The notes under the pieces are model-generated. The model was not told the origin of the DNA and ran no database searches. It was given only the letters and a program-made list of their open reading frames with translations. This document shows, one piece after another, positions 1 through 64,000 of a stretch of 64,000 nt of DNA. The position numbers and the translations under genes were made by a program. Numbering within the stretch: position 1 is the stretch's first letter; every line of letters begins with the position of its first letter. Origin of the DNA: Kitasatospora viridis (GTDB lineage Bacteria; Actinomycetota; Actinomycetes; Streptomycetales; Streptomycetaceae); assembly GCF_007829815.1 (NCBI RefSeq), contig NZ_VIWT01000002.1, forward strand, positions 496,001 through 560,000, given 5' to 3'.

Positions 1-1005
1 GCGCAGGGCGCCCTGGGTGACGGCGCCGAAGCCGGTGCCCGCCAGTGCGGTGCCGGCGAACAGGGCCGGCAGGCTGTGCAGCTGAGGGCCGCTCAGGGTC
101 AGCAGGGCGCCGGGGACCAGCAGTGCGGTGCCTGCGGTGCTCACGGTGCGGGCGGGCAGCCGGCGTGCCGCCTGGACGGCGAGGCCGGCCGTGGCGGTCA
201 GGGTGAAGAAGACCAGGCCGCCGGTGGCGCGGGAGGCGTGCGGAGCGACCAGCCGGGCGAGCGAGGGGCCGAGGGAGGAGTAGAAACCTCCCAGCGCCCA
301 GGCGGCGACGACCCCGGGTGCGAGCACCCGGACGGCCGGGCGGGAGGCGGGGGCGACGGCGATGCCGGGCCGCAGCGAGCGCCACGCGCCGGCGTGCGGG
401 CGCGCCGTCTCGGCGGTGCGGAGCACCGCGGCCGCCTGCGTGGCGAACAGCAGGAGCAGCAGGAGGTACACGGTGCGGGTGGGAGCGGGGGCGAACTGCA
501 CCAGGGCGATGGCGGCCAGCACGCCGGCCGCCATGCCGGCCACCGGGGCGGTGCCGTTGGCGAGCGTCGCCCGACCGGGGCGGTCGGGGGCCTCGAAGTC
601 GAGCAGCGCCGCTCCGGCGGCACCGCTGGCCACCCCGGTGGCCAGGCCTTGCAGGATCCGGGCGGCGATCAGCGCCGTGACCCCCTGGGCGGTGGCGAAG
701 GCGGCCATCGCGACCGCTTCCGCGAGCAGCGCGCCGGCCAGGACGGGGCGCCGGCCCAGGTGGTCCGAGAGGGTGCCCGCGGTCAGCAGCGCGCCGAGCA
801 GGGCGAGCGCGTAGGCGCTGAACACGACGGTGAGCGTCATCGCCGAGAAGTGCCATTCGGCCTGGTAGAGCGCGTAGAGCGGGGTCGGGGCGCTCGACGC
901 GGCCAGCAGGCCGACCAGGACGGAGGCGTGCAGGGCGAAGGCGCCGCGGCGGCCGAGCACGGGCCGGCGACGGGGCGGGGACAGCGGGGCGACGATGCTG
1001 AGCAC
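1..1005 (-). CDS. MFS transporter, C-terminus beyond window
   Basis: Major facilitator superfamily efflux protein; 335 residues are visible and the gene runs off the left edge. I start at the GTG at 1005 (MLSIVAPLSPP) because GAGAGG lies about 6 bases upstream. Hydrophobic helices follow in the usual MFS order, and the loop after helix 2 carries the family motif A (DHLGRRP, about residue 80). It lies 76 bp downstream of a TetR gene on the same strand, with two copies of a 26-bp repeat between them, so it is probably the regulated exporter. The substrate cannot be read from sequence. Family is secure, function is inferred. Confidence 0.85.
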   Translation of the reverse strand, partial: MLSIVAPLSPPRRRPVLGRRGAFALHASVLVGLLAASSAPTPLYALYQAEWHFSAMTLTVVFSAYALALLGALLTAGTLSDHLGRRPVLAGALLAEAVAMAAFATAQGVTALIAARILQGLATGVASGAAGAALLDFEAPDRPGRATLANGTAPVAGMAAGVLAAIALVQFAPAPTRTVYLLLLLLFATQAAAVLRTAETARPHAGAWRSLRPGIAVAPASRPAVRVLAPGVVAAWALGGFYSSLGPSLARLVAPHASRATGGLVFFTLTATAGLAVQAARRLPARTVSTAGTALLVPGALLTLSGPQLHSLPALFAGTALAGTGFGAVTQGALR

Positions 1006-1020
1006 GGAGTACCTCTCATG

Positions 1021-1046
1021 CCTAAAGGCAAACGTTTTGCTTTAGG
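1021..1046. promoter_or_regulatory. probable TetR operator, proximal copy
   Basis: Near-perfect inverted repeat: CCTAAAGGCAAACG is followed by a half that reads CCTAAAGCAAAACG on the other strand. It sits 15 bp upstream of the GTG of the MFS gene. A second copy of the same 26-bp motif is at 1067-1092. Assignment to the neighbouring TetR protein is inferred from position and symmetry. Confidence 0.6.
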
Positions 1047-1066
1047 AAGAGTAGGTCTCGCGCCAC

Positions 1067-1092
1067 CCAAAACGCAAACGCTTAGCTTTTAG
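1067..1092. promoter_or_regulatory. probable TetR operator, distal copy
   Basis: Second copy of the 26-bp motif, 46 bp from the first and in the same orientation, sharing the core AAGC-AA-CGTTTGC-TTT. It overlaps the last codons and stop of the tetR gene, so the operator is embedded in the end of the regulator gene. Confidence 0.5.
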
Positions 1093-1651
1093 CCTCCAGG
1101 CCGAGCGCCGCCGCCACCAGGCGGTCGGTGTAGGCCTCCGACAGCTCCGAGGGACGGAACAGGATGCGGTACATCAGGGGGGCGACGACGACGTCCAGCA
1201 GGGCCTCCACACCGGGCACGGCCTCCCCGCGCCCGGCCGCGCGCACCCCGATGGCCGTCAACTGCTCGGCGGCGTAGTCGGAGCAGCGCACCGCGTTGCC
1301 CTGCTCGGGGTCGCCCAGCAGGGCGTCACGGACGTACGTGCGGCCCGCCGTCGAGTCCATCTCCTCTGCGAACTGCACCGCCCACGCCGCCAGGTCCGCC
1401 CGCAGACTGCCGTGGTCGGCCGGCGGACCGTCGGGGCGCAACCGCTCCACGGCCACGTCGGAGAGCAACTCCCGCAGATCCCCCCAGCGCCGGTACACGG
1501 TGGACGGCGTCACCCCCGCCCGCGCCGCGATCAGCGGCACGGTCAGGGCGTCCCGCCCCACCTCCGCCTCCAACTCGCGGACGGCCTGGTGCACGGACTG
1601 CTGGACGCGGGCACTGCGCCCGCCGGGGCGTGAGGTAGCTCGGGCACTCAT
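1082..1651 (-). CDS. TetR family transcriptional regulator
   Basis: DNA-binding repressor of 189 residues. The N-terminal HTH is clear at about residues 22-60 (LTVPLIAARAGVTPSTVYRRW), followed by a helical ligand-binding domain of the size usual for TetR proteins. It precedes the MFS exporter on the same strand; the two operator-like repeats lie between them, one overlapping the tetR stop. This suggests repression of the exporter, relieved by a small ligand that is probably the exported compound. The ATG at 1651 gives a full-length HTH. Ligand unknown. Confidence 0.88.
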   Translation of the reverse strand: MSARATSRPGGRSARVQQSVHQAVRELEAEVGRDALTVPLIAARAGVTPSTVYRRWGDLRELLSDVAVERLRPDGPPADHGSLRADLAAWAVQFAEEMDSTAGRTYVRDALLGDPEQGNAVRCSDYAAEQLTAIGVRAAGRGEAVPGVEALLDVVVAPLMYRILFRPSELSEAYTDRLVAAALGLEAKS

Positions 1652-1847
1652 GCGCCAAGCTTAACGCGAAGGAGTTGCGAACCCCGCGAGCTCTCCGCGG
1701 CAGTGCAACGCTCAGGGGCGGTCGATCAGCGGCGGAACGGCGGAGCGGTCCGCGACGTCAACGTCTTGTCGTAGGCCCTCACCACCGGCCGCCCGCCGCC
1801 GACGAAAATCCGTTGCCCCTCCGTCACTCGGTCGATAGACAGTCCGG

Positions 1848-3158
1848 ATGTCGACCCTCCTGGCCCCGCTGCGCCTTGCCCCCTTCCGACGGCTCGCCCT
1901 GGGCCGCGCCGTGGCGATGCTGGGGAACGGGGGTGCGCCGATCGCGCTCGCCTTCGCGGTGCTGCGGACCACCGGGTCGCCGACGCAACTCGGTCTGGTG
2001 GTAGCCGTGCGCTCGCTCTTCAACGTGGCGTTCGTGCTCTTCGGCGGTGTCCTCGCCGACCGGCTGCCGCGCCGCTTGGTGCTGGTCGGGTCGAGCGCGC
2101 TCAGTGCGGCCAGTCAGGGAGCGCTTGCGGCGCTCGTCCTCACTCATCACGCGACTGTCCCGTGGATCCTGGCGCTGTCGGCCTGCAACGGAGCGTTCGC
2201 CGCCTTCGCCATGCCCGCCTCCTCCGCGCTGCTGCCGCAGACCGTGCCGGACGAGCTTCGCCGCCAGGCCAACGCGCTCAACAGGATGGCGGCGAACGGC
2301 GCGATGATCGGCGGGGCCGCGCTCGGGGGTGCCGTGGTGGCCGCCGCCGGTCCGGGGTGGGGCCTGGCGATCGACGCGACGACGTTCGCCCTCTCGGGCC
2401 TGCTCTTCGCCGGCGTCCGGGTCAGGCCGACGACGGCGCTCGCCCAGGAATCCTCGCCCACGTCTGCAGGCACCGGCATGCTGCACGAACTGCGCGTCGG
2501 ATGGCAGGAGTTCGTCGCCCGGCGCTGGGTGTGGACGATCGTGGCCACGTTCTGCTTCCTCAACGCCGCATACTCGGGCGCCGTGGGGGTGTTGGGCCCG
2601 ACCATCGCCGACAAGTCCTTCGGCAGCGGTGGCTGGGGGCTGGTACTGGCCGGCGAGACCGTCGGCATGCTGGTCGGTGGCGTGCTCGGGCTGCGACTGC
2701 GTCCGCAGCGGCCGCTGCTGGTCGGGGTGGTGTGTATGGCGGGCTGCGCCCTGCTGCCCTTCGGGCTGGCCCTCGGCGTGCCGGTGGCGGTCCTGGCCGG
2801 GATGAACTTCCTGGCCGGCGTGGGCGTGGAACAGGGTGGCATCGCCTGGGAGACCTCCCTGCAGCAGGAGATCCCCGAGGACCGGCTGGCGCGCGTCTAC
2901 TCCTACGACGCGCTCGGTTCCTTCGTGGCGATCCCCCTCTCCCAGGCGGCCGTCGGCCCGCTCAGCGCCGCGATCGGCGTGCGCACGACGCTGTTCGGGG
3001 CCGCTGTGGTGATCCTCGGCTGCACGGTTGCCATGCTCGCGGTGCGCGACGTCCGCGCGCTGCGGATCAAGACCGCCGGCCCGGCCGCCAGTCCGGCCGC
3101 TGGCCCGGTATCCGCCTCGGTGTCTGCCGCGGCCTGCCAGCTTGGGGAACCCAAGTGA
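1848..3158 (+). CDS. MFS transporter (MFS_3/enterobactin-exporter-like)
   Basis: Membrane transporter of 436 residues with about 12 hydrophobic segments. Helix 2-3 loop motif A reads ADRLPRR (about residue 70). The overall pattern, LAPFRRLALGRAVAMLGNG at the start and a long central loop near residue 200, is typical of the MFS_3 group of small-molecule exporters. It is transcribed alone, divergently from the TetR gene with about 196 bp between. No regulator is adjacent other than that TetR. Substrate unknown; export of a drug or metabolite is the family expectation. Confidence 0.85.
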   Translation: MSTLLAPLRLAPFRRLALGRAVAMLGNGGAPIALAFAVLRTTGSPTQLGLVVAVRSLFNVAFVLFGGVLADRLPRRLVLVGSSALSAASQGALAALVLTHHATVPWILALSACNGAFAAFAMPASSALLPQTVPDELRRQANALNRMAANGAMIGGAALGGAVVAAAGPGWGLAIDATTFALSGLLFAGVRVRPTTALAQESSPTSAGTGMLHELRVGWQEFVARRWVWTIVATFCFLNAAYSGAVGVLGPTIADKSFGSGGWGLVLAGETVGMLVGGVLGLRLRPQRPLLVGVVCMAGCALLPFGLALGVPVAVLAGMNFLAGVGVEQGGIAWETSLQQEIPEDRLARVYSYDALGSFVAIPLSQAAVGPLSAAIGVRTTLFGAAVVILGCTVAMLAVRDVRALRIKTAGPAASPAAGPVSASVSAAACQLGEPK

Positions 3159-3376
3159 GCATGTCTGGTCAACACCTGAGCGGCGGGTGGGGAATCCGAA
3201 GAGCCTCATCACCCCGCCTTGCTCGCGTTGGACCATTCACGGCAGGCACCGTGGGGGTCGCTGCGCGGCGTCTCAGTCTACTGCTTCCTGCTCCAGTGCC
3301 CCAGCCGCCTTCCCGCCGACGATGGTGCGATGGCGTGGGCCCTCCTACGCGCATCCTCGAAGGCGGCCTCGACGCA

Positions 3377-3607
3377 GTGAACCAGCTCGTCGCTCAGGCG
3401 CGTCGCGGCAACTCCCATCGTATGAATGGCAGGCCGTCACGAGTCCTCCGCGACGCGGCGCTGCCGCCCCGGGATGCGCCGCGATCCCGTTTCTCCGTCA
3501 CGATCGACGACGTCGCCGTCGACGGGACGTTCCCCGCTGCGGAGTTCGCGGAACGCGTCAGGGCTTGGGCGGCCGCGACGGTCGACGCGTGGAGTCGCGG
3601 CACGTGA
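3377..3607 (+). CDS. small hypothetical protein or gene remnant
   Basis: Reading frame of 76 codons from a GTG at 3377. The C-terminal half (RSRFSVTIDDVAVDGTFPAA and following) has a balanced composition like a real protein, while the first half is arginine-rich and noise-like, so this may be the 3' remnant of a longer gene. It ends 20 bp before the next gene, which would fit an operon. The preceding 3159-3376 holds nothing I can support. Confidence 0.3.
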   Translation: MNQLVAQARRGNSHRMNGRPSRVLRDAALPPRDAPRSRFSVTIDDVAVDGTFPAAEFAERVRAWAAATVDAWSRGT

Positions 3608-3627
3608 CCGAAAGGCAGTAGGCGATC

Positions 3628-4200
3628 ATGGCAACCATGACGGAGACAACTGGACCGGAGCCGCTGGGCATATGTGTCGTGGCGAACGTCGCTGAGGAGA
3701 CCAGCCACGGCGAAGGCGGGCTGGAGATCCGTCAGGGGCTGCGGCACTTCGCGCCGAGGGCGAAGGTGTGGATCGCGCCGCCGGCCTGGGGCGACGGGGG
3801 TGAGCGCGTCATCGTGGCGGGGCGTCATCGGGGGAACAGCCGCCGGTACATGCGGATCGTGATCGAGAGCCGGTTCCTGGTGAACTTTCGGGTTCGCGCC
3901 GTGTACAGCCCGGCGCTGGTGCGCGCGTTGACACAGCTCGATCCCGGTGAGGAGCAGGAGTTCGGTGCTCGCTGTTTGTGGCCGCCGGAGCAGGCGGAGG
4001 GCTGGGCGCGGTCCCGGAACGCGCCGACGATGGAGGCCCGGGTGGACGGCCAGCGTGATCGGGTCCACCTGGTCACGGATCCGCCGCCCATGGAGCTGCG
4101 GCTCGACGGTGTCACCTACTACCTGGCCCACTTCAGCGCCGGGGGTGCCCGCTACTCGGCCGAGCCGCCGCCGGTGGAGCCGTCGCCGACGGGCGGCTGA
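3628..4200 (+). CDS. hypothetical protein, 190 aa
   Basis: No family recognised. It is a soluble acidic protein without signal peptide or membrane segment; a basic stretch (RHRGNSRRYMRIVIESRFLVN) lies near residue 70 and the C-terminus is proline-rich. The ATG at 3628 is chosen because the protein reads convincingly from there. Its last 49 bp overlap the end of the oppositely transcribed DUF2637 gene, so the two genes are convergent and interlocked. The small frame ending at 3607 may be co-transcribed. Function unknown. Confidence 0.65.
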   Translation: MATMTETTGPEPLGICVVANVAEETSHGEGGLEIRQGLRHFAPRAKVWIAPPAWGDGGERVIVAGRHRGNSRRYMRIVIESRFLVNFRVRAVYSPALVRALTQLDPGEEQEFGARCLWPPEQAEGWARSRNAPTMEARVDGQRDRVHLVTDPPPMELRLDGVTYYLAHFSAGGARYSAEPPPVEPSPTGG

Positions 4201-4868
4201 CCGCCTGCCCGAGCCGCCGTGCCCGACTCCTCGTCGAGCGCGGCCCAGACCTTGCGGACGAAGCTCGGGCTCCGGTGCGCCCAGCGGGCGGTCTCGCGTT
4301 GGGTGAGGCCGTCGCGGTGGCCCTGGAGGATGCGGGCGCGGGCCTCGTCAGGATCCGCAGGAGGGGCGGGGTGCGCACCCGGGTGCTCGGGTGCGGTGCG
4401 CAGCCGTGTGCGGACCTGCGCACTGGGCGGTGGCGGTGCGGTGTGCAGGTGTGCGCTCTGTTCCAGGGTGAGGAGTTGGCGGTGCCAAGCAGGGCCGGCC
4501 TCGCCGAGGACCAGGAGCAGTGCGGGGGCGATGAGGTGGACGAGGACGCCGACGGGGTCGCGGGTGAGTGCGGCGTCGGCGGTGTTGACGAAGACCGAGC
4601 AGGCGCCGGTGAGCCAGCGGAAGGCGGTGGGCCAGTGGCCGCCGGAGGTGCCGTGGCGGGCGAGGGTGGCGTCGGCCTGGAGGGCCATCACGAAGGCGGT
4701 GTCGATGCTGGCGGCGAGCACCCAGCCGGACCACTGCCAGCGCGAGTGGGCGCCGATGAACTGTGCGCCGGTCATCGCGGAGAAGGTGGTGACCGCACCG
4801 ATCAGCACCCAGGTGCCGGTGGTGAGGGTGCGCGCGGTGCGCAGGAGTTGGGGGTGGGGGAGGCTCAC
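4152..4868 (-). CDS. DUF2637-type membrane protein of conjugation cluster
   Basis: Protein of 238 residues. Four hydrophobic helices fill the first ~130 residues (TWVLIGAVTTFSAMTGAQF onward), a pattern I associate with DUF2637 proteins found in actinomycete integrative elements. The C-terminal half is a soluble proline-rich tail with an HTH-like stretch (LTQRETARWAHRSPSFVRKV) near residue 200. The GTG at 4868 is chosen because it overlaps the stop of the upstream hydrolase gene as GTGA, which indicates translational coupling. It is the last gene of the secretion-like operon; a DNA-contacting membrane role is inference. Confidence 0.65.
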   Translation of the reverse strand: MSLPHPQLLRTARTLTTGTWVLIGAVTTFSAMTGAQFIGAHSRWQWSGWVLAASIDTAFVMALQADATLARHGTSGGHWPTAFRWLTGACSVFVNTADAALTRDPVGVLVHLIAPALLLVLGEAGPAWHRQLLTLEQSAHLHTAPPPPSAQVRTRLRTAPEHPGAHPAPPADPDEARARILQGHRDGLTQRETARWAHRSPSFVRKVWAALDEESGTAARAGGQPPVGDGSTGGGSAE

Positions 4869-5854
4869 GGTGCTCCAGGGGGTGCGGGGCGGGTGGCGCC
4901 GAGGTAGTGGTCGTGGGGCCGGCGGAACGGCTCGACGCGCACCACGGCGCCGGTGTGGGGTGCGTCGATCATCTGGCCGGCGCCGAGGTAGAGGCCGACG
5001 TGGGTGGCGTCGTGGACCGAGGGGCCGTAGAAGACCAGGTCGCCGGGGAGCGGTGGGTCGACGGCGGGTAGGTGGGGGGTGTCGTCGTACTGGTCCTGGG
5101 CGACGCGGGGCAGCGGGACGCCGGCGGCGGCGTAGGCGGCCTGGACGAGGCCGGAGCAGTCGTAGCCGTGGCCGGGGTCGCCGGTGCCGCCCCACTCGTA
5201 GGGGGTGCCGAGCTTGGTGCGGGCGAAGGCGATCGCGGTGGCGGCGGCGGGCGTGGGCGGGCGGGAGGGCGGTTGCAGGGCGGGGCGGCCGGCGTAGTCG
5301 GCGGCCTGGGCGAGGACTTCGGCGACGTAGGAGTCGGAGTGGTTGTAGGCGTGGAGGGCGCCGTGCAGGTCCTGGGGCGCGCCGTTGCGGCAGAGCATCC
5401 GGGCGGCGGCGTAGACGGCGTCGGTCGGATCCCACGGGGTGGGCGGGGCGGCGCCGCCGGGCGGGACGGGGAGTGCGTAGTCGGGGAAGGTGTCGGGCAT
5501 GAACTGCATCGGGCCGACGGCTCCGGCGCTGGAGACCAGGCTGGGCGCGCGGCCGTGGTCGGTCTCCACCTCGCCGATGCCGGCCAGCACCGGCCACGGC
5601 AGGCCGGGGCAGCTGGGCGCGGCTTGCTGGTAGAGCGTCAGCATCGGGGGCGGGATGTCGGCGCGGGCGGTGCTGCTGGGCGGTGACGAGAACAGGCCGC
5701 CGGTCAGCGTGGCGAGGACGGCAGTGGCGGCCGCGGTGACCAGGGCCACGGCGCCGAGGCAGCCGGCGCCGAGCGCCGCGCCGGCCCGGGCAGCGGTCAG
5801 GGGCGGGGCCGGGCGGGGTGCCCGGGGCTGAGCGGGTGCGGGGCCGGGCTGCAC
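4865..5854 (-). CDS. lytic transglycosylase plus NlpC/P60 endopeptidase (VirB1-like)
   Basis: Bifunctional wall hydrolase of about 329 residues. One membrane segment near the N-terminus (residues ~22-50) is followed by an SLT-type lytic transglycosylase domain (LAGIGEVETDHGRAPS with catalytic Glu, then GAVGPMQFMPDTF), then an NlpC/P60 domain with catalytic Cys in YDCSGLVQAAY and His in THVGLYLG. Such two-domain enzymes open peptidoglycan for conjugation machines in Gram-positive bacteria. The GTG at 5854 overlaps the preceding gene by 58 bp and keeps the membrane anchor. The stop overlaps the next start as GTGA. Start position is moderately certain. Confidence 0.85.
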   Translation of the reverse strand: MQPGPAPAQPRAPRPAPPLTAARAGAALGAGCLGAVALVTAAATAVLATLTGGLFSSPPSSTARADIPPPMLTLYQQAAPSCPGLPWPVLAGIGEVETDHGRAPSLVSSAGAVGPMQFMPDTFPDYALPVPPGGAAPPTPWDPTDAVYAAARMLCRNGAPQDLHGALHAYNHSDSYVAEVLAQAADYAGRPALQPPSRPPTPAAATAIAFARTKLGTPYEWGGTGDPGHGYDCSGLVQAAYAAAGVPLPRVAQDQYDDTPHLPAVDPPLPGDLVFYGPSVHDATHVGLYLGAGQMIDAPHTGAVVRVEPFRRPHDHYLGATRPAPPGAP

Positions 5855-6750
5855 GCGCGGTCCGCACCCTCGGCGAGTGCGGCGGTGCTGGGTCGGCGCT
5901 CGGTGGGCCAGCCGTTTGGCAGCTCGACCAGCGCCAGGCGTCGGCCGGTGCCGCCGACGGGCAGCCAGGCGGCGTCGGCGGGGGAGAGCGGCTGGTCGCG
6001 GGCGAAGGTCGCCACCGCGAGCCGGTCCAGCGTCGGGTGCGCGGTGAACCGCTGGTGCAGGTTGACCTCGCGCCGACCGCTGTGCAGGCTGAACAGCACC
6101 AGCGGCCGACTGCGGGTGGCGATCGCGAGCTGGGCGAAGTCGTCGAGTTTGCGGGCGAGTTGGGTCAGCGGCTCGGAGCCGGTGTCGTGTTCGAGGAAGT
6201 ACGAGGCCGAGCTGGTCGGGGTCGCGCTGGTGCCGTAGGCGTCCGGCCGGGCGAGGTCGCCCCACTGCTCCCGGCAGCGCCGCTCGGACCACCAGGTGCT
6301 CAAGTGGGCGGCCGTGGTGGACCGCTGGGCGAGCACGCTGAAGAAGTCGGCCACCCCGAGGTCGTGGACCAGGGTGGGTGAGAAGGCGATCCGGCTCGGC
6401 GTGTCGGGCCGCCAGCCGAGCGCGCCGGGCGTGGTGGCCAGCCGGGCGGCCAGCAGCGCGGCGCCGGTACGGCCGAGCGTGTAGTGCATCGGCGCGGAGC
6501 CGAGGGGGAGTTGGGGGCGGAAGGTGGTCAGCAGGTCGAGCGAGACCAGCGTCCTCAGCCGCCGGGTCGCCGAGCGGCGGGAGGTGCGCAGCAGCTGGGC
6601 GATGTGGGTGCTGGTCAGCACGGAGTGCTCCAGCAGCATGTCCAGCAGCCACAGGTCCCGCTCGGTCAGGCGTGCGGCCAGGGTGTGGAGTGGGCGCTGG
6701 CGTCGGGTGGGTGCGGGGATGCGCGGGCCGGTGATCGGAAGTCGGCTCAT
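5797..6750 (-). CDS. replication-relaxation family protein
   Basis: Protein of 317 residues with a winged-helix DNA-binding region at residues ~28-75 (LTERDLWLLDMLLEHSVLTS, then QLLRTSRRSATRRLRTL) and a long middle domain containing LVHDLGVADFF and an E-R-R motif near residue 160. This matches the replication-relaxation family, found next to conjugation ATPases in actinomycete elements and often proposed to act in plasmid-type replication or transfer. It starts 7 bp after the coupling ATPase gene and its end overlaps the hydrolase gene, so it is within the operon. The exact activity is not established by sequence. Confidence 0.8.
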   Translation of the reverse strand: MSRLPITGPRIPAPTRRQRPLHTLAARLTERDLWLLDMLLEHSVLTSTHIAQLLRTSRRSATRRLRTLVSLDLLTTFRPQLPLGSAPMHYTLGRTGAALLAARLATTPGALGWRPDTPSRIAFSPTLVHDLGVADFFSVLAQRSTTAAHLSTWWSERRCREQWGDLARPDAYGTSATPTSSASYFLEHDTGSEPLTQLARKLDDFAQLAIATRSRPLVLFSLHSGRREVNLHQRFTAHPTLDRLAVATFARDQPLSPADAAWLPVGGTGRRLALVELPNGWPTERRPSTAALAEGADRACSPAPHPLSPGHPARPRP

Positions 6751-6757
6751 GGCGGGC

Positions 6758-8983
6758 TCACTTTCCCTTCTCTGGGCCGAAGTTGGCGCGGGATGCGTGC
6801 CGGACCCGGTCGGCCAGGCCCGGGACCGGCGGGGGCAGCGCGGTGGTGCGCAGGGTGAAGGCGGGCGTGGTGGTGGCGTCGACGACGAGCCGGGCGGCGG
6901 CCTGGTAGCGGCCCAGGTGGGCGAGGTCGTGGGCGGCCAGGTGCGGGCGGGTGTGGCGTTCCAGGTCGCGGGCGTCGTCGGGGGAGGCGGCGAAGGTGAT
7001 CTTGTTGCGGGCGTTGGCGGCGATGCCCTCGCGCAGGTCGCGCGGGAGTTGACCGAGGTTCTGGTGGGCGAGCACGTAGGCGAGCCGGTAGGCGCGGGCC
7101 TCGGCGAGCATGTCCTCCAGCGGGTAGGGCAGGTTGAGGAAGTGCTGCGCCTCGTCCAGGTACAGCACCGCGTCGCGGCGGGTGTGTTCGGCCTGACTGG
7201 CCCGGCGGGTGGCGGCCTGCCAGGCCTTGGCGACGATGAACGACCCGTAGAGGCCGGCGGTCTCCTGGCCGAGCGCGCCCTTGGGCAGGCGCACCAGGGC
7301 GACGCCGCCGTCGAGCACGGCGCCGAGGTCGAAGGTGGAGGGCCCGGAGGCGACGGACTGCTGGACGAAGGGGCGCAGCAGGAAGGCGCGCAGCTTGTTC
7401 ATCAGCGGGGCGGTGGTCGCGGCGCGGGCCGGGTCGGACAGCTCGTCGTACCAGGTCCAGAATCCGCGCAGCATGCGGTCGTTGACGCCGCGTGAGATCC
7501 GGCGCCGGTAGGCCGAGTCGGTGAGCAGCAGCGGGACGTCGGCGAGCGTGACGGTGACTCCGGCGGTGCTGGAGGTCATCAGGCTCAGGCAGGACGCCCG
7601 CAGCAGGTCGTCGGTTCGCGGACCCCAGGAGGAGGAGAAGATCCGCTGGAAGATGCCGACCAGGTTGTCGACCGCCGTGTCCACCTCGCCCTCCAGGACG
7701 TTGAGGCGCGGCGGCAGGCCGTGGTCGTCCGGGTCGATCAGCACGGTCCGCTCCAGCGCCGCCTCGGGCAGCCGGTCGAGCAGGTCGAGGACCAGGTCGC
7801 CCTTGGGGTCGACTACCAGGGTGCCGCGCCCGGCCCGGACGTCGGCGAGGATCATCCCGGCCAGCAGGGTCGACTTGCCGGACCCGGTCGAGCCGAGGAC
7901 GTGCGTGTGGTACCTGCCGTCGGGGACGGCGAGGCCGACCGGGCGGGCGGGGCCGGCATCGGCGATGCCGAGCGGCCGCACGGACGGGCCCTGGCAGGGG
8001 ATCACCGGGACGGGCTGCACCGACCGGGCCCCGGCCCGCTGCACGCCGGGAGTGGTCGCGTCGGTCGGCAGGTGGGCGACGGCGGCGAGCTCGGGAACGG
8101 ACAACAGGTCGCCCCGCAGCGGGAACCGGCGCTCACCCACCGCACCGACCGGCTGCCGGAGCCGGCGCCGCACGTACCAGTTGCGCCCGGCGTGCACCGC
8201 GAACGCCGAGGCGATGGCGTGCGCCCGGATGGTGGCGCGCGACGGCGCCTGCGGGCCCGCCACCACCGCGACGCAGTACCGGACGGCGGTCTCCCACTGC
8301 GGTCCGGCGAACTTCGCCAGGGCGGAGCGGAGTTCGCCGCCCTGCTCGGGATCGCGGCCGCCCCTCGGGGATCGGCCGGGACCGCCGCCGAGACGGTGCA
8401 ACTGGTGCTTGGCGCGGCGCACCCGGCGGGCGGCCGCGGGCCGCGCGAGCACGCTCACCGTGACCTGCGCCCCGTCACCGGCACCGAGCCCCGCGCCGAG
8501 CAGCGCGCGCAGCGGATCGCTGCCGTGCGAGGTCTTCAACGGCAGCGCCTCCGGCCGGGCCAGCCGCAACTCGCCGCCCACCGCCACCAGCCGCCCCTCC
8601 TCGGCGGCGGCCGGCTCCTCGCGCCGCACCTGCGCGCCCGGCCAGGCCGACTCGACGGCCTGGCGCAGCAGGGCCGGCGGGATCGCGCGGGGAGCCCAGA
8701 GCCGAACCGTGAGCCCGGCCGAGGTGAAGCGGTACTCGAAGGCCAGGTGCGGCTGACCCTTCGTCAGCCGCTGCCACCAGGGCCGGACCAGGCCGCCGAG
8801 GTGCCCCCAGAACTGCTCGGCCGACCCGGCCTCCACGCTCGGCGGCACCAGGATCACGGTGGCGACCCCATCAGCCGTGAGCCTGCGCTGCCTGCTGCGG
8901 TACAGCCACCAGCGCAGTCCGACAGCGCCCAGCAGCGCGGGCCAGAGCACCCCGGCACAGATCAGCACGACGGGCAGAGTCAC
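6758..8983 (-). CDS. VirD4/TraD-like coupling ATPase
   Basis: Protein of 741 residues. Hydrophobic N-terminus (residues ~1-28), then a long variable region, then an AAA motor: Walker A GSTGSGKS at about residue 366, WVDPKGD-like strand (VVDPKGD) soon after, Walker B LYLDEAQHF near 608. Sequence order fits the T4SS coupling protein/TraD-TraG ATPases that recruit DNA to the transfer channel. The GTG at 8983 has GGGAGG 5 bases upstream and overlaps the VirB4-like stop as GTGA. Located at the membrane by inference. No relaxase was found nearby, so the cargo is uncertain. Confidence 0.88.
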   Translation of the reverse strand: MTLPVVLICAGVLWPALLGAVGLRWWLYRSRQRRLTADGVATVILVPPSVEAGSAEQFWGHLGGLVRPWWQRLTKGQPHLAFEYRFTSAGLTVRLWAPRAIPPALLRQAVESAWPGAQVRREEPAAAEEGRLVAVGGELRLARPEALPLKTSHGSDPLRALLGAGLGAGDGAQVTVSVLARPAAARRVRRAKHQLHRLGGGPGRSPRGGRDPEQGGELRSALAKFAGPQWETAVRYCVAVVAGPQAPSRATIRAHAIASAFAVHAGRNWYVRRRLRQPVGAVGERRFPLRGDLLSVPELAAVAHLPTDATTPGVQRAGARSVQPVPVIPCQGPSVRPLGIADAGPARPVGLAVPDGRYHTHVLGSTGSGKSTLLAGMILADVRAGRGTLVVDPKGDLVLDLLDRLPEAALERTVLIDPDDHGLPPRLNVLEGEVDTAVDNLVGIFQRIFSSSWGPRTDDLLRASCLSLMTSSTAGVTVTLADVPLLLTDSAYRRRISRGVNDRMLRGFWTWYDELSDPARAATTAPLMNKLRAFLLRPFVQQSVASGPSTFDLGAVLDGGVALVRLPKGALGQETAGLYGSFIVAKAWQAATRRASQAEHTRRDAVLYLDEAQHFLNLPYPLEDMLAEARAYRLAYVLAHQNLGQLPRDLREGIAANARNKITFAASPDDARDLERHTRPHLAAHDLAHLGRYQAAARLVVDATTTPAFTLRTTALPPPVPGLADRVRHASRANFGPEKGK

Positions 8984-10683
8984 TGCGCCTCCCGAGGATC
9001 GCTGCTCACCAACCGGTGCTCGGCCGGCGAGGCCACGCAGCCGAACGCCGCCCGCCGCCCCGGCCCCGCGCACAGCAGCGCCTGGCCCTGACCGGCGGCG
9101 AGCAGGAAGCCGGCCTCACCGGCCGACAGCCCGAACGACTCGGCCACGGCGCCGATCGCCTGCGGCGCCTGCTGGAGCAGCACCTGGGTGGCGGAGTTGG
9201 CGACCACCGCGCGGCCCAGGTCGGTGGCCAGCAGGTCGGCCGCGTCCTGGGTGATCACCGACAGCCCGGCCCACCGCTTGCGCACCGACTTGGCCATCCG
9301 GTACAGGAACCGCGCGCCCTGCTCCTCGCGCATCAGCAGCCACGCCTCGTCGATCACCACCAGGCGCGGGCGGCGCTCGCGCGCATCGGTGACGGCACGC
9401 CAGGCCGCGTCCAGGGTGAGCATGGTGGCCGCGCCCTTCAGCTCCTCGGGCACGGCGCGCAGTGAGAACACCGTCAGGTGACCGCCCGTCGCCTGCGTGC
9501 TGGGCCCGTCGAAGAGCTGCCGGTGACTCCCGCTCACGTACGGCGCCAACCGCTGCGCCAGCCGCGGCCCGGCGGGATCGGAGGTCTCGGCGAGCGACCG
9601 GGCCAGATCCGCGAGCAGCGGCGCGGGCCGGGTGTGGGTGCGCGGATCGGCGGTGATGCCGGCGGCGCGGTAGGCGGCGAGGATCGCCGAGTCCAGCACC
9701 GCGCGGTCGGCGGCATCGAGCGGGCCGCCCAGCAGCACGGAGACGAAGCCGTGCAGGAACAGCGCCCGATGGGTCAGCCGGTCGCCCTCGTCCTCCGGCG
9801 CGAGGTCGAACGGGTTGATCCGCACCCCCTCGGCGCCCAGGCGCACGGTGGTGCCGCCCACCGCGTCGGCCAGCCGGGCGTACTCGTCCTCCGGGTCGAT
9901 CACCAGCACCTGCACGCCCCGGTAGAGCAGCCGCAGCGCTTCGAGCTTGGCCAGGTACGACTTGCCGGCGCCCGAGCGGGCCAGGGTGACCGAGTTGTGG
10001 TTCTCCTGCGCGAACCGGTCCCACAGCACCAGGCCGTCGCCCGTGCTGTTCAGCCCCAGCAGCACCGGCCCCACCTGCGACGGCTCGCCGCCCGGCAGGT
10101 CGGGGGAGGAGAACGGGAAGCAGGCCGCCAGCGCGGCGGTGTCGAAGGTGCGCTTGGCGTCGAGCCGGTCCACGCCGAACGGCAGGCAGCTGGTCCAGCC
10201 CTGCACGGCCCGCCAGGTCGCCGGCTCGCAGCGCAGCAGCATCGACTCGGCGATCGCCCGCACCGCCGACAGCTCCTCGGCCAACTGGGCGCGGTCGGCG
10301 GCGTGGACGGTCAGGTAGAGGCCGACCCGGAAGAGCCTGCCCTCGCCCCGGGCGACCCGCCAGGCCAGCTCGGCCGCGTCCTGCGCCGCCGCCTCCGTCT
10401 CGGGATCGTCCAGCCGCCCGCGTCCGGCGCCCGCGCGGCGGCTCGACTCCAGGCGGGCGCGCTGCCGGCGCAGCCGGTCGGCCGCCACCGCAGGCGGCAC
10501 CGGCTCGATGTGCAGGCTGACGTCCAGCCGGCCCGGGTAGCCGAGCAGCGGCTCCAGCCAGCCCGGCCCCACCTCCGCCGGGTAGCCGGTGACCAGCAGG
10601 GTGGCCGCGAGCAGGTCGCCCGCCGCCAGCAGCCGCGCCTCGACCTGCACGCTGTCGGGGCCCAGGCCCACGGGCGTGTTCAC
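8980..10683 (-). CDS. VirB4-like conjugation ATPase
   Basis: Protein of 567 residues with an N-terminal domain of VirB4/TraC type, Walker A ARSGAGKSYL near residue 236, DPEDEY shortly after, and Walker B VVIDEAWLLM near 444. These proteins power assembly and substrate transfer of type IV secretion systems. It is shorter than classical VirB4 (~800 residues), as is usual in Gram-positive elements. The GTG at 10683 overlaps the preceding gene's stop as GTGA, and its own stop overlaps the coupling ATPase start the same way, so translation of three genes is chained. Confidence 0.88.
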   Translation of the reverse strand: MNTPVGLGPDSVQVEARLLAAGDLLAATLLVTGYPAEVGPGWLEPLLGYPGRLDVSLHIEPVPPAVAADRLRRQRARLESSRRAGAGRGRLDDPETEAAAQDAAELAWRVARGEGRLFRVGLYLTVHAADRAQLAEELSAVRAIAESMLLRCEPATWRAVQGWTSCLPFGVDRLDAKRTFDTAALAACFPFSSPDLPGGEPSQVGPVLLGLNSTGDGLVLWDRFAQENHNSVTLARSGAGKSYLAKLEALRLLYRGVQVLVIDPEDEYARLADAVGGTTVRLGAEGVRINPFDLAPEDEGDRLTHRALFLHGFVSVLLGGPLDAADRAVLDSAILAAYRAAGITADPRTHTRPAPLLADLARSLAETSDPAGPRLAQRLAPYVSGSHRQLFDGPSTQATGGHLTVFSLRAVPEELKGAATMLTLDAAWRAVTDARERRPRLVVIDEAWLLMREEQGARFLYRMAKSVRKRWAGLSVITQDAADLLATDLGRAVVANSATQVLLQQAPQAIGAVAESFGLSAGEAGFLLAAGQGQALLCAGPGRRAAFGCVASPAEHRLVSSDPREAQ

Positions 10684-11591
10684 TGGCCGCCTCCCCGGCC
10701 CCGGCAGGTCACCGGCTCGCCCGGCAGCGCCGGGTCCGGGTGCACCGGGGAGTCCGGCGCGGTCGCCGCCGCCAGCTGGGCGAAGGCCTGGCGGCCGCGC
10801 AGCGTGTGCAGCGGCACCTCGGCGGCGGCGAGCAGCGAGACCGCCTCCTCCGCCCGCCGCAGGGCCCGCAGCCCGGCCGCCCGGTCGGTGCCCGGTTCCC
10901 GGTGTGCCACCAGCACCTGACGCGACAACAGGTCCCGTTCGGCGGCCAGCTCCGTGAGGAAGGCGGCGTGCTCGCGGCAGGCCCGCGCCAGCAGCGGGTG
11001 CGGCAGCGCGGCCCGCTCCAGGGCGGCCACGGCCGGCCCGAGGTCGAGCCGCTGCGAGCGCACCAGGACCTGCACCGGCCCGGTCAGCGCGTTCAGCCAG
11101 CCGGCGAAGGCGGCGATCAGCGCCTGCTGCTCGACGCCGGTGCGCAGCGCGAAGTTCACCGTGCCGGCCCGGCTGAGCACCGCCCGCCCGGCACCGGCCA
11201 GGTCCAGCACACCGTCCGGCGCGATGTCGGCGAGCGGCAACTGCAGCTGGGCGACCGGGGCGGGCGCGGCGCTGCCGGGCACGAGCCGGTGCGGCGAGCG
11301 GTGGTGGCGCCAGGCCGCGAGCACCCAGCGGTCCAGCGGCAGGCCGTCGCGGCGGGTCAGCACGGCGGCGAGGGTCGCGGTGAGGACCGGCAGCGCCGCC
11401 GCCAGGCAGACCAGCGGCGGCACGTGGTGCCTGGCGACCGGGTAGGCGAGCCAGAGCACGACCAGCACCGAGCCGACCTGCACGGCCTGACGCGCCGACA
11501 GCGGACCGAGGACGGCGTCGGGCCGTTCCACGTCGGAGGGGATCCGCACCGGCGGCGGTGCGGCGTCGTCCTCGCGGAGGTACGAGGGCAT
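10680..11591 (-). CDS. PrgI-like/T4SS membrane protein
   Basis: Protein of 303 residues. A short N-terminal cytoplasmic part (MPSYLREDDAAPPPVRIPSD) is followed by two adjacent hydrophobic helices at about 38-80, then a soluble domain ending in an arginine/glycine-rich tail. The order (small head, helical hairpin, then VirB4-like gene downstream) fits PrgI/TcpC-adjacent proteins of Gram-positive conjugation systems. It starts 6 bp after the VirB6-like stop and overlaps the VirB4-like start. The annotation rests on topology and context rather than on a motif, so it is less sure than the ATPases. Confidence 0.65.
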   Translation of the reverse strand: MPSYLREDDAAPPPVRIPSDVERPDAVLGPLSARQAVQVGSVLVVLWLAYPVARHHVPPLVCLAAALPVLTATLAAVLTRRDGLPLDRWVLAAWRHHRSPHRLVPGSAAPAPVAQLQLPLADIAPDGVLDLAGAGRAVLSRAGTVNFALRTGVEQQALIAAFAGWLNALTGPVQVLVRSQRLDLGPAVAALERAALPHPLLARACREHAAFLTELAAERDLLSRQVLVAHREPGTDRAAGLRALRRAEEAVSLLAAAEVPLHTLRGRQAFAQLAAATAPDSPVHPDPALPGEPVTCRGRGGGQ

Positions 11592-11597
11592 GGTCCG

Positions 11598-12992
11598 TCA
11601 GCTCCTTCCACGGCGGCCGCGGCCGCCGTTGTCGAGGGGAGGGCGAAGGGGAGCGGGGCGGGGCAGCCGCGGCGGACCCGGGGCACGGGCGGGCTGTTGG
11701 GCGGCCCCGGTGCCGCCGGACCTGCGCGGAGGCCGGCCACGAGCGGGGCCCCACGGGGCGGCGCGTCCGAACCGGCCGGCGCCCGCTCCGCCCCGCAGCG
11801 CCGTGCCGAGCGCGGCCGGACCCAGCGGCATGCCGATCGCGGCGATCGCCACCGTGCGCAGCAGCCGCGACCCGGGCACCCGCGCTGCGCTGCCGCCGGT
11901 GATGGTGCGCGCCGGGGAGGTGACGATCCGTCGGATCCACGACGGGATCTTGATCAGCAGGTAGAGCGTGCAGCAGAGCAGCAGCATGTTCACCAACGGC
12001 GTCGTCGAGGCGAGCGGCACCAGCCCGTAGTTGGCGGGATCCAGCAGCACCCGCACGCACACCAGGAGCACCACCGCCTGCGCGATCTCCGTCCCCAGAC
12101 AGCCGAGGTAGGCCCGCCACCACAACCGGGCGATCCCCTCGCTCAGCGGATGCGCGTGGCAGACCAGCATCAGCGGCGCCGCCACCCGCAGGACCACGAG
12201 CGCGGCGGTGCGCATCAGCGCCGCCACCAGCAGCACCACGGCCAGCACCACCGTGACCAGTTGCAGCACCAGCAGGTACGGCGCCGCGCTCCCGGTGAGC
12301 TGGGCGATGACGAGCCCGACCAGCGTGCCGGCCACGTCCTCGGCCCGCACCCCGTCACCGAAGACCGCCACGGTCACCGCGTTCGCCAGGGCGAGCAGGG
12401 TCTCACTGATCGTCATGGACAGCGCGGAGGCGGAGATCCCGAGGACGAGCCTGGGCAGCAGCTCGGGTGCGCCCCAGCGCTGCTGGAGACTGCCGTGGCC
12501 CATCGTGGTCAGGGCGGCGGCCAGCACGAACAAGCCGTAACCGGCCAGCGCCAGGGTCAGCATCTGCTGCCACAGCTCCCGCACCCGGCCCGAGGCGGCC
12601 GGATCCACCGGAGTCAGCAGCATGCGCACCAGGGTGTTCACCACCGGCTCGACGGCCGGCCGGATCAGGTCGGCGAGCCAGCCGGTGATCGCCTCCCGGA
12701 TCTGCCCGGGGACGTCCCACCACGAGGCCGAGTCGCCGTCACCCGACCCGCCGTCAGCCGGCGGCACGGGCGAGGGGCCCGGCGACGGAGCCGGAGTCGG
12801 AACGGGCCCCGGCGGTCCGCCGATCGGCGGCGCAGGCGTCAACCCGGGGGAGGGCCCCGGCGAGGCGGGGCTCGCGCCCGGGGCCGGCGGCGGCGTGATC
12901 GGGTCGGCGTGTGCCGATCCGCAGAGCAGCACGACGGCGAGCACCGCCACCGTGATCGCGACGGTCGTCAACCGTGAACGCACCGCGGTCAC
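11598..12992 (-). CDS. TrbL/VirB6-like channel protein
   Basis: Protein of 464 residues: a signal-like N-terminus (LTTVAITVAVLAVVLLCGSA), a proline-rich linker at ~30-95, then at least six hydrophobic segments between ~150 and 370, and a basic Gly/Arg/Pro-rich tail. This is the architecture of TrbL/VirB6 proteins, the polytopic inner-membrane components of type IV secretion channels. The GTG at 12992 overlaps the stop of the pilin-like gene as GTGA. The unusually basic tail could contact DNA or the two ATPases encoded next; that is inference. Confidence 0.75.
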   Translation of the reverse strand: MTAVRSRLTTVAITVAVLAVVLLCGSAHADPITPPPAPGASPASPGPSPGLTPAPPIGGPPGPVPTPAPSPGPSPVPPADGGSGDGDSASWWDVPGQIREAITGWLADLIRPAVEPVVNTLVRMLLTPVDPAASGRVRELWQQMLTLALAGYGLFVLAAALTTMGHGSLQQRWGAPELLPRLVLGISASALSMTISETLLALANAVTVAVFGDGVRAEDVAGTLVGLVIAQLTGSAAPYLLVLQLVTVVLAVVLLVAALMRTAALVVLRVAAPLMLVCHAHPLSEGIARLWWRAYLGCLGTEIAQAVVLLVCVRVLLDPANYGLVPLASTTPLVNMLLLCCTLYLLIKIPSWIRRIVTSPARTITGGSAARVPGSRLLRTVAIAAIGMPLGPAALGTALRGGAGAGRFGRAAPWGPARGRPPRRSGGTGAAQQPARAPGPPRLPRPAPLRPPLDNGGRGRRGRS

Positions 12993-13261
12993 TTGGTGTT
13001 GACCAGACTCTTGAGGACGTCGAGGAGCGCCGGCGCCAGGATCGCGAGCATGTAGCCGAGCCCGGCCGACTTGATCGCGGTCTTGGCCTTCATCACCTCG
13101 CCCGGATCCCCGCCCGCCAGCAGGTAGCGCAGGCCGCCGAAGGTCAGGAACGTGGTGGCGATCGTCGCGGCGATCCCGGTGATCCAGGCCGTGACGTTGG
13201 AGAAGACCTGGTCGATGGTCGGCGGCGCGGAGAGCACGGACTGTGCGAGGAGGACGTGCAT
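12989..13261 (-). CDS. VirB2-like pilin/small T4SS membrane protein
   Basis: Protein of 90 residues with a short N-terminal segment and two hydrophobic helices (TAWITGIAATIATTFLTFGG and GYMLAILAPALLDVL) separated by a charged loop GDPGEVMKAKT. Size and two-helix layout are those of VirB2/TrbC-type pilins and their Gram-positive counterparts. First gene of the coupled operon, with GGAG about 7 bases before the ATG. Its stop overlaps the VirB6-like GTG. The 194 bp upstream, up to 13455, hold no gene and may contain the promoter. Confidence 0.72.
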   Translation of the reverse strand: MHVLLAQSVLSAPPTIDQVFSNVTAWITGIAATIATTFLTFGGLRYLLAGGDPGEVMKAKTAIKSAGLGYMLAILAPALLDVLKSLVNTK

Positions 13262-13455
13262 GGCTGCTCCGTTGCGGGGAGTCCGGGAGGGTGGGGGAAC
13301 CGGGGGAGAGGGAGCGGCGGGGCCGGGGCTCCAACGGCCCGACCTCCCTTCGGGGGTCTCGGCCGATCGGCGGCGGTGGCGGTGTCAACGTCCGCGGCGA
13401 ACGCACCGGCCCCGCAGCCCCTCTCACCCAGTCAAAACGCGCTGGCGACGCGTTC

Positions 13456-14250
13456 CTAACGCTGCGTCATCAGATCCGCCGTCGGCGTGCAGTCCAGCCG
13501 CCCGCCCCGCAGCGCCTCGATCAGCCGCACCTCGGCCCGCCGCCGGCGCATCCCCAGCGACTCCGGCGTGCACCCCGCCCGCTCGGCCAGCACCCGCACC
13601 GGCACCCCGTCCAGCCGGGTCGCCGCGATCAGGTCGGCCGCCTCCCGCGACAGCACGCCCGCCGCGACGGCGAGCTCCAGCACGGTCTCCGGATTCAGCG
13701 CCGTGCCCTGCTGCGCCGCGCCGTCCCCCAGCGCGCTGCTGCGGCGCCCGTGCTCGGCCTCCCGGTTGCGGAAGGAGCGAGCCGCCCGGTCCGCCGCCCA
13801 GCACAGGCTGGCCGGGATCCGCCCGGGCTGCTCCATGGTCGGCGCCTGCTCGCGCAGCCGGACGAGCGCGTCCCAGAAGCCGCAGAGCATCACCTGCTGC
13901 AACTCCACCGCCAGCTCCGGCACCTCCCGCCGCAGCCGCCCGGCGATCCGCCACAGCCCCGGCAGGGCCATCGCGCAAGTCGCGGTGCACCACTCCTCGC
14001 CCGCCCGGCCGCCGGCCCGAGTCAGCGTCAGCAGTCGCACCCAGATCGCCCCGCGGGTGGCGAAGCCGACCGACGGGTGCAGCAGCAGGGCCCGCAGCGA
14101 GGCCATGTCCAGCCAGCCGTCCGGGAGCGAGCCGTCCAGGTCCGCGACGTAGAGCGTGAGCGGCACGGGCCGCTCGACGAGCAGGCGCAGCTCCTGCTCC
14201 ACCAGCTGCAGGGGCTCGACCGGCTTGCGGGAGGTCGATCGGACGTCCAT
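13456..14250 (-). CDS. HTH protein linked to the T4SS-like operon
   Basis: Protein of 264 residues, start chosen at the ATG at 14250 because AGGAG lies 8 bases upstream. No named domain over most of its length. The last third resembles a sigma-region-4 or HTH segment (LIAATRLDGVPVRVLAERAG, then MRRRRAEVRLIEALR) followed by a short tail. It lies upstream of the pilin gene on the same strand and diverges from the methylase genes, a natural place for a regulator of both modules. Calling it a regulator is inference from the HTH-like end and position. Confidence 0.6.
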   Translation of the reverse strand: MDVRSTSRKPVEPLQLVEQELRLLVERPVPLTLYVADLDGSLPDGWLDMASLRALLLHPSVGFATRGAIWVRLLTLTRAGGRAGEEWCTATCAMALPGLWRIAGRLRREVPELAVELQQVMLCGFWDALVRLREQAPTMEQPGRIPASLCWAADRAARSFRNREAEHGRRSSALGDGAAQQGTALNPETVLELAVAAGVLSREAADLIAATRLDGVPVRVLAERAGCTPESLGMRRRRAEVRLIEALRGGRLDCTPTADLMTQR

Positions 14251-14559
14251 GGGCGTACTCCTTCGATCCGAGGGCGTCAGCGGTGATCGCCGAGTGGATC
14301 GAGTGCGCCAAGGGGCGCGGAGGCGGACCGGAAACGATCTTGAGCGCGGTTGCCGGGAGCGCGGGGCACGGGTGGAGGCGAGACGGAGTTCGGACGGAGC
14401 TCCGCCGCCTCCGAGCCACCTCCATCCAGTCGCTGGCCTGCGGCGACGCGAGTCTCCAGCCGCGTAGGGTCGCGCCTGGGACCAGCCCGAAAGAACCTTG
14501 AAACTCGTCCCGGAAGCCGACCGCACGTTAGGAACCGGCAGCGATCGGCGTTTCCTTGG
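14251..14559. other. divergent intergenic region
   Basis: About 309 bp between the minus-strand T4SS-like side and the plus-strand methylase genes. No protein-like frame is convincing. It holds an imperfect palindrome around 14390-14410 (GGAGTTCGGACGGAGCTCC) and TTGAAACT near 14498 that could be a promoter element. Likely the divergent control region of both modules; no single site can be assigned. Confidence 0.4.
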
Positions 14560-15300
14560 ATGTCAACGTCCTGCGGCGACAACGGCCCGCCGCCGGTGTC
14601 GAAAACGCCCGTCCCGCTGACCGTCTGGCTCACCGACCCCTTCGCCGGCTGCTGCACCAGCTGCGAGATCCCCGGCGACGCCGCCTGCGCCGACCGGATC
14701 CCGCCCGGCCTGGCGCACCGGATCATCGACGCGTTCTCCGCCACCGGGGACCTCGTCTTCCTCCCCGACCCCGGCAACGGCATCCTGCTGACCGCCGCCG
14801 CGCGGGCCGGCCGCGGTGCCGTGGCCCTGAGCACCAAGGGCCTGAGCACCAAGGCCCTGAGTGCTGAGGCCCTGAGCGCTGAGGCCCACCTCCACCTCAC
14901 CTCCACGCCGGCTCCGGCCCACCTCCGCCGCACCGTCCCGCACGCGCGTGCCCGCCTGGCCGTCGCCGCACCCCACACCCCCGCCACCCCGCACCACGCC
15001 GCCGCGCTCATCGCCGCCTGCGCGCGAGCCCTGCACCCGCGAGGCGTCCTCGTCCTCTGCTCCCGCCAGAGCGGCGCACCGGACGCCGCCGGCCACCTCA
15101 TCGCCCACGCCCAGGCCTGCGGCCTCGCCTACCTCCAGCACATCGTCGCCGTCGAGGCCGTCGCCACCGGCAGCGCCCTCGCCCCCCGACGCCCCCGCAC
15201 CGTCGACCACGCGCCCGGCTGCGCCTGCCCGCTCTCCCGCGTCCGCGCCGGCCGCCACGCCCTGATCCACACCGACCTGCTCGTCCTCACCAAGCCCTGA
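14560..15300 (+). CDS. degenerate methyltransferase-like protein
   Basis: Protein of about 246 residues. It resembles the SAM-binding half of a DNA methylase: FLPDPGNGILLTAAARAGRG (residues ~64-85) sits where the DPFxGxGT motif of beta-class methylases would be, and later strands (HPRGVLVLCSR) fit the fold. No catalytic [DN]PP[YFW] motif is visible; PHTPATPHH occupies the expected place, so it is probably not an active DNA methylase. A cysteine-rich N-terminus (CCTSCEIPGDAAC) is unusual. It precedes two intact-looking methylase genes by 13 bp. A 60-bp tandem repeat lies inside. The ATG at 14560 has no clear ribosome site; the GTG at 14596 is an alternative. Confidence 0.55.
   Translation: MSTSCGDNGPPPVSKTPVPLTVWLTDPFAGCCTSCEIPGDAACADRIPPGLAHRIIDAFSATGDLVFLPDPGNGILLTAAARAGRGAVALSTKGLSTKALSAEALSAEAHLHLTSTPAPAHLRRTVPHARARLAVAAPHTPATPHHAAALIAACARALHPRGVLVLCSRQSGAPDAAGHLIAHAQACGLAYLQHIVAVEAVATGSALAPRRPRTVDHAPGCACPLSRVRAGRHALIHTDLLVLTKP
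14824..14883 (+). repeat. four tandem 15-bp units within coding sequence
   Basis: Four imperfect copies of a 15-bp unit, starting gccctgagcaccaag, read in frame as LSTKG LSTKA LSAEA LSAEA. Being a multiple of three, copy-number change would not break the frame. The copies fall in two pairs, suggesting two rounds of duplication. Confidence 0.9.
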
Positions 15301-15313
15301 GGAGAACCCGCGG

Positions 15314-16156
15314 ATGCTGACACCCACTCACCTGCCCACCTCCGTCTGGGCCACCGCCCAAGCCAACGGCCCCAAGCAGCGCCGCGACCGCTACACCCCG
15401 ACCTCCACCACCCACCCGGCCCGCATGCTCCCGGCCATCGCCGCCCACGCCGTCCGCACCTACACCCGCCCCGGCCAACTCGTGCTCGACCCGATGTGCG
15501 GCACCGGCACCACCCTGGTCGAAGCCGTCCACCTCGGCCGCCACGCCCTCGGCATCGACATCGAAGGCCGCTGGACCGCCGTCACCCGCGCCAACCTGCG
15601 CCTGGCCCGCACCCAGGGTGCCACCGGCACCGCCACCGTCACCACCGCCGACGCACGCACCTTCGCCGACCCCGGCCGGCACGGCGCGGTCCACCTCCTG
15701 CTGACCTCCCCGCCCTACGGCACCGCCGTCCACGGCCGCGTCGACACCACCCGCGACACCGGCCACTCGGGCCTGGCACGCTACGACTCCAGCTACGGCA
15801 CCAACCCGGCCAACCTCGCCCACGCCCCCACCGACCGCCTGCTCACCGCCTTCACCGCCATCCTGCGCACCTGCCGCCCCCTGCTCGCCCCAGGCGCCCA
15901 CGTCGTCGTCATCGCCCGCCCCTGGCGCCACCACGGCGAACTCGTCGACCTCCCCTCCGCCATCCTCGCCGCCGGCCAGGCCGCCGGGCTGCTCCCCGTC
16001 GAGCGCTGTGTGGCCCTCCTCGCCGGAGTCCGCGACGGCGACCTCGTCGCCCGCCCGTCCTTCTCCCAACTCCAACACCTGCGCACCGCACGCGAAGCCG
16101 GCCTGCCCACGCACCTGATCGTCCACGAGGACGTCCTGATCCTGCGAGCCCGCTGA
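15314..16156 (+). CDS. DNA methyltransferase, amino-group type (N4-cytosine or N6-adenine)
   Basis: Protein of 280 residues. SAM-binding motif DPMCGTGTTLVEA at about residue 59 precedes the catalytic TSPPYG at about 131; the order and spacing are unusual but belong to the amino-methyltransferase class, and SPPYG favours N4-cytosine or N6-adenine modification. It begins 13 bp after the preceding gene and its TGA overlaps the next ATG (TGATG), so the three genes form an operon. No restriction endonuclease is adjacent, so it is likely an orphan methylase, possibly protecting transferred DNA. Base specificity cannot be read. Confidence 0.85.
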   Translation: MLTPTHLPTSVWATAQANGPKQRRDRYTPTSTTHPARMLPAIAAHAVRTYTRPGQLVLDPMCGTGTTLVEAVHLGRHALGIDIEGRWTAVTRANLRLARTQGATGTATVTTADARTFADPGRHGAVHLLLTSPPYGTAVHGRVDTTRDTGHSGLARYDSSYGTNPANLAHAPTDRLLTAFTAILRTCRPLLAPGAHVVVIARPWRHHGELVDLPSAILAAGQAAGLLPVERCVALLAGVRDGDLVARPSFSQLQHLRTAREAGLPTHLIVHEDVLILRAR

Positions 16157-17199
16157 TGGCCACCCCGACACTGCGCATCGGCAGCCTCTTCACCGGAATC
16201 GGCGGCCTCGACCTGGCAGCGGAGAACCTCCTCCCGGCCCGCCTCGCCTGGTGCGCCGACCGAGACCCCGCCGCCGCCACGGTCCTCGCGGCCAGGTACC
16301 CCGGCGTCCCCAACCTCGGCGACGTCAGCGAAGCCGACTGGGAATCCGTCGCCCCGGTGGACGTGATCACCGCCGGATTCCCCTGCCAGGACATCTCCTA
16401 CGCCGGACTCGGCGCCGGACTCAGGGAAGGAACCCGCAGTGGACTGTGGCACGCCGTCAGCGGAGCCGTTCGCGTACTTCGACCCCAGCTCGTCATCGTG
16501 GAGAACGTGGCCGCCCTGCTCCGACGCGGCTTCGACACCGTCGCCGCCGACCTGGCCGCGAGCGGGTACGACTTCGGCTGGCGCTGCCTTCGCGCGAGCG
16601 ACGTCGGAGCCCCGCACCGCCGCGACCGCCTCTTCCTGCTCGCCGTGCGACGCGACCCGCCTGCTGGCCACCCCCACGGTCTCCGACTCCCACGGCCCGC
16701 GGAAGGCCCAGCCCATCGGACGCGGCCCCAACCTGTGCACCCAGGTCGCCCTCACCCTCGCGCCAGCACCGCACCGTCTCCTGCCGACCCCGCTCGCCGG
16801 CGACGGTGCCAAGGGCAGCCCCCGGCAGAAGGGCTCCAAGGGCGACCTCACCCTCCCCTCCGCAGTCCTCAGCATCACCGCCCGCAGCACCCCGGACCCA
16901 CAGGACACCTGACGTCACGTCACACCGACTGGGCCGAGTACACCCCGGCGATCCGCCACTGGGAACGCCTCCTCGGCCACCCCGCACCCCGGCCCACCTG
17001 CCCCGGCCGCACCGGATCGCCCGTCCTGTCCCCGGACTTCGTCGAGTGGCTGATGGGCATGCCCGGCCGCACCGCCGACCTCGGCCTCTCCCGCACCGCC
17101 CGCCTGCGCCTGTGCGGCAACGCCGTCGTCCCGCAACAGGCCGAGCGGGCATTGCGGCTGATCAGCCGACAACTCGACGCGACCACTCCGAACGGGTAG
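16156..17199 (+). CDS. C5-cytosine DNA methyltransferase, with internal frame disturbance
   Basis: Cytosine-5 methylase of 347 codons. Motif I LFTGIGGLDLAAE near residue 10, catalytic Cys in GFPCQDISYAG near 75, ENV motif (VIVENVAALL) near 114, motif VIII-like HRRDRLF near 155, and the C-terminal motif X region NAVVPQQAERAL. Between about 16650 and 16912 the reading frame gives low-quality arginine/proline-rich sequence, whereas the next frame gives the expected target-recognition text (LLATPTVSDSHGPRK, LLPTPLAGDGAKGS). Two opposite single-base shifts would restore it, so this is either a mutated target-recognition domain or base errors. Operon with the two genes before it. Confidence 0.82.
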   Translation: MATPTLRIGSLFTGIGGLDLAAENLLPARLAWCADRDPAAATVLAARYPGVPNLGDVSEADWESVAPVDVITAGFPCQDISYAGLGAGLREGTRSGLWHAVSGAVRVLRPQLVIVENVAALLRRGFDTVAADLAASGYDFGWRCLRASDVGAPHRRDRLFLLAVRRDPPAGHPHGLRLPRPAEGPAHRTRPQPVHPGRPHPRASTAPSPADPARRRRCQGQPPAEGLQGRPHPPLRSPQHHRPQHPGPTGHLTSRHTDWAEYTPAIRHWERLLGHPAPRPTCPGRTGSPVLSPDFVEWLMGMPGRTADLGLSRTARLRLCGNAVVPQQAERALRLISRQLDATTPNG

Positions 17200-17462
17200 C
17201 ACCTGGTTCGGCCCGGCCAGCGGGACCGCCCGCGCAGTGGGCGGACGGTGATCGTTGCCGGATCCGTGCAGCCTCGTCAGATGGGAGGCTGCCGGGATCG
17301 GCACTTCATTGATCACGACCGGCAGGAGAGGATGACCGGTGTTCAGTGAGGCGGGGGAGGACGAAGGTGCTGAGAAGTCTGACGATTCCGGTGGGGACGG
17401 CCGTGCCCGCCCATCGGCGCGGGACACCCCGCCCCGCTTCGCCGGGCCGGGTGTGAGCAACC

Positions 17463-18536
17463 GTGCCCATCGGCTTCCTCATCACCCTCGCACTGCTGGC
17501 ACTGTGCACGTTCGCCGCCCTCCGGCCGCCCATGCCGCGGCAGACGAGCCGGTCGAACCTGTGGTGCTGGCTCGGGTACCTCCTCAACGAGCAACCGTTC
17601 CTCGGCCTCGCCCTGTTGGCCGCCAGCGCCCCTCCGACCCTGACGAGCCGGGTCGGTACACCGACGTGGTGGCTCACGGCCGCACTCACCGCCCTTCCGG
17701 CCTGCGGCATGGCCGCGCTCGCGGTCCGCACCCGCTCGGCACGGGGCGTCCTGGAGGCGGCTCTGGCGGCCGAGCCGGGCATCCGGATGCCCGCAAGCCG
17801 ACCGCCCGTCCTCCCGATCCTGCTGCTACCGCTGCTCTCCTGGCGGCCCGGCGTCCGCCGCCTGCGAAACCGCCGGTACGGCGACGCCCGGGCCCAGCGC
17901 CTCGACGTCTACCTCCCCCGCAGCCGACCGCAGGGCGCTCCCATCCTGCTGTACCTGCACGGCGGCGGGTTCGTGACAGGCAGTAAGCTGCTCGGCGCGC
18001 GACCGCTGCTCTACCGCATGGCCAAGCGCGGCTGGGTCTGCGCCAGTGCGAACTACCGGCTGCGCACCGCCTACACCGACTCGCTGACGGACGCGAGGCA
18101 GGCGATCGCCTGGCTGCGCGAGCACGCGGACGAGCTCGGTGCCGATCCCGCACGTCTGGTCGTCGCCGGCGGATCGGCCGGCGCCCACCTGGCCGCGACC
18201 GTCGCGCTGACCGACGGCTCGGTCTCGGGCGCGATCGGACTGTACGGCTACTACGGGCCGGCCGGGCAGGACGCATCGGGCGCCCCGGCCACCCCGCACG
18301 CCCATGTCCACGCCGACGCACCACCGTTCCTGATCGTGCACGGCGCCCTGGACACCCTGGTGCTGGCCGAGGACGCCCGCCACTTCGCGGACCAGCTCGA
18401 CCACGCGTCCAGCGCACCGGTCGCCTACGCCGAACTACCCGGCACCCAGCACAACTTCGACTTCTTCCACTCGCTGCGGCTGCGTGCCGTCGCCGACGCC
18501 GTCGAGGGCTTCGCGGTCTGGGCCACCCGCCGATGA
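17463..18536 (+). CDS. alpha/beta hydrolase (esterase/lipase, HSL-like)
   Basis: Protein of 357 residues. Three hydrophobic helices fill residues 1-95, anchoring it in the membrane; the catalytic domain follows with oxyanion motif HGGGF near 165, nucleophile Ser in GGSAG near 236, Asp in HGALDTLV near 296 and His in TQHNFD near 330. This is the hormone-sensitive-lipase/acetyl-hydrolase pattern, acting on short acyl esters. The GTG at 17463 is preceded directly by another GTG that runs into a stop, so it is the best start. Monocistronic; a hairpin terminator follows at 18596. Substrate unknown. Confidence 0.85.
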   Translation: MPIGFLITLALLALCTFAALRPPMPRQTSRSNLWCWLGYLLNEQPFLGLALLAASAPPTLTSRVGTPTWWLTAALTALPACGMAALAVRTRSARGVLEAALAAEPGIRMPASRPPVLPILLLPLLSWRPGVRRLRNRRYGDARAQRLDVYLPRSRPQGAPILLYLHGGGFVTGSKLLGARPLLYRMAKRGWVCASANYRLRTAYTDSLTDARQAIAWLREHADELGADPARLVVAGGSAGAHLAATVALTDGSVSGAIGLYGYYGPAGQDASGAPATPHAHVHADAPPFLIVHGALDTLVLAEDARHFADQLDHASSAPVAYAELPGTQHNFDFFHSLRLRAVADAVEGFAVWATRR

Positions 18537-18595
18537 CCTGACAGGTCGACAGGCGGCCCTGGCGTTCCGGGCCGCTGGAGGACGGCGGCGGCCCC

Positions 18596-18635
18596 GCACC
18601 GGGCGCATGCGTACACCCACTCATACGCCCGGTGC
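18596..18635 (+). terminator. hairpin terminator after the hydrolase gene
   Basis: Perfect 10-bp stem GCACCGGGCG/CGCCCGGTGC with a 20-base loop, 60 bp after the hydrolase stop and just before the next gene. No T-run follows, as is common in actinomycetes. Confidence 0.5.
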
Positions 18636-18659
18636 GCGCGAACTGGCACCATGCGAGCC

Positions 18660-19298
18660 ATGACACCGAGCCCTGAACCGACCGCTCCCCGCCGCTGGAG
18701 CACCACGCGGATCGCCGTGATCGCCGCCGTCACGGTCGGACTGTGCCTCGGCCTCGTCCTGTTCGTGCGCGCCTGGTCCGGAAAGCCCTACCCCGTGGCC
18801 GATCCCACCGCCACCGCCCACCGGCTCGACGGCCGGACCCAGGCCGTCTACGACGCCATGGCCTTGCCCCCCGTGCACCTCGAAACCCCGTGGGGCCACA
18901 ACGACATCAGCACCGACAACAGCGCCTGCGGGATGCGGGGGATCCGGGCCTGGATCAACAAATCGGACGGCGGCTGGCGCCCCGAGCCGAACACCTACGC
19001 GATAGTCGAGGACTGGAAAGTCGCCGACGTCACCAGGCCCACCGCCCAGGCCGCGCTCCAGCGCGCCCAGCAGGCCCTGACCACCCATGGCTGGACGGTG
19101 GTCAGCTACGACCCCGACTCCGCCCACCTGGTGCTCCATCCGCCCGCCCCCGCCGGCGACACCGTCGATGTCGCCTTCGACTCGCTGGACCACATCGAAG
19201 TCACGGCCACCTCGGAGTGCGTTACCGCCGTCCTGCCAGCCTTCCCCGACATGTGGACCCTGCCGAGCCCGAGCGCGCCTTCCCAGCTGCGCAACTGA
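18660..19298 (+). CDS. hypothetical membrane-anchored protein
   Basis: Protein of 212 residues with a short cytoplasmic head, one membrane helix (RIAVIAAVTVGLCLGLVLFV, residues ~18-38) and an extracellular domain of about 170 residues with two cysteines. No family recognised. Starts at 18651 (MRAMTPS) and 18660 are both possible; neither has a clear ribosome site. It lies after the hydrolase gene but is separated from it by a terminator-like hairpin. Small proteins of this layout are frequent in Streptomyces; the function is unknown. Confidence 0.65.
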   Translation: MTPSPEPTAPRRWSTTRIAVIAAVTVGLCLGLVLFVRAWSGKPYPVADPTATAHRLDGRTQAVYDAMALPPVHLETPWGHNDISTDNSACGMRGIRAWINKSDGGWRPEPNTYAIVEDWKVADVTRPTAQAALQRAQQALTTHGWTVVSYDPDSAHLVLHPPAPAGDTVDVAFDSLDHIEVTATSECVTAVLPAFPDMWTLPSPSAPSQLRN

Positions 19299-19407
19299 CG
19301 TGATGCCGGCGAGCAATGCTGGGGATCTGTGGATCGCTGCCGGGAGGCACGCGGAAGGCGTACCTTCTCGAACGATCCGAGTCTCGGAACCCGGCCCCGC
19401 GACGGGA

Positions 19408-20016
19408 CTACCGCGCCCAGCGTCCCATGGTCGGCGCGGTGCCGATCAGGCACTCGATGCCGGTCGGGAAGCCGACGAGGGCGTAGGCGGTCAGGCGCAG
19501 GTGGCCTTCAAGGCAGACCAGGTTGCCCTGCGTCTCGCCGACGAGGATGAGCGGAGGAAACCGCTCGCCTCTGCTGAGCGCGTGGGCTGCTTCGATGAGG
19601 GGTTCGTTGGGCACGTCGAACGCACGCAGTCCTGCCCTGATGCGTGCGGCCGAGTCAGTGGGCCGGCGGCTACCACCCGACAGTTCAACCCAGTAGGAAT
19701 AGTCGAGGTAGCGCACGCCGGCGGCTTCGTCGGAGGACAGGAGTGCCCTGGTCCACGTGGCGCGAGCGGGGAAGTTCTCGAACAGGTCGCGGTTCTCGCC
19801 GTACCCGCGGGTCGCAGCGAGCAGAGCTCGGCGAGCGAGGTTCGCTCCGGCGTCGGAGTAGTCCGGATGGGTCAGCAACTGCTCGGCCTGCCCGGCTGCC
19901 GCCAGGTGGGACCGGAGGTCATGGCCGAACCTCCGGCTGGACAGCTCGCCGCTCAAGAAGCAGGCGACCATCTCGTCCTCACTGCTCATACCGAGTAACT
20001 GCACGACCGTCAGCAT
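19408..20016 (-). CDS. ParB-like (DGQHR-related) protein
   Basis: Protein of 202 residues, start at the ATG at 20016 with GGAG 8 bases upstream. The C-terminal third reads LILVGETQGNLVCLEGHLRL, which resembles the ParB/DGQHR fold core where a strand precedes an [DE]GxHRL motif. The rest is helical and unassigned. It stands alone between the membrane protein and the two-component operon. ParB-like domains occur in nucleases, partition proteins and DNA-modification proteins, so the role is open; I rate the domain call as moderate. Confidence 0.55.
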   Translation of the reverse strand: MLTVVQLLGMSSEDEMVACFLSGELSSRRFGHDLRSHLAAAGQAEQLLTHPDYSDAGANLARRALLAATRGYGENRDLFENFPARATWTRALLSSDEAAGVRYLDYSYWVELSGGSRRPTDSAARIRAGLRAFDVPNEPLIEAAHALSRGERFPPLILVGETQGNLVCLEGHLRLTAYALVGFPTGIECLIGTAPTMGRWAR

Positions 20017-20293
20017 AGGACCGACTCCGTTGGCTGCCCCACACTGCTACCGGAGCGCGACTCCGCTGGCTGGGGGCGCGCATCCAAGGCGCCGGGGATC
20101 GCGGGACCGCCACGTCACCCCGTCCACAGGTCTTGGCTGTTGCTCGATGCCAGCTCATAGGGGCCACTTCTCCGCCGCGCCGAAGTACCCGCGGGTCAGT
20201 GGAATGCGACGGTCGACCGGGCATGGCCCGGTCGGCCACTACGACTGGGCCAGTCCTGCTCGACCAGTGTCGCCGACGTACTCGGCGCGCCAG

Positions 20294-20980
20294 TCACGAC
20301 CGCGGTCGGTCGGCCAAGCCGTGCCGCCAGGCCCAGGCCACCAAGGCGGCGCGGTCGTCGAGGGCGAGCTTGGCGAGCACGTGGTTGAGGTGGGTCTTGA
20401 CCGTTGCCTCGCTGACGACCAGTTCCTTGGCCACCTGGCGGTTGTTGAGCCCGTTGGCCACGAGGTGGACGACGTCGACCTCACGACGGGTCAGCCCCTC
20501 GGCGCGCAGCTGGACTTCGGTCGGGGGCGCCGGGGCCGAGGGCCGGGTGGACGGCCCGCCGCTGACGAGCAGTTCGACCAGGCGCTGCTGGACCGCGGGG
20601 TCCAGGACGGTGCGGCCGGCCGCCACGTCGCGGATCGCGGCAAGTAGGGCCTCGCCGGTGGCGTCCTTGGTCAGGTAGCCTGCCGCGCCCGCGTGCAGCG
20701 CGGGGAGCACCGCGTCGTCGTCCGCGTACGTGGTGAGGACCAGCACCCGCACTCCGAGGTTCGCCGCGAGGATCTCGGCGGTCGCCCGGGCGCCGTCCAG
20801 CTCGGGCATCCGGAGGTCGACGAGGGCGACGTCAGGCCGCAGCTCCATGGCCAGTTGTACCGCCCGGCGGCCGTCGCCGGCCTCGCCCACCACCTCGATG
20901 TCGTCGGCCGAGGAGAGGAGCAGCACGACGCCGTCGCGCACCACCGCCTGGTCGTCGGCGACCAGCACCCGAATCGTCAT
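20294..20980 (-). CDS. NarL/LuxR-family response regulator
   Basis: Protein of 228 residues. Receiver domain with acidic pocket ADD (8-10), phosphoacceptor Asp55 in VALVDLRMPE, Thr in VLTTY and Lys in YLTKDA; LuxR-type HTH at ~160-215 (GLTRREVDVVHLVANGLNNR). Last gene of a three-gene minus-strand operon with the sensor kinase and a membrane protein upstream. Iterated TCCACCC boxes ahead of the operon are candidate self-regulation sites. Genes of this type respond to envelope, drug or nutrient signals; the signal here is unknown. Confidence 0.92.
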   Translation of the reverse strand: MTIRVLVADDQAVVRDGVVLLLSSADDIEVVGEAGDGRRAVQLAMELRPDVALVDLRMPELDGARATAEILAANLGVRVLVLTTYADDDAVLPALHAGAAGYLTKDATGEALLAAIRDVAAGRTVLDPAVQQRLVELLVSGGPSTRPSAPAPPTEVQLRAEGLTRREVDVVHLVANGLNNRQVAKELVVSEATVKTHLNHVLAKLALDDRAALVAWAWRHGLADRPRS

Positions 20981-21033
20981 CCGCCCGCCGCTCCCGTTCC
21001 GTTCGCTGTTCCGTCTGTCCGGCCGCCGCCAGG

Positions 21034-22182
21034 CTATCCGGCGCTGGGGACCCGAAGGTCGACCAGCCAGCCGGGTCCGCCGGGCGCGGGCCCGGCGGCC
21101 ACCGTTCCGTCGACGGCTTCGATCCGCTCGGCCATGGTCCGCAGGCCGGTGCCGCTGCCCTGCACCGGAGAGGGCTGCCGACCGGCGGGCCGCCCGTGGT
21201 CGCGCACGGTCACCCGCAGCTCCCGGTCCAGCCAGCTCACCTGCACCCGGATCGGGCTGCCGGTCGCGTACCGGGCCGCGTTGGTCATGGCCTCCTGGAC
21301 GGCCCGGTACACCGCGTGGCCCGTTTCGCGGTCGACCCGGCCCACCGGCCCGCTGACCTCCAACTCGGCGTCACCGGGGAAGTCCCGGACCAGCGCGGCC
21401 AGGTCGTCGGGGCCGCGCAGCGCGGAGGCCCGCAGCGCGCCCACGGCCGCCCGCGCCTCCTGGACCCCGTCCCGGGCCAGCTCGGCGGCCCGGTCGAGCG
21501 GCCCGGTCAACGCGGCCGGGGCGCCCTCCCGCCCGGCGATCGCGCGGATGGCCTGCAGCTGCATGGAGAGGCCGGCCAGGGTGTGGGCGAGCACGTCGTG
21601 CATCTCCTTGGCGATCCGGTTGCGCTCCTCGGTGGCCGCCGCCTCCCGCAGCGCCAGCCGGGACGCCTCCACCTCGGCCAGCAGCCCGACGGCGCGGTCC
21701 CGTTCGGCCTGCAGGATGACCTGATCGACCGACCGGTTGGCCATCAGCCAGGTGCCCACCCCCGCGAGCAGGCCGACCGCGCTGCCGGTGATCGCCATGA
21801 TCGTCACGCCGGACGCGAGGGACACCACCATCAGGGCGGCCGTGCTCAGCGGCCCGGCGGGGATGCGCAGCGGCAGCACCAGGACGCCGACCAGCACCGC
21901 GACCTCGCCGAGGCCGCCGGGGGCCAGCAGTGTGACGGTGAGTCCGCTGGCGATGGTGAGCGCTGCGCCGAGACCGCCCACCCAGGACAGGTACCGCCGG
22001 CCCAGCAGCATCCCGAGCTCGGCGCACGCCATGAGCACACCGACGACGATCTTGTGCAGCGGGCCGGGCGCCGCGAGGACCGAGACCGCCCCGCATGCCA
22101 CCAGCGCCGCCGCGCCGATCAGGTCGCGGCGGTTGAAGGCCTGGCGGAGCTCGGCGCTCGGACGCCGTCGTGGGGTCGGCAT
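21034..22182 (-). CDS. sensor histidine kinase, NarL/DesK type
   Basis: Protein of 382 residues. About four to five membrane helices between 20 and 150, dimerisation domain HisKA_3 with phosphoacceptor His near 195 (EMHDVLAHTLAGLSMQ), and a C-terminal HATPase with N-box EAMTNAARYA and G-box GSGTGLRTMAERI. It phosphorylates the response regulator encoded 53 bp downstream. The sensor region is mainly membrane with little extracellular loop, which fits the DesK/LiaS style of intramembrane sensing. Signal unknown. Confidence 0.92.
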   Translation of the reverse strand: MPTPRRRPSAELRQAFNRRDLIGAAALVACGAVSVLAAPGPLHKIVVGVLMACAELGMLLGRRYLSWVGGLGAALTIASGLTVTLLAPGGLGEVAVLVGVLVLPLRIPAGPLSTAALMVVSLASGVTIMAITGSAVGLLAGVGTWLMANRSVDQVILQAERDRAVGLLAEVEASRLALREAAATEERNRIAKEMHDVLAHTLAGLSMQLQAIRAIAGREGAPAALTGPLDRAAELARDGVQEARAAVGALRASALRGPDDLAALVRDFPGDAELEVSGPVGRVDRETGHAVYRAVQEAMTNAARYATGSPIRVQVSWLDRELRVTVRDHGRPAGRQPSPVQGSGTGLRTMAERIEAVDGTVAAGPAPGGPGWLVDLRVPSAG

Positions 22183-22270
22183 GTCAGCCCTTCCGGTCGC
22201 CGGTGGTCAGGGGGACAGCGCCGGCCCGCCCCAGGAGCGGGCCGGTGGAGTACGCGGGTCGCGGCCGGCC

Positions 22271-22816
22271 TCACACGGAGGCGCCGCGACGGTGCGCGAG
22301 GGTGGGCGCCGCGGACCGGTTGCCGCGCGCGACGAGGAGCTGGCCGCGGACGACGATCGTAGCGAGGCGCACGACCACCTCGCCGATCGCCATCAGGACC
22401 AGGGCCGCCACCCAGGCGTCGCCGCTGGTGATGTCGTGTGCCATGGAGAAGTGGGCGAGGTGCTTGGCCCCGGAGGCGTGCGAGGACCAGACGGCGAAGC
22501 CGAGGCGGAAGCCCATGGAGAGCACCCAGAGCGCCGCCGCGCCGATGGTCGCTTTGATGCGCACCTGGCCCGAGACCCTGCGGACCCGGGTGAGCAGGCC
22601 GCCGACGAGCCCGAAGGCGATGCCCAGCCCGGCGAACACGGCCACCAGGGCCAGGTCGTTGCCGGCTGTCGGGATGTGGCGCAGGTAGTTCACCGCCACC
22701 CAGCTGACGATGCCCAGCGGCAGCAGGACGGTGCGGACGGTGAGCCGCTCCTCGCGCAGCTGGCGGAAGACGATGAGGAGGAGGGCGAGGTCGATGATCC
22801 AGTCGGTGAGCGTCAT
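22271..22816 (-). CDS. CcdC-like membrane protein
   Basis: Protein of 181 residues with four to five membrane helices (DWIIDLALLLIVFRQ at the start, then VLLPLGIVSWVAVNYL and others). Start at the ATG at 22816 because upstream codons translate the repeat-rich promoter region. This multi-helix type resembles CcdC/DUF1453 proteins seen beside two-component systems. First gene of the operon with kinase and regulator. A role as accessory sensor is suggested by context only. Confidence 0.65.
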   Translation of the reverse strand: MTLTDWIIDLALLLIVFRQLREERLTVRTVLLPLGIVSWVAVNYLRHIPTAGNDLALVAVFAGLGIAFGLVGGLLTRVRRVSGQVRIKATIGAAALWVLSMGFRLGFAVWSSHASGAKHLAHFSMAHDITSGDAWVAALVLMAIGEVVVRLATIVVRGQLLVARGNRSAAPTLAHRRGASV

Positions 22817-22850
22817 GTCTTCGACTATGGCTTTTGGCCCCTGGGATGCC

Positions 22851-22914
22851 CTCCACCCCCGGGTGGAGGCCGGGTGGAACTTCCCGGGTGGAGACCGCGC
22901 GCGGGACTCCACCC
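22851..22914. promoter_or_regulatory. five TCCACCC/GGGTGGA boxes upstream of the two-component operon
   Basis: CTCCACCC at 22851 and 22907 and GGGTGGA[AG] at 22861, 22872 and 22886. The first two boxes form a perfect hairpin. They lie 35-98 bp upstream of the first ATG of the operon. Candidate binding sites for the response regulator; inferred from repetition and position. Confidence 0.5.
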
Positions 22915-22957
22915 GGCGGCCGGTGGGTTGGCCGGGCGAACCCTGTGGTTCACAGCA

Positions 22958-23713
22958 CTAGCGTTCCAGGACGCGGGAGAGGAAGCGCCGGGTCGCCTCG
23001 TGGCGGGGCTCGGTGAGCACCTGTTCCGCGGTGCCCTGTTCGCGGATCACGCCGTCCTGGAGGAAGCAGACCTGGTCGGCGGCGTGCCGGGCGAAGCCCA
23101 TCTCGTGGGTGGCCATCAGGATGGTCAGGCCGCGCTCCTTCAAGTCCGTGACCACGTCCAGCACTTCGCCCACGAGCTCGGGGTCGAGGGCCGAGGTGAT
23201 CTCGTCGAAGAGCAGCACCTGCGGGTCGGTGGCCAGGGCGCGGGCGATCGCGGCGCGCTGCTGCTGGCCGCCGGAGAGCCGGTCCGGGTAGTCCTGCGCC
23301 TTGTCCGCGAGCCCCAGCCGGGCGAGCAGTTCGCGGGCCGCCTCCTCCGCCTGCCGGCGCGGCACCTTCTGCACCTGGCGCGGCGCGAGCGTGATGTTGT
23401 CGAGCACGCTCAGGTGCGGGAAGAGGTTGTACGCCTGGAAGACGATGCCGATCCGCCGACGGGCCAGGTTCGCGTCCAGGCGGGGATCGGTCAGCTCGGT
23501 TCCGCCCAGGTGGACGGTGCCGTCGTCGACCGTGTCCAGCAGGTCGACGCAGCGCAGCAGGGTGGACTTGCCCGAGCCCGATCCGCCGATCAGGCAGACC
23601 ACCTGGTGCTCGGCGACGTCGAGGTCGATCGAGCGCAGGACCAGGCGCGAACCGTACGCCTTGCGCAGGCCGCGGATCCGCAGCAGTGGCTCGTTCAGCA
23701 GTGGCTCGTTCAC
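22958..23713 (-). CDS. polar amino-acid ABC transporter ATPase
   Basis: Protein of 251 residues. Walker A GGSGSGKST near 44, Q-loop VFQAYNLFPH near 90, signature LSGGQQQR near 146, Walker B VLLFDEITSALD near 170, switch His in ATHEMGF. This is the HisP/GlnQ class that energises uptake of polar amino acids. The GTG at 23713 overlaps the permease stop as GTGA. A perfect 15-bp tandem duplication right after the start gives NEPLLNEPLL. Upstream leader peptide and neighbour suggest cystine or another sulphur amino acid as substrate. Confidence 0.9.
   Translation of the reverse strand: MNEPLLNEPLLRIRGLRKAYGSRLVLRSIDLDVAEHQVVCLIGGSGSGKSTLLRCVDLLDTVDDGTVHLGGTELTDPRLDANLARRRIGIVFQAYNLFPHLSVLDNITLAPRQVQKVPRRQAEEAARELLARLGLADKAQDYPDRLSGGQQQRAAIARALATDPQVLLFDEITSALDPELVGEVLDVVTDLKERGLTILMATHEMGFARHAADQVCFLQDGVIREQGTAEQVLTEPRHEATRRFLSRVLER
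23681..23710 (-). repeat. perfect 15-bp tandem duplication at the ATPase gene start
   Basis: Two identical copies of cagcagtggctcgtt (23681-23695 and 23696-23710) add five residues (NEPLL) in frame directly after the start codon. Probably a recent slippage event. Confidence 0.9.
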
Positions 23714-24627
23714 CGTCCGGCCTCCGCCCAGGTGCGCTGCGCCGCGCGGCGCTGCAGTCGGTCGGCGTACCTGGTCAACGGGATGGTCACCGCGATGAAC
23801 AGGGCCGCCGCCCCCAGGTAGGGGGTGTAGTTGAAGTCGTAGTCCGCCTTGATCTGTGCGGCCCGCAGCGCCTCCAGCGGCCCGAGGACGGCCACCAGCG
23901 CGGTGTCCTTCTGCAGCGCGATGAAGTCGTTGAGCAGGGGCGGCAGGACGTTGCGCACCGCCTGCGGGAGGATCACCCGCCGCAGGGTCTGCGACTCGCT
24001 CAGCCCGAGCGCCCGCGCGGCGTTGCGCTGGGCGGGGTGGACCGAGTTGAGGCCGGCCCGCAGCACCTCGCCCACGTAGGCGGTGTAGGAGAGCACCAGC
24101 GCGATGACGCCGAGCACCCAGGGCTGGGAGGGGGTGCCCTGCAACTGGAGCGCCGGCAGGCCGAAGCCGACCAGGAAGACCAGCAGCAGGGTCGGCACCC
24201 CGCGGAACACGTCCACGTACAGGGTCGCGGCCAGGCGCAGCGGCTGCAGTCCGGGCGCGCGGGTGACCCGCACCAGGGCGATCAGCAGGCCCAGGACGAG
24301 GATCAGCACCTCGGCGATCAGGAACATCCGGACGTTGAGCCAGAAGCCGTCCAGGATCGCGGGGAACGTCCTGCGGAACTCCGCACCGTCCAGGAAGCGG
24401 CTGTGCAGCCGCTCCCAGCCGGGCGAGGCGACCACGGCCGCCGCCACCGCCGCCGCGCTGGCCAGGGTGCACAGGGTGGCGATCCACCGGTTGCGCCGCT
24501 GGCGGGTGCGGCGGAACCGCTCCCGCTCGCGTTGCCGCTCGCTGGGCCGGTACTGCTCGGTGGACCGGTACTGCTCGTCCTGCGGGTCGGCCTGCTGATC
24601 CAGCTCGGCCGTGGTCTCGTGCTCCAC
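23710..24627 (-). CDS. polar amino-acid ABC transporter permease
   Basis: Protein of 305 residues. A charged N-terminal extension of ~50 residues (TEQYRPSERQRERERFRRTR) precedes about six membrane helices and the HisM/GlnP EAA-type loop (EVLRAGLNSVHPAQRNAARA, near 190). Single permease, so it probably forms a homodimer. The GTG at 24627 (MEHETTAEL) is the first start after the binding-protein stop 11 bp upstream; the nearby GTA is not a start. Its stop overlaps the ATPase GTG. The long arginine-rich extension is unusual for this family. Confidence 0.88.
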   Translation of the reverse strand: MEHETTAELDQQADPQDEQYRSTEQYRPSERQRERERFRRTRQRRNRWIATLCTLASAAAVAAAVVASPGWERLHSRFLDGAEFRRTFPAILDGFWLNVRMFLIAEVLILVLGLLIALVRVTRAPGLQPLRLAATLYVDVFRGVPTLLLVFLVGFGLPALQLQGTPSQPWVLGVIALVLSYTAYVGEVLRAGLNSVHPAQRNAARALGLSESQTLRRVILPQAVRNVLPPLLNDFIALQKDTALVAVLGPLEALRAAQIKADYDFNYTPYLGAAALFIAVTIPLTRYADRLQRRAAQRTWAEAGR

Positions 24628-24638
24628 TGTGCGATCCG

Positions 24639-25526
24639 TTACGGCTTGAGCTCGGGGGCGTCGGCCGAGGCCGACAGCCACTGGGAGGTGATCTTGTCCA
24701 AGGTGCCGTCGGCCTTGAGCGCGGCGAGTGCCTGGTTGACGCAGGGGGTGAACCCGCTGCCCTTGCCCAGCAGCAGGCCGAACTGCTCCGGCGTGCCGCC
24801 GTCGTAGTTGAACTGGCCCAGGATCTTGCCGCCCTGCACCTGTGCGCCGGCCAGGTAGAACACGGTGGGCAGGTCGGTGACGAGCGCGTCGACCTGGCCG
24901 TTCTGCAGTGCGTTGACCTCGTCGTTGGTGGTGTTGAAGACGCTCGGCTGCTGGCCGGGCTTGATCTCGTCGAGCACCGCCTGGTAGCTGGTGGTGGCGA
25001 CCTGCACGCCGATCTTGGCGCCCTTGAGCTCGGCCAGCGAGGTGGCGCCCGCGTACTTGGACTTGGCCAGCACCAGGACGGCCTGGTTGGCCGTGTAGTA
25101 GCTGGTGGAGAAGTCCACCGTCTTGGCCCGCTCCGGGGTGCTGGAGATCTGGTTGATGTCGAAGTCGAAGGTCTTCGGCCCGGGAGCGTAGGAGCTGTCG
25201 AACGGTTCGACGACCCACTTCACCTGGTTCTGGGCGAAGCCGAGCTTGCCCGCCACCGCATAGGCGACGGCGCTCTCGAAGCCCTTGCCGTCGGACGGGT
25301 CGTTGTTGTCGAACCACGGCGAGTAGGCCGGGGAGTCGGTGGCGACGGTCAGCTGCCCCTGCTGGTGCAGGCTCGGGCTGGTCGCGCAGTTGCCGGAGGT
25401 CGTCGTCGCGGCCGTGGCCGTGCTCTGGGGCTGGGGCGCGCAGGCGGCGGCCGCGAGCACCAGGACTGCGCCCAGCGAGGCGGCGAGGGACGTACGGAAC
25501 GTACGGGACGTACGGGAGAGCGACAT
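24639..25526 (-). CDS. polar amino-acid ABC substrate-binding lipoprotein
   Basis: Protein of 295 residues with signal peptide and lipobox LAAAAC (Cys near 30), then the SBP_bac_3 fold (GQLTVATDSPAYSPWFDNND, ISSTPERAKTVDFSTSYY, LKGAKIGVQVATTS). Periplasm-side, lipid-anchored receptor for the ABC transporter encoded downstream. Start at the ATG at 25526 with AAGGA upstream; an ATG at 25544 is possible. A serine/arginine/threonine repeat from three near-copies of a 9-bp unit follows the start. A Cys-type leader peptide 75 bp upstream points to cystine or related compounds. Confidence 0.88.
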   Translation of the reverse strand: MSLSRTSRTFRTSLAASLGAVLVLAAAACAPQPQSTATAATTTSGNCATSPSLHQQGQLTVATDSPAYSPWFDNNDPSDGKGFESAVAYAVAGKLGFAQNQVKWVVEPFDSSYAPGPKTFDFDINQISSTPERAKTVDFSTSYYTANQAVLVLAKSKYAGATSLAELKGAKIGVQVATTSYQAVLDEIKPGQQPSVFNTTNDEVNALQNGQVDALVTDLPTVFYLAGAQVQGGKILGQFNYDGGTPEQFGLLLGKGSGFTPCVNQALAALKADGTLDKITSQWLSASADAPELKP

Positions 25527-25601
25527 GAGGGGTCCTTGGAACAAGCCGTCCGGAACGGGCGGTGCGAAAGCGAAAGGAAAAGGAATACCGGGGGAGTGCG
25601 C

Positions 25602-25676
25602 TCAGCGACACAGATCGCCGGCGCAGCGCACGTTGTCAACGTGTCGGCGGCGCACCAGGCGGAGGATTCCGGACAT
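25602..25676 (-). CDS. Cys-type leader peptide of the ABC operon
   Basis: Short frame of 24 codons, MSGILRLVRRRHVDNVRC and then AGDLCR. The RR-HVD-x-x-R-...-C layout is that of actinomycete leader peptides ahead of sulphur and cysteine genes, whose translation senses cysteine supply. A TTGACA/AATGCT promoter at 25684-25713 puts the transcript start at or next to this ATG, so it would be leaderless. It lies 75 bp upstream of the binding-protein gene. Too short for normal gene calling. An in-frame ATG at 25688 adds four residues but overlaps the -10. Confidence 0.75.
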   Translation of the reverse strand: MSGILRLVRRRHVDNVRCAGDLCR

Positions 25677-25683
25677 GCGCGTC

Positions 25684-25713
25684 AGCATTCCGGGTGCTGC
25701 GGTGCGGTGTCAA
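25684..25713 (-). promoter_or_regulatory. promoter of the ABC operon
   Basis: Minus-strand TTGACA (25708-25713), 18-bp spacer, AATGCT (25684-25689), then 7 bases to the leader-peptide ATG. A consensus -35 and spacing near optimum make it the likely housekeeping-sigma promoter for a leaderless message. Confidence 0.6.
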
Positions 25714-25756
25714 TCGACGTGGCCGTCATGTGAGACGCGGACGCCGTGACAAGGCG

Positions 25757-26629
25757 TCAGTGGGTGGGGGCGAGAACGCTGTCGCCCTCGCGCAGACCGA
25801 ACAAATCGGCCGCGGAACCGCCCCGCACCACCAGTTCGGCGAATCCCAGGCCGGAACTTCCGGTGGTGATTCCCGGCTCGCCGTACGGCACATCGGGCAG
25901 CCGGTCGTAACAGCGCACCTGGACCCGGCGGCCGTCGCGCGAGCTGTGCACGGACAGGCCGTCCGACGCCCGGGAGCCGGGGATGGCGGCGACCGGGCGG
26001 TCCAGCTTGCAGTTGCCGAAGTTATCCACCACGGCGACCCGCACCGCGTCGGCCGCGCCGGCCGTGTCGGCCGGACCGGTTGCGCCCGGGGCCGACGCCT
26101 GCAGGGCGTGCGGCCGCGCGGGGACCGGGCGGCCGTCCACCAACCAGCGGGCCAGCAGCGGCACGTACCAGAGGCTGCGGAACTGGGTCCGCACGATCTC
26201 CTCGACCTCGGCCGGTGACAGCTCGGCCCACTGCGCGGCCGCGGCCTCCACCACCTCGCGCACGTCGGTGACCTGAACCTCGGTCAGCTCCAGGTAGGCC
26301 TGCAACGGCGCGAGGACCCGGGGGTTCAGCGTGCTGATCACCAGGTGCTGCTTGTGGCGGAAGTAGCAGAACGGCGCCCCGTTGGTCCAGGAGCCGTCCC
26401 GCGGCGCGATGTTGACCAGCACCACGACCGGATGCGTCGGCCCGCCGACGAGATCGGTGGCGCGCAGCAGGTCGAGCAGCGTGAGCGCGGCGACGCCCTC
26501 GGGGTCGGGCCCGGTCAGCGGCAGGACGCTCGGCGTGGCCCCGAAGAGCGCGGCGATCCTGGCCGACTGCCGGGCCACCGCGTTGGGGTCGGCGCAGTCG
26601 GTGAGTGAGATGACCGGGGGGTGGGTCAT
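25757..26629 (-). CDS. divergent SAM-hydroxide adenosyltransferase (DUF62) family protein
   Basis: Protein of 290 residues, ATG at 26629 with GGGAG 8 bases upstream. The C-terminal barrel is clear (VAVVDNFGNCKL near 205, GSSGLGFAELVV then GSAADLFGLREGDSVL near the end) and matches SAM hydrolases and SAM-dependent halogenases. In the N-terminal domain the usual TTDFG, DPGVGT-R and PDNG motifs are replaced (LTDCAD, NIAPRDG, STLNP), so the catalytic Asp/Arg/His set of classical enzymes is not evident. It follows a Met-rich leader peptide and an intrinsic terminator, so SAM or methionine metabolism is the likely field. Activity uncertain. Confidence 0.72.
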   Translation of the reverse strand: MTHPPVISLTDCADPNAVARQSARIAALFGATPSVLPLTGPDPEGVAALTLLDLLRATDLVGGPTHPVVVLVNIAPRDGSWTNGAPFCYFRHKQHLVISTLNPRVLAPLQAYLELTEVQVTDVREVVEAAAAQWAELSPAEVEEIVRTQFRSLWYVPLLARWLVDGRPVPARPHALQASAPGATGPADTAGAADAVRVAVVDNFGNCKLDRPVAAIPGSRASDGLSVHSSRDGRRVQVRCYDRLPDVPYGEPGITTGSSGLGFAELVVRGGSAADLFGLREGDSVLAPTH

Positions 26630-26753
26630 GGCGGTGTTCTCCCTGCGGATGGAAATGGCTGGGTGCGGCAGCCACGGGAAACGGCTGCGGCTGAGGCGGG
26701 TGAGGAATGAGGAATGAGGAGCGCGGAACACGCGGGGCAAAGGCAGAGGGGGC

Positions 26754-26787
26754 AATAAAAAACGGACCCCCCGTTGCCGGAGGGTCC
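26754..26787 (-). terminator. intrinsic terminator between leader peptide and SAM-family gene
   Basis: On the minus strand a 9-bp GC stem (GGACCCTCC/GGGGGGTCC, allowing one wobble) with loop GGCAAC is followed by GTTTTTTATT. A canonical T-run is rare in such DNA. It lies 30 bp after the leader stop and 125 bp before the structural ATG, so it must be read through for expression. Confidence 0.85.
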
Positions 26788-26815
26788 GTCGCGTCTTGCG
26801 CGCACACGGCTTCGC

Positions 26816-26881
26816 TTAGCGAAGCGCCTCCGACATTCGGGGCATCATTCGCATCATGGCGAGAGCGGTGGTGTGCTGCAT
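26816..26881 (-). CDS. methionine-rich leader peptide
   Basis: Frame of 21 codons beginning MQHTTALAMMRMMPRM: six Met in 16 residues, five of them in the segment 9-16. The stop codon falls in the loop of a perfect 7-bp hairpin (GCTTCGC/GCGAAGC, 26809-26825), followed by an intrinsic terminator, which is the arrangement of ribosome-mediated attenuation. No ribosome site precedes the ATG, but TATCGT ends about 7 bases before it, suggesting a leaderless message. The inferred signal is charged tRNA-Met. Downstream target is the SAM-hydrolase-family gene. Confidence 0.75.
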   Translation of the reverse strand: MQHTTALAMMRMMPRMSEALR

Positions 26882-26962
26882 GGAGGGGACGATAGCACCG
26901 GAAATGCTCCTCCGATCCACCCTGACCACACTGTGGACAAGGCCGCCCCCGAAATGCCTTCC

Positions 26963-27604
26963 TCAATGCCCTCCCGGCGCGAGCGCGCGCTGGGCGTAGT
27001 CCGGCACGCAGGTCGGGACCTTCCAGTACACCGCCATCCCGAACGGACCCGACGTGGAGCCCGGGGGAACCGACAGCACCAGCGTCGACCCGGGCGGCAT
27101 GGTGCGCGGCGTGATGCGCACCGCGAAGCTGCCGTCGGAGGAGGTCACCAGGCTCTCCCGCAGGATCTCGGGCGGCACCGCACCGCGGTCGGCCGCCGGG
27201 TGCTGGTCCAGGTAGGTCAGCACCGGGTCCGGCACCAGCACGCCGTCGGCCTTCGGGCAGCTGCTGGGCGAACTCTCCTGCACCGCCACGAACGGGATCC
27301 CGCGGGAGGCCAGGTCCTTCTGCAGCCTGGGGATCCCGTCCCGGTTGAAGAGCTTGACCAGGGTCTCGCCGTCGGCCCCCGTGGTGACCGCGTAGGCCGC
27401 CGATCCCGGCGAGGTGTCGTGCCCCAGCACCGGATAGGCGACCAGACCCGCCGTCAGCACGGTCAGAGCGCCTGCGGCGAGCAGCACCCGGGACCGCCGG
27501 GCGCGGGGCGCTCCGGGCGCGGTGGCGGGGACGGGCCGCTCCGCCGCGAGCAGGGCGAGCTGCTCCCCGAGCCGCTCCTGGAACGTGCCGGGCCTGTCGT
27601 TCAT
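26963..27604 (-). CDS. membrane protein, candidate anti-sigma factor
   Basis: Protein of 213 residues with ~37-residue cytoplasmic head, one membrane helix (VLLAAGALTVLTAGLVAYPVL, ~40-60) and an extracellular domain with two cysteines. It starts inside the stop of the ECF sigma gene (ATGA overlap). Single-pass proteins in this position usually act as anti-sigma factors; no zinc-binding HxxxCxxC motif is visible, so the assignment rests on context. A co-regulated membrane protein is the alternative. Confidence 0.6.
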   Translation of the reverse strand: MNDRPGTFQERLGEQLALLAAERPVPATAPGAPRARRSRVLLAAGALTVLTAGLVAYPVLGHDTSPGSAAYAVTTGADGETLVKLFNRDGIPRLQKDLASRGIPFVAVQESSPSSCPKADGVLVPDPVLTYLDQHPAADRGAVPPEILRESLVTSSDGSFAVRITPRTMPPGSTLVLSVPPGSTSGPFGMAVYWKVPTCVPDYAQRALAPGGH

Positions 27605-28203
27605 CGTGCGACCTCCAACTGCGGGACGGGGATGGGGGCTGGGCCGGTGTGCACGGCCCGCAGCAGTCGGCGCGCCCGGTGCAGCCGGACCCGGACGGTG
27701 GCGTGCGTGATGCCCAGCGCCTGGGCGGTCTCCGCCGTGCTCAGCCCGTCCAGCGCCACCAGGTCGAGGACGGCGCGCAGCGGCTCGGAGAGCGCGGCGT
27801 GGCGGTCGGCGAGCGCGCGGACGGCCTGCTGGGCGTCGATCCGCTCCTCCAGGGCGGCGATGTCCTGGTCGTCCAGCAGCCGGCGCCCACTGAGCCGCGC
27901 GACGGCGCCCTGCTCGCGGGTCCGCCCGCGGGCGTGGGCGGCGATCACGTTGCGCGCGATTCCGTACAGCCAGGCGATCGGCGCGCCCCGGTCCGGGCGG
28001 TAGCCGTCGGCGGCCTCCAGAGCGGCGACGAATATGTCCGCCGTCAGATCGGCGGCCAGCTGCGGGTCGGCGACCCGCCGGGTGGTGAAGCCGAGGACGG
28101 CTTCGACGTGGTCCCGGTAGAACTCGCCGAACGCCTCCGGCCCGGCGATCCCGGCCGGAGGATGCCCGCGTTCACGTCCGGTGCGGCGTGCTGGTCCGAG
28201 CAT
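27601..28203 (-). CDS. ECF RNA polymerase sigma factor
   Basis: Protein of 200 residues. Region 2 (EAFGEFYRDHVEAVLGFTTR, DLTADIFVAALEAAD, PIAWLYGIARNVIAAHARG) and region 4 (LDLVALDGLSTAETAQALGI, THATVRVRLHRARRLL) are both clear. Start at the ATG at 28203 with AGGAGG 6 bases upstream; an upstream ATG would add a region with no homology. Coupled by ATGA to the membrane protein gene that follows, which is probably its regulator. Regulon unknown; autoregulation is common in the class. Confidence 0.92.
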   Translation of the reverse strand: MLGPARRTGRERGHPPAGIAGPEAFGEFYRDHVEAVLGFTTRRVADPQLAADLTADIFVAALEAADGYRPDRGAPIAWLYGIARNVIAAHARGRTREQGAVARLSGRRLLDDQDIAALEERIDAQQAVRALADRHAALSEPLRAVLDLVALDGLSTAETAQALGITHATVRVRLHRARRLLRAVHTGPAPIPVPQLEVAR

Positions 28204-28329
28204 GGCGGCCTCCTGTCCCGAAGGACCCCGACCGGGTCCCCTCACCCGGTACTTGGTCGTCGGACGGAGAAGTGTTTCATCCGCTGTCGTTGCACGAGGA
28301 GCCGATTCGACGGGCCCGACCTCTCGCGC

Positions 28330-30273
28330 TCACGGCCGCCTCATGGTGGTGAACCTCGGGACGGGAAGATTCAGCACGCCGACCCGTCGTGGTGTGGCGA
28401 CGGTCAGGGCCGGTTTGACGCCGAACGTCATCACCCTTGCGGCGAGGGCGTGTTCGCCGAGCCCGGGCAGCTCGGCGATGACCTGGCGCTGGTTCAGGTC
28501 CCAGACCCGGATGACGTCGTGGAGGATCTGGACCACGACGATCTGCCGGAGGTGGTCGTACGCCAGGGTCAGTTCCCCGGACTGGTCGCCCCCGGTGGTG
28601 CCGATCGGCAGGCGGCCGATCTCCGTGCCGGTGGCCGTCTCGTGGACGGCGATGCCGTTCGGGTCGGACACGCAGGCCAGTGCGCCGGAGGTACTGAGGG
28701 TGAGGCCGGTCACCACCGGGCGGCCGCCGAAGCTGTGCAGGCCCCGGCCGTTCGACCCGTCCCAGGCGACGGCCCCGGCCGGGGCCCAGCCCGTGCCGCC
28801 GCCCCAGCCGACCACGATGCCGTCGGCGGCGGCCAGCAGGTGCCGGGGGCGCGCGGTGCCCGCGAACTGCAGCCGACGGTTCGGCCCCGTCAGGGCGACG
28901 GGTGGCGCATCCGGCCCGGCCAGGGCGATCGCGCGGATGCCCTGGTGCTGGAACACGGCGCCGGTGGTGTACTGCCGAGACTCGTCCGGTGTGTCCAGCG
29001 GCCGGCCGAGGACGGGCGCCTGCCCTTGCAGATAGGCATCGACGAGGACCTGCCGGGTCCCGTGGGAGAAGGCGTCCGGAATCCACTGCAGGACGGTCAG
29101 GGCGGTGGCGTCGGGCCCGCCCGCCAGCACCGTGCCCTCGTCCGGGCCGAACAGCCCGGGTACCTGGAAGGCCGGGGACAGCCGCATCGTGCTGTGGACC
29201 TCCACCGACGACCAGAGCCGACCCAGGGCCTGGCCGCGCAGGCACACCGCCAGGGCGGGCGAGCCCTGGGCGCGGACCGGCTGCAACCACGCCTGCTCGA
29301 CGACCTGTTCGGGCGAGCAGACGAACAGCGGCCGCAGGGCCTCCAGCGAGGTCGGGCCCTGGAGCGGCGGGTGGTCCGGCAGGGGCGGAACCGGACTCGG
29401 GATGCGGTCGACCCTCGCCGGTGCGAGCACGGTCGGGGTGTAGACCGGCGCGGGGCCCTGGAGGCTGCGGCGCAGCTTGTCGGCCGTCGCGAGCGCGTCC
29501 GGGCGCATCGCGGGGTCCTTGCTCAGCAGCGCGCTCAGCAACTCCGTGAGCGGTCCGGCGTTCACGGGCGGCGCGGGCTGCTGGGTGAGGATCGAGACGT
29601 ACAGCGCCGTCAGTGTCGTCGCGTCGAACGGGCGGTGGCCCTCGACGATCGCGTACAGCGTCGCGCCGAGTGACCACATGTCGCTGGCGGGCGCGGCCTC
29701 GCGGCCCTCCAGCTGCTCCGGCGACATGTAGTGCGGGGTGCCGATCGCGACGCCGGTGCGGGTGAGCTGGGTGGTGGAGTCCAGGATCCGGGCGATCCCG
29801 AAGTCGGCGATGACGGCGCGGGTGCCGGAGAGCAGGACGTTCTCCGGCTTCAGGTCGCGGTGCACGACGCCGGCGGCGTGGGCGTGGGCGAGTGCGTCGG
29901 CCATGGCGGCGCCGAGCTCCGCGACCCGGCGCCAGTCCATGGCCCCGCGTACGCGGACCTCCTCGGCGAGGGAGGAGCCGTGGACCAGTTCCATCACGAT
30001 CCACGGGATGCCGCCGTCGGTGACGACGTCGTGGACGGTGATCACCCCGTCGTGCCGCAACCGGGCCGCGACGCGCGCCTCGCGCATCGCCCGCTCCACC
30101 AACTCGTGGCGCTCCTCAGGAGGCAGATCGTCCGGGAGCATCAACTCCTTGACCGCGACGACCCGGTCGAGGTGGGCATCGTGGCCGCCCCACACCCGGC
30201 CCATCCCGCCGCGCCCGATCAAGCGGTCCAGCCGGTACCGGCTGTTGACCATGTACCCCACCCCAACAGACAT
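28330..30273 (-). CDS. Ser/Thr protein kinase with C-terminal repeat domain
   Basis: Protein of 647 residues. Pkn-type kinase domain at ~10-275: glycine loop GRGGMGRVW, VAVKEL, HRDLKPEN near 138, DFGIAR, and SPEQ/DMWSLG. After a linker the C-terminal ~300 residues show weak WD40 or beta-propeller character (LHSFGGRPVVTGLTLSTSGA, LTLAYDHLRQIVVVQILHD). No membrane helix is visible, so it is likely cytoplasmic. ATGs at 30273 and 30252 are both possible; the second has a G-rich site. Signal and targets unknown. Confidence 0.88.
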   Translation of the reverse strand: MSVGVGYMVNSRYRLDRLIGRGGMGRVWGGHDAHLDRVVAVKELMLPDDLPPEERHELVERAMREARVAARLRHDGVITVHDVVTDGGIPWIVMELVHGSSLAEEVRVRGAMDWRRVAELGAAMADALAHAHAAGVVHRDLKPENVLLSGTRAVIADFGIARILDSTTQLTRTGVAIGTPHYMSPEQLEGREAAPASDMWSLGATLYAIVEGHRPFDATTLTALYVSILTQQPAPPVNAGPLTELLSALLSKDPAMRPDALATADKLRRSLQGPAPVYTPTVLAPARVDRIPSPVPPLPDHPPLQGPTSLEALRPLFVCSPEQVVEQAWLQPVRAQGSPALAVCLRGQALGRLWSSVEVHSTMRLSPAFQVPGLFGPDEGTVLAGGPDATALTVLQWIPDAFSHGTRQVLVDAYLQGQAPVLGRPLDTPDESRQYTTGAVFQHQGIRAIALAGPDAPPVALTGPNRRLQFAGTARPRHLLAAADGIVVGWGGGTGWAPAGAVAWDGSNGRGLHSFGGRPVVTGLTLSTSGALACVSDPNGIAVHETATGTEIGRLPIGTTGGDQSGELTLAYDHLRQIVVVQILHDVIRVWDLNQRQVIAELPGLGEHALAARVMTFGVKPALTVATPRRVGVLNLPVPRFTTMRRP

Positions 30274-30503
30274 GTGGATCACTCTAGGCCGTAGGTCGCG
30301 GGGCGTTGAATCGAATGGTTCGGGCCAGGGACGGTGTCCAGGGCCGTCCGGGCCGTCTTCCGAGTCGATGCCGTATCCCGGTTCGCGCAGGCGGGCCGAA
30401 GGCGCGGTCACATTTCCGATCCCAGGCGCGGGTCAGGACCGATCCTGTCCTGGTTCACCGCTACCTTCGAGGTGTCTTAGGCACGTTAGAGAGGAAATGA
30501 CAC

Positions 30504-30893
30504 ATGATCGACCATGTTTTCCTGAATGTGAGCGACCTGGACCGTTCCGCCGAGTTCTACATGCAGGCACTGAAGCCGTTCGGCATCAGCGAGCTGGTCG
30601 ACTTCGACGGCTCGACCGCCCCGGAGTGGGTCGGCGACCTCAAGGGGTTCGGCGCCGGCGGGGTCTTTCCGCTCTGGCTGCGCGAAGGCGCCGCCACGGC
30701 AGGTACGCACGTCGGCTTCACCGCACCCTCGAAGGAGGTGGTCGACGCGGCGTACGCGGCGGCCATCGCCGCCGGCGCGACCGACAACGGCGCACCCGGG
30801 GACCGCCCTTACTTCGCACCCGGGTACTACGCGGCCAACGTCCTCGACCCCGATGGGTACAGCCTGGAGTTCACGTACCACGGGAAGCCCTGA
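30504..30893 (+). CDS. VOC/glyoxalase family protein
   Basis: Protein of 129 residues with the glyoxalase/bleomycin-resistance fold: MIDHVFLNVSDLDRSAEFY at the start, two beta-alpha-beta-beta-beta units, and LDPDGYSLEFTYHGKP at the end, with His4 and Glu near 124 as metal-ligand candidates. GAGAGG lies before the ATG. Single-gene unit. Members act in isomerisation, dioxygenation or drug binding, so the substrate remains open. Confidence 0.85.
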   Translation: MIDHVFLNVSDLDRSAEFYMQALKPFGISELVDFDGSTAPEWVGDLKGFGAGGVFPLWLREGAATAGTHVGFTAPSKEVVDAAYAAAIAAGATDNGAPGDRPYFAPGYYAANVLDPDGYSLEFTYHGKP

Positions 30894-31307
30894 CGAGGTC
30901 GACGTCGAGGTGGACGCCCGCCCCCAGGCGGCGTTCATGATGTCGAGCAGTCCGCCGTCCGGGAAGTGCACGACGAGCGTGGCCGCGAACGGCAGGTGCA
31001 CGGGCCCTGGGCAGGCGGGGGAGCGATCGCGGTCATGGGGGCGGAGTCCTTCGCGGGAGAACGCCGGGCGGCTTCGAGCAGGCGGCGCGTCAGCATCGCC
31101 ATATCGCGGCCGTTCCATGGTCGTTAACTGTTGATGTCCGGGCTTGGGCGAGCGATCGCGATCGCCCGGCCACGGCAAAAGCAACAGGCCCGTTCAGCCG
31201 CGGAAACGCGGGTGAAACCGCATCAACAAAAGGTTGATCCGCCGTTCCAGGCGATGGGCCCCACAACCCGTCCCTCCCAAGCTCTGCTCCGCCTCCGGAG
31301 GTCCCCT
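30894..31307. other. intergenic region with GATCGC palindrome
   Basis: About 414 bp before the permease gene. A 22-bp imperfect palindrome, GGGCGAGCGATCGCGATCGC and two further bases (31146-31167), is a candidate regulator site for the permease. A minus-strand stretch near 30930-31030 reads VHLPFAATLVVHFPDGG, perhaps a gene remnant. No complete gene is supported. Confidence 0.4.
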
Positions 31308-32723
31308 GTGTCCCAGGCCCCTGACGCATCCGTATCCGCGTCCACCGCCTCACCCGCCGCCCGGCATCCGGTCGACGCGCTCCTGCCACCTGCCCGGCTC
31401 GGACTGCTCGGTCTGCAGCACGTGCTGGTGATGTACACCGGCTGTGTCACCGTCCCGCTCGTCTTCGGCGCGGCGGCCAAGCTCGACACCGCCACCATCG
31501 GCCTGCTCATCAGTGCCGACCTGCTGGTGGCCGGCCTGGTGACGCTCCTTCAGGCGCTCGGCATCGGCAAGGTGCTGGGCGTGCGGCTGCCCGTCGTGGC
31601 CGGTGCCACGTTCACCGCCGTCACCCCGATGGTCCTGATCGCGGGGGAGTACGGCATGCAGGCGGTCTACGGCTCGATGATCGCCGCCGGTGTCTTCGGG
31701 CTGCTGGCCGCGGTCCCGTTCGCCCACGCCGTGCGGTTCTTCCCGCCGCTGGTCAGCGGGTCCGTCATCACCGTCATCGGACTGTCGCTGATCGGCGTCG
31801 CCGCCGGGCTGATCGCGGGCAACGACCCCACGGCGAAGGGCTACGCCGCCCCGGGCCACCTCGCCCTGGCCGGCGGCATCGTGCTGCTCATCGTCTTGGT
31901 CAACCGGTTCGCCGGCGGCTTCCTCTCCCAACTCGGCGTGCTGCTCGGCCTGATCGTCGGCACGCTGATCGCTGTCCCGATGGGGCTGACGGACTTCTCC
32001 GCCGTGGACGGCGCCGACTGGTTCGGCCTGGCCTCGCCCCTCCACTTCGGGGCGCCGCGCTTCCCGGTCGCCGCCGTGATCTCGATGTGCGTGGTGATGC
32101 TGGTGACGTTCACCGAGTCCACCGCCGACATGCTCGCCGTCGGCGAGATGACCGGCCGCCCGCTCTCCCGCAGGGACCTGGCCCGCGGCCTGGCCGTCGA
32201 CGGTCTCTCCGGCGTCTTCGGCGGCATCATGAACGGCTTCCTGGACACCGTCTTCGCCCAGAACGTCGGCCTGGTCGGCATGACCAAGGTCCGCAGCCGC
32301 TACGTCGCCGCGGTCGCCGGCGGCATCCTCGTCGTCCTCGCCCTCATCCCCAAGCTCGGCGAGATCGTCGCCTCCCTGCCGGGACCGGTGATCGGCGGCG
32401 CCGGCCTGGTCATGTTCGCCACCGTCACCTCGGTCGGCATCAGCACCCTGCGCAAGGTGGAGTTCGAGGGCACCGGCAACCTGTTGATCGTCGCCGTCGC
32501 GATCGGCCTGGGCATGCTCCCGGTCGTGGCGCCGTCCTTCTACCATGCCTTCCCGATCTGGGTGCAGATCATCGGCGGCAGCGCCATCACCAGCGCGACC
32601 CTGGCCGCGTTCCTGCTGAACCTGCTGTTCAACCACTCGCCCAGCCGGAAGAAGGTCGAGGTGGCCGGCGCGGACCCGGGCGCGGTCCCGACGGCCCTGC
32701 CCGACTCCGCGCCGGCCACCTGA
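31308..32723 (+). CDS. NCS2 nucleobase:cation symporter (xanthine/uracil permease)
   Basis: Protein of 471 residues with 12-14 hydrophobic segments. The NAT/NCS2 signature QNVGLVGMTK (near 318) and the preceding FTESTADMLAVGEMTGR (near 265) are diagnostic; this variant is typical of purine (xanthine/urate) rather than uracil transporters, though that is not decisive. GTG at 31308 has GGAGG 6 bases upstream. Transcribed alone, converging on the HxlR gene 14 bp away. Likely imports purine bases for salvage or nitrogen. Confidence 0.9.
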   Translation: MSQAPDASVSASTASPAARHPVDALLPPARLGLLGLQHVLVMYTGCVTVPLVFGAAAKLDTATIGLLISADLLVAGLVTLLQALGIGKVLGVRLPVVAGATFTAVTPMVLIAGEYGMQAVYGSMIAAGVFGLLAAVPFAHAVRFFPPLVSGSVITVIGLSLIGVAAGLIAGNDPTAKGYAAPGHLALAGGIVLLIVLVNRFAGGFLSQLGVLLGLIVGTLIAVPMGLTDFSAVDGADWFGLASPLHFGAPRFPVAAVISMCVVMLVTFTESTADMLAVGEMTGRPLSRRDLARGLAVDGLSGVFGGIMNGFLDTVFAQNVGLVGMTKVRSRYVAAVAGGILVVLALIPKLGEIVASLPGPVIGGAGLVMFATVTSVGISTLRKVEFEGTGNLLIVAVAIGLGMLPVVAPSFYHAFPIWVQIIGGSAITSATLAAFLLNLLFNHSPSRKKVEVAGADPGAVPTALPDSAPAT

Positions 32724-32737
32724 GCAACGGCACCGCG

Positions 32738-33079
32738 CTACCGCTGGGCCCCGCCCAGCACGTGCTGCCGCCCCCAGGCGCCGAGCGGGCCGAGTGCCGC
32801 GTTCAGCTCGCGGCCCGGCTCGGTCAGCGAGTACTCGACGCGGGGCGGCACCTCGTCGTACGCCTCGCGGTGCACGATGCCGTCGGCCTCCAACTCCCGC
32901 AGGTGGGCGGCCAGGACCTTCTCGGTGATGCCCGGCACCTGGCGGCGCAGCTCGCCGAACCGGCAGTGCGGGCGGTCGGCCAGCGCCCACAGGATCAGCA
33001 CCTTCCACTTGCCGCCGATCACGTCCATCGCGGCGTCGATCCCGCAGACGTACGCCCCCGGCCTCGGCACGGTCGCCAT
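32738..33079 (-). CDS. HxlR family regulator
   Basis: Protein of 113 residues, all of the HxlR winged-helix fold: CGIDAAMDVIGGKWKVLILW, then FGELRRQVPGITEKVLAAHL and YSLTEPGREL. One cysteine near residue 12 could make it thiol-responsive, as in several family members. Divergent from the imine-reductase-like gene with a perfect 12-bp palindrome between the two, so it probably represses that gene and itself. Confidence 0.9.
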   Translation of the reverse strand: MATVPRPGAYVCGIDAAMDVIGGKWKVLILWALADRPHCRFGELRRQVPGITEKVLAAHLRELEADGIVHREAYDEVPPRVEYSLTEPGRELNAALGPLGAWGRQHVLGGAQR

Positions 33080-33130
33080 GCCCCACCCCTTTCGATCTCG
33101 TTGCTCACCTCAGGGTAAGCACCCACTCCG

Positions 33131-33142
33131 AAGTACGTACTT
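33131..33142. promoter_or_regulatory. HxlR operator candidate
   Basis: Perfect palindrome AAGTACGTACTT midway between divergent HxlR and IRED-like genes. Symmetry, composition unlike the surroundings and position support an operator; binding is inferred. Confidence 0.55.
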
Positions 33143-33176
33143 GATCATGGTCGCGGCGGCGCCGAGGCTGATCGGC

Positions 33177-34070
33177 ATGGCACACACCACACTTGACGCA
33201 GTCCACGAGAAGACCCCCGTCACCCTGCTCGGCCTCGGCGCGATGGGCGGCGCGCTGGCCCGCGCCTGGCTCGCCGCCGGGCACCCGCTCACCGTCTGGA
33301 ACCGCACCGCCGCCCGGACCGGGCCGCTCGCCGCCGAGGGTGCCGTGGTGGCCGCCACCGCCGCCGAGGCCGTGACGGCGAATCAGCTGGTGGTGGTCTG
33401 CCTGTTGGATGACGCCTCGGTCGAAGAGGCGCTGGCCGACGTCGAGTTGGCGGGCAAGGACCTGGTCAACCTGGTCACCGGCACCCCCGGCCAGGCCCGC
33501 GCCTGGGCCGAACGGCGCGGCGCCCGCTACCTGGACGGCGGGATCATGGCCGTCCCGCCGATGATCGGCGTCCCGGCCGCCGGCCCGTACGTCTTCTACA
33601 GCGGCTCGGCCGAACTCCTCGCGGACCACCGCGCGGCGCTCATCGCCCCGGCGGACGCCCGCTTCGTCGGCACCGACCCCGGCCGAGCGGCCCTCTACGA
33701 CGTCGCCCTGCTCAGCGCGATGTACGGGATGCTCGCCGGAGTCGCCCACGCTTTCGCGCTGGTCCGCGAGGAGCCCGTGGCACCGGGCGAGTTGGCGCCG
33801 CTGCTGGGCGGCTGGCTCACCGCGATGACCGGCTCGATCGACCGGACGGCCGCCCAACTGGCCGTCGGCGACTACACCGTCGGCGTCGTCTCCACCCTCG
33901 CGATGCAGGTGGCCGGCCAGACGACACTGCTGCGCACGGCCGAGGAGCAGGGGGTGAGCACGGAACTGCTCGCGCCGTACTTCCGCTTGATGGAGCGCCG
34001 GCTCGAACTCGGCGGCGGGGAGGAGGACCTGACGGGTGTGATCGGCCTGCTGCTGCCGCGTGCCGGCTGA
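33177..34070 (+). CDS. imine reductase/6-phosphogluconate-dehydrogenase-like oxidoreductase
   Basis: Protein of 297 residues. NAD(P)-binding Rossmann motif VTLLGLGAMGGALARAWLAA (near 15-34) with VWNRTAART following, where Arg suggests NADPH; C-terminal helical dimerisation domain. The overall match is to actinomycete imine reductases and related beta-hydroxyacid dehydrogenases. Length and order are normal. Probably controlled by the divergent HxlR. Substrate not predictable. Ends before a strong hairpin terminator. Confidence 0.85.
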   Translation: MAHTTLDAVHEKTPVTLLGLGAMGGALARAWLAAGHPLTVWNRTAARTGPLAAEGAVVAATAAEAVTANQLVVVCLLDDASVEEALADVELAGKDLVNLVTGTPGQARAWAERRGARYLDGGIMAVPPMIGVPAAGPYVFYSGSAELLADHRAALIAPADARFVGTDPGRAALYDVALLSAMYGMLAGVAHAFALVREEPVAPGELAPLLGGWLTAMTGSIDRTAAQLAVGDYTVGVVSTLAMQVAGQTTLLRTAEEQGVSTELLAPYFRLMERRLELGGGEEDLTGVIGLLLPRAG

Positions 34071-34144
34071 TCTCGCCCGAGGCCGGGTTCGCACCCGCGG
34101 CGACGGATCAGTTGTCGGCGCCGTCGACCGCCGCGACGCACCAC

Positions 34145-34182
34145 GCGGATGGGCTCCCGCCGGCGTGCGGGAGCCCATCCGC
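34145..34182. terminator. strong bidirectional terminator
   Basis: Perfect 16-bp stem (gcggatgggctcccgc and its complement) with six-base loop cggcgt, between the convergent IRED-like and acyl-carrier genes. Confidence 0.8.
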
Positions 34183-34196
34183 GCCCTGTCGGCGGG

Positions 34197-34433
34197 TCAG
34201 CCGCGGTGCTGCTCGACGTGACGGATCAGGTCGCCCACCGTGACCAGGTTCTTGGCCTCGTCCTTGGGCAGTTCCACGTCGAGCTCCTGCTCGATCTGCC
34301 GGCGCAGGAGCGCGCTCTGCTTGGGGCTGATGTCCAGGTCGTCCGCGAACGCGGCCTCGGGCGTGACGAGGGCGTCGGCGACACCCAGCTGCTCGGCGAC
34401 GATGTGCCGGACCTGCTCGGCGATGCTGCTCAC
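34197..34433 (-). CDS. acyl-carrier-like protein lacking the attachment serine
   Basis: Protein of 78 residues with the four-helix carrier fold ([27 protein letters not shown], then ELDVELP and [13 protein letters not shown]). Where carriers have the phosphopantetheine serine in DSL, this reads SPK: an ungapped alignment to the neighbouring carrier from DDL to D[IV]E[IL]P puts Pro at the serine position. A serine sits one residue earlier, but the DSL context is gone. GTG start overlaps the upstream gene as GTGA, so the two are co-translated. Whether it carries an acyl group is doubtful. Confidence 0.8.
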
Positions 34434-34684
34434 TTTCCACCCTTTGCGTGCTTGTCGATGTATTCGACGGCGTCCCGCACCGTACGGATCTTCTCGGCGT
34501 CCTCGTCCGGGATCTCGATGTCGAAGCCCTCCTCGAAGGCCATGACCAGTTCCACTGTGTCGAGCGAGTCCGCTCCCAGGTCATCGACGAACGACGCCGA
34601 GGGCGTGACCTCGCCCTCATCGGTGATGCCCAGCTGCTCGATGATGATCGCCTTCACCTTTTCCTCAACCGCGGTGGCAGCCAA
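34430..34684 (-). CDS. acyl carrier protein
   Basis: Protein of 84 residues with intact DSL motif ([20 protein letters not shown]); the serine takes 4'-phosphopantetheine. It resembles fatty-acid-type AcpP rather than a polyketide carrier. The start is a TTG at 34684 with GGGAGGG upstream; no ATG or GTG is available in frame near the start. No ketosynthase, acyltransferase or transferase genes are near, so it is an orphan, coupled to the serine-less carrier. Second copy besides a presumed primary acpP elsewhere. Confidence 0.85.
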
Positions 34685-34909
34685 CCGGATCCCTCCCCAC
34701 ACTCGGGTACCACGGACAGGGCAGCCCAACGGACTGGATAGGCCCGTCACCGGCACGCCCTCAGAGGTCCCAGGTCTAGCACCGCATGTACGGGTCACGA
34801 TGGGAAATCCCCAGTCAGCGGCGGGAATCCGAGGGCTTGTGGTATGCGCACGGCTCACCTGGTGGCCGGGCTGCCGCACCAGCCGCCTTGGACGTGCCGG
34901 TGTCGTGGG

Positions 34910-35287
34910 TCAGCGGCAGTAGGGCAGTTTGGGGATGGGCTCGTTGACGCGGACGCCGGAGACGTAGGCAGCGGGGAGGTAACCGCCCTCGTCGAGGTGG
35001 GCCCAGTAGTGGTTCTGGGGCTGGTTGCCGTACGGGCTGGTGAAGTAGCCCCCCGCGCGCTGGCACCAGGCGGTCATGGTGCGCGGGCCGATGTAGGTGT
35101 GCAGGACGAGGCTGTTGGCGGAGGCGTCCCCGAACACCTTGAAGTCGGCCACGTTCACCCGCAGCCCCACGCTCCGTTGTTGCTGCGGTGCCGCGGCGGC
35201 CGTGGGAGCCAGCGCGAGGGAGGCGACCAGGGCGGCGCCGGCCGCCAGGGCCGTCATGCGGGAGGGAGAAGGGAGGATCGTGATCAT
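34910..35287 (-). CDS. small secreted protein, SH3-like
   Basis: Protein of 125 residues with signal peptide (MTALAAGAALVASLALAPTAAA region) and a mature domain of ~85 residues with two cysteines, beginning RSVGLRVNVADFKVFGDASA. The pattern of short strands and YGNQPQNHYWAHL resembles bacterial SH3-type secreted modules in Streptomyces. ATG at 35287 is chosen; an ATG at 35257 inside the signal is an alternative. Function unknown. Upstream 35288-35691 has no intact gene but includes a tRNA fragment. Confidence 0.65.
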   Translation of the reverse strand: MITILPSPSRMTALAAGAALVASLALAPTAAAAPQQQRSVGLRVNVADFKVFGDASANSLVLHTYIGPRTMTAWCQRAGGYFTSPYGNQPQNHYWAHLDEGGYLPAAYVSGVRVNEPIPKLPYCR

Positions 35288-35556
35288 GAAGCCGGTTCTA
35301 TCCGGGCCCGTCGCCGCGGGGCCAGGAGGGGTGCGCCGGATCCATCCGATCGGCCGAACACATTCACCCGGCGGCTCGGCGGACCGCGGTGGAGGCATCT
35401 CCAGGGCGGCGGGGGAAGCCGGCGCGGCACCGATGGCGCCAACGGCAGGTCGATATCACCTGGTAGCGCCGGGCGTTGACGGCCGGTCAACCGACTTCAC
35501 CCCGTCCCTGATGCGGCCGGGACGGGGTGCTCGAAATTCGTTCGCCCGAAATCCGC

Positions 35557-35592
35557 CGCTACGTCAGCAAGGCGCTGCGGCCCAATCGGCAG
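35557..35592 (+). pseudogene. 5' fragment of a tRNA-Leu gene
   Basis: 36 bp identical but for one base to 43152-43187, which is the leader and 5' half of the tRNA-Leu(GAG) gene. Similarity fades after the D-arm (an anticodon-arm-like stretch follows with two deletions), and the T-arm and acceptor 3' strand are missing. Dead tRNA copy or a site left by recombination. Confidence 0.7.
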
Positions 35593-35691
35593 CGACGGTC
35601 CGAGGCCGCAAATGAGATCGCGGTCGCGGCGCCGGACGACGCTCTACTGGTGTGCCGAAACCCCGTTGCGCGGTGGTGGAGGATGAGGCGC

Positions 35692-36234
35692 ATGGTCACC
35701 AAGGAGCGCGCCGTCGAGCTTGTCGAAGCCCTACTGCTGCGCGAGCATGAGGCTTCACCGTGGTTGCCTGAACTCGGTGTCATCAAGGTCGAGGAACATG
35801 CCCTCGGGTGGTTGGTCTTCCTCCAAGGGGTGGAGTACATCCGCACCCGCCGGTTCGAGGACATGCTGATAGGCCAGGGCCCGTACCTGGTGGATCGGCA
35901 AGACGGAAGCATCCATCACATCCCGGTGACCACGTATGTGCGCGAGGGGTGGGAGGCCCTCTACCGGGAGCACCTCAACCCGGCCGCGCCGCCGGAGGGG
36001 TTGGTCACGGTGGTTGCGGCAGTGCTGCGCTCCGACGGAGCGCTCGCGGCGATGCGGTATCTGCGCAAGCAGGCCCCGAAGCTGGGACTGCAGGACGCGA
36101 AGGACTACGTCTTGGCGCTGCAGACCGGATCCCAGCCTTCGGAACAGCTGGTGAGTCTCACCCAGCAGCCGGAGGAGAGCCCGTACCAGTGGATCGAGAC
36201 GTTGGCAGGCCCAGCGGAGAAGCGGTCCGGTTGA
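35692..36234 (+). CDS. YrhB/Imm35-like protein
   Basis: Protein of 180 residues. The first ~90 (MVTKERAVELVEALLLREHE, LGWLVFLQGVEYIRTR, then QDGSIHHIPVTTY) match YrhB/immunity protein 35, small proteins encoded with polymorphic toxins. The rest is a helical extension. Start at the ATG at 35692 with GGAGG about 9 bases upstream. No toxin gene is adjacent, so it may be an orphan immunity protein or unrelated housekeeping YrhB-type protein. Confidence 0.7.
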   Translation: MVTKERAVELVEALLLREHEASPWLPELGVIKVEEHALGWLVFLQGVEYIRTRRFEDMLIGQGPYLVDRQDGSIHHIPVTTYVREGWEALYREHLNPAAPPEGLVTVVAAVLRSDGALAAMRYLRKQAPKLGLQDAKDYVLALQTGSQPSEQLVSLTQQPEESPYQWIETLAGPAEKRSG

Positions 36235-36352
36235 GCGGTTGAGGGCCCGCCCGTGTGGCTGGTCCGGTAGTCGCGTTCCTCGCTGGTCCGGGTTCTTGCG
36301 GACGAGGTGGAAGATCGCGTCCACGATCCGCCCGTCTGCGGGTGGGCCGTCG

Positions 36353-36823
36353 CTACGACCAGGACACCCGGATCTGCTTGCGGACCTCGCGGACGTCGAC
36401 GACATCGAATCCGCTCTGGTGACGCACGACGTGCTGGACCTCGTCCGAACCCGAGTATCGGAGGAACCCGACCCAGCCCTGCGTGATCGCCTGCCGAAGG
36501 AGCCACTCGACGACCTCCATCACCACGCCGAACTCGTCGTCATGGACACACGTCCGGACGGTCAGGGCCCACGGAGCGCCGCCGTCCAGGCTCGGTTTGT
36601 CCACGGACCGGACCAGTCGGGACGTGTCCGCCCCGTCGAACGAGTGGCTGGCCGAGTCACCGGCGAAGACCTGCCACGGGTGTCCCCACGACTCCCAGTC
36701 GGCCGACTCAAGCACCGGTGGCGCTTCCGCCTGCCCCAGGAGCCACCTCAGCTCGTGCAGCGCCGACTCGGGCAGGTCCGACCTCAGGTCCACGGCAAGG
36801 AACAGGTCGTAGTAGTCACTCAC
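36353..36823 (-). CDS. hypothetical protein, 156 aa
   Basis: Starts MSDYYDLFLAVDLRSDLPES and ends RKQIRVSWS. Strand-helix alternation suggests a small alpha/beta domain; no motif, signal or membrane segment. Composition fits a real gene. It converges with the Imm35-like gene. Between them, minus-strand text near 36265-36345 (GRIVDAIFHLVRK) looks like a transposase remnant. Function unknown. Confidence 0.6.
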   Translation of the reverse strand: MSDYYDLFLAVDLRSDLPESALHELRWLLGQAEAPPVLESADWESWGHPWQVFAGDSASHSFDGADTSRLVRSVDKPSLDGGAPWALTVRTCVHDDEFGVVMEVVEWLLRQAITQGWVGFLRYSGSDEVQHVVRHQSGFDVVDVREVRKQIRVSWS

Positions 36824-36909
36824 GCCTCGGACCCTAGTGCTGTGACCGAATAGGTTCGCCGGGTTTATCAGCCGAGACAGGGCCAGCGGTGTTGGGTAGC
36901 CTCGCCCCC

Positions 36910-37233
36910 GTGGTGGATCAAGAGCAGTACGTCCAGTATCGGGACGATTCGAAGGTGTTGGCAGCTATCGGGGCGCATGTTGATGCCCAGGTCGGCCGGG
37001 TGACCGTCCGGCTGCCCAGGACAGTGGCCGAAGCCGCGATGGACGCGTGGGAGCGTGACGAGTTGGGCGGGCGCGCTCCCGAGACCCACGAGGAGTACAT
37101 GCAGCGGGACCGGGCCGCCGAGCTGGCCTTTATCGGCCTCGCGATCTCGGAGCGCGGTCGCCGGGAGGGCGAGGAGGTCGTGATCGACCTCGATGTCGCC
37201 TCCGCTGGGGCGGCCTTGCGGGCGTCGCAGTAG
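36910..37233 (+). CDS. hypothetical protein, 107 aa, next to IS630-type element
   Basis: Soluble protein starting from GTG at 36910 (VVDQEQYVQYRDDSK); an earlier start at 36889 is possible. It contains RLPRTVAEAAMDAWERDE. Its TAG is immediately followed by the transposase stop on the other strand, so the 3' end may have been set by element insertion. Family unknown. Confidence 0.55.
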   Translation: MVDQEQYVQYRDDSKVLAAIGAHVDAQVGRVTVRLPRTVAEAAMDAWERDELGGRAPETHEEYMQRDRAAELAFIGLAISERGRREGEEVVIDLDVASAGAALRASQ

Positions 37234-38355
37234 TCAGGCCGCGGCGGCCACCGGCCGGCCGCCCCAGCGCAGGCCTTTCTCGCTGCGGATGCGAGCGCGC
37301 TCGCGGCGCTGGGCGGCCAGGACGTCGGGGTGGCGGGCGTTGACGTTTCGCCAACGCAGGTAGGTGTGGAGCGCGCGAGTCTGGACCGTGTGGTTCGGGT
37401 GGTTCGAGTTGGCGAGCGTGAACTGCCGCAGCGGGCCGAAGTGCGCCTCGATCGGGTTCGCCCAGGAGGTGTTGGTCGGGGTGAAGCACAGGTGGACGTT
37501 GTTGTTCTTCGCCCAGCGCAGGATCTTCTTGCCGTTGTGGGCGGAGAGGTTGTCCAGGATCACGTAGACCAGGGCGCCGTCCGGGCGGGCGGCCCGGATC
37601 GATCTGAGCGCGGCCAGGGTGTTCACGGTGCCCTTCCGGCGCCGGTTGACGCCCCAGAGAGTGTCGTCGCCGACCGAGTAGCAGCCGTGGAAGTAGGTCA
37701 CGCCGTGGGTGCGCTTGTAGGTCGCCGGCAGCCGGTCCGGTTTGCTCTGTTCGGCCCAGCAGTTGCCCGCGGTGGGGCGGATGCCGAGCGGGCCGAACTC
37801 GTCGAACGTGAATGTGCGGTCGGGGAAGTGCTCCAGGACGTGCTCGATCCGGTCGAGCTTGGCGTCGTAGTCGGGGTCGGTGGACTCCTTCCAGGTCTTG
37901 GTGCGCTGGAAGGTGACGCCGCGTCGGGCGAGCAGGCAGCGCAGGGCTTCGCGGCCGATGCGGATCACCCGGCCGTGGACGCGGCGGAGGTAGGCGAGCA
38001 GTTTGCGGATGGACCAGCGTGTGAAGGGCTGCCCGAGCTTGGCGGGGCGGGTGGTGGCCGTCTGGACGACGAAGTCCTCGTCGTCAGGACTGAGTGGGCG
38101 GGGACGGCCTCCCGCCCATCGAGGGTCCAGGCAGGCCAGACCGATCTCGTTGAACCGGTGGATCACGTCCCGCACGGTGTCTTCGTCCGCTTGGACGAGT
38201 TGGGCGATGACCGGGACCCGGTTGCCGCCAGCCGAGGCCAGCAGCATCATCGCCCGCCGGTAACGCACCGAGCTGGTGCTGCCCCGACGCACGATCCGCT
38301 GTAACTGCCGGCCCTCCTGGTCCGTCAGTCTCCGGACCCTGACCGGCTCCGCCAC
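37234..38355 (-). mobile_element. IS630 family transposase
   Basis: Transposase of 373 residues from a GTG at 38355 (VAEPVRVRRLTDQEG). N-terminal HTH and IS630 linker (RWAGGRPRPLSPDDEDFV, FTRWSIRKLLAYL) and DDE domain with FDEFGPLGIRP, ILDNLSAHNGKK, NPIEAHFGPL giving Asp, Asp, Glu. Full length and apparently intact. TA target duplications and inverted ends could not be fixed by eye; a hairpin GTCAGAG/CTCTGAC at 38440-38468 lies near the upstream end. An upstream ATG at 38397 is less likely. Confidence 0.85.
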
Positions 38356-38397
38356 TCGCCTCGCTCCTCCGAGTTGAAACGTCTCGTCGACATCCAA

Positions 38398-38753
38398 CCG
38401 GCCGAGGGTCCGAGAGCGCCAACTCGGCGGACCTTCTCGGTCAGAGCACTAGCTTCGGCCTCTGACGGCAATCCCCGAACCGGCACCCGGCCCATGGCGA
38501 CCGCGGAGCCGGCCAGGGCGCTTCCGGAGGCCGTGACGAGGTCTCAGGGCACCAGTTTGTGATCAAAGCCTTGACACTGGCGCGAACGACCCGTTCGATG
38601 TCCTTCGCCGTGTTCGATATCGTCGAGTTTCAGCTACCGATGTTCACTTTTGGTAGTTGTTGGTGACTCACTTCCTCCTCCTCTCAGCGCTCCTGCCGGT
38701 GCGTCACGGCCAGGAGGTTCAGTGGGTCGGCTTCAGGGATGGGGAAATAGAGA
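38398..38753. other. upstream region of the GH27 gene
   Basis: 356 bp without a gene. TTGACA at 38571-38576 is a good -35 element and the inverted repeat CGAACG-acc-CGTTCG (38583-38597) lies in its spacer or start region, so it may be a repressor site of sugar-response type. Assignment is inference. Confidence 0.4.
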
Positions 38754-40448
38754 ATGGCAACGAGAACGAGTCGGTCTTCACGACTGCGGCGGGCAGCCGT
38801 GGCGGCGGGCGTCCTGGTGGCGGGGGTCGGCGCGATCCCGGCCGCGGGCGCTGCCGCGTCCGCCGCCACTGCGGCACCGCTGCTCCAGGTTCCGCCGATG
38901 GGGTGGAACGCCTGGAACAGCTACGGGTGCAGCGCGACCCAGTCGCTGATCGAGTCGGTCGCGGACAGCATGGTGGCGAACGGCATGCGGGACGCCGGGT
39001 ACCGGTACGTCAACGTCGACGACTGCTGGATGACCCGTGACGCGAACGGCAACCTGACCGGCAACTCCAACTACCCCGACATGAAGGGCCTCGGCGACTA
39101 CCTGCACGCGCGGGGCTTCAAGTTCGGCGTCTACGAGTCGCCGGGCGCCAAGACCTGCGCCGGATACTCCGGTAGCGCCGGGCACGAAGTCGCCGACGCC
39201 AACACCTTCGCGTCCTGGGGCGTCGACTACCTCAAGTACGACTACTGCGAGAGCGCCTCGTCGCTGTCCGCCCAGGTCGCCGACTTCGCCAAGATGCGCG
39301 CCGCGCTGCAGGCGACCGGCCGGCCGATCGTCTTCAGCATCAACCCCAACAGCGGCAGCAACACCGGCGCGGGCGTCAGCCGGGACTGGAGCGACGTCTC
39401 CGACCAGGCGCGCAGCACCGAGGACATCGGGGACCAGTGGTGGGGTCAGAGCTGGCCCAACGGCGTCGCCAACATCGTCAGCGAGAACGCCACGCTGGCC
39501 TGGCGGGCCAAGCCGGGCTCGTTCAACGACGCGGACATGCTGGAGGTGGGCAACGGCGGGCTCAGCACGACCGAGGAGCAGACCCACTTCGCCATGTGGG
39601 CGATGATGGCCTCGCCCCTGATCGCGAGCGCCAACCCGAGCAGCATCAACGCGACGTCGCTGGCGCTGCTGGAGAACCCGCGACTCATCGCGCTCGACCA
39701 GGACGCCCTGGGCCTGCAGGCGAGGGTCATCGGCGGGAGCCGACTGGTCAACTCCTCGGGCTCGCTCATCCTCGCGAAGCCGCTCAGCAACGGGGACGTC
39801 GCGCTCGCGCTCTACAACGGGTCCGACAGCGCGCAGACCCTGAGCACCTCGCTGGCCGCGGTGGGCATCCCCGGCACCGGAACCTGGACCGACCAGTTCA
39901 CCGGCACCGTCGTCCAGAGCGGCGCCGCCGCCATCACCACCCAGGTCCCGGCCCACGGCACCGCGGTCTACCGGGTCACCGCGCCCAGCGCGCCGGCCTC
40001 CTGGTACAGCTCGCTGATCGACCCCACCGCGGCCGCCCAGAGCTACCAGGCCGAGGACCCCGCCCACTCGATCGTGGCGGGCCGCTGGACCGGCAACTCC
40101 GGTGCGGTCTTCGCGTCCTGCCCGGTCTGCTCGGGCGGTGAGAAGGTGAGCTGGATCGGGGGGACGAACAAGCTCTACCTCAACGGCATCTACGCCCAGA
40201 ACGCCGGCACCTACCCGGTCACCGTCCAGTACCTGAACGGTGACGGCGGCGCTCGCTACGCCTCGATCTGGACCAACGGCGAGAACCTGCAGAAGGTCTC
40301 GTTCCCCGGCAACGGCAACTGGAACTCGACCCAGACGGCGACCGTGGAACTGACGCTGAACGCGGGCTACAACACCATCACCTTCGGCAACGAGTACGGC
40401 GGTTGGGCCCCCGACCTCGACATGATCTCGGTGCCCGCCACCGGCTGA
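38754..40448 (+). CDS. secreted alpha-galactosidase, GH27
   Basis: Protein of 564 residues. Signal peptide ~1-40, then GH27 catalytic barrel starting VPPMGWNAWNSYGC, with nucleophile Asp near 163 (YLKYDYC) and acid/base Asp near 224 (RSTEDIGDQW). The middle beta-domain follows and the last ~140 residues form a CBM-like module (SYQAEDPAHSIVAG, KLYLNGIYAQNAGTYPVTVQ) of CBM35/6 type. Exported enzyme that removes alpha-galactose from galactomannan or melibiose-type sugars. The 5' region has a promoter and an inverted repeat. Confidence 0.9.
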   Translation: MATRTSRSSRLRRAAVAAGVLVAGVGAIPAAGAAASAATAAPLLQVPPMGWNAWNSYGCSATQSLIESVADSMVANGMRDAGYRYVNVDDCWMTRDANGNLTGNSNYPDMKGLGDYLHARGFKFGVYESPGAKTCAGYSGSAGHEVADANTFASWGVDYLKYDYCESASSLSAQVADFAKMRAALQATGRPIVFSINPNSGSNTGAGVSRDWSDVSDQARSTEDIGDQWWGQSWPNGVANIVSENATLAWRAKPGSFNDADMLEVGNGGLSTTEEQTHFAMWAMMASPLIASANPSSINATSLALLENPRLIALDQDALGLQARVIGGSRLVNSSGSLILAKPLSNGDVALALYNGSDSAQTLSTSLAAVGIPGTGTWTDQFTGTVVQSGAAAITTQVPAHGTAVYRVTAPSAPASWYSSLIDPTAAAQSYQAEDPAHSIVAGRWTGNSGAVFASCPVCSGGEKVSWIGGTNKLYLNGIYAQNAGTYPVTVQYLNGDGGARYASIWTNGENLQKVSFPGNGNWNSTQTATVELTLNAGYNTITFGNEYGGWAPDLDMISVPATG

Positions 40449-40540
40449 CCGCGCAACCCCCACCCGAAGGGAGCAGCCGCCGGTCCGGCCTGGCGTTGCG
40501 ACCGCTCCCACGAGGCCGTTCGACGGCACCATGTGGTTAC

Positions 40541-40570
40541 CCCCGGGTGGACGCCGGCGTCCACCCGGGG
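40541..40570. repeat. 30-bp perfect palindrome
   Basis: CCCCGGGTGGACGCC followed directly by its complement, no loop, 92 bp after the GH27 stop. Could end the GH27 transcript or be an operator for the next gene. Confidence 0.85.
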
Positions 40571-40616
40571 TGTGCGCAGTCGTGTGTCGGAGCCGGCCAT
40601 CGACAGGGGTACCAGC

Positions 40617-42200
40617 ATGGACCGTCCCCACGCCTGCCGCCCGGGGCGCCGGGCCGTCCTGGCTGCCCTCGGGGCGGCGGCGGGCGCGGTGGTCGCCGGC
40701 TCTCCCGCCAGCGCGCAGGACGGTTCCGGGATCGAAGGGATCCATGGTGCCGGGACCCGAAAGCGCCAGATGCGGGGTGTGTGGATCACCTCCCTGGGCA
40801 ACATCGACTGGCCGCGGCGCCACCGGCTGGACGCCGAGCACGCGCGGGCGGACTTCACCGAGCTCCTCGACGAGGTCCGCGCGATCGGGTTCAACGCCGT
40901 GTTCGTCCAGGTCCGGCCCACCGCCGACGCCTTCTGGCCGTCCCCGTTCGAGCCGTGGTCCCAGTGGCTGACCGGTACTCAGGGACGGGACCCCGGCTGG
41001 GACCCACTGGAGTTCATGGTCCGCGCGGCCCACGAACGCGGCCTGGCGTTCCACGCGTGGTTCAACCCCTTCCGGGTGGCGATCCACCCGGATCCCAGCA
41101 GGCTGGTTCCCGGTCACCCCGCCCGTCGCAACCCGCACTGGACCGTCGTCTACCGCGGCGAGATCTACTACAACCCCGGCATCCCCGCCGTCCGCGCCTT
41201 CGTCCAGCAGGCCGTCATGGACGCGGTCCTGCGGTACGACATCGACGGCGTGCACATCGACGACTACTTCTACCCCTACCCCGACCGCACCGAGTTCGAC
41301 GACGCCGCCGCGTTCGCCGCGCACGGCCGCCGGTTCACCGACCGTGCCGCCTGGCGCCGCGACAACGTCAACGTGATGGTCCGCCAGCTGCGCGACCTCG
41401 TCCGGGCCGCCCGCCCCGAAGCGGTCTACGGGGTCAGCCCGTTCGGCGTCTGGCGCAACCAGGCCACCGACCCGGGCGGCTCCCGCACCCAGGCCCTGCA
41501 GTCCTACGACGCCCAGTACTGCGACACCCGCGCCTGGATCCGCAACGGCTGGGTCGACTACATCGCACCGCAGCTCTACTGGTGGATCGGCTTCACCATC
41601 GCCGACTACGCCGTCCTCGCGCCCTGGTGGGCCGAGCAGACCGCCGGCACCGACACCTTGCTCTGGATCGGCCAGTCCGCCTCCCGCCCCGGTGCCCCCG
41701 ACCGTCCCAGGCCCTGGCAGGACCCGGCGGAGCTCTCCCGTCACCTCGCCCTCAACGCCACCCTGCCCGCCATCGGCGGAGACCTCTTCTTCAGCGCCCG
41801 CTCCGTCCAACTGGACCGCATCGGCGCCATCCGGCAACTGGCCCGCGCACACTGGCAGCACCCGGCGCTGGTCCCGCTGCCGCCCCGACTCGCCGCCACC
41901 GCCCCACCCGCCCCGCCCACCCTGACACCCTGCGCCGACCCACCCGGCCTGACCATCACGCCCTCGCCACGCCCCGACAGCCCGCGGCCGTTCCAGTACG
42001 CCCTGTACCACTACGGCACCGACCCCGGACCGGAGCCGCCCGCCGACGCCGCCCGCCTCAGCACCTTGCTACCGGCCCACCACCTCGACCGGTTCCACCC
42101 TCCCGCCACCGCACCGGGCCCCTGGTACGCCGTCACCGCCGTCGACCGCGCCGGCCGCGAGAGCCCCGCCAGCGCACCCGTGCGGCTGTCCTCCCGCTGA
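40617..42200 (+). CDS. secreted GHL10/DUF187 family glycoside hydrolase
   Basis: Protein of 527 residues with a twin-arginine-type signal (RRAVLAALGAAAGAVVAG). Core residues ~55-400 follow the UPF0748/GHL10 barrel: RGVWITSLGNIDWP, FNAVFVQVRPTADAFWPS, AWFNPFR, YDIDGVHIDDYFYP, GVSPFGVW. These enzymes relate to GH13/GH10-like barrels and often cleave peptidoglycan-linked or polysaccharide glycans. A C-terminal fibronectin-like segment ends the protein. Start at 40617 after a short leader. It follows the GH27 gene; substrate unknown. Confidence 0.82.
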   Translation: MDRPHACRPGRRAVLAALGAAAGAVVAGSPASAQDGSGIEGIHGAGTRKRQMRGVWITSLGNIDWPRRHRLDAEHARADFTELLDEVRAIGFNAVFVQVRPTADAFWPSPFEPWSQWLTGTQGRDPGWDPLEFMVRAAHERGLAFHAWFNPFRVAIHPDPSRLVPGHPARRNPHWTVVYRGEIYYNPGIPAVRAFVQQAVMDAVLRYDIDGVHIDDYFYPYPDRTEFDDAAAFAAHGRRFTDRAAWRRDNVNVMVRQLRDLVRAARPEAVYGVSPFGVWRNQATDPGGSRTQALQSYDAQYCDTRAWIRNGWVDYIAPQLYWWIGFTIADYAVLAPWWAEQTAGTDTLLWIGQSASRPGAPDRPRPWQDPAELSRHLALNATLPAIGGDLFFSARSVQLDRIGAIRQLARAHWQHPALVPLPPRLAATAPPAPPTLTPCADPPGLTITPSPRPDSPRPFQYALYHYGTDPGPEPPADAARLSTLLPAHHLDRFHPPATAPGPWYAVTAVDRAGRESPASAPVRLSSR

Positions 42201-42243
42201 CGCCGATGGAGGGCTCCGGGCGGAACCGGCAAGCGTGCCGTGG

Positions 42244-42597
42244 TCAGGTGAGCGGGTCGCACACGTTGGTATCGGTCAGGTCCGAGGTCAGGCAGCCGGT
42301 CAGCTTCGGAGGCAGACCGGAGTAGACCATGGTCCCGCGGGGCGCCATTTCCTCGGTGAGCAGGGTCCCGGTGGTCGAGTCGAAGATGAAGAAGTTGCAG
42401 TTACTGTTGTCGCCGCGCGCCTGGACGATCAGCCCGCCACCGGGCGTGGGCGTCGCCAGCACCGAGCAGGTGCCGTTGGTGATGGTCGTGCCGCCGCCGA
42501 TCGTCTGGGCCTGGGCCGAGGCCGCGGCGCCCAGGCCGAGCGTGGCTGCCGCGAGCGCGACGGCCAGTGCGCGTCCGGGAGTTGAGGTGAATCGCAT
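42244..42597 (-). CDS. small secreted protein
   Basis: Protein of 117 residues with clean signal peptide (ALAVALAAATLGLGAAASAQ) and ~85-residue mature domain with four Cys (NGTCSVLA, SNCNFF, TGCLTSD, NVCDP), probably two disulphides. GGAGG lies 6 bases before the ATG at 42597. It converges with the GHL10 gene. No family recognised; Streptomyces encode many such extracellular cysteine-paired proteins. Confidence 0.7.
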   Translation of the reverse strand: MRFTSTPGRALAVALAAATLGLGAAASAQAQTIGGGTTITNGTCSVLATPTPGGGLIVQARGDNSNCNFFIFDSTTGTLLTEEMAPRGTMVYSGLPPKLTGCLTSDLTDTNVCDPLT

Positions 42598-42866
42598 GGT
42601 GATCCTCCGGTCAGGGGGTTCGCCCGCGGGCTCGGTGCCGGGGCACACCCCGAACCTCAGCACTCGGCGGCGCGCGGAGCAACCGGTCGCGCACGATTCC
42701 GGACGTTCCCGCACACTCCCGCACGCCCCCCGGACGGCGTCGGACGCCTCGTCACGTCCTGGGCCGTCACCTTCCGAGGCCGGGCTCGGAAATTCAGTCG
42801 CTCGTGGTGCATCCCGTGCTTACTCTCTTAATCGAAGCAAGGAACGAAACGACGAAGCATCAATCA

Positions 42867-42897
42867 GCAAGTAACAAGTAACAAGCAACAAGCAAGC
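42867..42897 (+). repeat. A-rich AAC/AAG repeat before the tRNA array
   Basis: Imperfect tandem (agtaaca, agcaaca, agcaag) with about 60% A/T, in contrast to the surrounding GC-rich sequence. It runs into the first tRNA-like gene and may be the processing leader of the array. Confidence 0.7.
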
Positions 42898-42975
42898 GTT
42901 GAGCGCTGGGACGCAAGCGGGGCTGTAACCCCTGCTCCCTCACGGGATGGCGAGGTTCGATTCCTCGGCGACGCA
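42896..42975 (+). tRNA. tRNA-Tyr(GTA)-like gene, degenerate D-arm
   Basis: Anticodon arm CGGGG-CTGTAAC-CCCTG gives GTA (Tyr), a long variable region fits type II, and the T-arm CGAGG-TTCGATT-CCTCG is perfect. The acceptor GCGTTGA/GCGACGC pairs at six positions. The D-arm is about three to five bases too short to fold normally, so it may be non-functional or atypical. Confidence 0.5.
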
Positions 42976-42976
42976 C

Positions 42977-43049
42977 TGGTCTGTAGCTCAATCGGCAGAG
43001 CGTCCGTCTCCAAAGCGGAATGTCGCAGGTTCGAGTCCTGCCAGGCCAG
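42977..43049 (+). tRNA. tRNA-Trp(CCA)
   Basis: 73 bases with all four stems paired: acceptor TGGTCTG/CAGGCCA, D GCTC/GAGC, anticodon TCCGT-CTCCAAA-GCGGA, T GCAGG-TTCGAGT-CCTGC. Anticodon CCA. Discriminator G; no encoded CCA end. Confidence 0.85.
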
Positions 43050-43083
43050 CGAGGTGCGCACAGCATTCGTGTGCGCACGGTAC

Positions 43084-43156
43084 GGCGTCGTACCCCAATG
43101 GTAGAGGGAGCCGGTTCAGGACCGGTCCAGTGTGCGTTCGAATCGCACCGACGCTA
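43084..43156 (+). tRNA. tRNA-Leu(CAG)-like with short variable loop
   Basis: Acceptor GGCGTCG/CGACGCT, anticodon arm GCCGG-TTCAGGA-CCGGT with CAG, T-arm GTGCG-TTCGAAT-CGCAC. D-stem only three pairs. The variable loop is 5 bases, whereas leucine tRNAs in bacteria have a long one, so it is a class I leucine-anticodon tRNA and its charging is uncertain. Confidence 0.7.
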
Positions 43157-43165
43157 CGTCAGCAA

Positions 43166-43239
43166 GGCGCTGTGGCCCAATCGGCAGAGGCGGCGGTCTG
43201 AGGGGCCGCAGGTTGCAGGTTCGAGTCCTGCCAGCGTCA
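43166..43239 (+). tRNA. tRNA-Leu(GAG)-like with short variable loop
   Basis: Acceptor GGCGCTG/CAGCGTC, anticodon arm GCGGT-CTGAGGG-GCCGC with GAG, variable AGGTT, T-arm GCAGG-TTCGAGT-CCTGC. Again class I despite a leucine anticodon. Its 5' part recurs at 35557-35592. T-arm is identical to that of the Trp gene in the array. Confidence 0.7.
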
Positions 43240-43361
43240 CGAGCGGGGGTCCGGGAAATGCCGTGGGGCGGTCGGCCCGGTCGAGGTGGGGCGTAGGGGC
43301 TGCAGCCGGTTGGCGGCGGTCTCGTCCGGGCGACCCGGGGCACGGCCGACGGAGCGGCGGC

Positions 43362-43643
43362 TCAGCGCGACCGTTCGCGCGCACGGGCGCCGGCCCCGTA
43401 GTTGCCCAGGTCGAGTGCGAAACCCAGGACGACCAGTGCCCAACCCCAGCCCGGAACCCCGTGACCGGGGCGGTAGGTGAGGACGTACATGAGTGTGCCG
43501 AACGGGACGAAGACCAGCCCGAGCAGCGGCAGCACGATGCCGTGGAAGGCACGGTGGACCAGGTTGGTGAGCAGCCAGACCAGCCCGAGGGCCAGTCTGG
43601 GCGAGGCTCCCGCGAGCAGGGCCAGAACACAACCGCATCCCAT
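43362..43643 (-). CDS. small membrane protein, 93 aa
   Basis: Three hydrophobic helices (CVLALLAGASPRLALGLVWLL, VLPLLGLVFVPFGTLMYVL, GWALVVLGFALDLG) and an arginine-rich end. GGAGG 6 bases before the ATG at 43643. Widespread type in Streptomyces without a defined function. Confidence 0.7.
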   Translation of the reverse strand: MGCGCVLALLAGASPRLALGLVWLLTNLVHRAFHGIVLPLLGLVFVPFGTLMYVLTYRPGHGVPGWGWALVVLGFALDLGNYGAGARARERSR

Positions 43644-43894
43644 GTCGTCTCCTCCGTCGTCGTGCCGGTCCGCGAGCGGGAGCGCCGCGCCGACCGACCG
43701 GCGGCCGTGCCCGTGGCGAGGGCCGGGACTCGGGGATGCCGTCGAGCGGGGCCCCACCGGTCGGACCCCCTGCCTCCCCAGGCTCGGCGGCCTGACCCAA
43801 CGTCACCAGCCAGGTGGTCCGCACAGGTGATCGAGGCCACCGCATGCTGACGTCCCGTCACTTCGCGGCGCGCCGCCGATCGGCCGCATCGCGG

Positions 43895-43960
43895 CCCGGC
43901 TCGCCACGCGGTCGGGCTCCGCCAGGTACTGGCTGGTCAGCAGCATGGTTCGCGCTGTCT
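43895..43960 (-). pseudogene. fragment of DrrA-type ABC transporter ATPase
   Basis: Minus-strand text TARTMLLTSQYLAEPDRVAS recalls the post-Walker-B segment of drug-export ATPases (LLTTQYLEEADRLAD). Only about 20 residues remain and no Walker motifs are near. The rest of 43644-44117 contains nothing I can support. Confidence 0.35.
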
Positions 43961-44117
43961 CAGCCACCCTGTGCGGGCCTGCACGGCGTCCGGCCCGACG
44001 CCGCCGACAACGCCTGCTCACCAGCCTCACCGTCGACGGCCGTAGCCACGGCGCCACCACGCGATCGGAGAACGGCACCGCCTACGGTCACACCGCAGCG
44101 CCGTCCAACCTGCGGGG

Positions 44118-46124
44118 CTACCCGGCTGTCGGCTCGTCGCCCCGGCGGTGTTCCGCCAGGCCCTCCGCTATCGCCTGGGCCAGTTCCGCCTGGCCCGTGT
44201 AGTGCGCGACGTTCGGCGAGATGCGTCCCGATTCCGTCAGGTCGTCCGTGCGCACCACCAGGACCGGCTGCCTGGCCAGGGTCTGGCCATCGCCCGCCGG
44301 TGGCAGCAGGACCACCCGCAGGTCGGCCGCGCGCATCCGGTCGCCGACGCGTCCCGGGGGGACCGACAGGCACAGGTGGTAGTCGCACGACGCACTGCCC
44401 AGCAGCTCGACCGGGTACTCCAGGGTGCCCGGCCCCACCGGCGCGCCGCGGTCGGTCAGGTCGGCGACGATCGGGGCGACCTGCTTGAGGAAGCGGATCC
44501 CGACGCCCGCCGGCATCCGCACCCGCAGCGCGAGGTCGCGGGCGAAGCCCTGCCGGGTGCTCTCGATCAGCGAAGCCAGCTCGTGCGCGAGGTTCCCGCG
44601 CGGCCCGGTGTCGGCGGCCGGCGCGGCCACGATGTCGACCGTTCCGCTCAGCGCCTGGGTGATCGACCTGAGCTGGCTCACCTCCCAGTCGGTGCCGATC
44701 CCGCGCGCGTGGCAGACGAAGCGCCCGGCCGAGGCGGCCAGCGCTGTGGCCAGTTCCCCGGGCGTCTCACCGGTGGCCACCAGGTCGGTCAGTAGCACCG
44801 CGGTGCGCGCGGTGTCGGCGTGGGCGGTGAACAGCCGGTCGGCGAGCCGGATCCAGCGCCCGAAGGCTGCCGCCCCGACGGGCCGCAGTTGCTCGACGGC
44901 AGCCCGCGCCTCGGCCCTGGTCAAGGCGTTCGCCCGGGTCAGCCGCATGCTGTCGGGATACAGCATCCGCGCGTACTCGGAGCCGGCCACCAGGGCGAAC
45001 GCGACGCCGTCGTCGAGGCGGTCGACCGCCTCGGCCACCTGCTGCCTGACGGCTCGGAAGTCCGCCTCCGGCAGCCGGTCGGAGAGCCCGAGCAGGAAGA
45101 CGAACGAGCGCGGCGCGGCGGCCGCCGAGGCCGGGGCGCCGGCGCCGGCGTCTGCGCCGGTCACGGTGAGGATGGCGTTGGCTTCCACGGCATCCTGCGT
45201 CAGGTACTCGTTCTGGAACACCTGGAGGCCGATGCCGGAGGAGGCCGGGGGCTCGGTCGGCGGTGGCGGTACCGAAGACGCACCGCCGCCCGGCTGCAGC
45301 GGCAGTCGCCGCAGCCGGGCGGCGACCTCTGCCGCGTTCCCGGGCCGGGCTGCCGGGTCCTTGCTCAGCAGTGCTGAGACGAGGTGCTGGACCGCCACGG
45401 GCAGGCCTGGGCGCCGCTCGGCCAGCGGCGGTGGTGGCGTGTTGATGTGAGCGAACATCACCGCCTGGTAGTCCCCGCCCGAGGCGAACGGCGGTCGCCC
45501 GGTGAGCAGCGTGTAGAGCACGCACCCCAGGGCGTACAGGTCGGCCCGCCCGTCGACCCGCTGCCCCAGGCACTGCTCCGGGGCCATGTAGGCGGGCGTG
45601 CCCGGGTTCGCGCCGTCCCGGGTGAGCTCGGAGTCGGCCCGGATGAACCCCGCGATGCCGAAGTCGCACACTTTGACCCGGCCGTCGGTGAGCAGCATGA
45701 GGTTGGCAGGCTTGATGTCCCGGTGGACGACGTCCGACCGGTGGGCGTGGGCGAGCGCGTCGGCGGCCTGGGCGGTCAGCTCCACCGCCTGCTCCACGGG
45801 CAGGGGTGAGCCGCGCTCCTTGAGCACCGCGGCCAGGTCCCGCCCGTCGATCAGCTCCATCACCAGGAAGAGCTGCCCGTTCCAGTCGCCCGTGTCGAAG
45901 ACCTGGGTGATGCCGGGGTGCCGGAGCCCGGCGGTGACCCGCGCCTCGCGCTGGAACCGGTCGAGGAGTTCACGGTCGACGGCGGTGTGGGTGGAGAGGA
46001 ACTTGATCGCGACCGGCCGCTCCAGCCGGAGGTCGTGGGCACGCCAGACCTCACCCATGCCGCCCCGCCCGAGCAGCTTGTCCAGCCGGTACCGGCGGTC
46101 GACGTACGTCCCGACAGCGTTCAT
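44118..46124 (-). CDS. Ser/Thr protein kinase with C-terminal VWA-like domain
   Basis: Protein of 668 residues. Kinase domain at ~12-275 (GRGGMGEVW, VAIKFL, HRDIKPAN near 135, DFGIAG, APEQ). After a proline linker the C-terminal 350 residues resemble a von Willebrand-type domain: RSFVFLLGLSDRLPEADF, FALVAGSEY, AVLLTDLVATGETPG. No membrane segment. Second kinase in the window and close in layout to the first. Target unknown; the VWA part suggests protein-protein assembly. Confidence 0.88.
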   Translation of the reverse strand: MNAVGTYVDRRYRLDKLLGRGGMGEVWRAHDLRLERPVAIKFLSTHTAVDRELLDRFQREARVTAGLRHPGITQVFDTGDWNGQLFLVMELIDGRDLAAVLKERGSPLPVEQAVELTAQAADALAHAHRSDVVHRDIKPANLMLLTDGRVKVCDFGIAGFIRADSELTRDGANPGTPAYMAPEQCLGQRVDGRADLYALGCVLYTLLTGRPPFASGGDYQAVMFAHINTPPPPLAERRPGLPVAVQHLVSALLSKDPAARPGNAAEVAARLRRLPLQPGGGASSVPPPPTEPPASSGIGLQVFQNEYLTQDAVEANAILTVTGADAGAGAPASAAAAPRSFVFLLGLSDRLPEADFRAVRQQVAEAVDRLDDGVAFALVAGSEYARMLYPDSMRLTRANALTRAEARAAVEQLRPVGAAAFGRWIRLADRLFTAHADTARTAVLLTDLVATGETPGELATALAASAGRFVCHARGIGTDWEVSQLRSITQALSGTVDIVAAPAADTGPRGNLAHELASLIESTRQGFARDLALRVRMPAGVGIRFLKQVAPIVADLTDRGAPVGPGTLEYPVELLGSASCDYHLCLSVPPGRVGDRMRAADLRVVLLPPAGDGQTLARQPVLVVRTDDLTESGRISPNVAHYTGQAELAQAIAEGLAEHRRGDEPTAG

Positions 46125-46202
46125 GCCCCCGCCCCCTACGTGCCCCGGTCACTGTACTGCGCCCTGTTCGGGGCGCGGGGGAGGGCGCGGTGGTCAGGGT
46201 GA

Positions 46203-46398
46203 TTCCGGCAGGCCGGTGATCCGACGCCCTCGATCGAATGGCCCGAACTGCGCTGGGCCACCCGCGAGCCCCGACAGGGCCCGCTCCACGTCCAGATGCT
46301 GCTCCGCCTCGGCTACGGCCCCGAGGGCCCGTTCACCCCGCGCCTGCCGGTGTCCGAGGTACTCGAACCCGCTGGGAACGACGAGGCCGCGCGGTAGG
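46203..46398 (+). pseudogene. C-terminal remnant of an unknown gene
   Basis: A stop at 46200 is followed by a frame reading SIEWPELRWATREPRQGP, then LLRLGYGPEGPFTPRLPVSE and a TAG at 46396-46398. It has the composition of a genuine protein but no start codon in the first 25 codons, so it is a 5'-truncated gene. Family unknown. Confidence 0.5.
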
Positions 46399-46473
46399 AC
46401 CCGCGCGGTAGGACCCCGGGGAGAGGGCGCCCCTCTGACCACGATGTCACCGGCCGCCCGTAGTCTCCCCGGC

Positions 46474-46872
46474 ATGGCAATCGTGATGTTCGTCGACGAG
46501 ACGACTGCGGGGGACCGGAGCGATGGGTGGGGCCTGGAGATCGCCGAGGAGCGGCTCACCGTGCGTGAGCTGATCCGGCGTCGGGTCTTCCAGGAGGTCG
46601 CCGAGTACAACGCGCGCACCTCGCAGGTGTTCCGTGGGCTGGTCCAGCCCACGGAGGCCGAGCGCGTGCTGAACGGGGACGGGTTCGTGCTGCGCACGTC
46701 CCGCCGGATCGACCCCGAGGCGCAGAGCGAGCTGGCGCTGAAGGCCTTCGCGGGCAACGGCTTCCTGGTGCTGGTGGGGGACCGTCAGGTCACCGACCCG
46801 GAGGAGGAGATCGATCTCGCCCTCGGGACCGAGGTCACCTTCCTCAAGCTCGTCGCACTGGTGGGGGGCTGA
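46474..46872 (+). CDS. hypothetical protein paired with DUF4132 gene
   Basis: Protein of 132 residues, ATG at 46474 (MAIVMFVDETTAGDRSDGWG), ending 2 bp before the DUF4132 gene. It appears to be a small beta-rich domain (EERLTVRELIRRRVFQEV, GFVLVGD-type end). The two are co-transcribed. Related pairs accompany MolR/DUF4132 proteins in actinomycetes. Function unknown. Confidence 0.7.
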   Translation: MAIVMFVDETTAGDRSDGWGLEIAEERLTVRELIRRRVFQEVAEYNARTSQVFRGLVQPTEAERVLNGDGFVLRTSRRIDPEAQSELALKAFAGNGFLVLVGDRQVTDPEEEIDLALGTEVTFLKLVALVGG

Positions 46873-46874
46873 CG

Positions 46875-49352
46875 ATGGCGCAGCTGGACCTGATAGCCCA
46901 GTCGGCCCGGCGGCACGCCGCCGCGCAGGAGTGGGACGAACTCGGCGTCGAGCTGCTGAAGCTCGCGGTTGCCAACCGGGGCGTCTGGAACGCGCCGGGG
47001 GCCGGCCTGCTCGACGAGCTGCGCGCGCTTCCGGCGCAGCGTCGCGAGGCGCTCGCCGACGCGTTGGTCGCGCAGTACCACTCGGCGGAGGCGGGTCCGA
47101 ACGCCCGGCGCAACGCGCTGACCCTGATCGGCGTCGTCACGCACGACCTGCCGGGGGAGCGGCTGCTGACGGAGCGCCTGGAGCGGCTCGACGAGCTCGG
47201 CCGCCGGCAGACCTTCTGGTACCTGGAGCGCCAGGAGGTCCTCGCCGAGGCCGAGCTCGCCGCCGGCCGCACGCTCGCGCCCGCCGTCGTGGCCGTCTTC
47301 CGGCGCGCGGCCCTGGACGCCTACCGGGACGAGGCGCTGCCCGCGCTCGCCGCGAAGCTCACCGAGCCCGTGCTCAACGTCGGCGAGGAGTGGGCCGAGC
47401 AGGCCCTGCGGGACGCTGACGGCGTGTCCGAGTGGCAGGACCTGCTGCGGCACGCGACCACCGCCACCGCGAGCAAGTCCAGCGCCAAGTGGGAGAAGCA
47501 GGCCCGCGCGCTGATCGAACCGCTGGGCGCCGACCGGGTGCGGGAGGCCGTGGTGCCTTGGCTCGCCCTGGTGGGCCGTCGCACCTTCGAGCTGGAACGC
47601 GGCCAGTACGAAGGCGACGTCAACAACTCCTTCGACCCCTACAACGCCAACGCCCTGCGCGGGCTGGTCTGGACGCTGGCCCTGCTGCCCTCGCACCAGG
47701 ACACCGTCCGCGCCCTCGGCGGCCTGGTCGAGACCGCGCTGAAGAAGGTCCCCGGGCTCGGCCCGCGCAACCCGAAGGTCGCCAACGCCGCCGTCGGCGC
47801 GCTGTCCCGGATCGACGGTGCCCCCGCCCTCGCCGAACTCGCCCGGCTGGCCACCCGGGTGACCTACAAGGGCACGCTCAAGCTGCTCGACACCGCCCTG
47901 GAGACCCGGGCCCGGGCGCTCGGCCTGTCCCGCGAGGAGATCGAGGAACTCGCCGTCCCCGCCTACGGGTTGACCGAGGTCGGGCGCACCGAGCGGCAAC
48001 TGGGCGAGGTCACCGCCGTGTTGGAGGTCAGGGGCACCCGGGTGGCGCTCGGCTGGCGCAGCCCGGCGGGCAAGGCGGTCAAGAGCGTGCCCGCCGCGGT
48101 CCGGCGCGACCACGCCGAGGAGCTCAAGGAGCTGAAGGCGGCGGTCAAGGACATCGACAAGACGCTCTCCGCCCAGAGCGACCGCCTGGACCGGCAGTTC
48201 GTCGCCGACCGCCGCTGGTCCTACGACGCCTGGCGCGAGCGCTTCATCGACCACCCGCTGGTCGGCACGCTGGCCCGCCGCCTGCTGTGGACGGTCGACG
48301 GCACCACCGTCGGGTTCGCCGACGGCGAGCTGCGCACGCTCGATGACGCCCCGCTGGCCGGCGACCTGGTGGCTGCGGGAGTCGAGGTCCGGCTCTGGCA
48401 CCCGGTGGGCCACGAGCCCGCCGAGATCGTCGCCTGGCGCGACTGGCTGGAGCGGCACGCGATCACCCAGCCGTTCAAGCAGGCCCACCGCGAGGTGTAC
48501 CTGCTGACCGACGCCGAGCGCGCGACCGGCACCTACTCCAACCGGTTCGCCGCGCACGTCCTGCGCCAGCACCAGTTCAACTCGCTCGCGGCGATCCGGG
48601 GTTGGCGCAACCGGCTGCGGCTGATGGTCGACGACTCGGCCCCGCCGGCCACCCGCGAACTGCCGCACTGGGGGCTGCGCGCCGAGTACTGGATCCAGGG
48701 CGAAGGTGAGAACTACGGCGAGGACACCACGGAATCCGGCAGCTACCTGCGCCTGACGACCGACCAGGTCCGCTTCTACCCGATCGACGCCCCGGAGAAC
48801 TCGGCCTCCACCTACGGCGGCGAGTACCGGATGTGGCTGCCCAACGGCACCGACCCGGTCGAGTCCCTGCCGATCGCCGACATCCCGCCCCTGGTGCTGT
48901 CCGAAGTCCTGCGCGACGTCGACCTGTTCGTCGGCGTGGCCAGCATCGGCAACGACCCGACCTGGCAGGACGGCGGACCCGAGGGCCGCTTCCACGAGTA
49001 CTGGACGTCCTACGGATTCGGCGAACTCAACCAGGGCGCCGAGACGCGCCGCGTGCTGCTGGAGCGGCTGGTCCCCAGGCTCGCGATCGCCGACCGGTGC
49101 ACCATCGAGGGCCGCTTCCTGCACGTCAAGGGCGAACGCCACACGTACAAGATCCACCTCGGCTCGGGCAACATCCTGCGCACGCCGAACGACCAGTACC
49201 TGTGCATCGTCCCGGCCGCCGGCTCGGCGAGCCCGACGACGGGGTACCTCCCGTTCGAGGGGGACCGGCTGCTGGCGGTGATCCTCAGCAAGGCGATGCT
49301 GCTGGCCGACGACACGAGCATCACGGACCCGACCATCCTGAGCCAGTTGTAG
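46875..49352 (+). CDS. DUF4132-domain protein
   Basis: Protein of 825 residues. Long helical HEAT-like N-terminal region (LIAQSARRHAAAQEWDELG onward), then the DUF4132 core (WRERFIDHPLVGTLARRLLW, AHREVYLLTDAERATGTYSN) and a beta-rich C-terminus. This family includes the E. coli molybdate-metabolism-linked MolR proteins, but no molybdate genes are near, so function is open. Coupled to the 132-residue gene by 2 bp; ends before a convergent terminator. Confidence 0.85.
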   Translation: MAQLDLIAQSARRHAAAQEWDELGVELLKLAVANRGVWNAPGAGLLDELRALPAQRREALADALVAQYHSAEAGPNARRNALTLIGVVTHDLPGERLLTERLERLDELGRRQTFWYLERQEVLAEAELAAGRTLAPAVVAVFRRAALDAYRDEALPALAAKLTEPVLNVGEEWAEQALRDADGVSEWQDLLRHATTATASKSSAKWEKQARALIEPLGADRVREAVVPWLALVGRRTFELERGQYEGDVNNSFDPYNANALRGLVWTLALLPSHQDTVRALGGLVETALKKVPGLGPRNPKVANAAVGALSRIDGAPALAELARLATRVTYKGTLKLLDTALETRARALGLSREEIEELAVPAYGLTEVGRTERQLGEVTAVLEVRGTRVALGWRSPAGKAVKSVPAAVRRDHAEELKELKAAVKDIDKTLSAQSDRLDRQFVADRRWSYDAWRERFIDHPLVGTLARRLLWTVDGTTVGFADGELRTLDDAPLAGDLVAAGVEVRLWHPVGHEPAEIVAWRDWLERHAITQPFKQAHREVYLLTDAERATGTYSNRFAAHVLRQHQFNSLAAIRGWRNRLRLMVDDSAPPATRELPHWGLRAEYWIQGEGENYGEDTTESGSYLRLTTDQVRFYPIDAPENSASTYGGEYRMWLPNGTDPVESLPIADIPPLVLSEVLRDVDLFVGVASIGNDPTWQDGGPEGRFHEYWTSYGFGELNQGAETRRVLLERLVPRLAIADRCTIEGRFLHVKGERHTYKIHLGSGNILRTPNDQYLCIVPAAGSASPTTGYLPFEGDRLLAVILSKAMLLADDTSITDPTILSQL

Positions 49353-49379
49353 CGCCCGAGGCTGCCCCGCCCGATCCCC

Positions 49380-49412
49380 GATCCCCGATCCCCGTGAGTG
49401 GGGTCGGGGATC
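49380..49412. terminator. bidirectional terminator
   Basis: Stem GATCCCCGATCCCC with GGGGTCGGGGATC (one bulge), six-base loop, between the convergent DUF4132 and EF-Tu-like genes. The left arm is built from repeats of cccgatc. Confidence 0.7.
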
Positions 49413-49426
49413 GCGTGGTCCTGCAC

Positions 49427-50017
49427 CTACGAGACGACCTCGGTGACGGCTCCCCTCGCCACGACTCCCGGGCCGTGCAGGAACGCGAAGCCGAGGCCCT
49501 CCACCAAGACGATCTCGCGGTCCAGAGTGGCCGTCAGATCGGTGCTCTCGCCGGGCGTTGCGCTTTCGATTCCGACCGGCAGCTTGATGGATCCGTCGAT
49601 GATCTGTTCGCGGATGACGAACTTGGGCCGGTAGCTCTCGTTGATGGAGATGTCGCGACCACCTTCGTCCGCGCTCAGCACGTAGACACTGGCCTTGAAG
49701 GTGGTGCGTGCGGTGAAGCTGCCCGGCTTGGCCAGGACCTGACCCGCTTCGATGTCCTTCGCAGCCACCTCACGCAGCCGCACGGCAACGGCCTTCTCCG
49801 GCCGGTCGTCCCTCGCCGTACGGTCGTCCTGGATCCCCGCGCACTTGACCACGCGGGACTTGCCGGCGCCGACGATCTCGACGTCGTCCCCCTCCTTGAG
49901 GCTGCCGCGTTCGACGCGGCCCATCAGAGCGACTCCACCGTCAGGGAGAGCGTGGACGTTCACGATGGACATCAGGAACGGCTCGTCGACCGCGGTCTCG
50001 GCTGCCTCGTCTGACAT
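49427..50017 (-). CDS. EF-Tu domain II/III-like protein without GTPase domain
   Basis: Protein of 196 residues. It matches the two beta-barrels of EF-Tu: domain II (FLMSIVNVHALPDGGVALMG, VEIVGAG, AKDIEAGQVLAKPG) and domain III (FKASVYVLSADEGGRDISIN, PGESTDLTATLDREIVLVEG, FLHGPGVVARGAVTEVV). No G domain precedes: upstream sequence lacks Walker or NKxD motifs, and the ATG at 50017 gives a short natural N-terminus. So it is a stand-alone barrel protein. Roles might include competing with EF-Tu for ligand binding or a storage/antibiotic-related function; all inference. Confidence 0.8.
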   Translation of the reverse strand: MSDEAAETAVDEPFLMSIVNVHALPDGGVALMGRVERGSLKEGDDVEIVGAGKSRVVKCAGIQDDRTARDDRPEKAVAVRLREVAAKDIEAGQVLAKPGSFTARTTFKASVYVLSADEGGRDISINESYRPKFVIREQIIDGSIKLPVGIESATPGESTDLTATLDREIVLVEGLGFAFLHGPGVVARGAVTEVVS

Positions 50018-50191
50018 GGCTGACCTCTCCTCGTGCGGGTGGTTGCTGTCGCGGAGTTCGGTGACTGGTACCGGTCCGAATCCCCATTGGAACGGATCCT
50101 CGGCGACGGCCGGGCGATTCGGCGGCCAGAATGTGGATCTTCACTCGAAGATGTGAATCCTGCAGGTTGATCGCGCCCGCTCGTTGATCCG

Positions 50192-51142
50192 CTACAGGAG
50201 GGCCAGATCGGGCTCGACGCCTGCCCCGTCGCAACTGGCGTACCACAGGTGCGCGGCAATGGCGGGGTCGGTCATGTGGGCCTTGGCGAGCTCCAGTTGC
50301 GGTGTGCCGCGCAGGCCGAAGGCCCTGGGGCCCCACAGCTGACCGCCGCGCGCCCGCGGGTCCAGGACGGCCCGGACGATCGGCCACGCCCCGCGGTCCT
50401 TGCCCTGGAGCAGCAGCCCCGCGGGCGCACCGCGCAACCGGCTGCCGGGAGTTGGGGCGTGCACCCCCGCGCGGGGCGGGGTCAGCGAGTCCAGCGCGCC
50501 GCCGGGGTGGGCCACCAGGCTGACCACGGTGCTGCCGTGGGCGCGCAGGCGGCGGTCGAGCTCGAAGGCGAAGGACATCTGCGCCAGCTTCGAGCGGCCG
50601 TAGGCGCGCTTGGGTCGGTAGTCGCGGGCCGACTGGAAGTCGTCCGGGTCCAGCCGCTCGGAGCGCGCCGCGAAGCTGCCCACCGTCACGACCCGGGCGG
50701 CGGGCGCCGCGGACAGCAGGGGCGCCAGGGCCCGGGTCAACGCGACGTGGCCCAGGTGGTTGACCCCGAACATCAGCTCGTGGCCCTCCTCCGTCGTGCG
50801 CCGCGGCGGATCGTCGAGCGCGACACCGGCGTTGTGGACCACCGCGTCGAGGCAGTCCAGCCCGAGCCCGTCCGCAGCGGTGCGCACCGACGCCAAGTCG
50901 GCGAGGTCCAACCGGAGATGACGCAGCTGCGCGCCGGGCACGCGCGAGCGGATCGAGGCCATCGCGGCGTGCGCCTTCTCCCCGTCCCGGCATCCGAGCA
51001 CCACGACAGCCCCGGTTGCGGCGAGCTGTTCCGCGACGAAGTAACCGATCCCGGCGTTGGCCCCGGTGACCAGGAACGACTTGCCGGCGGCGGAGGGCAG
51101 CCGGTGGACGTCCCACGGCCGGCTCGGGTGCTCTGGAGACAT
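50192..51142 (-). CDS. short-chain dehydrogenase/reductase
   Basis: Protein of 316 residues. Rossmann motif TGANAGIGYF near 20, NAGV near 95, catalytic Ser near 140 and YGRSK near 168. The family resembles retinol-dehydrogenase/protochlorophyllide-type SDRs (VNHLGHVALTRAL, VAHPGG). NADP preference is likely from GCRD. Start at the ATG at 51142. Lone gene; substrate unknown. Confidence 0.88.
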   Translation of the reverse strand: MSPEHPSRPWDVHRLPSAAGKSFLVTGANAGIGYFVAEQLAATGAVVVLGCRDGEKAHAAMASIRSRVPGAQLRHLRLDLADLASVRTAADGLGLDCLDAVVHNAGVALDDPPRRTTEEGHELMFGVNHLGHVALTRALAPLLSAAPAARVVTVGSFAARSERLDPDDFQSARDYRPKRAYGRSKLAQMSFAFELDRRLRAHGSTVVSLVAHPGGALDSLTPPRAGVHAPTPGSRLRGAPAGLLLQGKDRGAWPIVRAVLDPRARGGQLWGPRAFGLRGTPQLELAKAHMTDPAIAAHLWYASCDGAGVEPDLALL

Positions 51143-51483
51143 CAGGGGAGGTTCCTTCGGCTCGGGGTGGTGCGCAGTCGGCGGCGCCAACCCGGCCCAT
51201 GACACACCGTGCTACCCACAGATCGCTGATAGATCGCCTTCACCGCCGGCGGACTTGCTGAGCTGCGGGGCTGGAAGCGGCGACTGCCACGCGCTGGCGG
51301 CAGTTGTCCCCGAGGGGATCCGGCAGAGTGCGGTGACGCATGACCAGGCTGTCCGAGTCCGGGACCGTGACGCCCGATGTCTTGCCGGCTTCCAAGCCCT
51401 CGCGGGAGAGCGGTGCACGTCGTCGGCACCAAATTTTGCTGGGGGCCAGCACGTGTTGACGTGCTGGCCCCCAGACACAGCCG
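51143..51483. other. gene-free region with strong hairpin
   Basis: 341 bp in which no reading frame is convincing. A perfect 15-bp stem with GTTG loop at 51440-51473 (tgggggccagcacgt and its complement) closely follows the small gene at 51484 and is probably its terminator. Minus-strand text near 51330-51380 may be a gene remnant. Confidence 0.5.
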
Positions 51484-51807
51484 CTAGAAGCGGCGGTTGA
51501 CCGGCCGCTGCCGAGCCGCCGCCGAGCGCACCCGCGGCCGACCCGTCGGCGCGCCACTGGCGGCCCGCCGCCCGCCGCCCGGCACAGACCGGCCGGCCCA
51601 CCGCCGACGCACCCGCCGCAGCTCACCAGCCCGCCGCACGGACTTCCGCACCGGCACCCGCCGCACGCTCGCCAACGGCCGCTGCCGACGTCGGCCCGCC
51701 TTGTGCCGCAGCAGCTGAAGCAGCAGCTCCAAGGACGCCGCCACACCGACTCCGAACGCCTTCACCATGGCCTCCACAGACCACGGCGACTCCAGGACAT
51801 GACGCAT
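51484..51807 (-). CDS. small very basic hypothetical protein
   Basis: Protein of 107 residues starting MRHVLESPWSVEAMVKAFGV. A short hydrophobic helix (VAASLELLLQLL) is followed by an arginine-rich region with more than 25 Arg. The composition suggests nucleic-acid binding if real. A terminator follows at 51440-51473, which supports transcription. Family unknown. Confidence 0.45.
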   Translation of the reverse strand: MRHVLESPWSVEAMVKAFGVGVAASLELLLQLLRHKAGRRRQRPLASVRRVPVRKSVRRAGELRRVRRRWAGRSVPGGGRRAASGAPTGRPRVRSAAARQRPVNRRF

Positions 51808-51847
51808 TGCTCACCTCTCAGTCGAAGAACCGGGAGGGTGTGATCAA

Positions 51848-52525
51848 TCAGGCAGCCAGGCCGAGAACCAGCCCGTGGACGCCCACCCCGAAGCGACCGG
51901 CCGCACCGACGCGTCCTGGGGCACGTGGAACCAGGGGCATGCTCAGCCTCGTGACCCCACACGCGATAGCGAGTGGCTCTTGGCCAATGGCTGGCGGACT
52001 CGGCAGGGGGTCTGCGGTGGCCCACTTCTTAGCTGCCCGTAGCGCGAGGCCGAGCAGGTAACCAGACTCAAGCCGGTTAAGCGCGTGGACGAAGGCGTAT
52101 CGATACGACGGTCCTTCAGCCTGTAGCTGGTCCACCTCGACGTCGATGGACGCCCTTGAGACGGCCAGTACGGCGTCGAGGAATGCTTGCGTCTTCCCCT
52201 TGCCAGTTGGGACGTCCAGAAGCTGGATCACCGACGACAAGCGATGCTGACCGTCGAGCAGCTCTCCGGAGCGCCAGCTCACGAAGAGCCCGTTGAACGA
52301 CCATGCCTCGCTGACTACCCGGCTCCGCCAGCGACCGATCTCGGGCAGGTTGAGCGTTCGCGCCGGGACCGCTGCCCGCGCGACCTGGACCTGCTGGAAG
52401 GACGTGTTGACCTTCGTCGAGTCCCAGCCGATGGCTGTGCCCTGCCGGGGCACAGCCATCCGCGCTGAGCCCTGAACAGACTGGAATGACGCGGCTGTGA
52501 TGCCATCCAGCTGGATCACCTGCAT
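51848..52525 (-). CDS. DGQHR/ParB-like protein
   Basis: Protein of 225 residues with the signature SGELLDGQHRLSSVIQ at about 90, the hallmark of DGQHR proteins found with DNA modification, retron or phage-type systems; a beta-rich start precedes it. The ATG at 52525 is preceded by TACAGT and then six bases, i.e. a leaderless start; an ATG at 52561 would add 12 residues. It sits beside terminase remnants, so a phage or mobile island origin is likely. Function uncertain. Confidence 0.72.
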   Translation of the reverse strand: MQVIQLDGITAASFQSVQGSARMAVPRQGTAIGWDSTKVNTSFQQVQVARAAVPARTLNLPEIGRWRSRVVSEAWSFNGLFVSWRSGELLDGQHRLSSVIQLLDVPTGKGKTQAFLDAVLAVSRASIDVEVDQLQAEGPSYRYAFVHALNRLESGYLLGLALRAAKKWATADPLPSPPAIGQEPLAIACGVTRLSMPLVPRAPGRVGAAGRFGVGVHGLVLGLAA

Positions 52526-52632
52526 GGGCGCACTGTACGCCTGGACGGAGAACGGTCGCATCCGAGCAGGTCAGAACGAGGCATGCGGGATCATGGGAGA
52601 GGCGCGGGGCGCACGGAAGGATCTTCGCGCCC

Positions 52633-53100
52633 ATGGCCCTCCCCACCCGGGCGCAGCGCGCCGCGATCGCGCAGCGCCGCGCCGACGCCGTCGAGCTTCA
52701 ACTGGCCGGAGTTGACCATCGGCCGCAAGCTCTCCTCAGACCCAGTGATCAACACCGACCGCATCGCGTACCCCAGGGCTACGGCGCCGAGTTGTACGCC
52801 AAGGGCAAGGAGCTGCCGGACGACGCGGCGCTGATCCGCTATGCCTGCAAGGACGTCAGCACCCGCCCTGCGAGGCGGCACACCGAACTCGACATCGCCG
52901 TGGACGAGCTGCGCATCGTCCATCACATGCGCCTGGAGCGGCTGTTCTTCGTCGCGTTCCGACGCGCGGTCAAGGACGGTGACCTCCTGGCGATCGACCG
53001 GGCCGTGCGCATCCTGGAGCGCGACTCGCGCCTCCTCGGCATCGATGCTCCGGCCCGCACTCAGCTGTCAGGCCCGGACGACGAGCCATCGCCGCCCAGG
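52633..53100 (+). pseudogene. small-terminase-like gene with compensating frameshifts
   Basis: Begins MALPTRAQRAAIAQRRADAV; the frame then switches to one reading LTIGRKLSSDPVINTDRIAY (about 52715-52775) and back to YGAELYAKGKELPDDAALIR, DVSTRPARRHTELD, VRILERDSRLLGIDAPARTQ. This is the phage small-terminase pattern interrupted by +1 and -1 shifts. No clean stop of its own before 53370. Confidence 0.65.
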
Positions 53101-53201
53101 CCTCACCACAGCTGGGGACCAGCTCGCCAAGGTCGAGAAGGACATGGCGATGCGCCGCTCTCCCCGGGCTCGCTGCTGCCGTCCTCACCGCCAGCCGGGA
53201 G

Positions 53202-53573
53202 ATGCAGGCCGAGCACCTGGCCCTCATCGATGATGCCTTCGCCCGGATCGCTGCCGGCGACGCCGTCCGACTGCTCCTCACCATGCCGCCCCGGCACGGC
53301 AAGTCCCGCCGCGCAGCCCGGTGGGCACCGCTCTGGTACTTGCTCCAGCGCCCCGACCACCGCGTCGTGATCGCCAGCTACTCCGCTGAGCTGGCCGACG
53401 ACCACGGCCGGTGGATCCGCGACGCCATCACCACCTGGAGGGAGCAGATCGGCATCGCGCTCCACCCCGGCTCCAAGGATGCCGCCGTGTATGGCCTCAC
53501 CGAACTCGCCGACCCTGAGCAGATGTCCGTCCTGCCCAGGGAGCCGTACGGCCGGCCGCAGCTGATCGCGTAA
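53202..53573 (+). pseudogene. truncated large-terminase ATPase
   Basis: 123 residues: Walker A in LLLTMPPRHGKSRRAARWAP, followed by HRVVIASYSAELADDHGRWI; large terminases have about 450-600 residues. The frame ends at 53573 with unrelated sequence after about residue 105, so Walker B and the nuclease domain are missing. Dead phage packaging gene, adjacent to the small-terminase remnant. Confidence 0.7.
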
Positions 53574-53778
53574 CGGCCACAGTAGGACTACCACCACGTC
53601 CGTGGCGGTCGCGAGGTGACGCCTTCCAGCGGTGACGGCGGCGGCTGACATCCCTGCCGCAGTATCAGGTACGACCCTGCACAGCCTCGACGGGGTGTGA
53701 GATGCTCGCGCCAACATGGGTAACAGGGTTGCGAATGGACAGAGTTGCCGCCGAGGAGTCTAGGCATCGGAGGGGTCG

Positions 53779-56016
53779 ATGGAGCCATTGGGGGAGGCGG
53801 ACCAGCTCACGATCGGTTCGTACCGGCTGGTGGCGGAGTTGGGGCGAGGCGGCATGGGGCGGGTCCTGCTGGGTGTCGCGCCGGACGGGCGGTTGGTCGC
53901 GGTTAAGGTCGTCCGCCCGCAGTTCGTGGAGGACGACGGATTCCGTACGCGCTTCCGCCGCGAAGTGGAAGCGTCCCGGCGGGTGTCCGGCGCGTACACG
54001 GCGGCCGTTATCGATGCGGACGCAGATGCGCCGCTTCCGTGGCTGGCGTCGGTGTTCGTCCCCGGCCCGTCCCTGGCCGATGTCGTCGAGACGACCGGCC
54101 CGTTGCCGACGGAGGCGGTCGTGCGCCTGGCTGCCGGACTGGCGGCCGCGCTCGGTGGGATCCATCGGGCTGGGCTCATCCACCGCGACCTCAAGCCGTC
54201 CAACGTTCTGCTCGCCGCCGACGGACCCCGGGTCATCGACTTCGGGATCGCCCGGGCCACGGACAGCGAGGGCGGCACCGAAATCACCCACACGGGCTGG
54301 CTTGTCGGTTCCCCCGCTTTCATGTCCCCGGAGCAAGCCGACGGGCGTGAACTCTCCTCGTCCAGCGACGTGTTCTCGCTCGGCGCGGTGCTCGTTCAGG
54401 CGTGTACCGGCCGCAGCCCGTTCGCCGGTACGTCCACGCCGCAGACGCTCTACAAGGTCGTCCATGCCGTACCCGACCTGTCCGCGGTCCCGAAGGAACT
54501 GCGCGGGCTCGTCGCCTTGTGCCTGTCCAAGAATCAGGCGTTGCGGCCCACACCCGCAGTGATCGCCAGTGCCCTCGGACCACTGGCTCCTTCCGTGCGG
54601 CCGTGGCCCGCCGCCGTGCACGCCCTGATCGACGAACAGTACGACGCCATCGCACGTATCCTCGAACTGCCAGAGGGTGAGGAGAAGTTGGCGGCGTCCG
54701 ACAGGGGGACGGCTGTCCTGGCTTCGGGAGCCGCGAACGAGGAGCTATCGACCATAACGGCACTCCCTGGGCCGGAGCACGCCGTCCCGCCACCTGCCGA
54801 GGCGGATCCCCCGGCGAATGAGGAAGCCAGCAGAGGTCCGGCGCCGCACCGACGCCCGAGCCGGCGAACAATCCTACTTGGTGCACTCGGCGTGAGTGCC
54901 GCTGCGGCAGCTGCGGTGCCGCTCGCACTGAGCCGGACCTCGGGCACCCCGATCGCAGGCGGTTCAGGAATGCCCCAGCCGGCGACGTCCTCACCGTCGA
55001 CCATGGCGAGTCCGAGCACGTCCCCGACCCTTTCGGAAACCCCGACGACGCCCAGCACGCCATTGGAGCCAACGTACAAGGCGTCCCCCAAGTGGCATAC
55101 CATGATATCCACCCTGGATTTCAGCCCAGGCGGCAAATTCCTCGCGGTGGGCGATTGGGACAGCACCGTAATGCTGTGGAACACCCCTGGCCTGGACCTC
55201 GCGACCAACCTTGGGACCAGTCCTCCCGTGCCGGACGCCGTCATCAGCCTCACCGACGTGGTGAAGTTCAGCCCCGATGGCTCGCTGCTCGCCAGTGTCA
55301 ACCACGCCGCGACGATCACGCTTTGGGACGTGGCATCCCGGGCGAAGGCTGGAACCCTCCAGGGCGACAACGTTCAGAATGACGGGGACGGGCGCCTCGC
55401 GTTCAGCCCGGACGGCAGGACCCTGGCGTACGGCGCCAACAGCGTGATTACCCTGTGGAATGTCCAGAACCACTCCTTGGTCGCCACCATAACCAACAAT
55501 CCCGTCGAGCGGCCTGTGCTGCGTAACGACGATGGGAATGTGGAGGCCATGGTGTTCACCCAGGACGGCCGCACCATCATCGCCTCGACCGCCCAGGATT
55601 TGCTGCGCTTCTGGGACGTTGGCAGTGGCACGCTCACCGCGACGGTCGAGAATGCCGGGGACGGTGTGATCGCCCTCGCGATCAGTCCGGACGGCAAGGT
55701 CCTCGCCACCGCCTCCCGGGGCGAGGTGAAGGTGTGGAACGTCGCCACCCGTCAGGTGGTCGAGACCCTGGCCTTCTCTCAGAATCCGGTCTGCGCCCTC
55801 GCGTTCAGCCCGGACGGTGGCATGCTCGCCGCAGCCGAGGAGTACGGCTACGTCCAGATCTGGTCCACAGCTGCCTGGAATCCTCTCCAAGGATTGAACC
55901 AGGCGACCTCCCTTGATCCCAAACCCTTCATGCCGGGGCCCCTGGTCTTCAGCCCCGACAGCAGGTTCCTGGTTGGGAACTTCAACTACAGCCTGGCTCT
56001 CTGGAAGGTCGGTTGA
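53779..56016 (+). CDS. Ser/Thr protein kinase with WD40 repeats
   Basis: Protein of 745 residues. Kinase ~12-270 (GRGGMGRVLLG, VAVKVV, HRDLKPSN near 135, DFGIAR, SPEQ), a membrane helix near 375 (TILLGALGVSAAAAAAVPLA), a Ser/Thr/Pro-rich wall-spanning linker, and at least five WD40-type repeats at ~440-745 (DFSPGGKFLAVGDWDSTVML and its copies with KFSPDGS, AFSPDGR, AISPDGK). The propeller is outside the membrane and probably senses a ligand. Third kinase of the window. Confidence 0.9.
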   Translation: MEPLGEADQLTIGSYRLVAELGRGGMGRVLLGVAPDGRLVAVKVVRPQFVEDDGFRTRFRREVEASRRVSGAYTAAVIDADADAPLPWLASVFVPGPSLADVVETTGPLPTEAVVRLAAGLAAALGGIHRAGLIHRDLKPSNVLLAADGPRVIDFGIARATDSEGGTEITHTGWLVGSPAFMSPEQADGRELSSSSDVFSLGAVLVQACTGRSPFAGTSTPQTLYKVVHAVPDLSAVPKELRGLVALCLSKNQALRPTPAVIASALGPLAPSVRPWPAAVHALIDEQYDAIARILELPEGEEKLAASDRGTAVLASGAANEELSTITALPGPEHAVPPPAEADPPANEEASRGPAPHRRPSRRTILLGALGVSAAAAAAVPLALSRTSGTPIAGGSGMPQPATSSPSTMASPSTSPTLSETPTTPSTPLEPTYKASPKWHTMISTLDFSPGGKFLAVGDWDSTVMLWNTPGLDLATNLGTSPPVPDAVISLTDVVKFSPDGSLLASVNHAATITLWDVASRAKAGTLQGDNVQNDGDGRLAFSPDGRTLAYGANSVITLWNVQNHSLVATITNNPVERPVLRNDDGNVEAMVFTQDGRTIIASTAQDLLRFWDVGSGTLTATVENAGDGVIALAISPDGKVLATASRGEVKVWNVATRQVVETLAFSQNPVCALAFSPDGGMLAAAEEYGYVQIWSTAAWNPLQGLNQATSLDPKPFMPGPLVFSPDSRFLVGNFNYSLALWKVG

Positions 56017-56203
56017 GTCAGACGGGCCGAGTCTGGGTGGACGCGGCGGCCGGTCAGCCTCAATGGCCTTGATAAGTACTCCGGCGGAAGAGACCTCGTC
56101 CGCACACCCCGACCGACCGGGCCGCAGTCCTGGACGAGGTATACCTCGGGCTTCCGGATGTCGGCCCGAGATCACAGAGGTGCCGCCAGCTGGATCAGCG
56201 GCT

Positions 56204-56854
56204 TCAATCGAGGGCCGCGTTCAGCTGGTCCAGCATGGATTTCACTGCGTCAAGTACGGTCACTGCCTCACTCTTATGACCTGAGTCGGCGAGTTCTTGC
56301 GCAGATTTGATCGCGTCGCGCAGTACGTCGAGTGCGCGGAGGAATTGATAGAACGGACCTTCCGTCGCCTGGACGACGGCGGCTGCGGTCTCTGCCACGG
56401 CAACTAGTTGGGAGACCGTGATCGTTGACTCGGCGTGTGCGATGGTCTCTGTATAGCCACCTTGGGGGAGCTTGTCCTGGTGCAGTTGAGCAGTTGCACC
56501 GCATGAGCGGAGGAAGGCCAGTACTGCCTGTTCGGCTTTAAAGGCGTCCCCACCCTCCTCGAACCGGACCTCCGCTGCTGTGCGCCAACCGTGCCGAGCG
56601 TTGACACGGAGCCGATCGGTACGGCTGACCCAGCTCGTGACTCCGACCTTCAGCGCATCTAGCGCTCGGTTCTCGGCGACGTAGAGTGTGGCACCCGCGT
56701 CGGCCAAGGTATGGAAGTTCCGACCGTGTCCCGACGCCGGTTCTTCAGCCTGTGCAGTCTGCATGAGTAGAGGTTGCTGGATGGCACTGACACTGGCCGT
56801 CCCGAGGTGAACATCGAAGTGGTAGCTCCAGGTTGAGGCACTTCCCGGCGGCAC
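56204..56854 (-). CDS. GIY-YIG/T5orf172-like protein
   Basis: Protein of 216 residues. Residues ~55-130 (ATLYVAENRALDALKVGVTS, RVNARHGWRTAAEVRFEEGG) match the T5orf172/GIY-YIG nuclease-like fold, with YV and KVGV as the two beta strands and a conserved Arg and Glu after them. C-terminus is helical and coiled. ATG at 56854 or 56764 are both plausible. Orphan gene in a mobile-looking region, so it may be a homing-type or defence nuclease; activity unproven. Confidence 0.65.
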   Translation of the reverse strand: MPPGSASTWSYHFDVHLGTASVSAIQQPLLMQTAQAEEPASGHGRNFHTLADAGATLYVAENRALDALKVGVTSWVSRTDRLRVNARHGWRTAAEVRFEEGGDAFKAEQAVLAFLRSCGATAQLHQDKLPQGGYTETIAHAESTITVSQLVAVAETAAAVVQATEGPFYQFLRALDVLRDAIKSAQELADSGHKSEAVTVLDAVKSMLDQLNAALD

Positions 56855-57060
56855 GCACGCATGGCCCTCTGCTCGTAGCTGGAGGAGAACGCCGCGATGG
56901 CCAAGCCCGTCCCTCCGCCATCCGGCGGCACCCCTGACGATCCGTCTTCTGTCCTGACTGACCCGTCCCCGTCGGCGGCGCGCTCATCACCCAGGACACC
57001 CGTGTCCGACACAGCAGCGTGGCGCCGTTCGACGCCTCGTCAGGCGGATACCGTGGCGTC

Positions 57061-58212
57061 ATGTCGCTGGGTGATCCGCTGTTCTGGCCGCTGGGCCGCC
57101 GGTTCGAGCCGGAGGAGCTCGTCTTCTACGCCGATCGTGGGCGCCGGTCGCTCGGTGAGGCGCTGGCGGAGGCTGATCTGATCGTCTGCACCCCGCACGC
57201 CGGGGCGTTGGTTCCGGCGGAGTTGGCGCCGTTCCTCGATCCGGGGCTGACTCGGCGGTTGCAGTTCGACTTCACGGACGTGGCGACCAGTGCGGTCACC
57301 CGGCGGTGGGCGGAGCTCGACCGGCGGGTCATCGTGGTCGAGAACCCGCACCCGCGCATGGTCCGTGACCCCAACCGGCCCGAGCCCGCCGACCTGGTGG
57401 CGACCCTGGGCGAGGCGTTCGCGCGGGTCGCGGCGGCGGGGCCCGGGCAGCCGGTCGACCTGAGCGGGGTGGATGCGGTGCGGCCGGTGATGTTCAACTT
57501 CCTTCCGCTGCTCACCCCGCCGGCCGGGCCCGCCGAGTTGGCCCGGCTGGCCGATGCGTTCCGCAGTGCGGCCGCCCTCGGGGTGGAGGTCTACGAGCAC
57601 ACCCGGGACCAGCTGGTGGAGCGGCTGCTGGAGCGCAGGCTCCGGGGGTCCGATCCGGGGCCCCGGTCCTGCTTCGTGCTGTCGTTCCACGACACGATGA
57701 ACCACACCGCCCGCCCGGACGGCGCGCTGTGCGTCGAGCGCGCGCCGGGCGACCGGGTGCCGAGCGTGGTCGCGCTCTCCAACCGGGGCGACGCCGACGG
57801 TGAGCCGCGCGGTGCGGAGCCGGTCACCATGGCCCCGGCGCTGCTGCGCTCGCTGGCCGACGCCCACCGCGCGGGCTTCGCGGTCACCGAAGCGGCCCAG
57901 GTCGCGCTGAACCAGCCCTACCTGGGCAGCCAGGAGGTCACCGTCTTCGGCGCCCGGTTCCGCGAGCTCGCTGACGAGGCGTCACGCGCGGGCGCCACCC
58001 TCGGTGCCGTGCAGGCCGAGTTCAGCCGCGCCTACCTGCTGGGGGAGGAGGCGACGGCGCACCTCATGCGGCCCGGCGTCGACTGGCCCGCCGCGCCGGC
58101 GGACCCGGCCGTGCCCGCCGCGTTGGCGGACCGGATCGCCCGGGACCTGCACCGCTCGTGGGACCTCTTTCGCGCGGGACTGCCCGGTGGCCGCGCGGCC
58201 TCTGGGCGGTAG
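57061..58212 (+). CDS. N-formylglutamate amidohydrolase-like enzyme
   Basis: Protein of 383 residues with LIVCTPHAGALVPAEL near 40 and FVLSFHDTMNHTA near 225, the metal-binding regions of the N-formylglutamate deformylase family. The family releases glutamate from formylglutamate in histidine breakdown, but no hut genes are adjacent. The ATG at 57061 is the natural start. Monocistronic; a long hairpin lies downstream. Substrate could be another N-acyl amino acid. Confidence 0.8.
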   Translation: MSLGDPLFWPLGRRFEPEELVFYADRGRRSLGEALAEADLIVCTPHAGALVPAELAPFLDPGLTRRLQFDFTDVATSAVTRRWAELDRRVIVVENPHPRMVRDPNRPEPADLVATLGEAFARVAAAGPGQPVDLSGVDAVRPVMFNFLPLLTPPAGPAELARLADAFRSAAALGVEVYEHTRDQLVERLLERRLRGSDPGPRSCFVLSFHDTMNHTARPDGALCVERAPGDRVPSVVALSNRGDADGEPRGAEPVTMAPALLRSLADAHRAGFAVTEAAQVALNQPYLGSQEVTVFGARFRELADEASRAGATLGAVQAEFSRAYLLGEEATAHLMRPGVDWPAAPADPAVPAALADRIARDLHRSWDLFRAGLPGGRAASGR

Positions 58213-58343
58213 CGGTAGCGGCACAGGCAGCGTTCGCCCGGGGAGGGGGCTGCTCAGGGCAGGAACCGTCAAGAGATCCGTCGGACCCGGCCGGATCAGG
58301 CCCCGGTTCGACTGTTTCCGCCCGGGCGCAGGTGGCCTTCGTA

Positions 58344-58392
58344 GATCATGACAAGTGCGGTGCCCGGATCGGGCATCGCACTTGTCATGATC
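58344..58392. repeat. long inverted repeat upstream of FABP-like gene
   Basis: 23-bp stem (gatcatgacaagtgcggtgc and complement, one G-T) with a three-base loop, ending 16 bp before the ATG of the next gene. Covers the TTGTCATGATC region, so it could be a terminator for the preceding gene or a control hairpin of the next. Confidence 0.85.
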
Positions 58393-58408
58393 ACGATGGA
58401 GGGGCTAC

Positions 58409-58831
58409 ATGGCAGGCGGAGCTTTCACTGATTTCTCCGGCACGTACGAGCTGGTCAGCAGCGAGGGGTACGAGGAGTACCTGGAGTCGATCAAGGTCGA
58501 CGCGGCGACCCGGGAGGTGCTGGCAGCGGACCCGCAGACCGTGGAGGTCCGCCAGGAAGGCGACCACTACACGTTCAAGAGCACCGTCGCCACCAAGGCG
58601 TCGGTCTCGCAGTTCACCCTCGGCCAGGAGTACGTCGGGGACTTCGGGTACGGCGACGACCGCCAGGCCAAGGGGATAGCCCGCCGCGACGGGAACCGCA
58701 TCATCCTGCAGCGCAAGGCGGGCACCATCGAGACGACGGCCGTGTACGAGATCAGTGACGAGGGCTTCGACGTGATGCTCCTGGGCCCGAACGGCGTCAC
58801 CGCCAAGCGGCGCTACAAGCGCCAGCCCTGA
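58409..58831 (+). CDS. fatty-acid-binding-protein-like (lipocalin superfamily) protein
   Basis: Protein of 140 residues, cytoplasmic, beginning FSGTYELVSSEGYEEYLESI and continuing with strands (VEVRQEGDHYTFKSTVATK, FTLGQEYVGDFGYGDD, RRYKRQP) in the order of the FABP barrel, including a C-terminal basic residue pair used to bind the carboxylate. FABPs are mainly animal proteins; bacterial members are few. GGAGG lies 8 bases upstream of the ATG. Role may be intracellular lipid binding. Confidence 0.7.
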   Translation: MAGGAFTDFSGTYELVSSEGYEEYLESIKVDAATREVLAADPQTVEVRQEGDHYTFKSTVATKASVSQFTLGQEYVGDFGYGDDRQAKGIARRDGNRIILQRKAGTIETTAVYEISDEGFDVMLLGPNGVTAKRRYKRQP

Positions 58832-59042
58832 CCGGACACCACCAGCGTGCGGGCCCTGGCCGGCTGCAGGGCCCGCACGTACACCGTGCCGGCGGTAGTC
58901 GTCGGAGCGGGCAGGCGGGTGGCGTGGACCACCGCGATCCGTCCGACAGATCAAGGGACAGGGCCTGATCGGCGGCTTGCGCAAGCGTGTTCAGGGCCCG
59001 TGTCCAGAGCGGCCCGTCACGGTCGCCGGCCGCCGGCCGCCG

Positions 59043-60722
59043 TCAGAGCACCGCCAGCGCCGACTCCAGGTCGTCCAGCCCCAGCGAGCCCTGCCGCAGG
59101 GCCCGCATGTGCCAGCGCTTGAGGTCGAAGTCGGCGCCCTGGCGGCGGCGGGCGGCCTCGCGGCCGGCCAGCCAGGCGCGTTCGCCGAGCTTGTAGCCGA
59201 TGGCCTGGCCGGGGCGGCCGAGGTAGCGGATGATCTCGCTGTTCAGGTGGGCGGAGCGCAGGCCCACGTACTCGCCCATGAACGCGGTGGCCAGCTCCGG
59301 GGTCCAGCGCTCGCCGGGGTGGAAGGGGGAGGCGGCCGGGATGGTGCTCTCCAGGTGCAGGCCGATGTCGATGATGACCCGGACGATCCGCATCATCTGC
59401 TTGCCGAGGTAGCCGAGCCGGCGGGCCGGATCGGTGAGGAAGCCGAGCTCCTCCATCAGCCGCTCCGCGTACAGCGCCCAGCCCTCCACGTTGGCGCTGA
59501 TCTTGCCGAGGGTGACCTGGTAGCGCGAGAGCTGGCCGGCGGCCGCCGCCCAGGAGGCGAGCTGCAGGTGGTGGCCCGGAACGCCCTCGTGGTACCAGGT
59601 GCTGACCAGCCGCCAGGTCCGGAAGCGCTCCTCGGCGTCGCCGTTGGCCAGCGGCAGGAAGGTGCGGCCGGGGCGGCTGAAGTCCAGGCTCGGGCTGCTG
59701 TAGTAGGGCGAGGCCGCGCTGCCCGGCGGGGCGATCCGGGTCTCGACCTGGCGCAGCGGGCCGGTGATGTCGAAGTGGCTGCCGTCGAGCGCCTCGATCG
59801 CCTCCTCCAGGATGCCCTGGAGCCAGGCGCGGATCCGCTCGGCGCCCTGCACGGTGTGGCCGTGCTCGTCCAGGTGGGCCCGGGCCTGCTGGACGGTGGC
59901 GTCCGGCAGCACGCGTCCCGCCTCGGTGCGCAGCTCGGCCCAGACGCGGTGGAACTCCTCCCACGCCCAGGCGTAGGTCTCGTCGAGGTCCAGGTCGGCG
60001 CCGGTGTACTGACGGGCCATCACCAGGTAGCGCTCGCGGCCGACGGCGTCCGGGGTGCCCTCGGCGGCGGGCCGGTAGGTGTCGCGCAGCCAGTCCCGGA
60101 GCCCCGCCAGGGCGGCGGTGGCCTCGGCGGCGGCCGCGTCCAGCTCGGGGCGCAGCCGCTGCGGGGCCGGGGCCACGAAGTCGGCGAACCAGCCGGGGCC
60201 GCCGGCCGGTCCGCCGGTCCACGTGGTCAGCTGCTCGCCCAGCACCTCGGCGTGCCGGGGCGCGGCGAGCAGCTTGCGCGCGATGCCCTCGGCCAGGGTG
60301 GACCGGTAGCCGTCCAGCGCGGCGGGCAGCTTGCGCAGCCGGCCGAGGACCGGCACCCAGTCCTCCTCGGTGGCGGTGGGCATCATGGTGAACAGGCTGC
60401 GGAGCTGGTGCACCGGGGTGTGCATGTTCCGCACGGCGCGGAAGTGCTCGCCGGCCTCGTGCACCCGCAGCTCCGCCGTCAGCCGCTCGCGCAGCAGCCG
60501 GGCGCAGGTGAGCTCGGCCGGGTCCGCCTCCCGGTCCGGCGCGGGCAGCGCGTCCAGCCGGGCCAGCGCCTGCCGGGCCAGCGCGGCGCCCACGTCGACG
60601 CCGTCCGGCGTCAGGTCGGGCAGCCGGTCGTCGTCCGGCGCCACGCCCAGCCAGGTGGAGATGAGGGGATCGTAGGCGGCGACCTGGTCCACGTAGTCGT
60701 CGGCGATCTGTCGGGGGGTCAT
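59043..60722 (-). CDS. DUF885 family zinc-peptidase-like protein
   Basis: Protein of 559 residues, all of the DUF885 family (large Actinobacterial proteins with gluzincin motif): HEGVPGHH near 380, Glu near 400 in SRYQVTLGKISANVEGWALY, and a helical envelope. The HExxH-type motif suggests a metallopeptidase. No signal peptide, so cytoplasmic. It lies 33 bp downstream of aspA on the same strand, so the two may be co-transcribed. Substrate unknown. Confidence 0.85.
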   Translation of the reverse strand: MTPRQIADDYVDQVAAYDPLISTWLGVAPDDDRLPDLTPDGVDVGAALARQALARLDALPAPDREADPAELTCARLLRERLTAELRVHEAGEHFRAVRNMHTPVHQLRSLFTMMPTATEEDWVPVLGRLRKLPAALDGYRSTLAEGIARKLLAAPRHAEVLGEQLTTWTGGPAGGPGWFADFVAPAPQRLRPELDAAAAEATAALAGLRDWLRDTYRPAAEGTPDAVGRERYLVMARQYTGADLDLDETYAWAWEEFHRVWAELRTEAGRVLPDATVQQARAHLDEHGHTVQGAERIRAWLQGILEEAIEALDGSHFDITGPLRQVETRIAPPGSAASPYYSSPSLDFSRPGRTFLPLANGDAEERFRTWRLVSTWYHEGVPGHHLQLASWAAAAGQLSRYQVTLGKISANVEGWALYAERLMEELGFLTDPARRLGYLGKQMMRIVRVIIDIGLHLESTIPAASPFHPGERWTPELATAFMGEYVGLRSAHLNSEIIRYLGRPGQAIGYKLGERAWLAGREAARRRQGADFDLKRWHMRALRQGSLGLDDLESALAVL

Positions 60723-60755
60723 CTGCTGCTCCTTCTTCCTACCGTGCCGGGTGGG

Positions 60756-62198
60756 TCAGTGACGGGCACCGGCGGCGCTGTGCGGGCGGGCGAGGTTGTC
60801 GGGGTGCAGGATCTCACCGAGCTGCGCCTGGGTGAGCAGGCCGCGCGCGAGCACGAGGTCGTGGACGGAGACTCCGGTGGTCAGCGCCTCCTGCGCGATG
60901 CTGGTGGCGTTCTCGTAGCCGATGTGCGGGTTGAGCGCGGTGACCAGGCCGATGGAGCGCCCGACCAGGTGGGCGAGGTGGTCGCGGTTGGCGGTGATGC
61001 CGGTGACGCAGCGCTCGGCCAGGGTCAGGCAGCCGGCCCGCAGGTGGGTCAGGCTCTTCAGCAGGCTGTGCGCGATGATCGGCTCGAAGGCGTTGAGCTG
61101 GAGCTGGCCGGCCTCCGCCGCGAAGGTGACGGTGAGGTCGTTGCCGATCACCTCGAAGGCGATCTGGTTGACCACCTCGGGGACCACCGGGTTGACCTTG
61201 CCCGGCATGATGCTCGAACCCGCCTGCACGGCGGGCAGGTTGATCTCGCCCAGGCCGGTGCGCGGGCCGGAGGAGAGCAGCCGCAGGTCGTTGCAGGTCT
61301 TGGAGAGCTTGACGGCGATCCGCTTGAGCACGCCGGAGAGCTGGACGAACGCGCCGGCGTCCTGCGTCGCCTCGACCAGGTCGCCCGCGACCTCCAGCGG
61401 TATGCCGGTGATCGCGCCCAGGTGGGCGCAGGCGGTGGCCGCGTAGGCGGGGTGGGCGTTGAGCCCGGTGCCGATGGCGGTGCCGCCGAGGTTGATCTCG
61501 CGGATCAGCGCGCAGGCCTCGTCGAGCCGGCTGCGGTCCTCCTCCAGCATCACCGCGAAGGCGGCGAACTCCTGACCGAGCGTCATCGGCACGGCGTCCT
61601 GGAGCTGGGTGCGGCCCATCTTCAGCACGTCGGCGAACTCGGCCGCCTTGTCGGCGAAGGCGTCGCGCAGCACCGCCATGGCCGCCAGCAGGCCCTGGGC
61701 CGCGAACCACAGGGCGATCTTGACGGCGGTCGGGTAGACGTCGTTGGTGCTCTGCCCGGCGTTGACGTCCTCCAGCGGGTGGAGCGCGGGGTACTCGCCC
61801 TTGGCGTGCCCGAGCAGCTCCAGGGCGCGGTTGGCGACCACCTCGTTGGCGTTCATGTTGGTGGAGGTGCCCGCGCCGCCCTGGATCACGTCCACCACGA
61901 ACTGCTCGTGCAGCCGGCCGGCCCTGATCTCCTCGCAGGCCGCCACGATCGCCGCCGCCTTGCCGTCCGCGAGCAGCTCCAGGTCGCGGTTGGCCATCGC
62001 CGCCGCCTGCTTGACGCAGGCCAGCGCGGCCACCAGCTCCGGGTACACCGACACCCGGGTCCCGGTGATCGGGAAGTTCTCCACCGCCCGGAGGGTGTGG
62101 ATGCCGTAGTACGCGTCGGCCGGGACCTCCCGCTCGCCGAGCAGGTCGTGCTCGACGCGCATCGCGGGGGAGTTCGGCGACTGGAGGGCGGGCTGCAT
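60756..62198 (-). CDS. aspA: aspartate ammonia-lyase
   Basis: Protein of 480 residues of the aspartase/fumarase superfamily: GGAGTSTNMNANEV near 107, AGQSTNDVYPTAV near 150, and the signature GSSIMPGKVNP near 328. The length and the MNANEV motif favour aspartase over fumarase. It converts L-aspartate to fumarate and ammonia. Divergent from an Lrp/AsnC regulator, 131 bp apart, which is a typical amino-acid-responsive arrangement. Confidence 0.9.
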   Translation of the reverse strand: MQPALQSPNSPAMRVEHDLLGEREVPADAYYGIHTLRAVENFPITGTRVSVYPELVAALACVKQAAAMANRDLELLADGKAAAIVAACEEIRAGRLHEQFVVDVIQGGAGTSTNMNANEVVANRALELLGHAKGEYPALHPLEDVNAGQSTNDVYPTAVKIALWFAAQGLLAAMAVLRDAFADKAAEFADVLKMGRTQLQDAVPMTLGQEFAAFAVMLEEDRSRLDEACALIREINLGGTAIGTGLNAHPAYAATACAHLGAITGIPLEVAGDLVEATQDAGAFVQLSGVLKRIAVKLSKTCNDLRLLSSGPRTGLGEINLPAVQAGSSIMPGKVNPVVPEVVNQIAFEVIGNDLTVTFAAEAGQLQLNAFEPIIAHSLLKSLTHLRAGCLTLAERCVTGITANRDHLAHLVGRSIGLVTALNPHIGYENATSIAQEALTTGVSVHDLVLARGLLTQAQLGEILHPDNLARPHSAAGARH

Positions 62199-62329
62199 GA
62201 CGGAATCCGTTCAGGGGGGAGGGTGTGGGGAGAGGCGCTGGCGCCGGGCGCAAGATTACGGCGAAACGGCCGCAATGGGGTTGCGGATCACTGCCGGGCT
62301 TTCGGCCAAGCATGGTAGATAATTTCGCC

Positions 62330-62779
62330 ATGGATCCGATCGACAGAAGCATCTTGCGCGAGCTCCAGAACGACGGCCGGCTCACCAACCAGGAGCTCGC
62401 CCAACGGGTGGGCCTGACAGCCTCGCCGTGCCTGCGGCGGGTGCGCCAGCTGGAGCAGGACGGCGTGATCGAGGGCTACCGAGCGGTCGTCAATCCGCAG
62501 GCGATCGGCCGCAGTTTCGAGGTCCTGGTCTCGATCGAGCGCGACACCAGGTCGGTCGCCGAGTTCGAGGAGGCCCTCCTCGCGATCCCCGACGTGGTGG
62601 AGGCCTACCGCCTGATGGGCAGCCCCGGCTGCCTGGTCCGGGTCGCGGTCGCCGACCTGGCCGCGTACGAGAAGCTGTGGACCGAACGGCTGACCAGGCT
62701 GCCGGGCGCCACCGCCGTCAACTCACAGATCATCATGAAACCGATCAAACAACGGGACGGTCTGCCCGTGGACCACTGA
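62330..62779 (+). CDS. Lrp/AsnC family regulator
   Basis: Protein of 149 residues: N-terminal HTH (MDPIDRSILRELQNDGRLTN, QELAQRVGLTASPCLRRVRQ) and C-terminal ligand domain RAM (AIPDVVEAYRLMGSPGCLVR). ATG at 62330 chosen; 62312 would add six residues. Divergent to aspA; probably controls it in response to aspartate, asparagine or another amino acid. Operator not clear in the 131-bp gap. Confidence 0.9.
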   Translation: MDPIDRSILRELQNDGRLTNQELAQRVGLTASPCLRRVRQLEQDGVIEGYRAVVNPQAIGRSFEVLVSIERDTRSVAEFEEALLAIPDVVEAYRLMGSPGCLVRVAVADLAAYEKLWTERLTRLPGATAVNSQIIMKPIKQRDGLPVDH

Positions 62780-62852
62780 ACCACGGCGGACCGGTCGCTC
62801 GTGCGGGTCCGGCTGGGGCGGGGCGGAGCCACCCGGCTTCCGGGGGCCGCTG

Positions 62853-62893
62853 CGCCCGATCTGGAGTGAGCCGCTCCGCCCGATCTAGAGTGA
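62853..62893 (+). repeat. direct repeat upstream of the ATPase regulator gene
   Basis: CGCCCGATCTGGAGTGA (62853-62869) and CGCCCGATCTAGAGTGA (62877-62893), 24 bp apart, about 40 bp before the next ATG. Candidate activator sites. Confidence 0.55.
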
Positions 62894-62931
62894 ACAGCGT
62901 GGGGTGAGTCACCGGTGGATCGGAGCGCACG

Positions 62932-64000
62932 ATGGCCAGAGGCCCTGGAACCGCGCGGGAACTGCCGAGCACGCAAGGGCTGGTCTTCGCCGGTCGGGGC
63001 CGTGAGCTGAGGGCCCTGCTCGGTGCGCTGGGCCTGCGGCCCGCCGTGGTGCTGGTCGAGGGCGAGGCGGGGATCGGGAAGTCGCGGCTGGTGGCGGAGG
63101 CCGCGCTGGTGCTGCGTGCCCAGGGTGTTCGGGTGATCCTCGGGGGTTGCCACCCGTTGCGTGAGCCCCTGCCGTACGGCCCGGTGATCGACGCGCTGCG
63201 CGCGGTCGGTCCCTGGCTGCCGCCGGTGGACCGGATCAGCCGATCGGTCGGTGTGCTGGCGCCGCTGCTGCCCGACCTCGCCGACCGGCTCCCCGCACCG
63301 CCCGCGGAGGAGGTCGCCCCCGGGGCGCTCCGGCACCGGATCACCCAGGGCGTACGGGACTTGCTGATCGTGATCTCCCCGGCGGTGCTGGTGGTCGAGG
63401 ACCTGCACTGGGCGGATGACGCCACCTTGGAACTCCTGCTGCTGCTCTCCAAGGACCTGGCGCCGGACGCGGCACTGGTGCTCACCTACCGCGGCGAGGA
63501 ACTGCCCGAGCGGCGCCCGGTCCTCGGCGCCGCCTACCGCCGCCCGCCGGGGACCAGGGGCACCGAGCTGAGCCTCGGACCGCTCGTTGAGGAGGACCTG
63601 CGGAAGATGGCCCACGCGGTGCTGGGCGACCAGGCCACCGCCGACCTGACCAGGACCCTGCACGCCCGAAGTGGCGGTCTGCCGCTGGTCATCGAGGAGG
63701 ACCTGATCACCCTCGCCGGCCGGGCGTCCCGCTCGGTCCACGGCTCGGTCCACGGCTCGGTCCGCGGCCTGGGCAGCGGCCCGGGAGGCGTGGAGCGCCG
63801 CAGCCTGGCCCGCCAGGCGGGGGACCTGGGCGTGCCGCGCAGCCTGCGGGAGTCCATGACGGAGCGGATCGGCCGGCTCGCTCCGGCGGCGGCCGCCGTG
63901 GCGAACGCCGCGGCCGTGCTGGCCGTCGACGCGGGCGAGGACCTGCTGGGCGCCGTCGCCGGGCTGGACGAGGACGCCTGCGGGCTGGCCCTGACCGAGG
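62932..64000 (+). CDS. large AAA-type ATPase/LuxR-family regulator, partial
   Basis: The frame stays open to the right edge after 356 codons. AAA_16 domain: Walker A VEGEAGIGKSRLVAE near 45, Walker B VLVVEDLHWADD near 155, and DLARR-like follow-on. These features and size suggest a LAL-type regulator with LuxR HTH beyond the window. An in-frame 12-bp tandem repeat (SVHG SVHG SVRG, 63732-63767) is present. Direct repeats lie upstream. Pathway-specific control is typical, target unknown. Confidence 0.8.
   Translation, partial: MARGPGTARELPSTQGLVFAGRGRELRALLGALGLRPAVVLVEGEAGIGKSRLVAEAALVLRAQGVRVILGGCHPLREPLPYGPVIDALRAVGPWLPPVDRISRSVGVLAPLLPDLADRLPAPPAEEVAPGALRHRITQGVRDLLIVISPAVLVVEDLHWADDATLELLLLLSKDLAPDAALVLTYRGEELPERRPVLGAAYRRPPGTRGTELSLGPLVEEDLRKMAHAVLGDQATADLTRTLHARSGGLPLVIEEDLITLAGRASRSVHGSVHGSVRGLGSGPGGVERRSLARQAGDLGVPRSLRESMTERIGRLAPAAAAVANAAAVLAVDAGEDLLGAVAGLDEDACGLALTE

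Follow-up and report, generated by a model that had tools for sequence, protein, structure and literature searches.

In Actinobacteria, attenuators have been described for trp, trpS and leuS, together with candidates at ilvB, and no conserved RNA regulatory structures were found upstream of the methionine operons of this group, as far as the accessible part of that work goes (PMC1262725). The available text of a study on Streptomyces lividans proposes a leader, metL, upstream of metNIQ, for which no clear terminator was identified, and puts the share of leaderless transcripts in this species at 17% (PMC8079986). Given this proposal, a methionine leader in streptomycetes is, as such, no new idea. 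No methionine leader appears in the portions available to us of a broad terminator survey (PMC2965389) or of PMC8632094. Enzymes of the DUF62 family hydrolyse SAM into methionine and adenosine, a reaction whose need was still described as unknown in the accessible sections of a 2025 paper (PMC12120602). Our literature search, which did not cover most subscription papers and preprints, turned up no description of a DUF62 gene preceded by a methionine attenuator.

The locus analysed here lies in the window, i.e., the whole stretch of 64,000 nucleotides of Kitasatospora viridis DNA under study. The arrangement occupies 26894-26757 on the minus strand, from a -10 element to a U-run (Table 1). Its leader ORF has 21 codons, starts with the ATG at 26881 and ends with a TAA at 26816; the peptide, MQHTTALAMMRMMPRMSEALR, carries Met at positions 1, 9, 10, 12, 13 and 16, that is, the six Met in the first 16 residues that the original prediction had pointed out. 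The other elements of that prediction are also present, namely a stop codon that forms the loop of a perfect 7-bp hairpin (GCTTCGC-TAA-GCGAAGC) and, starting 25 nt past the leader stop, a T-run terminator with a 13-bp stem and a loop of 4 (26790-26761). The fold of the 127-nt leader beats 200 of 200 dinucleotide shuffles (z -4.97). The pattern ATGATGNNNATGATG occurs once in the 10.09-Mb genome of this strain, at the window leader, compared with three occurrences of a control pattern read backwards. A leaderless start at 26881 had been proposed as well; TATCGT, 7 nt before the ATG, speaks for it, and the start remains inferred from sequence evidence, as none has been mapped. Directly upstream of the leader promoter, at 26963-28245, there is a pair of genes on the same strand: one for an ECF-type sigma factor (27601-28245) and, overlapping its end, one for a 213-aa protein with no match in Pfam (26963-27604), perhaps an anti-sigma factor. 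Elsewhere in the window, three consecutive tRNA genes lie on the plus strand (42977-43239).

Table 1. Features of the leader region, the target gene and its neighbours, in window coordinates.
Feature	Position	Strand	Remarks
-10 element TATCGT	26889..26894	(-)	7 nt 5' of leader ATG; implies leaderless leader mRNA
Leader peptide ORF MQHTTALAMMRMMPRMSEALR with TAA stop	26816..26881	(-)	
Putative sensor: Met codons 9, 10, 12, 13 and invariant CGA Arg codon 11	26843..26857	(-)	from alignment and stall folding
Segment 1, GCGAATGATGCCCCGA	26837..26852	(-)	able to pair with segment 2 (protector); 1:2 region -17.1 kcal/mol
Segment 2, TCGGAGGCGCTTCGC	26819..26833	(-)	partners: segment 1, or segment 3 (antiterminator)
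Hairpin GCTTCGC-TAA-GCGAAGC	26809..26825	(-)	predicted still folded within antiterminator in stalled state
Segment 3, terminator 5' arm	26778..26790	(-)	
Segment 4, terminator 3' arm and U-run	26757..26773	(-)	
Target gene, divergent SAM hydroxide adenosyltransferase (DUF62/fluorinase) fold protein, 290 aa	25757..26629	(-)	
Amino-acid-type ABC substrate-binding protein (SBP_bac_3), possible operon gene	24639..25544	(-)	212 nt behind target; co-transcription not shown
ABC permease (BPD_transp_1)	23710..24600	(-)	5' end approximate

The protein encoded behind the leader matches PF20257 (SAM_HAT_C, 4.4e-9) and no SAM_HAT_N domain (PF01887) with E up to 0.001, and a sequence search against solved structures reached only its C-terminal domain. 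Its AlphaFold2 model (pLDDT 90.2) superimposes on 2zbv_C (Z 19.4, rmsd 4.0, 247 residues aligned) and 2wr8 (Z 18.7, rmsd 3.8, 243 aligned); as judged from this predicted structure, the whole protein has the fold of the SAM hydroxide adenosyltransferases, chlorinases and fluorinases. Profile comparison with canonical and intermediate members of the family (probability 99.9%) aligns Ala75 to the Asp of VVDPGVG and Arg151 to the His of TFHGRD. These two residues, which we take to be part of a catalytic Asp-Arg-His triad, are absent from the window protein, and no column in 35 relatives holds His at 90%; the DNFGN motif is retained. Since two canonical catalytic positions are lost, the activity of the window protein is unknown. 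It belongs to a divergent branch, and the name "SAM hydrolase" is unwarranted without an assay. The prediction of a divergent SAM-hydrolase-family gene with changed motifs is nevertheless borne out by the PF20257 match, the fold match, and Ala75 and Arg151. The genome contains no other PF20257 match. There is also an intermediate SAM_HAT subfamily (ADYG..NTAPRKD..QFRSRD..DGYGN; L084-L089, L104 and L105), which has the NxAPR and QFRS motifs in common with the branch of the window protein and shows no Met cluster or leader in its 8 loci. As for the ABC genes, a TTGACA in the 212-nt gap behind the target gene means that they may have a promoter of their own; their relatives are often found nearby in related streptomycete loci.

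To what extent the leader accompanies this gene was addressed with a protein-query scan of genome contigs, which yielded 69 loci in Streptomyces, Kitasatospora, Streptacidiphilus, Actinospica, Catellatospora, Jiangella, Kribbella and, unexpectedly, Patescibacteria; the genome searches are samples and do not fully cover either Patescibacteria or Actinomycetota. The target gene is present in 8 of 70 genomes of the same genus. Among streptomycete-group loci, 24 of 25 have an upstream ORF with at least three Met within 6 residues, against 0.0 expected by shuffling, and share the MMRMM core; such an ORF is also present in 5 of 6 Jiangella loci (0.03 expected) and in 13 of 25 Patescibacteria loci (0.18 expected), with leaders such as MMMVMMTPAHGG, MMMEMMT and MSMMHMMT in the last group; no Met leader was seen in 10 of these 25. 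None of the 16 Kribbella loci passed this test (0.0 expected), most of them having a leader with MRM at most after a GTG start, nor did the single Catellatospora locus (0.0 expected), whose leader has MM. The streptomycete-group exception, L038 (Streptomyces sp. WAC08241), has a leader one base short and a gene frame of only 114 aa, perhaps an assembly fault; intact counterparts exist in relatives. Left out of all leader counts were L045 and L077, which match only the C-terminal part of the gene and show no leader, and L081/L090, which have many stops in frame; L078 and L063 come from one genome. In the latter pair of excluded loci (both from G115, Patescibacteria), the homologous frame is interrupted in both pieces, by 12 TGA, 1 TAG and 2 TAA in one of them and by 4 TGA in the second; this excess of TGA might reflect TGA recoding in the lineage or a decayed gene.

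The invariant core of 23 aligned streptomycete-group leaders (L009, L017 and L124 were left out) is ATGATGCGAATGATGCCCC, and it is invariant in its nucleotides, not in its amino acids alone. Thus the conservation of Met codons anticipated by the original prediction holds for the 24 streptomycete-group loci, and terminators are likewise kept among loci; the sixth Met, at codon 16, falls outside the invariant core and cannot be counted as a conserved member of it. A search of 297 genomes of the family with the core pattern gave matches in 17: 14 of these matches are the leader, with the target gene behind every one, and 3 are unrelated and have CGG in place of CGA. All 25 streptomycete-group loci have a TANNNT box 4-9 nt 5' of the leader start (0.8 expected), as do all 15 from other actinomycetes (0.5 expected; including 8 of the 16 from Kribbella) and 19 of 24 from Patescibacteria (4.5 expected); start codons outside the streptomycete group were picked by hand. 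Two loci that fail the Met-cluster test, L052 and L082 (MYM), were added by eye to the sets used for the -10 box, the pairing and the gene tree. In this tree, 14 actinomycete rows group together (93/93), as do most Patescibacteria (24 rows, 98/92), and L083 sits on a very long branch. Leader presence requires at least four changes along it, with states set by hand, Kribbella counted as leader-bearing, no shuffle control and a bootstrap that has not settled. Viral or plasmid carriage was considered and rejected: 18 pattern stretches in viral contigs included no relative, a plasmid search gave no match, and a BFVD fold search returned nothing at E<=0.001.

In the streptomycete consensus, the Met codons together with the invariant CGA make up segment 1, GCGAAUGAUGCCCC, whose partner is segment 2, GGAGGCGCUUCGC; the alternative partner of segment 2 is CCUCCG in the 5' arm of the terminator; that is, codons 3' of the Met cluster pair with the terminator 5' arm. 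Across 32 loci, the leader arm pairs with its own terminator at -18.5 kcal/mol, versus -13.5 when terminators are swapped, and none of 20,000 permutations reaches the mean of the own pairs. Restricting the set to the 24 loci from Patescibacteria gives the same result (0 of 20,000), and 29 of 20,000 permutations do so for 9 canonical-gene loci (see below). For the 8 actinomycete loci alone the figure is 1650 of 20,000, which is weak and unconvincing by itself. At 23 of the 32 loci, no more than 5% of letter-shuffled leader arms pair equally well; the share is higher at the other 9, among them the window (10.4%), and the pairing of L023, L068 and L069 is no better than shuffles. None of 30 base pairs in the streptomycete helices shows a change on both sides, and covariation within streptomycetes had to be abandoned as uninformative, since these nearly invariant helices hardly vary. 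The stem covariation suggested as a check is upheld, with limits: the pairing is locus-specific over the 32 loci, weak in the 8 actinomycete loci, and without covariation inside the streptomycetes. In L082, whose leader is MQTLHLRNKTQKVMYMRGLR, the stretch GGCCTCCGG repeats the terminator 5' arm and does not complement it, possibly indicating a different switching topology.

The position of the pairing also fits a halted ribosome: antiterminator pairing starts at a median of 11 nt past the marked Met cluster (32 loci), roughly where the front of such a ribosome would be, the distances for L079 and L083 reading 6 too short because the mark in both sits 6 nt past the last Met. When the window RNA is folded as far as segment 3, a ribosome with Met codon 10, 12 or 13 in its A site leads to the predicted antiterminator (-28.0 kcal/mol), which keeps the stop hairpin inside it. 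No antiterminator is predicted if the A site holds Met codon 9, Met codon 16 or the stop; nor is one predicted for ribosome-free RNA, in which the protector forms. Whatever the ribosome state, the terminator is the preferred fold of the window RNA at full length; the decision would thus have to fall while the RNA is being transcribed, as it does in classical attenuators. For 21 loci, the mean predicted sequestration of the terminator 5' arm is 0.84 with a ribosome at the last Met, 0.74 with none and 0.36 with a ribosome at the stop; the first and last differ by more than 0.3 in 15 of the 21, and in the window by less (0.83 vs. 0.61 only). The sets of 21 and 32 loci are chosen leader-bearing representatives in which Met clusters and terminators were marked by hand. 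As sequestration occurs without a ribosome in Patescibacteria, the untranslated state would also read through in many of them, which would suit a shortage that stops initiation as well.

Independent evidence for the link to methionine comes from a search for the methionyl-tRNA synthetase family in 116 Patescibacteria genomes, carried out to test for leaders at metG. Six of the 30 loci scanned had an ORF that passes the Met test, and only that of L142 had, by eye, a terminator and a gene behind it, so Met leaders ahead of metG in general were discarded. In L142, the leader MKLGVYMMAMDSA and a terminator are followed by a gene for a canonical SAM hydroxide adenosyltransferase, the 3' end of which shares 4 nt with metG. 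Its product has both domains (PF01887 2.5e-37, PF20257 5.7e-16) and both motifs intact (VVDPGVGSDR and NTFHGRD). A follow-up with this protein in 14 genomes of its order and 233 of its class gave matches in 13 class genomes, and all 8 full-length relatives (E<1e-60) have Met leaders: MKLGVYMMAMDSA, VNVNIVAMSMMMTC, MDKNVVAMGMMMTC, MNKFVTMMQMTSV, MSKLIQTSMMMVMRAG, MTIQSSVMMDMMLAS, MISQTSVMMDMMNAS and, the weakest, MKQTLKTSTMAMVAV. At least three clustered Met are present in 7 of these 8, L179 having only MAM, and each leader has an antiterminator better than 95% of shuffles. metG lies downstream in 4 of the 8, with 4-nt overlaps in L142, L173 and L174 and after one small ORF in L175. L165 is a further Met-led case with a canonical-type gene, and in L068, which belongs to the divergent branch, metG follows 28 nt on. 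One kind of leader thus heads canonical as well as divergent members of a single enzyme family. In Actinomycetota, no Met leader was found at 29 canonical DUF62 loci (the best 30 loci, 134 of 236 genomes having matched; L215 was dropped, as its start motif was not found), nor was one seen at the canonical loci L106-L113 (8 from actinomycetes), L162 and L163. Outside the Patescibacteria class of L142, the leader is thus mostly absent from canonical DUF62 genes.

We regard it as fairly probable that the leader acts as a ribosome-mediated transcription attenuator and that its signal is charged Met-tRNA, a reading with comparative support in which read-through and the response to starvation are inferred. 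The hallmarks of such a device are a short leader in which codons for a single amino acid are clustered, an intrinsic terminator between leader and gene, and a competing antiterminator that is freed by a ribosome halted at the sensor. The first is present, with translation inferred from the start, the promoter spacing and the conservation; so is the second; the third is present too, with weak support for actinomycetes taken alone. The layout of attenuation for methionine put forward originally hence finds comparative support in the Met codons, the terminators and the locus-specific pairing, its effect on expression being an inference. As inferred from the -10 box, transcription would start at the leader ATG or within about 1 base of it. 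With plentiful Met-tRNA, the ribosome would reach the stop and cover segment 2, leaving segments 3 and 4 to form the terminator. If Met-tRNA is scarce, the ribosome would halt at Met codons 10-13 with segment 1 hidden, segment 2 would pair with segment 3 as the latter is synthesized, and the polymerase would enter the gene for the SAM_HAT-fold protein. In the absence of a ribosome, the 1:2 protector would form in the streptomycete leader, and termination is expected. Methionine starvation also affects initiation, and induction may therefore be narrow. On the basis of sequence comparison, Met-tRNA is strongly indicated as the putative signal by the one feature that very different leaders have in common.

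Because DUF62 enzymes split SAM into methionine and adenosine, the circuit would, by inference, return methionine from the SAM pool to translation when methionine runs out. This suggests that cells short of methionine switch on an enzyme able to recover it from their store of methyl donor. In several Patescibacteria the switch would head an operon with methionyl-tRNA synthetase, and it is these metG operons, together with the known DUF62 reaction, that best support methionine recovery as the purpose, which remains an inference. We give even odds to the proposition that Actinomycetota and Patescibacteria share a class of Met-tRNA attenuators by which cells with too little methionine for translation convert SAM back into it and, in some lineages, raise their output of methionyl-tRNA synthetase. 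A possible, if rather doubtful, alternative keeps the attenuator as described and assigns the protein a task other than recovering methionine, such as removal of (R,S)-SAM, lowering of a SAM signal or action on another substrate. The preference of StDUF62 for (R,S)-SAM would agree with this, although the authors, in the available text, doubt a role in removal of the epimer (PMC12120602). The two canonical positions missing from the window protein and the amino-acid-type ABC binding protein and permease next to it could be read in the same way, while control by Met codons and the metG operons point to methionine supply.

Other explanations concern what the leader senses. The invariance of MMRMMP in the 23 aligned streptomycete-group leaders, the proline run that follows the core in many of them and the return of an MMxMM layout in Patescibacteria would also be expected if the nascent MMRMMP-type peptide, or the following prolines, stalled the ribosome upon exposure to an antibiotic, lack of EF-P or a metabolite, e.g., SAM, with the RNA switch operating as before. 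However, the window leader and many others have no proline run, the cluster is free elsewhere (MFMIMGM, MMMMMMRMM, MSMMM, MMQM, MAM) with only Met itself constant, and RNA pairing accounts for the invariant CGA codon, which makes this unlikely. That the conserved stretch is an RNA element, for example, a SAM- or methionine-binding riboswitch, in which the reading frame is incidental, would explain why nucleotides beyond the amino acids are invariant in streptomycetes and would go well with a SAM-related gene family. Nevertheless, Rfam gives no match for the leader at gathering and, with E up to 5, implausible ones only. Both phyla keep the Met codons, a stop close by and a start immediately after the -10 box, while no fold common to them is seen except the pairing of leader and terminator. 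In addition, the extra Met in L017 and L021 corresponds to one entire codon. We consider this reading very improbable, and a riboswitch or T-box of a described class was rejected, as the Rfam matches of the window at gathering are three tRNAs only and nothing plausible lies near the leader. Finally, short ORFs are frequent in this GC-rich sequence, and a Met-rich one could precede a terminator by chance. Recurrence in two phyla together with the gene, the excess of Met clusters, the locus-specific pairing, the spacing of the -10 box and the single occurrence in the genome rule this out for practical purposes, and its remaining likelihood is negligible.

Attenuators exist for many amino acids, and methionine is, to our knowledge, the one amino acid whose shortage affects initiation too, so that a Met attenuator raises a mechanistic question of its own. 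Methionine is missing from the actinobacterial (PMC1262725) and terminator (PMC2965389) surveys, as far as their accessible text goes, save for the tentative metNIQ leader (PMC8079986). If true, the Met-tRNA attenuator would give the DUF62 family a role as an emergency methionine supply, in which methylation is traded for translation, and would point to a function for SAM hydrolases, the need for which had hitherto been unknown according to the available part of PMC12120602. In addition, the leader offers a handle on methionine-responsive genes in uncultured Patescibacteria.

In comparison with known systems, the window leader resembles the classical amino-acid attenuators in its short leader with the sensed codons, protector, antiterminator and intrinsic terminator (PMC1262725, from its accessible portions), and, like it, the classical attenuators of Streptomyces are often leaderless (PMC8079986, likewise). 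It differs from them in that it would sense methionine and in its target, a gene of the SAM_HAT fold and not a biosynthetic enzyme. The metL leader of S. lividans is likewise a leaderless short streptomycete ORF with Met codons that has been assigned to methionine; its peptide, MSTTSDRTPATEATTTPGARCMCRRMCAF, has two internal Met, no resemblance to MMRMM, and precedes a transporter operon, as far as the available text describes it (PMC8079986). The part of PMC8632094 at hand describes uORFC-8-2 upstream of cysS in Rhodobacterales, a synthetase behind a leader rich in the cognate amino acid, for which read-through is proposed when charged tRNA is lacking, as for the Met leader; unlike the latter, it concerns cysteine and no SAM hydrolase. 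With respect to the DUF62 family (PF01887, PF20257; 2wr8, 2zbv, SalL and fluorinase), the window protein has, as modelled, the whole fold including the C-terminal domain, and its branch is without two residues that canonical members possess, Asp in VVDPGVG and His in TFHGRD. Canonical DUF62 genes with intact motifs stand behind the same kind of leader in Patescibacteria.
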